From the NCBI GenBank assembly GCA_003024785.1, contig PUQB01000209.1, positions 62,001 to 126,000 of the forward strand: a DNA stretch of 64,000 nt. Direction: 5' to 3'. The number at the start of each line of letters is the position of its first letter. The stretch's first letter is position 1. Below the pieces are notes generated by a model. The model saw only the letters and a program-made list of their open reading frames with translations, was not told the origin of the DNA and ran no database searches. Below, in pieces: positions 1-64,000 of the stretch. The position numbers and the translations under genes are program-made. Origin of the DNA: Selaginella tamariscina (taxonomy: Eukaryota; Streptophyta; Lycopodiopsida; Selaginellales; Selaginellaceae).

Positions 1-949
1 ACTAAGTGATGACGATACCGATTGGACTATCCCAATGATATCTGAAAATAAATAAGATACGTCATACTTAATTAAGTAGATGAAATCTGATATCAAACGC
101 TCACCAACAAGCTCTTTCTTGTTCACGTACGCCCCCAAATCCTCTATCTTGATGAAGTTATATTTCATGGCAGGAACCTTCCCATCAGCTTCATAAACTT
201 CTTCTACCTCCGAAGAGGTACTCAGAGTCATTTCGTAATCATTTCTCACCGTGGAAAACTGTTTGTTTGCCACCCGGAGTACACCTTTGGAAATATAGTA
301 AACCTGGACACCCAGGTTAGCCACGCACACCTGTGTAACATTGCATAGAAGCAATGCAAGGACGTACTCACTTTTCCTATCTCGAACTTATGATGGAATT
401 TTTCCGCAGCTTCTTTGAACATTGTCGCTTGAATCTGAGTACCCTGAAGTGGATTTAAAAGCAAATTATTCAAGCAAAGAAGAAAGCTATCAATCATAAA
501 CTCACATCTTCATCCGTTAATTCAACGTTGAAAACACTACCCTGGCCTCTAGCATTTCGATAAACCCGCAAAGGACTTTTGTTCGTGACTCTCACTTTGA
601 TTGTCCAGTTTCCCTGATACGGGGTTAAGGACATTAACGGGTACACCCTCCTTGATATACCCATCCTGGAAGCCGGTGCAGCTCTGAATTATCACCCAAA
701 TTAAAACATGATTACATGCAAGAGATGAAACTATTAGTTACGGAACTCACCTCCCATGCTCTTCCTGGATTATCTGAGTGGCTGACTTTAGATCACCTGC
801 AACAAACTTTGGCTTAAGCACAATCGGAGCTGCATCCACTCGAAGCTTCTTCTCCGCCGGTTTCGAGTCACCGATTTTACATTCAAGTGTCTCACAAACA
901 ACTTCGCACTGGGTAACTATCAAAACCCTACATTCACGGTAGGCTTCAA

Positions 950-985
<36 letters not shown>

Positions 986-1371
986 GCGCTTACTTATTGG
1001 GCTGGTTAGGAACAACGCTGGTAGTATAAGAATGGATCCGAATGAGACCTTTGTCCTGGACTTTCCCGGTCTCCACGTCCGCAGACATATGGGTGGGAAG
1101 CATAGCCTTGATTTTCATTCTCCCATCCGTAACCATGCATCTATTAAGGGAAAGACAAAATAAATGCTCAATACGTCAAGGAAATGTCACTTACGTATAG
1201 CGGTTGTTGGCAACAGATCTGATCTCTAAAACCTGTCGATAGAGAACCCATAAAAACTAGAGAAACAGCCAAGAGATTTACAGTGCCCACCTGAAGCACA
1301 ACGGGAGTGGAAGAAGCGGCATCGCCGAGCACGACTGAGACACCTTGAGGAGTCGTCATATCCGCCGCCAT
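1..1371 (-). CDS. RPA1: Replication protein A 70 kDa subunit (RPA1), 5' part
   Basis: Large subunit of the single-stranded-DNA-binding RPA complex, acting in replication, repair and recombination in the nucleus. The gene runs off the left edge, so only the N-terminal part is present. Exons read on the minus strand at 1291-1371, 1195-1232, 994-1140, 751-927, 506-683, 372-443, 105-303 and 1-41, all with GT-AG borders and introns of 54-68 nt. The spliced product starts MAADMTTPQGV. It shows the N-terminal OB fold (VLEIRSVANNRYT, then MVTDGRMKIKAML), a linker, and the start of DNA-binding domain A with SRMGISRRVYPLMSL, PYQGNWTIKVRVTNKS and FNVELTDED, then YYISKGVLRVANKQ. This order is typical of plant RPA1. 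No frame break was seen. Confidence 0.93.
951..983. repeat. (CA)n microsatellite inside an RPA1 intron
   Basis: A run of about 16 CA units lies in the intron between the RPA1 exons at 751-927 and 994-1140. It makes up half of a 66-nt intron, so length changes here would change the intron length directly. Confidence 0.9.
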
Positions 1372-1505
1372 AGGTCGAGTGCGAGGAACGCCTTATGAAC
1401 TTAGGAAGCCCGCCAAAAACCACAAGCGGGAATCGGGCGGTAGCCCGCCAAATTTCAAGTTTGAACTTAATTTAGGACCTAATTCTGTGGGAGATACAGA
1501 GTTTG

Positions 1506-2948
1506 TCAGCACCCTGCGTTTCTCAACTGGATTATACTTTGCGAGATTGTTGAGCCTGCCGTGCCCTGGAAACCCAGCGAAGCACAACTACAGATTGCTT
1601 CCTGGACATACAAAAGGACTTCCGGCCGAATCTGGTCGGCGCTCCTTTGTCCCCTAGCTTCCACGCCGTAAGGAATGATTCCAGATTTGATGCCCATCTC
1701 GCTCAGAAGTATCTTCCTAGCAGTGTCAGCCACAAGCTCGTCTTGCCCGTCCAGCACATGGAGTTTGTAGCTCTTACTTGTTGCCAGTTGACCCAAATAT
1801 GTCCCACTCCAATTTGCCCGTGGCAAATCCGTCATCAGGAAGATAGGTAACACCGTCTCCGTCTTCAGCGATTCAAGACGCGACTTCAAGCTGGCAAACG
1901 TCTTCCTCCAGTGGTTTTTGAACTGTCCATCAAGTAGCCTGAGCTGCACACAGAAGAAGCTGTGTGCATTCATCCTACGCTCTATGTAGGTTTTGCCGGC
2001 TCTGATAATCTCCTGTGACAATGGCAAGTACTCACTTGCTTGAAACATCTGGTCGAATTTCATCCCCGGAAGCAGAAGTAAACTCGACATGAGTCTGTTC
2101 CCCCTGATAGTCCGCTGAGAACAGGCTTCCGAATGCCAGCACTTTGGCCTTGTTGCTCCCAAGGCTCCTGTAAATATCACGCTTAACCCGGAAGCCACCT
2201 TCATATTTCTTCGTCTTGATCTTCACGGGCAAGTTTGGCAAGTTTTCTACTAGCCTCCTGCTCTTCCTCTTTCTCCGGTACGTCCACACAGTCGTGGCAC
2301 AAGTGTCGTCAACGCTATAAGCGCAGCTGCTGCATTCAGTTCCCTGCGATGCCAGCATTTCCCCACACTCAGCTATACCTTTCACTCTCGATAAACTGCT
2401 CGCGAGTTCATGACAAAGAGGTCCTGCACAGGACGGCCTGATGTCCGCACCGCACCACATAAGCGCAAATACGCGGAAATCAATTGCCCTCACAAACCTC
2501 GGACTCACGGCCGATATATTAACTATATCGGCTATAGAGTAATACCTTTAGAAATACGATCAATACGAGTGCATTCATAAACAGGCAGTGTTTTACCTGG
2601 ATTGGTGGACTAGGTCCGAAAAGTGAGACAATGCAGCTGCACGCAGTTGAGATGGCTCCACAATTCGGTACTTTGGGCAGCTTCCGAGACTGAGAGTGTG
2701 GTGATCAGTAACGGGCGGCAGGACGAGAACACGATCCAAAATGGCGGCCACTCGCATTGCATTTCTGAGCTCTCCTACCTGGTTGCTGAAGCCGCTGTGC
2801 GGCGCATACCACATAAATTTGCCTTGGGCGCGATCATCACAGGAGCAGGAAGAAGAGCCGCTTCTCTCAAGGACCACAATGTAGAGGAAACTAATGTTGC
2901 CAGGAAAAGAATCGTAGCGGCATAGCGACGACTTCCTTTGGCACCCAT
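1506..2948 (-). CDS. GDP-fucose O-fucosyltransferase-like protein (type II membrane, Golgi)
   Basis: Plant O-fucosyltransferase-family protein, expected to transfer fucose from GDP-fucose in the Golgi; the substrate is unknown. The first part (exon 2597-2948) carries MWYAPHSGFSNQVGELRNA, typical of the N-terminal fucosyltransferase fold. The second exon (to 2545) has VLAFGSLFSADYQG, then CVQLRLLDGQFKNHW, MTDLPRANWSGTYLG, and near the C-terminus EAICSCASLGFQGTAGSTI, which is a family hallmark. The ATG at 2948 gives a short basic stretch and a hydrophobic anchor (AATILFLATLVSSTLW), as expected for a type II Golgi enzyme. Two frame offsets break the reading: one between the anchor and MWYAPHSG (near 2830), and one at the four-C run 2064-2067, before EYLPLSQEIIRAGK. 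The intron at 2546-2596 restores the frame cleanly. An alternative upstream ATG at 3012 gives no anchor. Confidence 0.8.
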
Positions 2949-5066
2949 CTGTTTTAGGGTTGCACAGGATTAGGGCGTAATCCATCCTTGTTACTCTTAC
3001 GCCACTGTGCATGTGTCGGCACAGCTAACCAAACTATTTTGATGGTGTAAGTTACGCGTCCCTGTCCCATACATACACGTACAAGACTTGTGGCGGTGGA
3101 AGAAGAGGACTAGTAATGTCCCATTTGACAAGCATATATGGACGTCCCACCGGCACAGCAGACACACACTATATTATATGCAGTTAATGGGTCCCATCTA
3201 AACGAAAGTTGAATCGATTGTTAAGAATTTAGAGGCGACATCGGTTGAGGAGGGAGTGGTTGGCTCCCAAAAAAATGTGCATCGATTCTTCTTCGTCGAC
3301 GCCCAACCGACAAAGGGTTGAAATGAGACACAAGGCTTGCAATTGCAATTGCAATGGCACCTACCATACGCATACCAAACCATCATCATCGACTGCTACT
3401 AACTGCTTAAGTGGCTAATGTCTGTGGTCCCATACATAATCGTATGATTTAACTTCCAAAGGAGGCCCGTTCGTCCAGAAGCGTGCCAGCCTGTATAAGT
3501 CCTACGTACGTTGGAAGTATATATATATATTTCCAAAGCAGCATTTTGTTTTCCCCTGCGTCCTGAGGAGTCGATTTCTAATGTGACAAACGACATTCTA
3601 CCCACCACTTATATATATCAAACTCCAGATTGTTTTTATAACATTTGCCCGCAATCTACGACTGCACATGCTCTCTTCAAACTTTTACTCCAGGGTTACA
3701 CATGCGATTAGCCAAATGGCATTATTTTAGTTTAGCCTTGCTGGTGGTGAGTGGACCCCGTCCCGTGCTTTAATAGAAAAAAAGAGGAAGATGGTTGATT
3801 TTTGTATGGGTTTCATCATCACTAGGATAGGGGAATCAGCGTAGATATACATCACACCGTCTACAAGACATGTATACGTACGTCAAGGACCAAGACCAAT
3901 GCAATTTAATCACCCTGCCAATTATTAAGTAATTGATTGGGTTTAACCCCAAGATTCGACCCGAGTACTAATATTTTATGTTCAAGCCTACTTTTTTGTT
4001 GTCACTGGGCTGCTGGAATGTCAGCATCTCTGCTGCTTGTTAATTAACTTAACAATATTACTCGCTCCGGTAAATAGTTGCAAACTAAGCACATTTAGAC
4101 GCATATACAAAGGCGCTACAGCTAACACCAAAGAAACAAAAACATGGAAAAGAGCTGGCTGCTTCCATGCTGCAAACTGGAGCCACATATCTGTGGATGC
4201 CACTCATCATCCCAAGCTGTGACTTTTAGATATCGGATCCCATCTTCCGTTCTTCTGCGATAGCTTTCTAGTTTTATTATTACACCCTCCCTCAACTCGT
4301 GCATATGATATTATTTCCTTAACGTTCAGTTTATAATAGAGAGAGCAAAAAGGGGTAGGTAAGTGGGTTAAAACCCTGGCCTGCTGCCTTGTGCCGTCTA
4401 CATGGTGCTAAGCGTTGCCGACGAGCTATCAAAATCAGGGCATGGGGCCACCAGCACCAACCTTGTGCCAATGCAAAAAATGTTACTAGTAGTGTGGAGA
4501 GGCTAACTAGCATATTAATTTAACTTTCCCCAAAGTTGGTTGGGATTTCGGTGTTATTAAGGCCGTCTTTAAAATGTGCTCCCATTTTCCTCTCTTCTGA
4601 CCACTCCACTCCACACACCCCAATTGTGGAGTGCAGTGCAGCTCCTCCTCTCCCTCCCCCTGTCTACGATTTGATCGATCTACGAGGGCAAGCTTAGGGA
4701 GTGGGTGCGTTGTGCTTGAATCTGTGAAGACAGAGATGCAGCTGCAACTTTGCTTGCTCTGCAAGTCTGGATCTGCATTGTGCTCAGTAATCAAGTGATA
4801 TATAGATTTGGGAAGGTGCTTTCTCGCCTGCTGCCGTCAATGTGCGTCGTCGTGATCATCACCTAGACAGATCACAGTTTAGAGGCGCTCATTCGAAGAA
4901 AGAGGAATGTGAGTGAATGTCGGCTGGGGAAGTGCAAATTTGTCGGGGTATACAACAAGGAGAGACACTGTGGGTGCTGGAGATTTGGGGCCGGGCAAAT
5001 GCACGAGCTTTAGTGCTGCTCCTCTGACATTTCTTTCTTTCTCTAGTTCTGGTTTGCAGCAGAGAG
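2949..5066. other. Intergenic region, with the promoter and 5' leader of CSLA
   Basis: No conserved coding sequence was recognised in these 2.1 kb. Open frames are short and lack family motifs. The stretch from about 4600 up to the CSLA start is richer in C/T and has no good frame, so it probably holds the 5' untranslated leader. The position of the promoter was not determined. Confidence 0.5.
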
Positions 5067-7560
5067 ATGGACGCAGCAAAGCTAGCAGCTGCCCAAGAGG
5101 GGTTGCTTCCAGAGACAATGCAGGGAGTGCAGGGCGAGCCAAGCATGATAGATCAGATCAATTCCATGTGGCTGCAGGTTCGAGCACCATATATTGCCCC
5201 TGCATTACAGATTGCGGTCAATATCTGCCTCGTAATGTTGCTCATGCTCTTCATCGAGCGGGTGTACATGGCTGTCGTTCTGGTCCTTGTCAAGCTGTCT
5301 GGCAAGAGACCTGAGTCCAGATACAAGTTTGAACACCTCAAGGACGATCTGGAGGCAGGCAATTCGGCGTATCCCATGGTCCTGGTTCAGGTGCCCATGT
5401 ACAACGAGCGAGAGGTCTGTTCGCTTCTTCTTTTATTCTACTGGCTCTCGGAATTCTGACACATACGCACTTGGCGAATCCGGCAGGTCTACCAGCTATC
5501 GATTGGTGCAGCGTGCGGCCTGTCATGGCCATCGGACCGGATCATAATTCAAATCCTGGATGATTCAACGGACCTGACGATCAAGGTAAACCACTTTTAA
5601 AGTGTGTAACGGGCGGATTGACAAAATGTGTATGGCAGAATTTGGTGGAGCTAGAGTGCCAGAGGTGGGCGAGTAAGGGGATCAACATAAGGTACGAGAT
5701 CCGAGACAATCGGAATGGTTACAAGGCTGGTGCACTCAAGGAGGGGATGAAGCGGAGCTATGTGAGCGAATGCGATTACGTGGTCATTTTCGATGCCGAC
5801 TTCCAGCCGGACTCGGACTTCCTTTGGAGGACCATCCCCTATCTGGTGCACAACCCGGACATAGCTCTGGTTCAGGCACGATGGAAATTCGGTAAGATTT
5901 AGCTTTCGTGCTTGTTTGATTAGTTATACATTACATAGATTTTGCCACGCGGCACTTAGCCCATACATTCACTATTATTTGCCTTGTGTCGAGAGAAGCT
6001 TCCCACGGAAAAGTGGTTGCCAGTCTGGCATCCACCACGTGGCCGACTGAACGTGGACGGCTGGATTCCCGCCACGTACTCGGGTTGTCGGATGCTGCCC
6101 CCGGTCCCACGAATTAAATGAAGCCGTCCGTTTGCTCATTTTTGCGCGTCTGCAAGAGGGTGGTGCATTAATCTCAATATGTTCATGCTCTCTCATATAT
6201 ATATTATATATATAAAGGCTTAGTATGCATATATAATAATATTCCGAGGAGAGGCATGATGCACGCTGCCTGGCTGGCGGGTCATGAATGATCTCCTGGA
6301 CTGTGACGTCGTCTGATAGTTTTTTGTTGTTGGCTGTGCTTCAATGTCACGCAGTGAATGCGGACGAGTGCATGATGACGAGCTGCAGGAGATGTCCTTG
6401 AGTTACCATTTTACTGTGGAGCAACAAGCTGGATCGGCCACCCATGCCTTCTTCGGTTTCAACGGTGAGCGCTTGAACACCAGTACATAACATACATATA
6501 TATATATATCTCTTTCAGGTACAGCTGGAATCTGGAGAATCGCTGCCCTTAATGAAGCAGGAGGATGGAACAGTCGAACCACTGTAGAAGACATGGATTT
6601 GGCAGTGCGTGCAGGTCTGAAAGGGTGGAAATTCGTCTACCTGGACGACATTTCGGTGCGTGTATATATATATGTTAGCCCTTGGAACTTATCTAACAAG
6701 GGGCTTGTAGGTGAAAAATGAGCTGCCTAGTACGTTCAAAGCCTATCGCTTCCAGCAGCACAGATGGTCTTGCGGTCCCGCTAACCTTTTCAGGAAAATG
6801 ATTCCTGGGGTTATGGCAGCTAAGGTATGTCAAATGATCGGATCGGTTGCTAACTAACCTAGTTTTTGGCTCACAGAAAGTAAACATCTGGAAGAAGTTT
6901 GGCATCCTCTACTCTTTCTTCTTGGTTAGGAAGATTGTTGCGCATATAGTTACCTTCTTGTTCTTCTTGCGTTGTAATCCCTACTTGTGTGCTTGTTCCC
7001 GAAGTCAACTTGCCCAAGTGGGGATCCATTTACTTGCCTTCCGTCATTACCTTGTTGAATTGTGCCGCTACTCCCAAGTGAGTCCATATATATTTATATT
7101 ATATATACATGTCCACATGTTTTTTTTTAACACGCATTCAGGTCGTTGCCATTCTTGTGTGTTCTGGGTACTGTTTGAAAACGTGATGTCCATGCATCGT
7201 ACCAAGGCCACGTTCACAGGCTTGCTTGACGTGGGGCGAGTTAACGAGTGGATTGTGACTGAAAAGCTAGGGGATGCTCTTAAAATCAAGTTTGCTAAGC
7301 TCAAACAAAAACCCAAGCAGAAGATTGGTGAAAGGCAAGTACATACTCAGCTTCCTTCCCTCGTTATAAACAAAACAAAAACTATGGTGCATTGCAGGTT
7401 GTTTGTGCAAGAGCTGGTAGTAGGCTTGTACATCTTTTTTTGTGCATCTTACGACTTGGCATTCGGAAGAGACCGCTACTTCATATACTTGTATCTACAA
7501 TCTTTCGCCTTCTTCATCATGGGTTTTGGATACATCGGCACATACGTTCCCAACACATAG
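5067..7560 (+). CDS. CSLA: CSLA glucomannan 4-beta-mannosyltransferase
   Basis: GT2 enzyme of the cellulose-synthase-like A family, making the beta-1,4-mannan backbone from GDP-mannose in the Golgi membrane. Exons: 5067-5414, 5487-5585, 5639-5891, 6355-6464, 6519-6655, 6711-6824, 6877-7077, 7142-7334, 7398-7560. The N-terminus has a membrane helix ([21 protein letters not shown]), then [12 protein letters not shown]. All four GT2 signatures are present: DDSTD in exon 2, DADF in exon 3, EDMDLAVR in exon 5 and QQHRW in exon 6. Later exons give [17 protein letters not shown] and the end [10 protein letters not shown]. The last intron uses a GC donor (AAAG|GCAAGT at 7335). Exon 7 has one extra base near 6961-6969, before [13 protein letters not shown], and another offset lies near 7155. 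Both look like small indels in a conserved gene. The 463-nt intron 3 is unusually long for this locus. Confidence 0.92.
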
Positions 7561-8021
7561 GAGGAGGGGTTTTCTCTTTTATTTTTTTCTCTCTCTCTCT
7601 CTTTTCTTTTGGTTCTTAAGCTTTATTTGAAGTGGCTGGTAAGCGTTAGCTAGCTCCGCTGTATTTTTAATTTGTCCGGGACGTAGGAGGATGTAGAGTT
7701 AGAGAGTTCAGTCATCAGAACACTGACTCGTCGACCAAGTTTAAGACATTTACAGCAACACAGAGCTGCTCCCTCTCCTCCTTTCCACGTGACTTTGTTG
7801 TTTGGGGTGGAGAGAAGTATCTCTGTGGTGCTGTAGTGTACATAGTGAGTGAGCGAGGCAAATAAACACAATCAGTGTACAAACAAAGGGCGGGAGCGGA
7901 CAAAATAATTTTGAAATCATAATAAAATAAGCTTTTTTTTATATTTTGTGTACTGTCCCTTTCCAAATCCTATCGTGGCGATAGTACTGGGACCAGCAGA
8001 CGAAACATTATATGAGCTTTT
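7561..8021. other. Convergent 3' region between CSLA and beta-galactosidase
   Basis: CSLA (plus) and beta-galactosidase (minus) end facing each other here. The sequence is T-rich near 7565-7620 and AT-rich near 7900-7945, as expected for two 3' UTRs. No coding sequence was recognised. Confidence 0.6.
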
Positions 8022-11000
8022 CTACGCTGTGGCATGGCCACGGTGGGAGCAGATTGCTTCCACAGCTAGCGTTTTCGCTTTTCCCGGGCAAGGATCTGTA
8101 CCAAAGTCTTTCCAGAATATAGCTATTGAGCAGCTTTCCCTACCGACACAAGCCTGCATTATTTGTAATCATATCAATAATAATTTAATTTGACCATGAG
8201 AGTAATGCGTAGGTACCTGCTGCACAATACTTTCCGACTGAAGAGCGTGGCAATTGCCTCTTCGGAAGGATCCGCAACTTCCCTGAGGATTCCCAAAGCT
8301 TGAGAAGCCAATGGAAGTTATGACACGTCCTAGGGGGCACTTGAGTCTCAACTCGGGAAGTCTGGAACCAACTGGTGGTAAGCTGTACTCAGAAACTTCA
8401 GCACATACTGTGTCAATCACTCTTGTAGCCAATGAAATTCCTGTAACATCTCCACCACTTTCCTCTAGCAAAACTAGGATGTTTCCACTCTCCTTGAGCC
8501 AATCCCGTGGCACGTGGTACCTGTAAAACAACTCTAGCTCTGTCTCTCTCACTCACAAACACGCACGCACGCACCATTGCTGAGATGGCGCTCCACAGCC
8601 AGTAAAGCATTTTGAGCTAGAATATGTACCGCGATAATCACACTTGTCAGAGCAGCCGGTACGGGGAGCATGAATAGCAGGCCAAAACCTGCCTAAGCTC
8701 TTCCCATTCACCCAAACTTCTCCTTTCCCCATACTACCCAAATAAAGAGCAACGGGGTCGTCACCAGCAGGGGAATCAAATTCGGACTATGCAAGTTTAA
8801 TTAGTATTAAAAGCTAAGCACATTGCTGTAAATGCTACCTTGTACCATACAGAGGTTGCTGAAGAGGAATCTGTCCAGTGCGAGACCATGCAGTTCCATT
8901 GTCGTCTTTAAACAGAGATAATTGCTCACCTTGTAATCCAACCTGCATCATATTTTTCACTTCAAGCATTATGGATTTACGCATCGTTCCCAGACCTGAT
9001 GGAGCCACAATACGGTAGTTAGGTCCCTGGTGCCCGTAGCAAGTCCTTGTATTTCAACAGTTCCGTTGATACCTGCTCCCCAGGAGTCCAAGTGAGCTCC
9101 ATAGTTCTAAAATGCAGCTGGTCTTTACCACAACGAAAACAATTATATCCTTAAAGCAAACCTGCAGGCCTACTGTTGCACTGAGCAAAGCCAGACGATT
9201 AATTCCTGCTTTGAGTCTGATAGGCTGTTTAACATTCCCGTAGAGTCCTGTATTCAAGGTACTGGTGCTTCCTAACAAGCAATGACTGGAAGTTAAGTTG
9301 ATACTTTCAGAAAGACAAGGCTGAGGCAGACCTGTGAGTTGCTCGTTGACAAACACATGCACCATATCCCGCATGCTTGTAATAGAAAGAACGGGCTTCG
9401 CTCCTGACAAGTCCACTTCGGACAACTGCAAACTAAGTCCAAAGTGTAAAGGTCGGCAACTGTCACTATACGCCCTTACCTGATAGCATACCACATGTAG
9501 TCCGTCGTATCATTGGTCGTCTTTATCTGCTCCAGTGGTCCGCGAGCAGGAATTACATTACCACCCAAGATGCCAACTGGTTCACAGTACCAAACCCAGT
9601 TGGTTAGCTTTGTCTGCACGGGCTTCATGCTCGCTTTCCATGTTTGGGCAGATACCTACAAAACAGCAAATTCTACATGTTCAACAAAGTAGTGAAATAT
9701 GAATTTTATTACCTTTGCAGTGTTAAAGATCACGTTAGTACAGTCTGGAAGAATGCTGACTGACCATGGGGGTAAACTGTACGTCTTGCTATTGAACTTG
9801 ACAGATACGCTCTCAGAGTCGATGTTAGCCAGAAATGCAGCACAGCTGGAATTGCCGACCTTGTACACATGCGCCTGAATACATGTGATACATCACTATC
9901 CACCAGTTAGAGACAAAGCAGAAGAAAGAAAACAAACAAGCATTTACCTCTTGCATATGCCCCAAAGATAAGTAGCTTGGGTTGCTAGAAGTAAGGGCAT
10001 CTTCACAAAGCTTCAGCGCAGCATGCAACTGCTTCAAGTGACCCCACTTTGGTTGCCTCAGAAAGCCTAATACATCCAACTAATAATAACTACATAAAGG
10101 AACCACGCATACCAAATTCATCTATTGGGGAGTCATAGTCGTAGCTGGTTGTGATGTATGGGCCTCCGGATGTGCGGCCAAAATTTGTCCCTCCAAAATA
10201 CTGAAATAATGTCATCCTGTTCATCACACAAACTCAAAGTTTACCATATAATAGTTATGGACAACACCCCCTCGTTGGAAGAAACGGGCTACTGCAAAAG
10301 CAACATCTTCCACAGGTCGATAGGGAACAGCCTCTCCCCACGACTGAAACCTGAAACTATTGCTTGTAAATAAAGTAAACAAGGTAGCAACATCTGCACG
10401 TACCAGCCACTCCAGTTCTCTGTCCATATTGCTGGTTTATATCCGGAGTTTGGCTTCCATCCATCGCAGTAGTATCCATTGCATGTATTTATCTTAACTC
10501 AGACGAGGCCAAACCAATCAGTCTCATATATATATGTATATAAATAAGTGTGTGTGTGTATAGGGAGAGAGAGGTCCACGTATAGTGATACAACTCACAA
10601 TAAAGTCTGGTGCATCAGATTGTTTGCACATGACCCACGGTACCCCAATGTCCAGTTCCTTGGCCATCGTTGCGGCCCAAAGCATGTAATTCCTTCCATC
10701 TTGTCCGTACGATCTTTCAACGTCCCCGTATTCATTTTCAATCTGCAGATAATGTTCGAAACAAGGTTGCCAAGATACGAGCTACGCATGTAACCTGTGC
10801 AAACAGGACTGGGCCACCCTGAGAAACAAACAGCTTTTCTGACCTCACCATGCTAACAATCTTCTTTACAAAGCGCTCCATTATGTCCTGCAAAAGAGGG
10901 TTGTATGTTCACGAGCAGAAAAGCAGGACAACCTTGAAAGGTTTGTTGTTTGTCCGGAACTGAATTCCAGGAATGCTTAAGAGCCATGCTGGAAAGCCGC

Positions 11001-11502
11001 TGCACCGTGTGATTTAGTAAGGAAACAAGAATAGCAGACAAAGTAATGATACCCGAAGTTCCACTCTGCACAGACATAAGGTCCAATGCGGAGGTTAATG
11101 TAGAGACCAGCCACTTGCACCAGCTTTAGAAACCGTATTAAATCGTAGCGCTCCTGGAAGTTGTACTGCATCACTCACGGGCATGGGTAAGTAGAAAGAG
11201 AGCTTCTTTCGCTTACAATGCCTGGTGAAGGTTCGTGACCGTCCCAGAAGACGTAAGTGTCAATCATGTCAAGACCGCCGTCCTTGGCGTTCTGGATCAA
11301 AGATGGCCACATCTGGAACAAGTTTTGGATTGGATAAATGTAGGCCATGTGCACTGCTTACTTGTGGAGTAGCACGAGGGTAGTGAATGCATCCGGAAAG
11401 TAGAATTTTCCTTTGCCCACCAATAATGATTGCTCTGTGATCGTAAGAAACGTTTGTTGCAGTGGCAGCAAGCGCCAACACAAGGAGGAGGAGCAGCTCC
11501 AT
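8022..11502 (-). CDS. BGAL: Beta-galactosidase, GH35, secreted, with C-terminal lectin domain
   Basis: Secreted GH35 exo-beta-galactosidase acting on cell-wall galactans. The first exon (11362-11502) encodes a leucine-rich signal peptide and then [20 protein letters not shown], the classic plant BGAL start. Many short introns follow. Recognised blocks include [24 protein letters not shown] near 10.73 kb with the acid/base glutamate, WTENWSGW near 10.42 kb with the nucleophile glutamate, and [23 protein letters not shown]. The C-terminal part has [17 protein letters not shown] (exon 8575-8786) and WYHVPRDWL (8217-8520). The last exon (8022-8153) begins [12 protein letters not shown] and ends in the cysteine-containing SUEL-type lectin module. 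At 8839-8850 the frame slips by one base just before WYK. All catalytic residues are intact. Confidence 0.92.
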
Positions 11503-11668
11503 AGCTTAATTAGCCAACGTCATCCGTTAGGGTTGATGGCCCTAGCGAGGAGGAAGAGGATTGGCGTGAGGAATCTGAGCAGCGGGCTCCCATTCTTCGG
11601 TCCGGACACGCTAGAAGGTTTGTTTGAGAAGCACTTAGCACCCAAGAGTAGCAAGAAGCGCGAGGAAG
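11503..11668. promoter_or_regulatory. Short divergent promoter region, BGAL / LYR protein
   Basis: The BGAL start codon (11502, minus) and the LYR-motif protein start (11669, plus) are 166 bp apart and point away from each other. Any promoter elements for both genes must lie here or overlap the 5' ends of the transcripts. The segment is itself open in one plus-strand frame, but that frame shows no conserved motif. Confidence 0.5.
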
Positions 11669-11959
11669 ATGGGCGTGCAGAGGGCACGCCTGACGAGCAC
11701 AAAGAGAGAGGCACTGTCCCTGTATCGAGACATCTTCAGGGCAACGAGAGCATTCGTTTGGCCGAATCAAGATGGAATATCGTGGCGCGATCTGCTGCGA
11801 GCCAGTGCACGGGAAGAGTTTGAGCAGGCCAGATATGAGAAAGATCCGGAGATGATTGCCAAGCTGCTTGTCACTGGAAGGGATGCCGTGGAAGCTGCAG
11901 TGGACAAGCTTGTGGAGGAGCACCAGAAGATGATCAGCAGAAAACCGGAGACCGACTAA
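11669..11959 (+). CDS. LYR-motif protein (Complex1_LYR family), mitochondrial accessory factor
   Basis: Intronless 96-residue protein. The N-terminal half carries EALSLYRDIFRATRAF, which contains the L-Y-R tripeptide and the following aromatic residue of the LYR family. A basic helix with ISWRDLLRASAREEFEQAR follows, then a helical C-terminus (GRDAVEAAVDKLVEEHQK). LYR proteins are small mitochondrial factors that bind acyl-carrier protein and help Fe-S insertion or assembly of respiratory complexes. The length and the W-x-x-L-L-R-A-S-A-R-E-E-F pattern fit the plant 'LYR family of Fe/S cluster biogenesis' group. Which complex it serves cannot be told from sequence. The ATG at 11669 is chosen because it places the LYR motif about 18 residues from the start, as usual. 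Confidence 0.85.
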   Translation: MGVQRARLTSTKREALSLYRDIFRATRAFVWPNQDGISWRDLLRASAREEFEQARYEKDPEMIAKLLVTGRDAVEAAVDKLVEEHQKMISRKPETD

Positions 11960-12195
11960 ACAATGCACAATACGTTCGGATGTACGATCTGTGTTAATTA
12001 ATTAATTTAAAATGTTCTGCCAAATGTGACCACGCGATCGAGTCCGTACGGAGCAGATCCCGCCGTTGGATGCAGCCAATCCTGCCCGTCTAGATCGGGC
12101 TTTTTTAGCAGGACAAGGTCTTATAGGGTGTCGCTCTACTTTTTTTTCTTCTTCTTCTTATCTCTGTGTTTGAGATCTTGTATCGTAGCTATAGC

Positions 12196-12714
12196 ATGGG
12201 CAATCCCAAGGTGTTTTTCGACATCGCCATCAACAACAGCCCGGCGGGGCGGATCGTGATGGAGCTCTTCGCTGATACCACTCCCAAGACGGCGGAGAAC
12301 TTCCGTGCTCTGTGTACCGGCGAGAAGGGCATTGGCAAGATGGGGAAGCCGCTGCACTTCAAGGGTTCCAAGTTCCACCGCGTCATCCCCCAGTTCATGT
12401 GCCAGGGCGGTGACTTCACGGCAGGCAACGGCACCGGTGGTGAGTCCATCTACGGGGCCAAGTTCGCGGACGAGGACTTCTCGCGCAAGCACGACAGCCC
12501 CGGCGTTCTGTCCATGGCCAACGCCGGCCCTAACACTAACGGTTCTCAGTTCTTCCTGTGCACCGTGCCCTGCCCCTGGCTCGACGGCAAGCACGTAGTG
12601 TTTGGCAAGGTTGTGGAGGGCATGAATATTGTCAAGGAGATCGAGAAGTGCGGCACCAGCTCCGGCAAGACCAACAAGGCCATCGCCATCGCGGACTGCG
12701 GCCAGCTCTCCTGA
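12196..12714 (+). CDS. Cytosolic cyclophilin (peptidyl-prolyl isomerase), single domain
   Basis: Intronless 172-residue cyclophilin A-type protein that catalyses cis-trans isomerisation of prolyl bonds. The start [14 protein letters not shown] and the end [15 protein letters not shown] are standard. Active-site residues are visible in [20 protein letters not shown] (Arg, Phe, Met, Gln), [15 protein letters not shown]-like [17 protein letters not shown], and [10 protein letters not shown] (Trp and His of the cyclosporin-binding pocket). The seven-residue plant loop is present as [16 protein letters not shown]. There is no signal peptide, so it should be cytosolic or nuclear. GC-rich third positions and the lack of introns set it apart from its neighbours, as is common for highly expressed plant cyclophilins. 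Confidence 0.96.
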
Positions 12715-12837
12715 ACCCGAGATCTAGCTATTTAGTAGTGTCTATTTCCTGTTTCCTTTCATTTTCTATGTTGAAAATTAAAAAGAGAAAAATAATGGAA
12801 AAATCTCAATGAATGTTGTTGAGTTATCAACTAGGTC

Positions 12838-14294
12838 ATGGCGTCTTGTGGACCGAATTGTCTCCTAGAAAGGCATGAGTCCGGTAAGTTGGTTTCGTCT
12901 CCAAACGATCTTTCTTGTATTTTCTCGCGCTCTGTAGCTGCTAGTCGGCTCTCGAGGACGTTGGTCTTTGCCAAGAAGAAGTCGGGCTTTGCAGAGCTGC
13001 TGCTTCAGAAGAGGTCTCATTGATTGCATCTTTAGCTTACCCGCCTTATCCTCAGTTCCGGCAGGGGGGAAGGGAACAAGTCAGGCAAGCACTTGAAATT
13101 GAAACCAGGAAGGGTCTCCCCAACACTACCTGTTCCTGATCACATACCCAGGCCCCCTTACGTGGGCTCCAAAAGCCCACCTGCGTTCGTAAACGAGCCG
13201 CAAATTCATGACGATCAAGGAATTTCCAAGATGAGAGCTGCAGGTGAGCTTGCTGCTCGTGTACGTGATTACGGTGGAACCCTCGTCAAGGTTGGCTTTC
13301 TTCCTTCGCTCGTAGATGCACTAAACTAACTCAGGTATAATAGCCAGGAGCGACCACTGATGAGATTGATAAGGCGGTGCACAAGATGATACTCGAGGCG
13401 GGTGCATATCCATCACCTCTAGGCTACGGAGGTTTCCCAAAGAGTGTTTGCACCTCGGTGAACGAGTGCATTTGCCACGGAATACCGGACTCACGGCCGT
13501 TACAGGTACGGTACACACAACCAGCAAACACGTTGACAATGCTTTTGGTATCCCAGGATGGTGATATCGTAAACATTGACGTGACGGTCTACTTGAATGT
13601 AAGCACTAACTATGCTTTCCTCGGCGACGATGCAAAATGTGATTTTCACAGGGGTACCACGGCGATACTTCTGCCACTTTTCTCTGTGGCACTAGCGTTA
13701 GTGAAGAAGCCAAGCAATTGGTGCAGGTAGGTGGCATTTGTTGGTCTCTTGTTTCTCGCTCATATTGCAGTCAGTCAGGCTACTCGCGAGGCGTTGGACA
13801 AGGCTATTGAAGTATGTGGCCCGGGTGTCGAATTCAAGAAGATAGGAAGAGCAATCAAGTAAGCTAGCCTAGCTGTTGTTATGTGATCTGTGCGTGTGTG
13901 GGATGCAGTGATGTCGCCGACAAGTACAAGTATGGAGTGGTGAGAAGGTTTGTTGGACATGGAATTGGCACCGTGTTTCACTGTTCCCCGTCTGTGTTGC
14001 ACTTCCGTAAGTGGTTAGCTCTTGTTTTCTTTTATAATATTGACTCCTGTTGCAGGGAACAACGAGCCTGGCCGCATGCAAGTGGGCCAAACTTTCACTA
14101 TTGGTACGATACAGTGAGATATGTTACAAACTCAGCCACTCATTTCCTGTTGCAGAGCCAATGTTTACCATAGGAAAGCCAGATGAGGTAATCTGGTCCG
14201 ACAATTGGACTGCAGTCACTGTGGACGGGAACCTATCTGCGCAGTTTGAGCACACTCTGCTAGTTACCAAGGACGGTGGGAAGTGCTGACGTAG
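12838..14294 (+). CDS. Methionine aminopeptidase type I, organellar (MAP1B/C/D-like)
   Basis: Removes N-terminal methionine from new proteins. Exons: 12838-13013, 13065-13290, 13344-13506, 13558-13598, 13652-13726, 13779-13858, 13909-14006, 14056-14103, 14156-14289 or beyond. The first exon encodes a basic, Ser-rich leader without acidic residues near the start, suggesting a plastid or mitochondrial transit peptide. The mature part has [40 protein letters not shown] and [10 protein letters not shown]. All five metal ligands are seen: Asp in NIDVTVY, Asp in HGDTSATF, His in FVGHGIG, Glu in FTIEPMF and Glu in QFEHTLL. The raw frame stops at 14289, but one base over gives the conserved ending EVLT and a stop at 14292-14294. 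The GGG at 14279-14281 has therefore probably lost a G. Confidence 0.93.
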
Positions 14295-14352
14295 TCCCTC
14301 CAATGTATTATTGTATACATTCCAATATCAAAAGTAAACAAAAATTGCAGGG

Positions 14353-14801
14353 TCAAGGTGGCGGTGGTAGTTCTTCTGAACGTCTGTGGCAAGAGGAGTG
14401 TATTGGAATCTCCGCAGTTGCAGTAGATTTGTGGAACGTGTTGATGGCATCGGCGGGATCGGCCATGGGACGGGGGACAAGACGTTTTACCTCTTGTTTG
14501 ACACCACTCAAGGGATCCGGACGAGGCGGACCCTTGTTCAACATAAACTTGGCTAGGTACCTCACTGGCTCTGGAGGCCTGCCTCAAACGATATTTAGCC
14601 AATGCTTACAACAAAAAACCAGTAATGCCTACCTCTGTATGGTTAGTGCTACCAATCCCTGCGTCAATATGGGTACCACGTTGCTCTCCTGTCAATCACC
14701 TTGTTAATTAATCTCAACCTCGTCGTCTTGTGTCTGTGTCTTACCAAGTAAGAACGCACCGGGAGTGCTTTCACCTCCACTTTCAATTCGGCGTGCTCCA
14801 T
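14353..14801 (-). CDS. DPY30: DPY-30-like protein, probable COMPASS (H3K4 methyltransferase) subunit
   Basis: Small gene found by splicing by eye. Exons on the minus strand: 14745-14801 (MEHAELKVEVKALPVRSYL), 14633-14688 (ESNVVPILTQGLVALTIQ and the start of Arg), and 14578 downward (PPEPVRYLAKFMLNKG). Both introns are GT-AG. The joined core matches the Dpy-30 motif: a helix ending in R-x-Y-L-E-x-x-V-V-P-I-L, a short turn, then a second helix with R-P-P-x-P-V-x-Y-L-A-x-F-x-L. This dimerising helical pair docks on ASH2 in COMPASS. The reading frame continues to a stop at 14353 with a less conserved, Pro-rich tail. The true end might instead use a further intron after VKQE. Without the intron at 14689-14744 the motif is invisible. 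Confidence 0.72.
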
Positions 14802-14914
14802 GCTTTTTAATGTGCCACACACGCGCCAGTCCTTGTATCTTATTTCAAACGGCTGCAACCCTTTAAACGGACGGACGAGATTAATAATAAATTCAACCAC
14901 ATACAAGACTGCGG

Positions 14915-19860
<4,946 letters not shown>

Positions 19861-19870
19861 AAGAACCACT

Positions 19871-19927
19871 AACCTAATTATTACACCTAACCTAATTATT
19901 ACACAAGAACCCTAACCTAATTAGTAC
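19871..19927. repeat. Short direct repeats with telo-box-like core upstream of PRP16
   Basis: The unit AACCTAATTATTACAC occurs twice in a row, followed by a diverged third copy beginning ACCTAATTAGTACA. The last junction reads AACCCTAA, which resembles the plant telo-box found in promoters of growth-related genes. It lies just upstream of the apparent PRP16 coding start, in the position of the promoter or 5' leader. Confidence 0.6.
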
Positions 19928-19944
19928 AACGCAAAATTCACGAA

Positions 19945-20160
19945 CTACTTGCACCAAGCAGAGACCAGCAGGTAACGATCTGCTAAATAGGTGCGGCCGT
20001 GGATTATCATGTCGTTATTTCCACCCGCCTCCTCATATCCGCGTGTAAGTCCCTCCCTTTGTATTTTACGCGCCAGACCGATGAGAAGCTCTTGGTATTG
20101 AGCCAATGCCGCTGGAGGTAGGTAGCTGCCTACCTGTGCCCTTTGCGCTCTCTCACACAC
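19945..20160 (-). other. Unassigned open frame upstream of PRP16
   Basis: An open frame of about 70 codons on the minus strand with ordinary amino-acid composition (PPAALAQYQELLIGLARKIQ; YLADRYLLVSAW). It has no in-frame ATG near its start. I do not recognise a family. It could be an exon of an unrecognised small gene, or a chance frame within the upstream region of PRP16. Confidence 0.2.
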
Positions 20161-20475
20161 ATTCTTTATCTCTGTCTCTCACTAGCTGAGGCCATCGGAT
20201 CTTGTATTGCAAGTACTCCGTCCGTTGAGGTAAAAATGTGAAGTGCCAATTGCAATCCTTCCACTGCACTGCTATTTAGGTATGCCCGCGGCCGCTGTAA
20301 GGATTGTCGCTTTGCTCATCAGGCTCCGACATTTGCCTACTCTGCTACTGTATTTCAATTACTCGCCTGGTGTGTCAGGACTATATGCGACGTCCTGCTT
20401 GTCGCTACTTCCACCTCAGATTGCGGGTATCGCCATATATCCATCCATAGAAAAAATTTTAAAAATAAAAAAAAT

Positions 20476-21530
20476 TCAACTTTGAAGGTTTGTTAATTCT
20501 AGCTTCGCAGCATCCACCCCGCCTCCCAAGTTGACCGCCTCATCCTTGATTTTCTCCAATTCCACTTTAGCATCGTCCAAAGTCAATGCCTACACAAGAA
20601 AGAGCAGAGCAAATAGATATAACACATATGTAGGAAAGCATGCATACCTTCTCCAAGTTGGATATACGTCGAGATTGCGAGGCCATTCCCATTTCAATCC
20701 TCTGTAGAACATGGAGAACCGCAAGCAGGTGACTAGTTACATTTCTAGCACAGTGAACATCCACTGTGCCCTGTGGCAACCGGTCGACGCAACCAACGTG
20801 CTGAAACGGACACGCAACCATCTTCATGAGACAAACGCTCACACAGTGCCTGTCCATCTCGCCTCTACTCACCACTTGTCCACAGCCTTGCTCACATGGC
20901 ACCATCTTGAACGCACACTTGGCATCATGGGCGTCGCCCTGGATAGCCGAGTATGCGTCAGTACATCCCTCGTTTGTACAAGTGGTGGGCCGCAGTATGC
21001 AGCGCGCCTTGTGCTGCGCCAGCTCCTCACTCGATGTAAATCTCATCTCGCAGTGTGCAAGCATATTCCGATCGATCCTCCGCAGCAGCGACTTGGTTAA
21101 CACCTCCCGCCTGCCTACCATCCAGGCGCCCGTCCGGTCCAGCTCTCCAACAAGCTCCTCGATCTTCTCGTCCTTTTTGTCGTTGTTGAGGATCCTGCTA
21201 GACACTCTGGCAAGCAGATTCGCCTTGGATCGCACGAAGTTGTCTAGGAATCCCTGAAGAACTTTCATGGGCTTCGGAGCCTGGACAAGACTGTTCAAGC
21301 TCCCAAATGCCTGGCTATACTGGAGGCTCTGCTGTTCCAAAGTCTCAACCAATTCCCTCTTCATTTCCGACAGGCAGGAAGTCGGCTGATTAAACGGATC
21401 CCCAGTTGTTTTCTCCACATGCTGCTGCCAGAGTGTAGAGCAGCAACCCGGTTGCCTTGTGGACCTGCTCCACATCGTAGTAGCCGCACTCCTGAACAAT
21501 AGGTTGCAGATCAACCTGTTCCTCTGCCAT
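20476..21530 (-). CDS. TRAF-type zinc-finger protein of the plant TRAF-like family
   Basis: The start MAEEQVDLQPIVQECGYYD and the following helix match a plant family of TRAF-like zinc-finger proteins of unknown role. The middle has KSLLRRIDRNMLAHCEMRF. Repeated Cys/His fingers follow: ARCILRPTTCTNEGC, HDAKCAFKMVPCEQGCGQ, MDRHCVSVCLMKMVACPF and QHVGCVDRL. These are TRAF-type fingers with a long coiled helical end (ALTLDDAKVELEKIKDEAV). The last intron lies at about 20590-20648 and the stop at 20476. Near 21413-21420 the frame shifts just before EKTTGDPF, so the N-terminal 45 residues and the rest lie in different raw frames. No RING domain is seen, so a ubiquitin-ligase role should not be assumed. 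Confidence 0.8.
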
Positions 21531-21710
21531 CTGAAAACGATAACCCACCCAAAGCCCTTGTGTTTTGCTGTTAAATAGTGAAGGCTTGTACGACGACGTA
21601 TAAGACGTGCTTGCTCATCTCTTGGCACGACTAAGAATATTTACAAGAACCCGTAGCCAAGACCAAATACGTGGAAGCACGACCAATTGAAAAACTATAC
21701 TTCCCACAGA

Positions 21711-22694
21711 TCAGCACTTCTTGCTTTTACTAGCCAGCATCTCAAACAGATCCATTTGCATCTTTGTCCGTCTAAGCTCCAAATCACAAAGCATCTCTGT
21801 TCGCTTGAGCTCCATTTGCACTAGCATTTCCGTCCTCTTCAACTCAATGTCTTGCATTTGCAACCGCTACTCTCCATCTCGAGCCTCAACCTCTCATTGT
21901 CCTTCTGCAACTCCCATCTTACACTCTTCGATCTTGAGCAGGGTGTCACCAAGAAATTTCATTGCTGCTCCCAGCTCGGAAGCCTCTGACTTCCTCCGCT
22001 TTCCACTCCTCCCATTTCTTGCAGACCCGCCGTCGCTCTTGTGAGAGTGGGAAGTGTATGAAGTGTCACCTTTCTCGTTCTTATCTTCCGTACCTCCACC
22101 ATGGCGATCACGGTGGTGGTGGTGGTGCTGCTGACCAAGTCCAACTTCATCAGCTTGTTGAAATGTGTCTGCCTGAGTGTTAGTTCTCACTTCCATCACG
22201 GCACACTTGTCAGCAGCAGCACCCTCGTAGTCAGCAGCAGCATCCTTGACCCGTCTAACCCCATCGCCAAACATCTGGTTAAGCCGCTCGTACCACAGCC
22301 ACTTAGACTGCCCAAAGTTTGCCACCACCTTCTCCTGTCGAAACTTGCCCCTCAGTTTCTCAATCTTGTGCCGGCACTGGTCACCCGTCTTTGGAACTCC
22401 GCATCTGGTGCCAAGCTCCATAGCAACCTCGTCCCAGTTCTTGGCTTTGAGATTTCCCCGCCTCAGACTGTTCCATTTCTCTTCAAACACATCAATAAGG
22501 CAGTCGGTGGCAGCATCAGTCCATGCAGATTTGCCATTGGTGGGCATTTTGGGCATCCGATCGTAGTCGTGGAGGTGGTGGTGGTGGTGGTGCATGTCAT
22601 CTTTCATAACGAGTGGGAGACATGGGACATTGGATTGAGACTGATTGGGTTCAGCAACACACAGAGCAAATGGCGTTGTGTGATGAAGAGCCAT
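21711..22694 (-). CDS. Trihelix (Myb/SANT-like) transcription factor
   Basis: Single-exon plant trihelix protein. The DNA-binding trihelix is WTDAATDCLIDVFEEKWNSL, then NWDEVAMELGTRCG, then QCRHKIEKLRGKFRQEK, with the usual three spaced tryptophan/phenylalanine positions and the following SKWLWYERLNQMFG. The order fits the ASIL/ASR3 group. N-terminal to it is a six-histidine run; after it comes a His-rich and then a Lys/Arg-rich segment (GKRRKSEASE), a probable nuclear signal. The C-terminal coiled region (ELKRTEML repeated) is out of frame with the rest because of two one-base offsets, near 21910 and 21865. With those, the protein would end ASKSKKC at 21711. The first ATG in frame is at 22694. 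Confidence 0.85.
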
Positions 22695-23169
22695 CAACAA
22701 TCCCACACACGGACCACTGTTGCTCCAACAGAGAGAGCTCACCTTAGATCAAAATCTCCCCTACCGCCGCTCTACCGCCGCTCCGCTCCAGAGCCGCCGC
22801 CAAATATTTTCTGCCCTAAATCTGTAACGTGAGAAAAACTTTCAGAGTTCGAATCCCTCGGTTGAGGAATAATATAAACAAAGGACTCAAAAGAACTTTT
22901 ATTTTCATAGAATGCGAATGAGCAAATTGTTGGTGCAGTCCAAGGAAGTAGTTCCGATTGGACTCATGCTCAAGTAGTTTGTCCAATCACGATCAATTAA
23001 TGGCGCATGCTCCCAATGCGCAGAAATGGTTTCCGTAGAGATGGTTTCCGTAGAGGTTCTGAGTGAAACTACTGAAAAAAACATCAAAAAATCTGTATAC
23101 CCTATAAGGTCTTTTTTAAACTAAGTAATTGTGATTAAGGGACCTGTTGGCATGCATCCTGCATTCGCG
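22695..23169. other. Intergenic region upstream of the trihelix gene
   Basis: GC-rich repeats of CCGC near 22765-22800 lie just upstream of the trihelix start, followed by AT-rich DNA. No coding sequence was recognised. Confidence 0.5.
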
Positions 23170-23975
23170 TCTCATCACTGGTTCTACCCGCCGCAGTTGG
23201 TGAAAATGCATGAGCAGAAATTTGCTCCTCAAAAGCAAAGATCCCTGTGTAGCACTTGTCATGCTGAATTTTTGCTATTTGTTTACTATTTATTCTGCAT
23301 ATTTGTTCGGTGTCAGAGATCTGGAGCACATCTCTAAATATTTTTCCCAGAAATATTATTATTGTTCGAGGTAACAACTGAGAAAGGTATTCAGTTGATG
23401 CTGCTTACCAGGTTGGTGAGATGGCTTCAGTGCTCCGTTCTTTGCTATACCTGTTGCACGGTGTCAACACAGATAGCAGTCGATACTTGCAAACCTGCTG
23501 CTTTTGAGTATACTTTCATGTTTTTTCCTTTATTGACTTCAAACAGGACTTGGAGATACTCCATCCCATGTTAACTGAATAGAGTGGAGGGTTTTATTCT
23601 TGCAATGGTTTAAAGCAATGCAGCTGCTCCAACCGATCAGGTTTGCAAATATCTGTGGTATGTATCCTTCTTGGCTGAGAGCTGAGTACCACTTTTATGT
23701 GCCTGTCAAAGGCAAATTCACAGAAGAGTTGTTGAATCTTTTCCAGTTGATTCTTCCGGTTTGCAGGGGTTCCAAAGCTGACATTGATCTGGGTTGCCAC
23801 ATATAAGCAGATTACTAACCGAGGATTTTGCTTCTACTAGGCTGAACAGAACATTTTGGAAGCACTCAACTGATTGGCTTTTTGCACTCGGTGCAATTTT
23901 GCTCAAAATTAGTTTGGGAGCGGTACGTATGCTTGGTCATTTTCTTGGACTGGACACTGGTGACTTCTGGTATTC
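23170..23975 (+). pseudogene. Decayed partial duplicate of the prolidase gene
   Basis: Several blocks match the prolidase gene at 38.1-40.3 kb at the nucleotide level, in the same order and orientation: the segment around TTGGTGAAAATGCATG, TATTTGTTCGGTGTCAGAG, the stretch with CTGTTGCACGGTGTCAACAC, AACAGGACTTGGAGATACTC, GCAGCTGCTCCAA, GAGCTGAGTACCACTTTTAT and CATTTTCTTGGACTGGACAC. Between them are deletions, stops and frame changes. Intron-like remnants are kept, so this is a DNA-level copy and not a retrocopy. No long frame remains. It ends in AT-rich DNA that leads to the nested retrotransposons. Confidence 0.85.
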
Positions 23976-24285
23976 AGCTGTTATGAAGGGGGCGAATGAA
24001 TTTTTTTAAGAAAAGATCTTACTTAATTAAGAAAAATTACTGTTAGAGAATATAAAATACAACAGATGATGCTCAGTAAGCGTATTTCAAATGTATAGCC
24101 ACAAACAAATAATACTTATTAAACAAACTAAATAGATAAATATATTTTTTATAAAGTTTATGTATTATTTATTTACTTTGATGTGAATGAGATCATATTT
24201 TAAATATTAAAATCTAATAATTTTTTAATTAAAATACTAATTCTTTTAGCTGTATTTTATATATTTATTTTTTTCATTCTCCTGT

Positions 24286-24489
24286 TGAAAGAGCACATAT
24301 ATATTCAGAAATGTAAGATGTATTCAACTACAAAAACCCTGCTTATATACAGGAGACCCTCTACCACATGGCACAAATGCGACATGTGGCGCTGACACAT
24401 GGGGCTAGATCACCACCCATGTGTCACTACGCATGTGTGTATATACACATGCGTATATACAGTATGTTATATATATATAGTATCTTACA
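24286..24489 (-). repeat. LTR of element A (3' LTR)
   Basis: About 204 bp, reading TGTAAGATAC to CTCTTTCA on the minus strand. It contains an inverted repeat (arms ACGCATGTGT and ACACATGCGT with a 6-nt spacer, 24429-24454) and a TATATAAG-like box. It corresponds along its whole length to 35185-35385. Confidence 0.88.
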
Positions 24490-24519
24490 TTATCCTCCCC
24501 TCTGCGGTTGTGTAGATGG

Positions 24520-25975
24520 TGATGGATCTGATGGTCCTGGATCCGTGTGAGCTGGGCCATCTAAGGTATGACCAAATGTACTCAACGAGTCTCGAACGAC
24601 AAACCGTTTCATTCGAACACGTGAACTATCTCAACCTCATGAGATCCCACCAACTGTACTTGATATACCTGAGGACCAACCTTTCGGAGTACTCGGTAGG
24701 GACCAAGCCACTTATGTAATAAACCAGTTGCAAGCCCAGGTGCAGTCAGCTTGGGAAAACGTACCAGGACTAAGTCACCGTCAGCAAAATCTGGTGGAAT
24801 TTGATGTCGTGCATTGTAAGAAGATTGCTGCGCATTTGAGCTCGACCAAGATGTTCAGCAGACTCTGCACGCAGAAGAGGCAAAACAGCATCCAAATGTC
24901 GAGCCCACATCTTTGCATCCTCGGCACGTGGCAGATTCGATGATAACCCCAATTCACTAGGCAACTTAGGATCATATCCATACAATGCCTTGAATGGAGA
25001 GATACCAATCGAACTCTGAATGCCTGTTACATAAGCAAATCTCAAACATCGCAAATACCAATCCCAGTCCGTGTGATTGAAGTTCACATACTTCGAGATC
25101 ATACCCTTGAAGGTCCGATTCAATCGCTCCACCAAACCATCAGTTTGTGGATGATACGGAGAGGCAAATGAATGTTTTACCCCTAACCTCTCACACAACA
25201 CTCGGAATACCTCTGCAATGAAAGCGGGGCCATTGTCTGATAACATCCGCTCTGGACAAGAATGCTGCAAAACCACATTATCGAACAGAAACAAAGCTGT
25301 TGACATGGCAGTTGCATCCGGAAGAGCACCAACCTCCACCCATCGAGTTAAATAATCGGATACAACAATGATGTAGTTACCTTGAGAAGAACGTGGAAAA
25401 GGTCCCATTAAATCCACAATTAACTCAAAAGGGCGAGAGACATTGATGGATTCCAACACCCCATGGCCCGAGTCGTAGAGGAATTCCGAGTTTGACAAGG
25501 GACACTTTGAATATACCTGATCACATCACCACGCATGCTGGCCAATAAAATGATCGGCGCAGCTTCTCCAACACTCGTTGTGACCAAGATGACCTCCAAC
25601 AATAGGTGAATCATGATATGCTCGAAGAAGGTGTGGAACATATGTAGAGGGTACAGCCAAACGCCATCTGTCCTCTGGATTTGTCCCAATAAAATACAAT
25701 AAACCATCCTGAAGTCGAAACTGAGCATGATATTGTCGAAACCGAGGTTCGGAAGACGGATTTGCAAACGCATCGCGTAATTGCCTCGTCCATGGTTCAT
25801 GTTTTTGAGCATCCTGCCACTGTTCCAAGGATGGTAAGTCGGCATCGAATACCTGAGGGGCTTGTATCAAACCGAACGCTGCAGCTACTGCATGAGCAGG
25901 CAAAGTGGAATCGGAGAGGGGTGCTCGAGAAAGTGCATCCGCATCCACCATTGTTCGCCCAGGCCTGTGCACCAC
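24520..25975 (-). pseudogene. Element A integrase and C-terminal region
   Basis: The zinc-binding HHCC region (GGHLGHNECWRSC, near 25.6 kb) is followed by the DDE core. The first aspartate is in LIVDLMGPFP, the second in MLSDNGPAF, and the glutamate in YHPQTDGLVERLNRT. After the core come LVLVRFPKL and KWLGPYRVL, a GPY/F-type module. The frame changes between 25498 and 25526 and again near 24780, so no complete enzyme is encoded. Confidence 0.85.
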
Positions 25976-25982
25976 CTTAAAG

Positions 25983-27413
25983 TTATATACCTGGAGACGT
26001 AATGCCCATCTGGCTACGACCCACTAAATTCTTCCGTTTTAATAAGGAAGTGACAGCAGCATGATCACACTCCAAAAGTGTTTCACTCCCATGTAAGTAG
26101 GCATGAAGTCGTTCAAAACCCCAAACAGCAGCAAGGCATTCTTTTTCAGTAGTGGAATAATTCCGCTCAGCCGGCGTGAGTACTCGACTAATGTAAGCCA
26201 CCGGGTGTCGAATTGAAGAATCCACAGCATCAGTTTGCATCAATACACCACCAATACCAACATCTGAGGCATCTACTCGTAAAATGAACGGACGAGTAAA
26301 ATCTGGGTATTGAAGCAATGGTGGAGTTGTCAGGAACTCTTTTAACTGGTCAAATGCCTGCTGACACCTGCGAGTCCACCTGAAAGATACCTGTGGACGA
26401 ACTAACTCCCGAAGAGGGGCAGTTCGATCAGTGAGATGATCGATGAATCGACCCAAGTACTGCACCGTGCCCAAGAAACGCTGGACTTCCTGTACTGTAC
26501 GGGACGAGGGAACTCTCGAACAGCTCGCAACTTCATTGGATCCACCTGTAAACCCTCTCGAGATATACGGTAACCCAAGTAAGTGGTGTCGGTCGAACCA
26601 AACACACACTTTTCAAGTTTCAACTTCAGGCCAACTTCTCGAAATCGATCAAGAACGCGCCGTACATCACGAATGTGATCCTCCCAAGAACCAGACCCAT
26701 GAATGAGCACATCGTCGATAAAATCGGCAGTGATATCAGGCATATCGGAAAGAAGCTCATCCATCATGCGTTGAAAGGTGGCAGGAGCTGAAGTCAATCC
26801 AAAAGGCATGACCAAAAACTCGTAAAGACCAAATGGTGTCCGGAAGGCCGTTTTTGGAATATCCTCCTCAGCCATAGGAACCTGCCAATATCCTGATGCC
26901 AAATCCAACTTAGTAAACCATCGACTCTGACCCAAACGATCTAATAGATCGGCAGAGTTCGGAAGTGGATAGACATCTTTGATGGTAACATCGTTAAGAG
27001 GTCGGTAATCCACACAAAATCGGAGAGATCCATCAGGCTTGGGAACCAAATGAGGTTCACATGCCCATGGACTCCGTGACGGACGACACACTCGTTTACC
27101 AATCATATCAACAGCTGTTCGCATGGCTGATAACTTTTGGTGACCTGCGTCGAACCGGGACTTTGAAAGGCTTTGCATTGCCGGTGGGTATACAGTGTCG
27201 AGTCTTCACACGTGCACCTTGGGACAGATCAAATTTGAACAAACTTGCATACTGTTTCTTAAGTTGTTCGATGCAGTGTGCTCGACACTCAGGTGACGGA
27301 TCCGGCATTTGAACCTGTTGAGATGAACACCACCCCAAGACCGGAATCAAAGGAGCTGTATGCGTGATACAAACAGCAACAAGCTTCTCTGGACGTAAAG
27401 GAACAGACTGCAA
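25983..27413 (-). pseudogene. Element A reverse transcriptase and RNase H
   Basis: RT blocks: LVPKPDGSLRFCVDYRPLND, FTKLDLASGYWQ, FGLYEFLVMPFGLTSAPATF, and the catalytic motif as FIDDVLIHG (F-I-D-D in place of the common Y-x-D-D). RNase H follows with PFILRVDASDVGIGGVLMQ and NYSTTEKECLAAVWGFERL. The RT frame ends early near 26402 and continues in another frame (RTVQEVQRFLGTVQYLGRF), so this copy is broken. Confidence 0.87.
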
Positions 27414-27614
27414 GACACAGACTCCAAGCGTAATACAGGAGGAGAGAGTGAAAAATCACATACCTTTCGACTGCTTTAACCAATCACATCCCAGAATGAT
27501 GTCAAAGACCTGGGAAGGGACAACCCTAAGAGACCCACTTAAACCAGCGTAGTCGAAGTGGTGTACTGTGATACTGCACGAGACTGCCCATTACCATATA
27601 AAATGTGCAAGACC

Positions 27615-28787
27615 TTATCTGCACGTCTTAAGGGTAATGAGCACCGATGCGCTAGAGAAGTAGTTATGGAAGACATACTGGATCCTGTATCCACAAACTG
27701 TGACTGAAAGATCATTCACTCGTGCAGAAAATGTGAAAACTGATGATCTGGTGGAACTTGCAAACCTTGATATGCATAGCGGAAAAAAGCATGGAGGTGA
27801 AGTCTCCATCGCACGGGATCCCTCCGTCGCCCGTACGATTACTGGTTTTCCGCAACAGATCCATGCAAGAGAGGCTTCATCATCTGGAAGCTCATCATCA
27901 GACATAATGGCCGCCACAGGCACACCATCCGGAACATATGGTCGCCAGCCTGGATGTGGTGGACGCCAATCAGGATACACATCGCATGCCCGCCAAGTAT
28001 GTCCAGGTGCCCAACAGGCCCAACAATGAACTTGATTGGGTCGACCTGCATTGTTCCGATTCCTCCTGTCACGAATCCGTGGATTTTGACCACCACGGGC
28101 AGGAACTGGAGCAGGTGCAGGACGATTTCGTGGAGGTGGTCCACGGGGTGGGCCCCGAGGTCGACCACGAAAGGCTTGTCGTGCGGGCACATATGCAGCA
28201 GCATCAACCTCCATTGGATCAGCACGCTGAAGAGGAGCAGTAACCCAAGGGGAACACGGCCCTCACCAGGCACCAACTCAAAACGTTGAGCTAGTGCAAA
28301 AGCTTCCTCCAATGTGGTAGGACGAAGAGCCCGAACGAATCGAACAAGTTCGGGTCGCATAGTTGGCCATAACATACCGAGCTTAATGGGCTCAGGCATG
28401 TTAGGATATGCACGCCGAACTAAATCCCCGAACCTAATACTGAACCGCATAACAGACTCACCAGGATGTTGTCGTATCGCATGCAGTTGTTGGAAAGCAT
28501 CATCTGAATCCTCAACTTTGCCAAACGTACGTTTGAGGCATTCCGTTAACCGATTACTATTGGCTTGAATCTCCGCAGCCAATCCATTATACCACTTGAG
28601 CGCAGGGCCTTCCAAACATGTAGGGAATTCTCTGAGAGCACGGGCCTCATCCCAACCATGGTAACGAACAATGACTTGGAAATGATCAAACCAGTGGTAT
28701 ACATCATCTCCCGGATCACCACAAAAAGATCGGGGTCGAACCCTCGGATTTGTGGCCTGTGAAGAAGATGAAGGAGTACTAGAAGCT
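27615..28787 (-). pseudogene. Element A gag, main part
   Basis: A retrotransposon gag capsid domain: RSFCGDPGDDVYHWFDHFQ, LREFPTCLEGPALKWYNGL and HPGESVMRFSIRFGDLVRRA. A CCHC zinc knuckle (CWACWAPGHTWRAC) lies further on in another frame. The first codons of gag lie on the far side of element B, at 35004-35131, beginning MTMNIETAFNII. The two parts adjoin exactly at the GAAGC duplication that marks the B insertion. Confidence 0.85.
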
Positions 28788-29419
28788 GTCAAGCCACGAT
28801 CCAGGAACCGGGAAGAGAGCAGGATTCCAAGAACATGAAGGCTTGACTCAGGAACATGACCGAGAGTAGGACGGAACTAAGAATAGGAACAAGACAGATC
28901 CAGGAGCAAGACAGGATCGAGATAGGATCCGGGAGCAAGACAGGATCCAGGAATAAGACAGAAACAGGACAGGATCCGGGAACAAGATAGGAGCAGGACA
29001 GGATCCGCAGGATAGGAAACAAGAGCGAGACAGGAGCAAGACAGGAAAGAAGACAAGAACAAGACAAGACGAGATTGATCATAGTAAGACTGGTGTTGAT
29101 AGTAACTGATTGTACAACAATTAGGTCGGAGCTTTTATGCTCACAACTCCAAGAGCTAATCTAGGCATGAGTGCTAAAAGTGGTTGCATGCATGCAAAAG
29201 TGACTGCATGCATGCAGAGGCTAAGATGAGTCCATATGTCCCTTATCCTCTAGCATATCCTGTAGGAATATCCTGCAATCATATCCTGTGTCCGGAATCC
29301 TGGTAGGAATATCTTGTAGGAAAGTCCTGCAACCCATATCCTGTATCCAAATCCTGTAGGAAAGTCCTACAACCCATATCCTGTATCCGGAATCCTGTAT
29401 TCTGTATCGGGTCGTGACA
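28788..29419 (-). repeat. LTR of element B (3' LTR)
   Basis: 632 bp. It holds two kinds of short internal repeats: CAGGATAT-like units near 29260-29400 and CAGGATCC/ACAAGACAGGA-like units near 28860-29070. The TATA-like box and the self-complementary site described for element B's other LTR are also present here (GTTGATAGTAACTG at 29094-29107). Confidence 0.92.
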
Positions 29420-29429
29420 GCACCTCCTC

Positions 29430-32400
29430 CTTAAAGACGAGTTCCACAAGTCTTGGGACCTTGGTTTAGTAGGATAATGTCGATGGAAGAAGCATGGAGT
29501 AAGTTGGATGCAGGTTCCCAAGTGCGATCAGTAGATAAATACCCTTTCCAATCCATCAAGTATTGAATGGGTGGCGATGAAGACGAGAATCAAGGATGGC
29601 TACAACTTCGTACTCAGGTTTAGTGTCAATGACCACAGGAGGGGGAAGAGAAGAAACACGACCGGGAAGAGAAGAAGGATGATACAGCTCCAACAAGGAG
29701 GTGTGAAACACAGGATGAAGTTTCATCGTGGATGGTAACTCGAGTCGGAAAACTACAGGATTTACCTTCGCCACGATCCTGTAAGGGCCCAATCGTTGAA
29801 AATCCAACTTAGAAGAAGGCTTGTTGGTGCGAATGTGTCGACGAAGAAGCCACACGAAATCACCAATCTTGTATGCAGGTGCCGGCTGACGGTGAGCATC
29901 AGCATGATGCTTGTATCGTTCCTGTGCTTGCTGAAGATGAACCTGGAGATCATCCTGTACCTGACGAAGATGCTGAAGACGATCCTGTACTGCAGGAGCG
30001 GAAGAAGGAGAAGCGGGAGGAGCAAAGTCAAAACGTGGATGGTGGCTTGTAAGAGCAAAGAAAGGTGTCTGTTCTGTAGATGCGTGAACGGAGTTGTTGT
30101 AGGCAAACTCCGCCATTGGAAGAAGGTCCAACCAGTTGTCCTGTTGGTAACTGATGAAGCAACGAAGATACTGTTCTAAGGTTTGAATTGTGCGTTCGGA
30201 TTGCCCATCGGTTTGTGGGTGATATCTTGAAGAAAGATCCGCTTTAACCTGTAAACTCTGAAGAAGCTCTCGTTAAAACTTGGACATGAATTGTGGACCT
30301 CGATCGGAAACAATGCTCTCAGGAAGACCATGATGTCGGAACACCTCACGGATCACCAACTCGGCAGTTGTCTGACCTGTAGCTGTCTTGTTGCAGGGTA
30401 GGAAATGAGCCTGCTTGGTGAAACGATCAACCACCACAAGAACTGTATCGAATCCACGAGAAGGAGGAAGATCTGTAAGGAAATCCATAGAAATGGATCT
30501 CCAAGGAGCAGAAGGAACAGGAAGAGGACGAAAAAAGACCAGAGGGTGCATGATGAGGCATCTTCGACCTGCTACAAGTGTTGTACAAACCTCTCCACAA
30601 AACCTCGCAACCCAAGCCACCAATAGTTGCGAGTCACCAACTCCACTGTCTTGGCCACACCAAAATGTCCTGTAGTCGGGGTATCCTAACAATCCTTGTA
30701 CCACACGAGTCCTGGAAATACCAACAGGAATGTACAAAAGACCTTCCCGATACAGGAGTCCATCCTGTATGGTGAACAGGTTGTAGTCTGACGGGAACTG
30801 GAGGAAGAGGAACTTGCAACGTCAGGATGAACGTGTAAGAACACATTCTTTGCCAAGTCGTCTGTAGCCAACTGCGAACGACGTCCTGTAGGAGTGTTGA
30901 ATTTGCTGAAGCCTGATGAACCTGCAGTGCCGCAAGCTGGAATCGATCAGGACCCAACAACACTTGCTTTGACAGTCAAATGCAGGATCGCTCGGGCTTT
31001 GTGCAAGGTAAGAGCGCCTAGACAATGCGTCCGCCTTGCCATTCGAAAACTGGGCCTGTAGACGATGACGAAGTCAAAACGTGATAGGAACTCCGCCCAC
31101 CTAGCCTGTCGCCGACTGAGAACTCGAGCCGTTTGAAAGTACTCCAGGTTCTTGTGATCCGTAAGAACTTGTACAGGATGTGCAGCACCCTTCAGGAAAT
31201 GTCGCCACTCCTCAAACGAATCCACAATGGCCTTGAGTTCCTTGTCATGAATCTCGTAATTGATCTCCGCCGACAGGAACTTACGAGAGTGAAAAGCTAC
31301 AGGATGAAGCAACTTGTCTTCTCCAACTTGCGATAGGACAGATCCTACTGCAAAATCCGAGGCATCTGCTTCAATGAAGAAAGGATGAGAAGGGTCAGGA
31401 TGTGCTAAAATCGGAGCTGTCGTGAAGACGTCCTTGAGTGTTGTGAACGCGTGTTCCGCCTTGTCGGACCAAGAGAAAAGCCTGTGCGCTTGGTGAGTTC
31501 TGTGAGTGGAAGTACACGCTTGGAGAAGTCCTGTATGAACCGCCTGTAGAAGTTTGCAAAGCCAAGGAAACATTGTACATCTCGTACCGACTTGGGCCTC
31601 TCCCACTCCACGATGGTCTTCACCTTGTGCATGTCCATGGAAACACCAGTAGGAGAGACAATGTAGCCCAAGAACTCCACCGAATCCCTATCGAAAAAAC
31701 ACTTCTCCAACTTCGCGTACATGCCATGCTCGCGAAGCCGCTCTAGACGAAAGATGTCGTTCACCATGTGTTGGAACACAGCTGGGGCATTGGTAAGGCC
31801 GAAAGGCATTACCGTGTACTCAAAATGTCCATACCTTGTACGAAAGGCAGTCTTCCACTTATCGCCAGGACGAATCCGTACAAGGTTGTAGGCCCTCATA
31901 AGTCGATTTTCGTGAACACTTTTGCTCCTCGCAACCGATCGAGAAGTTCCGAAATCAATAGCAACGGGTACCGATTCCGAATGGTGACTTGATTCAAACC
32001 CCTGTAGTCCACAACCAAACGTAAACTCCCATCCTTCTTCTTGACAAAGAAGATAGGCACTCCTAGGGACTTTGAGTGACGAATGAAGCCGGATGCCAAG
32101 TTGTTCTCGATGTACTGACGAAGAACCTCCAACTCTGTGGGTGACAATGCATAAATCGGTCCGAATGGTGGAGTCTTTCCTTCCGCAAGATCAATAGGAC
32201 AGTTGTAGGACCTGTGAACAGGAAGAACTGCAGCCTTGTGTTTGTCAAAAACGTCCTTAAAGGCGTGATACTTGGATGGTAAGGAAGAAGGAGGAGAAGG
32301 AGAAGGAGTAGGAGAAGGAGATTGAAAAATAGGAGAGTCGGATACAGGAAAGGTAGAAGAGGACGTAGGAGTTACTTGAAAGGCAAAGAGGTGGAAAGGA

Positions 32401-33612
32401 GCAGGATCAATGGCGAGTTTATGCATGGTAGTGGTAAGAACTCGGAGAGGAGAAGGAGGGAGCTGTGACTGAAAAAAGGAAGGATCTTGGGGGGTGAAAC
32501 AGAAGCAGGGTAACAAAAAGAGGCAGGATTGGAAAAAACCTGTGTGGGTGTTGATGAGTGTATAGGATTGGAAGAATCCTGTACAGGAGTCCGTGGTTGC
32601 GCAGGAGTGGGAAAAGCCTGCGAATGTGCTGACGAATCAACAGGAGGTGATCCTGTTGAGAAGGAACCTTCGACACTGATACAGGATTGGAAGAACCCTG
32701 TACAGGACACCGCAAACTTACAGAGTGGAGAGAGCCTGCGGATGTGCTGAGGAACTGACATGAGGTGAATCCTGTCGAGGAGGAGTCTTGAACACTGATA
32801 CAGAACAGGCACGGTCAATCCTGTAGCTTGTACTGCCTCAGATACTAAGGATGTATCCTGCACACAGGAAGATACAGGATTGATCCTAGCTGTCGGAGAG
32901 GAAAACGTGAGCGTCCTAGACCTCCAGTCGATCTGCGGATTTACAACAACGAACCATGGCATGCCCAAAATGATGGGAGTCGACCGAGTCTTGATCAAGT
33001 TGAAGGAAATTGAACAGTTGAATGTGCCATAACTGCAGGAGAGAGGTTCGGTAGCATGGGTAACTGCGCCAGAAGCAATCAGACGCCATCGACCACCTCT
33101 ACAGGAACTGCACGCTTCAACTTCACCATCGAAATGCCATGTTGAGTTGCAAACGTGTCATCCATGAAGCATGCATTTGCACCAGTGTCTAACAAGGCAA
33201 ACTCCATGAGCTCTCGATTATTAAGGTGAATGTGTACAGGAAACTTAAGTGATGGAATGGTATGAGTAGCACCAATGGAGCCTGCACCTACGTCCAACTT
33301 CGCGGCTCCTAGACGAAGTGGACATTGGAGTTTTCCGACTAACTTCAGCTTCAACTTCACGCGTCTTGAAGTTCCTGGCTTTAATAGGACAATCTGCCAC
33401 CTTGTGTCCTGCTCCACCACAATACAAGCACAGGTTCTCACTGCACGACGTTGCTTCTCAACAGCGAAAAGAGGGCCACGCTTGGATTTCTCAACCTCCA
33501 TAGGAACTACTCCAAAGGTGGTGCAGGAACATGTACCACAATTGCAGGATTGGTTTGCAGGAACTGTTGACGGGATCTTTCCTGACGACGCTCGAACAAA
33601 CGGTTGTCGCAA
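29430..33612 (-). pseudogene. Element B pol: protease, RT, RNase H, integrase, chromodomain
   Basis: Reading on the minus strand from 33.6 kb downward. The protease has [15 protein letters not shown] Pro/Ser-rich repetitive linker spans about 32.3-32.9 kb. RT has [31 protein letters not shown], and [16 protein letters not shown]. The block between DIFR and [10 protein letters not shown] lacks the YLDD motif (junction near 31742). RNase H has FFIEADASDFAVGSVLSQ. The integrase has SMDFLTDLPPSRGFDTV and IVSDRGPQFMSKF with YHPQTDGQSER. Near 29.6 kb, EYEVVAILDSRLHR marks the chromodomain, here truncated by a frame change. Confidence 0.88.
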
Positions 33613-33639
33613 TGAACAGCTTGTTGCATGATCTTCGCT

Positions 33640-34280
33640 AATGTTTAGGCATCCGGTAACGTAAGGAGAAGGTCATTCACATCATCCCTCAACCCAAAAC
33701 GGAAGTGTTCAATTAATGCAGTCTCGTCCCATGGAATGTTCATGCAAAGTTGTGAAATTCGAATGCATAGACGGAAGCTGGTCGGGATCCTTAAGTGAGC
33801 TTCCGTAACTTTGTGCATGCAGAACAGTACTTATCAGGATCTCTAAAACAGGCTTCAAAGGCAGCCACAAACCTTCAAAGTCTTCCATTAATGGGTCGTC
33901 ACGCTCCAGCAAGGGAGCAACCCAAGCCCGTGGAGATCCACTTAGTAAGGATGCCAAAAGACCCACCTTTTGAGCATCAGTCGAGTAGCGTTGTGGTTGC
34001 ATACGGATCAAGAGCTGGATCTGATTCAAGAAACCTTGGAAATCAGCACGATTGCTACTGAACTTCTCTGGCATGCTAACCTTTGGCTCCGAAGAAAAGT
34101 TCGATGAAGAGGGAACCACCGATGCCTGGGAGAGAGCCTGCGCAGCAGCCTTGGAGATGCATCAACAGTTGCATGTGCCGCATTGGTGGAACCTTGCAGG
34201 TCGGTGACCACTTGGCGCAAAGTGGCCAGTTCATGAAGTAACATTTGGTGCTCGCGTTGAAAGCGCTCAAAATCAGCCAT
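33640..34280 (-). pseudogene. Element B gag
   Basis: Starts at the ATG at 34280 with [21 protein letters not shown] and continues [21 protein letters not shown], closely resembling element C gag. It breaks into several frames (near 34140 and 33790). The CCHC knuckle MYCGGAGHKVADC is in a different frame at about 33.4 kb. Element C retains the same protein in one frame. Confidence 0.85.
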
Positions 34281-34368
34281 GATCTAGAAAGAAAAAGGAG
34301 GAAAATGAAAAAAGAATCAAGAAAAGGTAGCTGAAAAAACGGAGAATTATGAAGCATTACTATCAAAC

Positions 34369-34998
34369 TGTCAAGCCACGATCCAGGAATCGGGAAGAGA
34401 GCAGGATTTCAAGAACAGGAAGGCTTGACTCAGAAACAGGACCGAGAGTAGGACGGAACTAGGAACAGGAACAGACAGATCCAGGAGCAAGACAGGATCA
34501 GGATAGGATCCAGGAATAAGACAAAACAGGACAGGATCCGGGAGCAAGACAGGAGCAGGACAGGATCCAGGAGCAGGATAGGAAACAAGAGCGAGACAGG
34601 AGCAAGACAGGAAATAAGACAAGAACAAGACAAGACAAAATTGATCGTAGTAAGACTTGGTGTTGATAGTAACTGATTGTACAACAATTAGGTCGGAGCT
34701 TTTATGCTCACAACTCCAAGAACTAATCTAGGCATGAGTGCTAAAAGTGGTTGCATGCATGCAAAAGTGACTGCATGCATGCAGAGGCTAAGATGAGTCC
34801 ACATGTCCCTTATCTCTAGGCATATCCTGTGGCATATCCTATAGAATATCTTACAATCGTATCCTGTGTCCGGAATCCTGGTAGGAATATCCTGTAGGAA
34901 AGTCCTGCAACCCATATCATGTATCCGAAATCCTGTAGGAAACTCCTACAACCCATATCTTGTATCCGGAATTATGTATTCTATATCGAGTCGTGACA
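34369..34998 (-). repeat. LTR of element B (5' LTR, promoter end)
   Basis: 630 bp. In minus orientation it contains GAGCATAAAAGCTC (a TATA-like box inside a short palindrome). About 30 nt further on is CAGTTACTATCAA (34663-34675 on the plus strand), where transcription would be expected to begin. The sequence just inside the LTR, 34357-34366, is complementary to that segment. Confidence 0.92.
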
Positions 34999-35184
34999 GA
35001 AGCAAATCCCCCGGCAAGAGGCTCATGTGGGGAAGAGGAGGACGGACCCTCAACAAAGCGTCCAACAACTTAATTTGTGCATCAATAGCAGTAACAATAA
35101 TGTTAAAAGCCGTCTCTATATTCATTGTCATGGAAACAAGAAAAGGAAAAGGCGGAAGAAAGGAATACCCAACTTCTCCACTAA

Positions 35185-35385
35185 TGAAAGAGTAGATATA
35201 TATTTAGAAATGTTAGATGTATTTAGCTACAAAAACCTTGCTTATATACATGAGACCCTCTGCTTACGTGGCACATGCGACACATGGCGCTGACACATAG
35301 GGGCCAGATCACCACCATGTGTCACTACGCATGTGTGTATATACACATGCGTATATACAGTATGTTATATATACAGTATCTTACA
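35185..35385 (-). repeat. LTR of element A (5' LTR)
   Basis: 201 bp partner of the LTR at 24286-24489. The same inverted repeat (35327-35352) and TATATAAG-like box are present. In minus orientation gag starts only about 53 nt after the LTR. No standard initiator-methionine tRNA primer site (TGGTATCAGAG) was found there. Confidence 0.86.
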
Positions 35386-35390
35386 CTGTT

Positions 35391-38084
35391 AATTTTAAAG
35401 AAATATAAGATTATCACAAAGTTACAATGTTCACATCCAAATTTAGGTAGTTATAATAGTTCTAATGTTTATTATATATATATTTTAAAACTTTATCAAC
35501 AGATATACATTTTGTAATTCTTTTCTAAATAATATTTTATGTATATATATCTTCTATGTTCATATATTCATTATAATATATTAAATTGCTTTACTTGTTG
35601 ATACCAATTTATAGTGCATCATTTATTTTAATATGCACACTCACAAACACATATACACATATAAGTGACCTATTCCCATTCACCTTGTTTGATGTGCATG
35701 TGCATATACACATCTATGTGTGTACAAGTCATTTATATTGATGACATATCTATAAGCATTTATTTCAATATAATATTAGTGTATAATTTGATGAATGTTT
35801 TATTTAAATCAAGGTGAAAATACACAACTTACAAGAAAAACCAAAAGAGAAAAGTAATGAAACATTAATGTATGCGTCTACTATCTTTAATGCAGAAAAT
35901 GCCATAAAGCTGATAAATAAGAAACCCTTTATATGTTAACAATTACACATCACTAATGAGCCTCATTCATTACACAATGCCTATGCCAACAATCAAACCA
36001 CAAAGGTCCTAACCAACAATTATAACCACAATTGTAAAAGTTGTTGAAACATGAATTATAATTATAAACAACATCCTTGCACTAGGATCTTTAATATAAT
36101 CATCTAATACTATTCTGTAAAGGATGCTTATCAATAAAGTAGCAGTGTATCTTTTTCAAATTGAATATTATTTTGCTTGTCATATGTAATAATACCATAA
36201 TCAAGATCCCTAACAATTGCATCTACTCGTAACCCCATCAAATGTGAAAGTTTAAAATATATACCCCATTTTCTCATATTTACAAATCAAGTGAATAATA
36301 AAATAGATAAAAGAAAATCACATGTGCCCTTTAAAATCTTTATTAAAACGTGAAATTAATGTTCTAAAAGTTTGGATAAATTTCTTAACAAAATAAATGA
36401 GCAATTTAATCAACAAAAAATCATTAAACATTAAAATATATATCTTCCAAATCTTCATTAAAATATGAAATTAATGCTCAAAAGTGATAAAAAAAATTTA
36501 TTTTTTAGTTGTCACATTTGTTAAGAAAACATGAAAAATCAATAAATCAAAGTGGCAAAAATGATAACAATATATTATTATGTATGAGTTATGTTATATA
36601 TATACAAAAATTATGAAAAATCCTTGATTCTTACTGGAATTTTGCCACTTTAAATAAGAATTAACAAGGACCTTTATAAAAAAAATTTAGTGATTGCAAA
36701 GCTATTAAATATATGTTATTTGCGAACATTCTTCAATTAAATTGTTCATTAATTGTTAATATGCATGCAAATATTAAAAGCAAAAACGTTAAATATCAAA
36801 TATCATATATTTTCTTATGTATATAATTTAAGAAGCAATCAACACAAGTATATCTAATTTTCTTTCTTATTTACATTTTATTTTAATTAATATTAATTTA
36901 AAAAAATAAGTTTAATATATAATCAACAATTTGACACATTTAATGTTTATTTTTAATAATTATGATTCTAATGTCCCACCATAATATATTATCTTCTTTT
37001 TTCTTTCTTTCTTTCTTTCTTAATAAATTTTTTTTAAAAAAATTCAAAACTACATAAAACATTTTCAAGCAGAATTAATAATTTTAAAAAAAAAATAACA
37101 TTATTTTTTAAGATAATATTTTAGCTTCTTCTTCTTTTGTAGTATACCAATTAAATTTAATATAATAAGATTTACATTTTAAAGATTTCTCAATTAAGTC
37201 AAGCTTTTAACAATAATATTGCCTTAATCATATAATTATATAAACCCTAAGTAAGAATTTAGTTTCTTTTATTTAGATTTACACTTGTATAATATGTTGC
37301 CCTCTTAACAAAAATTAAGGAATTTAAAGTAAGGTTTAAAGACAATTAATAAATATGCTACAAAATTATATAAATGTTGACATTTTTTGAAATGGTGATA
37401 CTGTCGAAGAATGATTTTATCGAAAGGTTTTGATACTACGTTAAAGACTTATTAATATGTTAACCAAATCTTATTTCACTTTCTAAAATTGTTATTCTTA
37501 TTATATTGCTTGTTTGAGTTATAAATGAAATGAAAACATATTAGTGTCCTCACTATTTAATAAAAAAAATAACTATATTTTTTAAGAAAACACCTATGTA
37601 TATACTTGGAGTCTTTCATAATGTGTTGTCTTTATTAATAATCCATTCATAAATGCAAGTAACGCATCATTTACTGACATTATCGAGAAATGACAGTTTG
37701 TAATTAAAATTCACATTCCATGTACATGAGTGTGTGAACTTTTTATATTTCCATTAAAGTTTAAATCCCACACAAGATTCTTATAACGTTAAAATGGATA
37801 ATGATGCAATGTAAATTTCATTGATTAATAATAAACAAATATGTAAGTGAACATTACATACTATCTCCATATGGTGGACTTGACCAAGGTTATCTTACCC
37901 GTTTTGATACAATCACCCATGAGACAAAATACTTGGAGGTGATAATGTTTTCAACACATTCTTTTGGCCTTAATCTTGTTAAACACACTTTACTGGTATA
38001 CTAAATTTAATAACCATGGTAAAGATTGACAAAGAGACAGGGACTGACCTTTAAAATTGTTTAAGACGGAGCATTATAGGGTTG
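35391..38084. other. AT-rich gene-free stretch
   Basis: About 2.7 kb of very AT-rich sequence with poly-A/T runs and a (TTTC)n stretch near 36999-37020. No conserved coding sequence was seen, and open frames are short. The prolidase promoter must lie in the last few hundred bases. Confidence 0.7.
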
Positions 38085-40276
38085 ATGGCGCTTCACGAGC
38101 CGCCTCCGCTGGAAACGTTAGTGAAAATGCATGGCGAGAATAGGACGAAACTGAGAAGAAATTTAGCGGATAAGTTGGAGTCAGGCGGCCTATCTGCGTC
38201 GGGACTGGTGCTACTACAGGTATTATAATTGTGTATCCGATTGGATTGAAGGCGGATTTCAATCCACATAGGGAGGAGGGGAGCGCTACAGGGATTGCAC
38301 GGATCATGCGGAGGTTTTCAGGTGCTTTATTATTGTTATGCTTTGCTTTTGCTGACTTGCTTATTAGACAAGAAAGCTATTTTGCGTATTTGTTCGGTGT
38401 CAGAGAGCCAGGATTCTATGGGGCAATCGTATGTATTCGATTCATCTTTAGAATTATATGATGTGGTGTTTTTCTAGGACGTTGCAACGGGCCATTCAAT
38501 TCTGTTTATACCTCGGCTCAGTCCTGATTATGTTGTCTGGCTTGGGAAAATCCGGCCGCCGTCTTTCTTCAAGGTGACAATTGAATTGTAACTTTTTTGG
38601 TATAAAACGTCAAGAGAATAAATGCAGGAAAGGTATTCAGTTGATGCTGCTTACTATGTTGATGAGATGGTTTCAGTGCTCAAGGGTCTCGGTTCTTTGC
38701 TATACCTGTTGCACGGTGTCAACACAGATAGCAGTCGATACTGCAAACCTGCTGCTTTTGAGGTACCTCCTTCCACTTTTGATTAGCTTTCTACTTGTAT
38801 TCTTCTAGGGGATCGACAACTTCAAACAGGACTTGGAGATACTCCATCCCGTGTTAACGGAATGCCGCGTTCATAAGTCGGAACTAGAACTGCACCTGAT
38901 GCGATATGTAAATGCAGTTAGCTCTGCCGCCCATGTCGAGGTGACGTTATATTTCAATAATATTTCTGAATGGTCATTTATGGATGTATATATTGACTTC
39001 AGGTCATGCGGTTGGCTAAGCCTGGTTTGAAAGAGTATCAACTTGAAAGCACCTTCCTTCATTACTGCTACATGAAAGGGGGTTGTCGAGAATGCTCTTA
39101 CGCTTGCATATGTGCAAGCAATGAGAAAGGCAAGAATGTTGTGTCATCTTTCAAACATAACTGATGCAAACAATTGTTTAAAGCAGTGCAGTATTACACT
39201 ATGGGCATGCAGCTGCTCCAAACGATCAGGTTTGCAATTTTCATCAAATATCTGTGTTATGTATCTTTTGAACCCAGACGCTTATTGATGGAGGGATGGC
39301 TCTTATGGACATGGGAGCTGAGTACCACTTTTATGGCTCGGACATAACCTGCTCCTTTCCTGTCAATGGGAAATTCACAGAGGACCAACGAATAATATAC
39401 AATGTGAGTTGTTGAATCTTTGCCACTATCATTTTTTTTGATTCTTACGGTTTTGCAGGGGGTGTTACAAGCGCAGAAAGCTGTCATTTCGGAAATGAAG
39501 CCTGGAGTGAGCTGGGTTGCCATGCACAAGTACGCACACGTCTCATATTCATATGCTAAAATTGTTATTGGCTATAACCGAGGGACTGCAGATTGGCTGA
39601 GCAGAAGATTTTGGAAGCACTCAAGCTTGCGGGCTGCTTGGAGGGGTAAGACATTATTGGCTTTTGCACTTGGCATAGAGAATGAAATTAGCTTGTTGCA
39701 GTGAAGTGGAAGACATGATAGAGAAGAGGCTTGGAGCCATATTTATGCCCCATGGCCTTGGTCATTTTCTTGGACTGGACACTCATGATCCTGGTGGCTA
39801 TCCAAAGGTAGGTTTTCAAAGTGCTGGATGGGTATGTAGTCTGAAAGAGATTCATTCCAGGGAACTAGTAGAGTCAACGAGCCAGGACTTGTGTCCCTCA
39901 GAACAACACGCTCCTTGGAAGCTGGCATGGTAATACAGACACAGAGTTAGCTAAAACTTGTATAGCTAAAACCTGTAGCTTCAGGTGATTACTGTGGAAC
40001 CGGGATGTTACTTTATACAAGCCTTGCTAGAGTCAGCACTGGAAGATCCGGCTCTTTGTGAATTCTTTAACAGAGATGGGATCGAGAGGTTTAGACACTT
40101 GGGTGGAATTAGACTCGAGGATGATTTGGTCAGTTTTCTCAAAGTTTTGTTATTTTAATTTTGACTTGTTTGTCGGTGTGCAGGTTATCACTCGGAGTGG
40201 TTGTGAGAACTTAACCAATTGTCCTCGGGAGATTTCGGACGTCGAAGCTGTCATGGCTGGTGCATCTTGGCCATAA
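38085..40276 (+). CDS. PEPD: Xaa-Pro dipeptidase (prolidase, M24 family)
   Basis: Cytosolic metallopeptidase that splits dipeptides ending in proline. The first exon (38085-38219) encodes [20 protein letters not shown] to LVLLQ. The next exons give [53 protein letters not shown] and [16 protein letters not shown]. The catalytic half has [20 protein letters not shown] with the first metal-binding Asp pair, [35 protein letters not shown] (His ligand), [12 protein letters not shown] (Glu) and [19 protein letters not shown] (Glu). The protein ends AVMAGASWP. The intron near 39130-39190 could not be joined cleanly; a GC donor (AAAG|GCAAG) or a small indel is possible. The downstream SLD5 start is only 56 nt away. 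A decayed copy lies at 23.2-24.0 kb. Confidence 0.93.
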
Positions 40277-40332
40277 TCACCATTTGTTCGAATAGAATAT
40301 AATAAATTCCTACTAGATTAGGGTTCTTGCTC

Positions 40333-41263
40333 ATGGCAGACGAAACAGAGGAGTGGACGGATTCTGCGTCAGGCGCTGCCGAGCCGAGCGATGTGGACCT
40401 GCTACAGCGAGCATGGCGCAACGAGAAGCTGTCGCCGGAGCTGCTTGATTACCACAAGGATCTCGTGCAGCGGATTAAGGAGCAGATTGTGCTCTTGGTA
40501 AGTTACATTCGCGGTTGCGTCCAAATCTTATTTCCGATTTTCTCAGGAAGAAAATATTCTTTCCTTTTCCGAAGAGGCGACTGATGAGCTCATGCTGTCG
40601 TTATACCGTATGGATTTGGATCGGACGTTGTTCCTCTTACGTTCCTACTTGCGGGCACGCTTAGTTAAGGCGAGTACTCGGATTTTCCTTTTTCTTAAAA
40701 AGCCGGATCATTTGGTCTAATGCAGATTGAGAAGTTTGCGCTTCATATATTGACTGTGCCAGAGGTTTGGGATAGATTGTCTGATCAGGAACAAGACTAC
40801 GCCCAAAGGTAATGATATATATATAGCAATAAAAGAAAAGGCAGAAGCGGTATGCTTGCTGTGGAGTAAAATGCAGTACGTGGATGCTATACAAACTCAC
40901 CTGGATTCTTCCGTCCTTAGCAAGCTCGCAGAAGGATACAAATCCATGCTAAAACAGGCTAGCTCGAGCAATGACAACGACTTGGGTAAACTTAGAAATA
41001 TATATATATGTTGCGTAACAGCTACATTTTGAGCAGTGGTGGAACCTCCGCTAGACACTTTCGTATTTTCTAAGAGCAGGAGTGATATACATGCGTTTCA
41101 ACTCGATGACAAGTGCGTGTTGTGGTTCTTTCTAATGATAGTTCAATGTGTTTTGTTTAGCAGGGGCGAGGACACACTTGATATGGGATCACAGGATCTG
41201 TGCATTGTGAACTACAGACCAGTGAAGAGACTCCTTGAAACGGATAGGATCGAGCTTTACTAA
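40333..41263 (+). CDS. SLD5: GINS complex subunit SLD5
   Basis: Subunit of the GINS tetramer that, with CDC45 and MCM2-7, forms the replicative helicase. The start MADETEEWTDSASGAAEPSD leads to LQRAWRNEKLSPELLDYHKD, then EEATDELMLSLYRMDLDRTLFLL and RSYLRARLVKIEKFALHIL, the alpha-helical A domain of SLD5. The C-terminal B domain has PLDTFVFSKSRSD and ends DLCIVNYRPVKRLLETDRIELY, a typical SLD5 tail. Several short introns are present. One has a GC donor (AAG|GCGAGT at 40670). The junction near 40808 needs one more G to keep frame. It is sandwiched between prolidase (56 nt upstream) and the cysteine-desulfurase-like gene (33 nt downstream) on the same strand. Confidence 0.9.
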
Positions 41264-41296
41264 GAGAAGTTTTAGGTCATTCTGTTAATCAAGGAT

Positions 41297-42748
41297 ATGT
41301 TTCTTCTTTCAAAAAGCGGTATGTCAGGAATGCTAAGATCCCAATTCCCGTACTACTCCAGTCCGGGAGCATGCAATCTCCCAGTGTTCATGGAAAATGC
41401 CGGAGGCAGCCAGTGCCCAGCCGTGGTAATCGATTCAATTGCCGATTACATGCGGCAGTCCTATGTGCAACTAGATGCGGGTTATGAACTCTCCGGGAAG
41501 GCCACCTCTATAGTTGTAGCTGCCCACGATTTCATGAAGGACTACATGAATGCTAGAAGAACAGGAGAAGTAGTGTTCGGAGCTTCCACGTCCCAGCTGT
41601 TAATGACTCTCAGCTGCTGCTACTCCAAAATCCTTGTTCCAGGTCAAACAATGTTTTATTTCTTGTTCGTCCCTTAAATCCACCTCACGCAGAATAGCTA
41701 GAATCATTCTTTCTTGGCCTCTCTACGCTGGTTTCTTCCATGCCACTGCAATAAATAACCCAGTGTTGTTTTTTTTTGGTACAGGTGATGAGATTGTAGT
41801 TCAGGAGTCGAACCACGAAGCAAATGCTGGCCCATGGGTCCAGATGGCAGAGCATGTTGGTCTCACACTGAAGTTCTGGCCGGTAGACTGCGATACATTT
41901 GAACAGAGGTTAGAGTCCCTGAAGGCATTATTATCAGAGAAAACAAGGATAGTGGCCGTGGCTCACGTGTCCAACTTGTTGGGAGGAATTCTCCAGCTGA
42001 CAGAGTGTGTTGAGCTGGTAAAGTCGATGACAAATGGTAAGGCAAGAGTGGTTGTAGACGGGGTTGCATTCGCTCCACACAGGGCTTTGGACGTTGAGAA
42101 ATGGGGAGTCGATTGGTACGTCTTAAGCTCTTACAAAGTCTACGGCCCTCACATGGCCGTGTTATATGGTACACACGATGCCTTTGAGGAGCTGGACGGT
42201 CCAACTTCTACTTCATCCCACGTACAGATGCTCGATACAAGTTTGAACTCGGTGGGGTGAACCACGAAAGCTGTGCAGGCGTGCTCGCTCTGCGGGATTA
42301 TCTCAAGTTCCTAGCTACCGTTCTTGGAGAACAACTTAATAACGAAGGAGATGCCGTGGGTGACAGAGGAATAGTTGAAGCGGCCTTTAGGAATGTGGTG
42401 TTCCTTGAAGAGCCTCTACAAAAGATGCTTCTTACATATCTCAACTCCAAGACGGATGATGTGTTAGTGGTAGGTCCAGTAAGTGCCAGTGTGGAAGATC
42501 GAGTTCCAACTGTGAGTTTTGTACACAAGACAAGGACTTCAAGTGAGATCGCGAAGGCTGTGCAAAGTGCTGGCTTTGCAATTCGCAATGGGCATATGTA
42601 TTCCCACCGGCTGGTCAGTTGCCTGCATGCTAAAGGGAAGCTGTACAAGAATTCCATCAAGGATGGTGTGGTTAGAGTTTCCATGGTGCACTACAATACT
42701 CCAGCCGAAGTCGAAGCACTCGTTCAATGCCTTGAAACTATCCTTTAA
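41297..42748 (+). CDS. Cysteine-desulfurase-like PLP enzyme (class V aminotransferase fold)
   Basis: Pyridoxal-phosphate enzyme related to the cysteine desulfurase-like group found in bacteria and plants. The reaction is not proven from sequence. Two exons: 41297-41642 and 41785-42748. It opens with FPYYSSPGACNLPVFMENAGGSQCP and STSQLLMTL. VQESNHEANAGPWVQ, VAVAHVSNLLGGI and RVVVDGVAFAPH carry cofactor-pocket residues (His and Asp), and the PLP-binding lysine is in DWYVLSSYKVYGPH. The second half has ELGGVNHESCAGVLAL and ends VRVSMVHYNTPAEVEALVQCL. One base is missing near 42200-42206 (before NFYFIPRTD). The start at 41297 is the first ATG in frame; the ATG at 41321 is equally possible. No clear transit peptide. 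The stop lies 28 nt from the facing HSP90 gene. Confidence 0.87.
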
Positions 42749-42776
42749 ACTATATATCCATTGGTTGTACACTCTT

Positions 42777-45416
42777 TTAATCAACATACAGTTGCTCCTC
42801 CCATCTTCTTCTCAGAGCTCTCGCCTCCTCCAGAATCCTCAGCATGTTGGTCAATGTTAAGACCCAGCTTAACCATCCGGTTGATCCTGGCGCCAAATGC
42901 ATGAGGGCTCTCCAGTGCAAATCCTGAAGTCAGCAGTGCAGTTTCATACAGCAGCACCACCAAATCCTTAACTACTCCATCATCTGGATACTCCTCTGCT
43001 CTCTCCCTGACCGCCTTAATTATCGAGTTGTCTGCATTAATCTCCAAAGTCTTCCTCGGGCTCATAAAATCCGCCATGCTCGTATCACGTAAAGCTTGAG
43101 CTTTCATTATACGCTCCATGTTTGCAGTCCACCCGTACTTCCCAGTGACTAGGATACATGGGGAGCTCACTATACGATCTGATACCACCACCTTCTCCAC
43201 ACTATCACCCAAAATCTTCTTCATCACCTTGCAAAGGCCTTCATACTGTGCTTTCTTCTCTCCCTGTATATCACAAATGTGTGTGTGTGTGGATCAGAGC
43301 CATAAAACAAACCTCTTCTTCTTCTCGTCTTCAGACTCTTCCAAGCTCAGCCCCTCTCTCGTGATGGCAATCAAGTTATGAGCTTCGTACGCCCTAAGCT
43401 GGCCAACTGCATACTCGTCAATAGGATCCACCATAAACAGAACTTCAAGGCCACGTTTCTTAAGTTTCTCCAAGAAAGGAGAACGTTCAACGGCAGTCTT
43501 ACTCTCTCCAGTGATGTAGTAAATCTCTTTTTGTCCCGGTTTCATACGGGTCACGTAATCCTTCAAACTGGTCATGTCATTACCTATGAAAACGTACGTA
43601 ATGTAGCATGCATATGAATGTGAATTGTTTTGTTACCGGTCCTGGTAGAATGGTAACGAAGTAGTTCTGCCAACTTTGCCCTGTTCTCAGAGTCTTCGTG
43701 GATGCCAAGCTTAACATGTTTGGAGAAGCCTCGTAAAACTTGGCATACTGCCCCTTGTTCTCGGCTATCTCGGCAAAGAGTTCCAGACATTTCTTGGTCA
43801 AGTTCTTCCGAATAACTTTAACAATCTTATTGTGCTGCAGCATCTCACGTGAGATGTTCAGTGGCAGATCCTCAGAGTCTACGATGCCGCGTATGAATCG
43901 CAAGTACTCTGGAATGACATCCTCGCAGTCGTCCATCACGAAAACTCGCCGAACATACAGCTTAATGTTCCGCATTTTGCTCTTAGGATCGAACGCGTCG
44001 AAGGCCGCACGTCTTGGCACGAACAGCACCTGGTCATATATATATTAACCAAAACTTTCACATTCTGACAACTGAGACAACCACGATGGATTTTAGACGG
44101 AGTGATAGTTTGTTTACCGCCTTGAATTCAAGTTGGCCCTCCACCGAGAAGTGCTTGACAGCCAAGTGATCTTCCCAGTCGTTAGTGAAGCTCCGGTAGA
44201 ATGCAGCATATTCCTCGCTTTGTATTTCCTCTGGCTTCCTCATCCATATTGGCTTCTGATTGTTTACTAGTTTCCACTCATGTCGATCGGAACTTTCTGC
44301 ATCTCCGGATCTAGGAACCCGGACAGATATCGGATAACCGATGAACTCGGAATGTTTCTTTATCAGGCTGATGAGCCTCTTCTCTTCGAGATACTCCAGC
44401 TGCAGACAACACACACCATTACCAACTGGTGTGAACTTACATACACGTACTTAAAGATGTATAGACGAATATGTCGCTCGCGCGCGCACACAAACGCAAA
44501 AGAAGGCCATGCTAGCAAAAACTAGATGACTCCCACCTAGCTTGATCTCAAACAGGAACTTCAAACTTTAATTAAACAACATCATAACTCAACAAAGAAA
44601 TCAACAAAAGTAACTCACACAATGTTTATGAACATGTCTATCTTACTTGATCGTCCTTAAGATGAAGAACAACTTTGGTACCACGAGTGAGTCTTTCAGT
44701 TGAGGTGTCCTTTGTAATAGCGAAAGACCCTCCAGCTTCTGACTTCCACACGTACTGGTGATCATCATTGTGCTTGGTTACGACTGTTACACTGTTGGCC
44801 ACCAAGAAAGCAGAAAAGAACCCCACACCAAACTGTCCAATCAGAGAAATGTCTGCTGCTCCAGCAGCCAAAGCCTGTGCAAATTCCTTTGTACCAGATC
44901 TTGCAATGGTCCCAAGATTGCGTACAAGCTCTGCAAACAAAATATGGTTAGACAGTTTGATTAGATTTCCAAATGTACTCCGTACCAGTTGTGACTTTAA
45001 TGCTGCATGAACACCACTATTGACATCCTCTCAACACTTGTTCGATCTTTATACTCCTAATAACCATTGTTCACAACCAGTAATATGTGCACATATATGA
45101 ATATACCGGTCTTTGTGAGTCCAATTCCACTATCGATGATGGACAGGGTTCTTTTGTTCTTGTCCGGGACAATGTGGATGAAAAGCTCAGGTTCGTCCTT
45201 AAGTTTGGTTTTGTCTGTTAGGCTTTGGAAGCGAATCTTATCAAGTGCCTGCATACATGCAATGTATATATATATTTGTGTGTGTATAATGAAACCCACA
45301 TCTGATGCATTGCTTATGAGCTCCCGGAGGAAGATATCCTTGTTACTGTAGAACGTATTGACAATGAGGCTGAGGAGCTGATTGATCTCCGCCTGGAAAG
45401 CGAACGATTCTGCCAT
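42777..45416 (-). CDS. HSP90: HSP90 molecular chaperone, cytosolic type, atypical C-terminus
   Basis: ATP-dependent chaperone. The start [20 protein letters not shown] is the cytosolic form, without organelle leader. N-domain ATP site: [38 protein letters not shown] and [14 protein letters not shown]. The middle domain has VRVFVMDD-like [35 protein letters not shown] (with the catalytic Arg region) and [12 protein letters not shown]. The C-domain has [28 protein letters not shown] and [17 protein letters not shown] is missing near 43716 ([10 protein letters not shown]). The raw C-terminus is KKMGGATVC (stop 42781). One base over it would read KKMEEQLYVD (stop 42777). The usual MEEVD is absent either way. 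At least five introns are short and GT-AG; two carry simple repeats. Confidence 0.94.
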
Positions 45417-45736
45417 TCTTATCCTGTTTAAGCCCTATCCCGAATTGGAGGGAATTATGAATTATGAAACAACGCGCCTTTTGATTTAGTAAAGCATATC
45501 CTTCAGAATATGCGAGGTGATGTCAATTATTAAGATCGAGCTAGTTCATTTATCAGTATGACGTCTTTGGTTACAAAAGTGAGTTGCGACAAAGGGAACG
45601 CCCCAAGCCCAACAACAAAAGAATGGGTTACTAGAGAGACTTGCAAAACTGTATATACTACCCGTGTTTCCTGTCTCCTTGTTCTCTATATATATATATA
45701 GACTGACCAAGCCAATTATATTCCCTGTCCCCGTCA

Positions 45737-47523
<1,787 letters not shown>

Positions 47524-49924
47524 CTTCTGTGAGATCCACCAACAAATCCCCCAAAGAAATGAGAAGAATTCAGAGAAAACTCACACACACTAATCCGGAA
47601 TTGGTTGCAAATCTAATTGAATAACAGCGATCCTCGAGTATTTATAGATCAGGGGGCATCACACTGACCTGATTCACGCGCCTGTGGTCCACAAAAGTGC
47701 GAATTGGCGCCGTGGTGCTTGTGAGCCGATGTAGATCAGCAGACACCTTTCCCCCCGCCCTATATTTCTTTTCCCGTCTTAAAATAAAAACAAAGCAAGA
47801 AAAAAAGGGAGCAGTAGGAGCAGTTTTTATTGCTTATGTGTCGCGCTGGGGCAGATTTGGCGTCCGCGTTTTTGCGCATCAGAAGCTCTAATTTGTGTCG
47901 CCCCATTTATATACTTAGCGGCATATTCCGTCGGACTAACTCCCGTCATTTGAATATTCTCCCATTTGATGCAACTAACTTCCGCTAGCTTGATTTTGCT
48001 GATTATTATTATGGGTCTTGTGTGGTGGATATCACTTTACCTAAACACATGCATGCACACCAAGCAACCAGCTGGAAGATCCGGCCACATGGCACCACCT
48101 CAGTCATAAACGTCAACCTTATCGGCTCAAGCATTCTAAGTCTTCACACCTCTGATTGTCAAGGTTAACACGGAAGATTGGGTTGATTCGAGGATGAGGA
48201 TGAGGATTGTGATGCAATGTGGGTCTTAGTCTATGGATTCATGCATACATACAAACTATGTGTAGACACGCTTGTTCAACGAATAATATCCCGGATTCAT
48301 CACCAATTACTGGCAGGGGAGAGCGACTGTTGTTGAATATCAAGTTCACCCCCTTTACCAACTTTTAATATATTTTTTGTGGCCGCCGTTGACTTCGTAG
48401 CATATTCCTACACGTTTGAATTGCTAAACGTGTAAATACAATATAATATCCCATCGTATATGCTCAGATATGCCTTATTTTCCAGGGATTTTCTTTTCTT
48501 TATTGATTCAAAATTAACATACACAATGGGCTGTATAAATTACTAGGGAGTTTCTTTTCTTTTATTAAGCAGATTTTGAAACAGTTGATTCAAGTGGTAT
48601 TATATATAATCACAAGTCAAAATAAATAGTTCATTGGTGAAAGAATTTAGCCGAATTCCTTTTCTTTATTAAGTAATTTTTGGAACAACATATGTCAAAA
48701 TAAATAATTAATGCAACAGTAAAAGGTCCAGGCTCTAATTCCTCCTTCCCTTCCAAAATATTCACCATTAACTAGAACACTTCCTTAACATTACAATGTT
48801 AACATATCACGGTTTTGCCACTTATTATTGCATTTACAAGTGAGCAACATTAGTTTCACTATGATTATCATTTATATTTTAGAGTTTAATTGTTATTACG
48901 TACTAGGTTACGTTAACAAGCCTTAAATAAGAATAATACATTTAATTATTTAACGATGATCTAACTCAGCGTTGTTATGTATTTACAAGCGTATAGGCGG
49001 AAAATTAGCACTTCAAATATGAAATTCTTACCCAAAATTTTGATGTCCCAATTAGGTTTTTAATTGGTTCATGATCCCTAGGTCCTAACTCACGCCCGTT
49101 GAGTAGGATTTAGGAATAGAAGTTAAGATAGGATTAAAACTCAGATAGACAAAGTGGAATATAAGTAAAAGGAATGAAAAAAAGATGAGAAAGAATAAAA
49201 CAAGGGGAGACACTTAGCATGATTGCGAGTCAACTAATTCATATTAAGAAGAAAGTCAAAAGCTTGACTCAGCAACACTCACAAAGATTGAAGCTCAAGC
49301 TCACGATTGTTCACATAAATGATGCTGTTACTCTCATTTCATGAATAAAGCATGAGTGTGTCCATTACTGTAAAAAATGAAGACTAGTTTAACTGCATGG
49401 TATAAATGAAGATTGCAACATGTAACAACAGACTAATGAATAAAAGAACAAACTCAAGCTTGTATTAAACCAATATTGAAAGGAAAATAACGTGTCATGT
49501 TATTGAATTGAGCTTGAAAAGTAAAAACTGAATGAATTGGTGATGAGTGAACCCCTTGATGATTCTTCCGAAGAAAAGATGAAGGGGTCACTAACTTAGT
49601 CACATGAGGACCCTCCTCTACTTGTGTGATTCTTTGGTTTTCCAAAAGATTCACTACATCAAAGATCTTCCATTGCAAGGGTGTTGATCAGACGTTGTTG
49701 ACGGCAAGGTCTCCACCTTGGAAATGGAGGATGTCAATCATGAAAACGTCGACATCACTTATACATGTGTCAACCACATCACACGAATTGTACACCTGCA
49801 TCCACGTCCATGGCCCCAACCTTGTGTTGATACACATGCAGCAACAACATCATATCATTGTCCCAACTACAGAGCATCGTCAAGAGTCACTGGAGCCAGT
49901 GCATGCAAAGCCCTACAAGGTCTT
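47524..49924. other. Intergenic region upstream of UGE to element C
   Basis: No family-recognisable gene was found. The UGE promoter lies in the first few hundred bases. 48.3-49.4 kb is AT-rich. At 49.6-49.92 kb a GC-richer segment is open on the plus strand (EMEDVNHENVDITYTC) and could be the remains of another element, but I could not identify it. Confidence 0.5.
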
Positions 49925-50477
49925 TGTCACGACTCGATACAGGATACAGGATACGACTTACAGAGATTCAGCCTACAGGATATGCGATACAGGATTCGGC
50001 CCGCAGGATATTCCCACAGGATATGCCACAGGATATTCCCGTAGGATATTCCTCACAGATATTCCCGCAGGATATTCCCGCAGGATATTCCCACAGGATA
50101 TTCCGCAGGATATTCCCGCAGGATATTCCTACAAGATATTCCTATAGGATAAGGATGACCAATTTTGGCTAGTGACTAGATTAGGCTCATGACCAGATTA
50201 GCTTGGAGTTGTGAGCATAAAAGCTCCGACCTAATTGTTGTACAATCAGTTACAATCAACACCAGTCATTCTACGATTATTCTTGTTCCTTGTTCTTGTC
50301 TTGTTCTTGTCTTACTCTTTGCCTCCTGCTCCTGTCTTGCTCCCGGATCCTGTCTTGTTCTTGGATCCGTCCTGTTCTGTTCCTAGTTCCTGTCCTGCTC
50401 TCGGTCCTGTTCCTGAGTCAAGCCTTCCTGTTCTCGGAATCCTACTTGCTTCCTGGTTCCTGGATCGTGGCTTGACA
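49925..50477 (+). repeat. 5' LTR of element C, with tandem array
   Basis: Begins TGTCACGACTCGATAC and ends GGCTTGACA. From about 49990 to 50150 it is an array of short units of the type CAGGATATTCCC(G/A)C, roughly ten copies with small variations. Further on it holds GAGCATAAAAGCTC at 50214-50227 (TATA-like box in a palindrome), then a C/T-rich segment with repeated TCCTGT/CTTGTTC units. Confidence 0.92.
50216..50259 (+). promoter_or_regulatory. Element C core promoter and probable transcript start
   Basis: CATAAAAG at 50216-50223 sits about 29 nt ahead of CAGTTACAATCAA at 50247-50259. The spacing is that of a TATA box to a start site. The same pair is present in the other LTR of C and in both LTRs of B. 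The start site is inferred from spacing only. Confidence 0.55.
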
Positions 50478-50479
50478 GT

Positions 50480-50492
50480 TTGATTGTAACTG
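50480..50492 (+). other. Candidate self-priming site of element C
   Basis: TTGATTGTAACTG starts two bases after the 5' LTR. It is the exact reverse complement of 50247-50259, the presumed 5' end of the transcript. No tRNA-like site beginning TGG is present here. See the finding on self-priming. Confidence 0.6.
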
Positions 50493-50579
50493 CTTTCATA
50501 GCTCTTCGTTTCCCAGCTACCTTTTTTTTTTCCTTGATTCTTTTCCTTCGTTTTTCTCCTTTCTTTCTTTCATACGATC

Positions 50580-51557
50580 ATGGCTGATTTTGAGCACTTT
50601 CAACGCGAGCACCAAATGTTGCTTCATGAGCTGGCCACTTTGCGCCAAGTGGTCACCGATCTACAAGGCTCCACCCATGCGGCACATGCAGCTGCTGATG
50701 CATCCTCCAAGGCTGCTGCGCAGGCTCTCTCTCAGGCATCGGTGGTTCCTTCTTCATCGAACTTTTCTCCGGAGCCGAAGATCAGCATGCCAGAGAAGTT
50801 CAGTGGCAACCGTGCCGATTTCCAAGGTTTCCTGAATCAGATCCGGCTCTTGATCCGCATGCAACCACGCCGCTACTCGACGGATGCACAAAAGGTTGGC
50901 CTTTTGGCATCCTTACTAAGTGGATCTCCACGAGCTTGGGTTGCTCCCTTGCTGGAGCGTGACGACCCATTGATGGAAGACTTTGAAGGTTTCGTGGCTG
51001 CCTTTGAAGCCTGCTTTGGAGATCCTGATAAGTACCGTTCTGCATGCACAAAGTTACGGAGGCTCACACAAGGATCCAGACCAGCTTCCGTTTATGCATC
51101 CGAATTCCAGCAATTGTGCACGAACATTCCATGGGACGAGACTGCATTGATCGAACATTTCCGTTTTGGGCTGAAGGACGACGTGAAGGACCTTCTCCTT
51201 ACGTTACCGGATGCCCAAACGTTAGCGGAGATCATGCAACAGGCCGTTCGCTGCGACAACCGTTTGTTCGAGCGCCGTCAGGAAAAATTCCGTCAGCAGT
51301 TCCTGCCAGCCAACCCTGTAGCCGTAGCACATGTTCCTGCGACACCTTCTGGAGCAGTTCCTATGGAGGTTAACAATTCCAAGCGTGGCCCACTTTCAAC
51401 TGCTGAGAAACAACGTCGACGGGGTGAGAACCTATGCTTGTATTGTGGTGCAGCAGGACACAAGGTGGCGGAATGTCCTAATAAAGCCAGGAAGTTCAAG
51501 GCGCGTGAAGCCGAAGCTGAAGTTCAGCCGGAAAACTTCAATGTCCACTTCGTCTAG
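50580..51557 (+). CDS. Element C gag with CCHC zinc knuckle
   Basis: 325 codons in one open frame. The N-terminus [21 protein letters not shown] is helical and likely coiled-coil. The capsid part has [41 protein letters not shown] and [20 protein letters not shown]. The knuckle is [14 protein letters not shown] (C-x2-C-x4-H-x4-C), about 40 residues from the end. Gag stops at 51557, while the protease frame is already open from 51521, so the two frames overlap. Confidence 0.92.
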
Positions 51558-54500
51558 GAGCCGCGAAGTTGGACGTAGGTGCAGGCTCCATTGGTGCTAC
51601 TCATACCATTCCATCACTCAAGTTTCCTGTACACATTCGCCTCAATAATCGAGAGCTCAAGGAGTTTGCCCTGTTAGACACTGGTGCAAATGCATGTTTC
51701 ATGGATGACACTTTTGCAGCTCAGCATGGCATTCCGGTGGTGAAGTTGAAGCATGCAATTCCTGTAGAGGTGGCCGATGGTCGTTTGATTGCTTCTGGCG
51801 CAGTTACCCACGCTACCACACCTCTCTCTTGCAATCATGGTGCATTCAACTGTTCGATTTCCTTCAACCTGATCAAGACTCGGTCGACTCCCATCATTTT
51901 TGGCATGCCATGGTTCGTTGTTGCAAATCCGCAGATCGACTGGAGGTCTAGGACGCTCACGTTTTCCTCTCCAACAGCCAGGATCAACCCTGTACCTTCC
52001 TGCGTGCAGGATACATCCTTGGTGTCTGAGGCAGTACAAGCTACAGGATTGACCGTGCCTGTTCCTGTACCAGTGTTGAAGACTCCTGCTCGACAGGATT
52101 CACCTCATGTCAGTTCCTCAGCACATCCGCAGGCTTTCTCCACTCCTGTAAGTTTGCGGTGTCCTGTACAGGGTTCTTCCAATCCTGTATCAGTGTCGAA
52201 GGTTCCTCCTCAACAGGATCCACCTCCTGTTGATCCATCAGCACATCACAGGCTCTCCTCACTCCTGTGCATCCACGGACTTCTGTACAGGATTCTTCCA
52301 ATCCTGTACACGTCAACATCCACATCTGTTTCTTCCAATCCTGCTTCTTTTCATTACTCTGTTTCTATTCCACCCCCCAAGATCCTTCCTCTTTTTCAAT
52401 CACAGCTCCTTCCTGCTCCTCTCCGAGTTCTTACCACTACCATGCATGAACTTACCACTGATCCTGCTCCTTTCCACCTTTTTGCCTTTCAAGTAACTCC
52501 TACGTCCTCTTCTACCTTTCCTGTGTCTGACTCTCCTGTTTTTCAATCTCCTTCACCTACTCCTTCTCCTTCTCCTCCTTCTTCTCTACCATCCAAGTAC
52601 CACGACTTTAAGGACGTTTTTGACAAGCACAAGGCTACAGTTCTTCCTGTTCACAGGTCCTACGACTGTCCTATTGATCTTGCAGAAGGAAAGACCCCAC
52701 CGTTCGGACCGATTTACGCATTGTCACCCACAGAGTTGGAGGTTCTTCGCCAATACATCGAGGACAACTTGGCATCCGGCTTCATTCGTCACTCAAAGTC
52801 CCCTGCAGGAGCGCCAATCTTCTTTGTCAAGAAGAAGGATGGGAGCTTACGTTTGGTTGTGGACTACAGGGGTTTGAATCAAGCTACCATTCGGAATCGG
52901 TACCCGTTGCCATTGATCCGGAACTTCTCGATCGGCTGCGAGGAGCAAAGGTGTTCACGAAGATCGACTTACGAGGGGCCTACAACCTTGTACGGATTCG
53001 TCCCGGCGATGAGTGGAAGACTGCCTTTCGTACAAGGTATGGACACTTCGAGTACACGGTGATGCCTTTCGGCCTTACCAATGCCCCAGCCGTGTTCCAA
53101 CATATGGTGAACGACATCTTTCGTGACTTCTTGGACCAGTTTGTGGTGATCTACCTTGACGACATTTTGATTTTCTCCAAGGACCAGGCGGCACATGACA
53201 AGCATGTACGGTTGGTTCTACAGCGGCTTCGTGAGCATGGCTTGTATGCGAAGTTGGAGAAGTGTTTTTTCGATAGGGATTCTGTGGAGTTCTTGGGCTA
53301 CATCGTCTCTCCTGCTGGCGTTTCCATGGACATGCACAAGGTGAAGACCATCGTGGAGTGGGAGAGGCCCAAGTCTGTACGAGATGTACAATGTTTCCTT
53401 GGCTTTGCAAACTTCTACAGGCGATTCATACAGGACTTCTCCAAGCGTGTACTTCCACTCACGGAACTCACCAAGCGCACAGAGGTTTTCTCTTGGTCCG
53501 ACAAGGCGGAACATGCATTCACAACACTCAAGGACACCTTCACGACAGCTCCGATTTTAGCACATCCTGATCCTTCTCGTCCTTTCTTCGTTGAAGCAGA
53601 TGCCTCGGATTTTGCAGTAGGATCCGTCCTATCGCAAGTTGGAGAGGACAAGTTGCTTCATCCTGTAGCTTTTCACTCTCGTAAATTCCTGTCGGCGGAG
53701 ATCAATTACGAGATTCATGACAAGGAACTCAAGGCCATTGTGGATTCGTTTGAGGAGTGGCGGCATTTCCTGGAAGGTGCTGCACATCCTGTACAAGTTC
53801 TTACGGATCACAAGAACCTGGAGTACTTTCAACGGCTCGAGTTCTCAGTCGGCGACAGGCTAGGTGGGCGGAGTTCCTATCACGTTTTGACTTCGTCATC
53901 GTCTACAGGCCCGGTTTTCGGAATGGCAAGGCGGACGCATTGTCTAGGCGCTCCTACCTTGCACCAAGCCCGGGCGATCCTGCATTTGACTGTCAAAGGC
54001 AAGTGTTGTTGGGTCCTGATCGATTCCGGCTTGCGGCACTGCAGGTCATCAGGCTCCAGCAAATTCAACTCTCCTACAAGACGTCCGTTCGCAGTTGGCT
54101 ACAGACGACTTGGCAAAGAATGTGTTCTCACACATTCATCCTGACGTTGCAAGTTCCTCTTCCTCCAGTTCCCGTCCAGACTACAACCTGTTCACCATAC
54201 AGGATGGACTCCTGTACCGGGAAGGTCTCCTGTACGTTCCTGTTGGTGTTTGCAGGACTCGTGTGGTACAGGATTGTCATGATACTCCGGCTACAGGACA
54301 TTTTGGTGTGGCCAAGACAGTTGAGTTGGTGACTCGCAACTATTGGTGGCCTGGGTTGCGGGTTTTGTGGAAAGGTTTGTACGGAGTTGTGACACCTGCA
54401 ACAGGTCGAAGATGCCTCGTCATGCACCTTGGTCTTCTTCGTCCTCTTCCTGTTCCTTCTCCTTGGAGATCCATTTCTATGGATTTCCTCACAGATCTTC

Positions 54501-55550
54501 CTCCTTCTCGTGGATTCGATGCAGTTCTTGTGGTGGTTGACCGTTTCACCAAGCAGGCTCATTTCCTACCCTGCAACAAGACAGCTACAGGTCAGACAAC
54601 TGCCGAGTTGGTGATCCGTGAGGTGTTCCGACATCATGGTCTTCCTGAGAGCATTGTTTCCGATCGAGGTCCACAATTCATGTCCAAGTTTTGGCGAGAG
54701 CTTCTTCGGAGTCTACAGGTTAAAGCGGATCTTTCTTCAGGATATCACCCGCAAACTGATGGACAGTCAGAACGCACAATCCAGACCTTGGAGCAATATC
54801 TTCGTTGCTTCATCAGTTACCAACAGGATAATTGGTTGGACCTTCTTCCTATGGCGGAGTTTGCCTACAACAACTCCATTCACGCATCTACAGGCCAGAC
54901 ACCTTTCTTTGCTCTTACAGGCACCATCCACGTTTTGACTTTGCTCTTCCTGCTTCTCCTTCTTCCGCTCCTGCAGTACAGGATCGTCTTCAGCATCTTC
55001 GGCAGGTACAGGATGATCTCCAGGTTCACCTTCAGCAGGCACAGGAACGGTACAAGCATCATGCTGATGCTCACCGTCAACCGCACCTGCATACAAGATT
55101 GGTGATCTCGTGTGGCTTCTTCGTCGACACATTCGCACCAACAGGCCTTCTTCTAAGTTGGATTTTCAACGATTGGGCCCTTACAGGATCGTGGCGGAGG
55201 TAAATCCTGTAGCTTTCCGACTCGAGTTACCACCTACGGTGAAACTTCATCCTGTGTTTCACACCTCCTTGTTGGAGCCGTATCATCCTTCTTCTCTTCC
55301 TGGTCGTGCTTCTTCTCCTCCCCCTCCTGTGGTCATTGCTGGTGAACCTGAGTACGAAGTTGCAGCCATCCTTGATTCTCGTCTTCATCGTCGTCAACTT
55401 CAATACTTGGTGGATTGGAAAGGTTATTTGCCTACCGATCGCACTTGGGAACCTGCATCCAACTTACTCCATGCTTCTTCCAAAGTTGCTGCTTTCCATC
55501 GGCGTTATCCTGCTAAACCAGGTCCCAAGACTCGTGGAACTCGTCCTTAG
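51521..55550 (+). pseudogene. Element C pol: protease, RT, RNase H, integrase, chromodomain
   Basis: Protease: [17 protein letters not shown] (51.67 kb). A Pro/Ser-rich linker with imperfect tandem repeats occupies about 52.0-52.6 kb. [22 protein letters not shown], then a one-base offset near 52918, then [33 protein letters not shown] and the catalytic YLDD at 53152-53163. RNase H: FFVEADASDFAVGSVLSQ and YEIHDKELKAIVDSF. The frame changes near 53830 and again near 54100. Integrase: HHCC with [23 protein letters not shown] with SMDFLTDLPPSRGFDAVLVV, IVSDRGPQFMSKFWREL and SSGYHPQTDGQSERTIQTL. The frame changes again near 54925 and near 55100. As written it is not one continuous product. Confidence 0.9.
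55350..55514 (+). other. Chromodomain at the C-terminus of element C pol
   Basis: EYEVAAILDSRLHRRQLQYL followed by VDWKGYLPTDRTWEPASNL has the aromatic cage pattern (Tyr, Trp and Trp-Glu-Pro) of a chromodomain. It defines the element as a chromovirus. Chromodomains bind methylated histone H3 and steer integration to heterochromatin. The residues of the cage are all present. Confidence 0.88.
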
Positions 55551-55561
55551 GGAGGAGGTGC

Positions 55562-56072
55562 TGTCACGACCCGATACAGGATACAGGATACGACATACAG
55601 GATTCAGCCTACAGGATATGCGATACAGGATTTCGGCCCGCAGGATATTCCCACAGGATATGCCACAGGATATTCCCGCAGGATATTCTCACAGGATATT
55701 CCCGCAGGATATTCCCGAGGATATTCCTACAGGATATTCCTATAGGATAAGGATGACCAATTTTGGCTAGTGACTAGATTAGGCTCATGACCAGATTAGC
55801 TTGGAGTTGTGAGCATAAAAGCTCCGACCTAATTGTTGTACAATCAGTTACAATCAACACCAGTCATTCTACGATTATTCTTGTTCCTTGTTCTTCTTGT
55901 TCTTGTCTTACTCTTTGCCTCCTGCTCCTGTCTTGCTCCCGGATCCTGTCTTGTTCTTGGATCCGTCCTGTTCCTGTTCTAGTTCCTGTCCTGCTCTCGG
56001 TCTGTTCCTGAGTCAAGCCTTCCTGTTCTCGGAATCCTACTTGCTTCCTGGTTCCTGGATCGTGGCTTGACA
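55562..56072 (+). repeat. 3' LTR of element C
   Basis: Begins TGTCACGACCCGATAC and ends GGCTTGACA. It is about 40 bp shorter than its partner because it has fewer CAGGATATTCC units (55640-55740) and small changes in the C/T-rich part. Confidence 0.92.
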
Positions 56073-56660
56073 ACACGGAGATCCACGTCTGCTATTTATT
56101 CTTTCTCCAAGGTGCACTTGTGAGCTGGAGCAGCAAGCGGCAAGCAACAATTGCTCTCTCTCTTCAACTGAAGCAGAATATATTGCTGCTACTGCAGCAG
56201 AATATATTGCTGCTACTGCAGCAGCAAAGGAAGCAATTTGGATTGGAGAGTTTCTGAGAGAGATCTGTATTCCGGCTCAGCGACCCGTGACTCTTTTCTG
56301 TGACAACAAAGGAGCAAGAACTATCAAGAATCCAAAGTTCCACGGGAGGACAAAACATTTTGAGATTAAAGTGCATTTCATCAGAGAGCAAGTGCTAGCA
56401 GACAGAGTTCTTCTCAAGTATGTCCCAACTCAAGAGATGACTGCAGATGTGATGACCAAGGCTCTAGCAAGAGAAGAAGTTTGTGCAGCATCGTGAGGAG
56501 ATGGGAGTTCTCGACTCTTACGGCTGAGTGGGAGTGTGAGGAGCCAGCCTGGAGTCAAGGACAGGTGGCGACAGACGTGTACGCAATGTGATGATACATG
56601 TGCACTGAGCGTTACGGCGTTCCAATACTTTGTACATATATATTGAGAAAAATCAATATA
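56073..56660 (+). pseudogene. Ty1/copia RNase H remnant, with possible LTR start
   Basis: Encodes the C-terminal end of a copia polyprotein: LSSTEAEYIAA-type signature, KEAIWIGEFLREICIPAQ, LFCDNKGARTIKNPKFHGRT, KHFEIKVHFIREQV and YVPTQEMTADVMTKAL. Two or three indels break the first part. A 24-bp unit is duplicated in tandem at 56173-56220. From about 56528 a TG-starting segment (TGTGAGGAGCCAGCC) may be the LTR. The upstream RNase H sequence and all other copia domains are missing; element C abuts directly. Confidence 0.88.
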
Positions 56661-56676
56661 AAAAAAAAAAGGGGAG

Positions 56677-59013
56677 TTAGTTAGAAAAACTGATTCTCCA
56701 TACCTTACTGATGGGATGAGACGGGATGGGATCCCATCTTGGCGCTGGAATATGGGATCTGAGGGATAATCCCGTCTTCTTTGTTGCTGCATTCACCTCC
56801 TTAAGCAACTCGTCAGCAGCCAAAAACTTGCCTGCCTTGATTGAAGCGTTGATCAACAACTCAATGGTCGCAACGTTGGGATAGTATCCAAACCTCTCAT
56901 CTCTTCAAAATATCCCATAGCAATCTCCAGTTCCCCATCTCTCGCACTCCCCTCGCATACGTCATGTGATCCGGGAGAATCCCATCTCTGTTCATATCGT
57001 CCAGGACCATCAGACATGTCTCCAACTTCCCCGCTTTTCCCATCCTCGCCATGAGTGTGTTGTATGTGAACTTGTCGGGAGTGACTGTAGTTTTCATACG
57101 CGTGTAAAGCTCCATGCTTCCTGTAGACGTCCGGCTTTCCCTAGGAGGTCTAGCACTATGTTATGTAACCAGGTCCGGCTTGTAGTTGGCTTGTCTTTTA
57201 TCCTCTGGAATACTTCCAGTGCAGCGTGGGCCTGGCTCACACATTGATGTTAGTGTGTGTGTGAGAGAGAGAATATTTGTTTGTGTGCAGAGTGCCTATA
57301 AGAGAAGGTGACATGCAGTGTACTGTACATGTTGTACATGGTGGTGTATAGCACATAGATGGATGCATGTATTTACAAATGTAGTATGAGGTTTGTACGC
57401 ACTATAAGTATATACATAACAGACACAGACGCACACACATACATACCTGTTAGCTCTACCCAGCCTGTTCATGAGAGTATTGAAAGCTCCCAGATTTGGA
57501 GCATATTCGCTCTCACAAAACCTCTCTAAGAAGGTGAAAGTCTCATCTAACCGTCCAAGTACGGCAAAAGAATCTACCAGAATCCTGTACGACTTTGCAT
57601 CCGGCCTAATCTCTTCCTCAATCATTCTCTCAAACAATTCTATCACCATCTCATGTTTTCCTGCAACATATGCATATGCATATGAGTGGTGCGTGTACAT
57701 ATATTTTATTTTATACGTACACGGGCCTGGGTGTATATATGTCAAGATAGTGTTATTGGCTTAACGTTTCTCTCTATATCTATCTATCTATCTATCTATA
57801 GCTATAAATGTCGATACAAATCAAGCTATCTTTGTTAACACACAAACACACACATGCGCGCGCACACACGCACCTGTACGAGCGTGGCAATCCATCATCA
57901 TGTTGAAGAGACCCAGGTTTGGCTTCAAGCGGTATATAAGCATCTCTCTGAACAGTTTCATGCTTATGTCTGACTCAAAACACTTGCAATATCCATTAAT
58001 CAATGAAGAATATGTAAACCGTCCGGCCTACATGATTATACTCAGATGTTTATGAGCCTCCTCCATCTAGAGAGAGAAAAACGCATATACCACAGTATAC
58101 ATATATGTACCTATAGATACCTGGCCAAGAATGCAGAAGCTGCTGATAATGAAGTTGTATGACATAGTGTTTGGAGTAACTTGTGACGTCGCATGCTCTT
58201 GAATATCAGTGGTACCACCTAAAAGGAGGACAATTAGCCCACACAACACACAAGCAAAGTTGTATGTATAAGTACCTGGGAGCAGCCAAGTTTTATTAAC
58301 TTAATCATGAAATAATTGTAATCCTCCAGTGTTGGACGAATCTCGCATCTCTCCATTTTGTGAAAGGTCTCCAGGGCGTCCTCTATCATAGATGCCTCTA
58401 TGTATGTCCTCAGAAGAATCCTGTAACAAAAGCGCGTGTTTTATGCCTACTCATATACTATGATATACTATATTTCTAAGTTATATACTATATAGATACA
58501 GAGACACAGGCATATGTATAGCTATCGAAAAAACGCGCGCACCCAGACACACACACGTAAACACTTGTATGTGACATATGTAATGGGGATCATCTGTTCT
58601 TCCATGCCCTTGATGACTATCATCAAACCTTCCATGGGTACCAAGAACCTTGAGTATGGCATTGCATGAGAATTGATCGTGTTCATATCCTTTGTATATG
58701 TCCGCCCATTTAAAAATGCATATGCCAAATCCACATTATCCCTGTAAATGTGTACAAATACATAGTTTAGTACAATATCAAGATATATATGTATATACTA
58801 ATCTTTGTATGCACATTTACAACTTTCTTTCACACACACACACACTGACCCATATGTTTTGAGAACTTCACATATGTGATACGGTGTCAAAACACCACCA
58901 TTGCTTCGTACAATGTCCTCGGCTTCCCATGCAGAAACATTGCCTTGTCTAAGAAGTCTGCTAAGATCATTCACAAGCTTGTTGTCCATTCCGAGGGCTT
59001 GAAAGTCTTGCAT
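56677..59013 (-). CDS. Pentatricopeptide repeat (PPR) protein, P class, multi-exon
   Basis: Organellar RNA-binding protein, presumably acting on plastid or mitochondrial transcripts. The start at 59013 (MQDFQALGMDNKLVNDLSRL) leads into NSHAMPYSRFLVPMEGLMIV, then many 35-residue helix pairs: FINGYCKCFESDISMKLFRE, RPDAKSYRILVDSFAVLGRL, PNLGAFNTLMNRLGRANR, TPDKFTYNTLMARMGKAGKL and ILPDHMTYARGV. Repeats end at IKAGKFLAADELLKEV near 56.8 kb. Introns split the repeats, which is unusual for seed-plant PPR genes. Several introns contain (CA) or (CTAT) runs. One or two frame shifts lie near 56.88-56.94 kb. No DYW or E domain was seen. The N-terminus does not look strongly like a transit peptide, so the start may be further upstream. 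Confidence 0.85.
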
Positions 59014-59333
59014 CCAATGAGCTCACTCATAGCACCTGTATAGCATGTTTGAGCATCAGTATAATATATCAGATACATAGTGTACACATGCTACAGACAC
59101 ACACACACACACACATACTGTAAACTATCTAAGCTTACTGTAATTTACATGAAAATGTAACTATATATTGTGTGATCACACAAACATACTGTAAACTGAA
59201 TTGCATAAGAATATAGATGTATATGACGAGTGAGTTAGTAACATCGAGCTTATAATACAATACATACTTTTGACAATAAAGTTGGAACTGTATACATAAA
59301 CTATCTTAACTTACCGTCAGATGTAATGCCGAA

Positions 59334-59386
<53 letters not shown>

Positions 59387-62300
59387 TATATATATGGGAT
59401 ACAAACTTATCCATTTGGTTTACAACATACATACATATATAAATTTGGTACTATACTGAAATATATAATACCATAGTTAGGACATACACTTCCATTCCGC
59501 GAGGTCCGGGCACCACGTAAGGTTTAAAAGTAATGCGCCACCAATAGTTTAGACGAGTGTATTTAGAGAACAATGTAGAAATAAATATGTAAAAAATTTA
59601 ATTTTAATTAGTATTTATGAGTAAAAGCTGATATAGGGTTTAAAGCTATTTTTTCCTATTTTTAAAGTAGACTTCAGAACATGATTTTTTAACTGAATAA
59701 GGGCAGGGAGCATATTGCCACCTACTTTTATAAATCTATTTTGTTTTGTCACAATAATTATTAATAGTATATAATAGTTTTTTCAATTAAAAAAATTATA
59801 TCAAAAGAAAATATTGTAAATTTCATTTACGTTATTACATAATCGTTTTTAAACTAATATGAGACTCTCTGCCCCCTCGTAAAAATGAATACATACACAG
59901 CACTAGCAGTAACAACTCGTACATCTGGTGTAAGGTCTCTCTCACACGCGCGCACTAACTTTTGTATATAAAAATACAATGACTTGTTTAAGTAAAGGTT
60001 AAACTGTGTGTAAGTTGTTTAAGGTGGAAGTTAAGCATTTAGAGTATCCAGATAACAATTCTTTCCTTTCTTTTTATATTTATTATTTATTAATGCATGT
60101 CAAACCTTCGTATTTATTTTATGACACTATACTAGCAAAAGTAACACATGTAACCCATCACGATGTTTTGGCTTACCCGGTATTTATTAAGAAAAGTTAT
60201 CAAATAAAAATATATTTTGAATTGGAAAGTTTTATTAAAAGTAAAAAAACAACCATGACTGTTACCTTCGTTAAAGTTAATTAATTTAACTCTGGGCATA
60301 TTTAAGATCGTGTTAAGGAATAATAACAAGGATTAGTATGACTTTAAAAAGTTTAAACATAAAAGGAATTTTATAAAATTGTCAGTACAATTCTGATGAA
60401 AGTCACTAAAAACGCTCATTTTAATGCACACCGATTAATTTGTTTTATAACTTCTATACTATAGAAACTTGATAAACCAAAATAGTAAATAACAAACCCT
60501 TTTAAATTATAAATTACAACTTTTGGTCACAGGGAGCCATATAGATTTACATACGCTATGTATAATAAATAAGATGCTTAGTTTTAGCATTTTCTTGAAA
60601 ATGGTTCTTGTCTAATATACTGCATCTGCTGCGAAGAGGATAGTCCAATCGCATTCAAGGGATATAAAACATAAATATCAGTGAGTGAGTGTGTGTGTGT
60701 GTGTGTTTGAGATAGAGAGTTTGTATATTATAGATACACACACACAATGCATGTTTTATTTAAAACAATAAGTAATTAATTAATAAATATAAATGCGAAT
60801 AGTCCAACTGAGTTTACCACAGAAGCAACATGTACAACGGAGAGATTAGCAAAAGTAGTAAATATCATTCAATGGTTAATATGTCATAAAAATAATATAA
60901 CTACATGATATTTTAATGTATGTATGTGCACACACATACACACAATAATAGAAGTAATGTTGCCTATCAATAATTTTAAAGGAGAGGATGTAGAAGTAAC
61001 TATTAAATATTAGATTTCTATAATGAGTAACTGATTTTATTTTAATTAAGATATTATTCATAAACATGAAATAATTCAAAACGTTATATGTTAAACTCTC
61101 TTTTTCAAGCGTGCCCAAATTGAAGGTGAATTTTAAATGCTTGAATTGATTCTTTACATTTTTATTTTTAAATTTAACTTAATGAAACTAGTGTAATGAG
61201 TTCTTAATGATAATAAAATCAGAAATTTAATGTAAATGACAAACATGTACAAAAAGTGTGCGACACACAGTGTCGCACAAACACACACACACACACACTA
61301 CACAAACACATGATATATACACACATAAGAGAGATGTTCATTGACTTACGTATAAGTCATATGCATATGTTTGATATACTACAACTTAAACTTAACACCT
61401 ACAGATTAGTGAATTAAAGAAAATGATAGATTAATCGAGATGAAATTCATAAACCTGAAGTAGTAATATATAAAATGCTAGTATGAGATTTTTTTTATTT
61501 ATAATTTAACTTCTGAACTCTTTATTTTTTTAATTTAATAAAGTTCTGATATCAATTTAAAAATTAATATTAAATATAAATTAAAGACTTTTAATTGATA
61601 TATACAGTTATGTTTTTATTTAACTCTATATATTAAAAGTGAATGATGTGAAATGGAAGATAGTTTCCGCTAATGTTGTTTGCTTTGTATTTTATTAAAC
61701 TCTCTATCTCTCTCTCACACACAAACACATACACACGCTCACACACACACAGATATTCACAGGACGTGAAATATATTTGTCCGTGTGTGTGTATTGGCTT
61801 ATAGTTATGTATGTCTATACATTCAGCATATGCATGGCCCATGTGTGTAGTGGCAAATAGTAATCACACAAATAGTTGCTACTTTAAATTATAGAAAGTT
61901 ATGAGTTAATATAAAATGGTCAAAGTAACTTAAAATTATAGATATAAATGTCGAAGTCTCTTATACACAATAAGTAGAAGTATGATTTTTGAAAAACCAA
62001 AAATAAATTAAACCCTCATCTTTTCATCTGTGACAAATCTTTAGAAAATAAAAAACAAAATCTTTATAAGATTTTCAAAATGAGAAAATTTTCATTATTG
62101 ATTTTATTACATTAATTTAGATTTAGATTTTATTTTGAAACTTTTTTAAGTATTATTACGAATAATTAAACTATTGACCATATATAAATAAATAGATACA
62201 TACATACATACTATATCACAAGATATATACATGTATAAATGTAGGTAGATACTTATATATATCAAAGTATATCTATAGTTTAAGATACACATGTTTTTAT

Positions 62301-64000
62301 ATGTATACGCTAAACATATGCATATTAAGATATACGATAAATATTCAAAAATTTGGAATTTCTCTATATGTGTGTATCATTTATAGATACACATGAAATG
62401 TATGTACCCATGTGTATTGGGTTACAGCTCTTTTACATATATTATTATTTGTTATGTATCTATATATTGAATTTATATACATATGTGTGTGTTTGTGTCT
62501 CTAACGTCTTAAGAGATGTGCATGAAAAAGAAGTGATCGGCAGCCACAAGGATTCACTTGGGTAGAAACTTGTAGAATAGATGTCCTGAAATTAATTAGA
62601 AACTTAGTTTTTATAAGTAATTACTTTGAATTATTGATATTAAAGAATATTTTAATTTTTTTAATAAGATATTAAATATGTGTTCGAATCTTTCAATTTA
62701 ACCAGTTTATCCCATGTTTTTAACTTTAAATGCTCGACATAATAATACTTGATTAATTATATACACTTAATTCTTAACCTAATTTAATAAGCTTCTTAAT
62801 GTCATGGAATGAAAGATGTTTATAAAAAAAAGAAAGACAAAAAGGAGTGAGTTAGCACGGCAGCAAGCATTGTCAGATGCCGTAGCCATGCATGTTACAA
62901 TGTTATATAACACATACATATATAAATCTTTAATAGCTTCATATAAATCTGTTTTATCTTTTTAAAATCTATCTAAATAAATCACTCATTTTCAACTTTT
63001 ACTTTAATCTTTATAAAATTAAAATTATTATTATAACATTTACTATAATGTTTTACTCGCTTTAATAAATTACTTTTTGTGATCGAAAAATGTTATCAAC
63101 ATTAACAGAAAGATTAGTAAAACTTTAAAGATTAGCACAGATAATCAGTTTTTAATGAAGAAATTAGTGAAAAATCTAATGTAATTATCCCACATAGTAT
63201 AATTACATTACATTAAGATGTATAATGTAATAATTATTTTATTATTATTATATTACGTTAACACGTACAACTGTAATGTGGAAATAAATGTTCAAACATT
63301 TTATTAATTAGTATTTATAAATTAAATGCGGTTTAAACTTATTTTCCTTTTTCTTAAATAAACTTTCTTTTTCTTACCACAAAAGGAAAGGAACGGAAAG
63401 ATTAGTAAGAGTAATCGGGAGATTAGTAAGGAAATTAAGACAATATGGTGGTTAGTGAAGAGATTAGTAAGGAGGTTATATGTGTTTCTTGGGAGGAGGT
63501 TAGTTTATGATTCTTGTATCTTTGATAAATTCATTCCTTAACGTTCATGTATATTGCCTTTGTGCGTGTGTGTGTGTTCATATATATCTTAATGTATGTA
63601 CACAGATATACACACAAACGACTCTTGCATAAAAAATGTGTGGTAAAATAAAACATGAATTAAACTTAAATGCTACTTAATTTTTAATTTGAACTTGATA
63701 AAACTAATGTAATTAGTTGAAACTGAATGCTGTGATAATATAAGATATTTTGATATGTTGCCATTTTCTTAACAGACATTGAACTTGATCTCTCTATTGA
63801 AATTGAAATGATGGAAAAAACTTTCGTAAACATAACTCAACCGATTAACCATGTGTATCTCAATATAATATAATTATTAAAAACTTATATTAGTTTTTTC
63901 ATTAAATTTGCTATGAATTAAACGTACATATATTTAATTCTGTTTTTAAATTATCACATAAATAGAGTATTTCATTAATTTTTTAATACTTTAGATTTGT
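59014..64000. other. AT-rich, microsatellite-rich gene-free region
   Basis: About 5 kb with no coding sequence that I can support. Open frames here are low-complexity and lack motifs. Simple repeats are frequent, including (TC)n(AC)n at 59335-59387, (AC)n near 61280-61300 and (GT)n near 60686-60708. No transposon domain or RNA gene was recognised. Confidence 0.65.
59335..59387. repeat. Compound (TC)n(AC)n microsatellite
   Basis: About 10 TC units followed by about 16 AC units. It is the longest compound simple repeat in the window and lies in the gene-free region. Confidence 0.9.

Follow-up and report, generated by a model that had tools for sequence, protein, structure and literature searches.

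Results

Structure of element C and its candidate primer

The locus analyzed here raises the question of how an LTR retrotransposon of a land plant starts reverse transcription when no tRNA-type site follows its 5' LTR. A preliminary description of a 64-kb stretch of Selaginella tamariscina DNA (the whole of which is called the window below) had singled out one such element, element C, and had suggested Tf1-like priming from its own RNA. Our analysis indicates that element C is very probably a Tf1/sushi-type (plant Tcn1-like) LTR retrotransposon that self-primes from the 5' end of its RNA. Its features, all on the forward strand, are as follows.

49925..50477, +, 5' LTR, TG...CA, starting TGTCACGA and ending TTGACA
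50216..50223, +, TATA-like box CATAAAAG in the 5' LTR
50247..50259, +, proposed self-primer CAGTTACAATCAA, putative transcript 5' end (start at C50247 or A50248), exact reverse complement of the primer-binding site
50265..50278, +, 5' strand of a second helix (RNA duplex prediction): GTCA, 2-nt internal loop, CTACGATT
50463..50476, +, 3' strand of the second helix (RNA duplex prediction), at the 5' LTR end: GATCGTGG, loop, TGAC
50478..50479, +, 2-base spacer GT, separating the LTR from the primer-binding site
50480..50492, +, putative primer-binding site (PBS) TTGATTGTAACTG, 2 bases past the 5' LTR
50580..51557, +, gag, 325 aa, open, beginning ATGG (open reading frame and domain match, Retrotrans_gag)
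51569..53062, +, open frame with aspartyl protease (domain match) and, by eye, the start of the reverse transcriptase (RT)
52951..54144, +, open frame with RT and RNase H, in a different frame (domain match)
54095..55105, +, open frame with integrase zinc-binding and core domains (domain match)
55110..55550, +, open frame with Tf2-1-like SH3 domain and chromodomain (domain match)
55549..55558, +, purine tract AGGGAGGAGG preceding the 3' LTR
55562..56072, +, 3' LTR, with the same primer segment at 55845-55857

The domains above the cut-off (Retrotrans_gag, RVP_2, RVT_1, RT_RNaseH, rve, SH3_Tf2-1 and Chromo) form a Ty3/gypsy gene set with the chromodomain after the integrase, and the frames are broken between domains. 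By eye, the chromodomain (EYEVA...VDWKGY) keeps Y, W and Y at presumed cage positions, which we take, from HP1, to be those of the aromatic cage. The two LTRs were identical in 498 of 509 aligned columns, plus 45 gap columns, in an alignment whose 3' LTR slice started one base late. No 5-bp target-site duplication was found at the flanks (GTCTT and ACACG), and the ends of the element may be the product of a rearrangement. By eye, the right flank (56073-56400) resembles a copia RNase H fragment, whereas the left flank does not. In the U3 regions, a 13-base unit (CCCACAGGATATT type) is repeated in tandem at 49945-50151 and 55573-55749, with about 11.8 copies in the 5' LTR versus 8.8 in the 3' LTR.

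The exact complementarity that had been described for the bases after the 5' LTR was borne out: the 13 nt at 50480-50492 (+) match, as reverse complement, both 50247-50259 of the 5' LTR and 55845-55857 of the 3' LTR, and these were the only three exact matches of the PBS sequence within the window. The spacing of about 29 nt from the TATA-like box also held, as our scan placed ATAAA 30 nt before the primer, and from this spacing the transcript would start at about 50247/50248. As had been stated, no TGG was present from 50478 up to the gag ATGG at 50580; furthermore, no tRNA genes were found in the window. In 3000 shuffles of the 20 nt past the LTR, no match to the LTR exceeded 11 nt (11 nt three times, 10 nt three times), against the 13 nt observed. 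In its available text, Neumann et al. 2019 (PMC6317226) predicts self-priming from a stretch of 10 bp or more that is complementary to the LTR and starts 0-5 bp after it; element C has 13 bp at +2 and no tRNA site, as judged by TGG.

Other copies in the same genome

The window contains a further copy, element B, on the reverse strand.

28787..34998, -, element B, LTRs at 34998-34369 and 29419-28787, target-site duplication GCTTC
34663..34675, -, primer segment of element B CAGTTACTATCAA, A to T relative to element C, in both LTRs
34355..34366, -, PBS of element B TTGATAGTAATG, T to A relative to element C, one base missing

The A-to-T difference in the LTR of element B is thus matched by a T-to-A difference in its PBS. 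Copy D (L061 and L062, assumed to be one element across an unread intervening kilobase) has the LTR type of element B and the PBS TTGATATAACTG, again with one base missing; these missing single bases in B and D may be assembly errors. Copy E (L068), which is of the same LTR T, PBS A type, pairs over 13 of 13 positions. Two further stretches (L069 and L074) are LTR pieces without a PBS, and the primer segment of L069 differs. Among the host-genome stretches that were read blind, L056-L060, L063-L067, L070-L073, L075-L081 and L083-L090 gave no match to the element, and L082 gave one weak RT match. A search for the R-U5-PBS stretch returned 4502 first-look candidates in the host genome, 40 of which (element C included) were scored and showed 98-100% identity; the family has therefore probably been active recently.

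Element B adjoins or sits within the gag frame of another gypsy element (27839-28792, -), whose LTR pieces may be the repeat pair 24286-24489 and 35185-35385. The window also encodes a cyclophilin, for which the top identity among 120 matches listed was 85% with Selaginella moellendorffii, followed among the named matches listed by Ceratopteris and Sphagnum (82%).

Co-change of primer and binding site

We then counted the LTR...PBS pattern in the host genome (300.7 Mb, 1391 contigs) as TTACNATCAACA, 195-225 bases and TTGACAGTTTGATNGTAA, a definition that misses other spacings such as that of element B. The pattern occurred in 114 copies, and its reversed control in none. At the variable base (LTR/PBS), 64 copies were T/A, none was T/T and 11 were A/A, the remaining 39 being left unsplit; the A/A copies (11 of 114) have one mismatched pair. 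Among 37 copies with LTR letters shown, 15 were of the A type, of which three were A/A and 12 were not. Fisher's test gave p = 8e-9 with the A/T set at 12 or 7e-21 with it at 39, values that are not true probabilities, as the copies share descent and are not independent events. The pattern is one-sided: an A in the LTR occurs with an A in the PBS, and a T in the LTR was not seen with a T in the PBS among the 114 copies. Complementarity was kept in other copies while the sequence changed, as it was in the close relatives described below, with some exceptions: the single mismatch in the 11 A/A copies, the missing base in B and D, and one decayed relative (L007).

The PBS seems to follow the LTR, which is the outcome to expect of a primer that serves as template for the PBS. 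With T/A taken as the older state, the absence of T/T together with the presence of A/A implies that the LTR changes first and the PBS afterwards. Such an order is expected if an LTR-encoded primer is copied into the new PBS; selection for pairing could be another source of it. According to its title, a 2006 paper by Atwood-Moore et al. reportedly found that the Tf1 primer is not removed. We consider the chances about even that the host genome holds a record of self-primed replication, in which mutation of the LTR primer comes first and the copied primer then overwrites the PBS, so that T/A, A/A and A/T copies arise but T/T copies do not. If this is true, copy counts alone could reveal how a retrotransposon family is primed, and Tf1/sushi self-priming would extend to ferns.

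Relatives in other genome records

An RT alignment scan of bacterial and archaeal genome records yielded 28 loci, whose host assemblies we read as bacterial records with contaminating eukaryote DNA. A gag match was present in 14 of these loci and absent from the 14 others. Seven loci contained a primer/PBS pair of 11-12 nt, exact in each case: CAGTCTCGACAA in L002, ACTCTTGATCAA in L003, AAGGCGAACAA in L005, L006, L017 and L026, and AAGGTGAACAA in L009. All seven had a TATA 29-33 nt upstream, an LTR end in ...ACA, a 2-nt spacer (GT, GC or GA) and a PBS starting TTG. Six different primers occur among the nine elements compared, and in every element the primer pairs with the element's own site over 10-13 nt; in a tenth, the decayed L007, 7 nt of pairing are left. 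With L007 left out, cross-type comparisons of primer and PBS gave runs of 4-8 and one of 10 (R region of L009 versus PBS of C); the PBS of L007 had a run of 10 with the L009 primer.

L008, L012, L014 and L016 lie at contig ends, and their pre-gag stretch is missing. In the distant relatives L010 and L018, whose LTR ends were not located, no pair of at least 10 nt was found in the pre-gag stretch scanned. A scan of L001-L029 for pairs with a TATA and an LTR-like end recovered the same seven loci, plus L007, L008, L025 and L027 without LTR context. The pair scan alone is not specific, because it also listed simple-repeat and AT-rich pairs in the window. One exact-pattern match in a viral contig (L001) was rejected for want of LTR-like surroundings. 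The RT alignment of viral contigs gave three pattern stretches and no relative, and the genome contigs searched with the LTR/PBS pattern gave no match.

Several relatives (L003-L009, L017, L026 and L028) belong to one record labelled uncultured Trichormus sp. As Trichormus azollae is a symbiont of the fern Azolla (PMC12376041, available text), these contigs are probably Azolla DNA. A gag of Ceratopteris was also related to that of element C (51% over 73% of the query). Such elements were thought more likely to be lacking in ferns in the accessible part of Novikova et al. (PMC2864245); on the sequences compared here, however, fern relatives of element C are probable.

A second copy of the PBS sequence was observed in U3, just upstream of the proposed transcript start, where it forms an inverted repeat with the primer (L005:65-92, L006:19-46, L017:2718-2745 and L026:1568-1595; L009 and L002 by eye). 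The copy in L009 has the same base change as the L009 primer.

With regard to placement, the named RT relatives among 120 listed of 7719 came from frogs, catfish, skate, Rhizopus, Absidia and Endocarpon, in a listing where most had no names and full-length pol proteins fell outside the length limits. We take these organisms to be hosts of Tf1/sushi-type elements, which fits what is available of PMC6317226 and PMC10085805. In an RT tree of 42 rows, which held no labelled seed-plant chromovirus, lost P0008, element B and L025-L028 to short matches and did not include L029, element C grouped with copy D, L003, L008, P0002 and P0003 (86/77). This group was nested within a fork of 27 rows (95/88), where the vertebrate group, Absidia, L002 and L004-L009 were also placed.

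Predicted structure of the leader RNA

When the leader, from the primer to 25 nt past the PBS, was folded with no shuffled control, every primer-PBS pair was recovered in all nine elements, with a mean probability of 0.92-0.96. Duplex prediction suggested a second helix between a segment five or six bases past the primer and the last LTR bases. This helix was better than shuffles in seven of nine elements (at most 0.04 of shuffles as good); in element C it reached -16.4 kcal/mol, with 0.002 of shuffles as good. It was weak in L026 (0.09) and absent in L002 (0.84 of shuffles as good). Own partners averaged -12.8 versus -8.0 kcal/mol for swapped ones, and in three of the nine (L002, L005 and L017) the post-primer segment scored better with the LTR end of some other element than with its own. 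A third duplex of the Tf1 type was not found, the prediction falling below 0.05 in only one of nine elements; thus, the three-duplex leader of Tf1 was not recovered in element C and its relatives.

Discussion

Complementarity that is kept while the letters change, together with the lack of TGG, argues for the earlier reading of Tf1-like self-priming in a land plant. In the proposed mechanism, the transcript would start at about 50247/50248, and the first 11-13 nt of the RNA would fold back onto the PBS two bases past the LTR. RNase H would then, as the analogy with Tf1 suggests, cut the RNA after ...CAA, and the freed RNA 3' end would prime minus-strand DNA. The second helix, formed by the post-primer bases and the LTR end, may help to present the primer duplex. 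The retained primer would finally be copied into plus-strand DNA, because of which a change in the LTR primer would be carried into the PBS in a later cycle.

Some other explanations have to be weighed against self-priming. The two arms might be a structural leader hairpin, serving as a packaging, translation or cleavage signal under selection and having no part in priming. Compensatory change is expected of any selected helix, the leader folds strongly, and selection alone could make one arm change first. However, one arm is located 2 nt from the LTR end, where the minus strand has to start, and the second arm coincides with the expected start of the transcript, both in element C and in seven relatives; moreover, no other primer site was seen. 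We consider such a hairpin highly improbable. Alternatively, a tRNA, whole or cut in its anticodon stem, could prime element C, and the complementarity would be incidental. Sites of the tRNA type are found in most plant LTR elements, and half-tRNA primers in some plant copia lineages, according to the available text of PMC6317226. Nevertheless, there is no TGG near 50478, the variable PBS base follows the LTR, and the six PBS types each match their own LTR, so that no single tRNA explains them; priming by tRNA appears highly improbable. As for chance complementarity, three of the 3000 shuffles did give 11-nt matches, but none reached 12 nt, and exact pairs are present in the relatives too, where the letters differ. 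Chance is already refuted by the relatives, and its probability is negligible.

Element C, which we read as self-priming, can be compared with several known systems. In Tf1 of Schizosaccharomyces pombe, Tj1 and Tosmo (PMC4600332 and PMC10085805, available text), a primer at the RNA 5' end likewise pairs with a site after the LTR. Tf1 also has a second duplex, between PBS-adjacent sequence and LTR sequence downstream of the primer (PMC10085805, in the part available), resembling the predicted second helix. On the other hand, the third duplex of Tf1 was not detected in element C or its relatives, and self-priming of Tf1 has been shown by experiment (PMC4600332 and PMC10085805, as far as available), whereas that of element C is a prediction from sequence. 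Self-priming has also been predicted, in the available text of PMC6317226, for TAR-lineage Ty1/copia elements of plants (Houba and Osr-1). These elements belong to another superfamily than element C. To our knowledge, they are without a chromodomain.

Closer likeness is found among plant chromoviruses. Elements of the plant Tcn1 clade, as described in the available text of PMC6317226, share with element C the Ty3/gypsy organization, a chromodomain, the lack of a tRNA site and an LTR-complementary stretch. SM-Tcn1 of Selaginella moellendorffii has a gag of 323 aa (PMC2864245, available part), versus 325 aa in element C. In the accessible portion of Novikova et al. 2010 (PMC2864245), no tRNA site and no sign of self-priming were found in SM-Tcn1, whereas the signal in element C is plain, a comparison made by description only. 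The doubt in the preliminary description, that self-priming was not established for the relatives of this element, is outdated: in Neumann et al. 2019 (PMC6317226), as far as its text was available, 12% of the plant elements analysed were predicted to self-prime, among them most elements of the Tcn1 clade (from mosses and club-mosses) and the TAR lineage of copia. Since self-priming in plants had already been proposed there, element C is a further case. The present data add directional co-change at the level of single copies, as well as probable relatives in ferns; in the open-licence literature, we found no paper that used copy-level co-change as evidence of self-priming. The one-sided pattern agrees with a primer that is copied into the PBS, which opens the mechanism to testing in a land plant, and the same test, which needs nothing but genome sequence, is applicable to further families. 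Whereas plant chromovirus self-priming rests on per-element prediction in the available text of PMC6317226, both sites change together here across copies and relatives.
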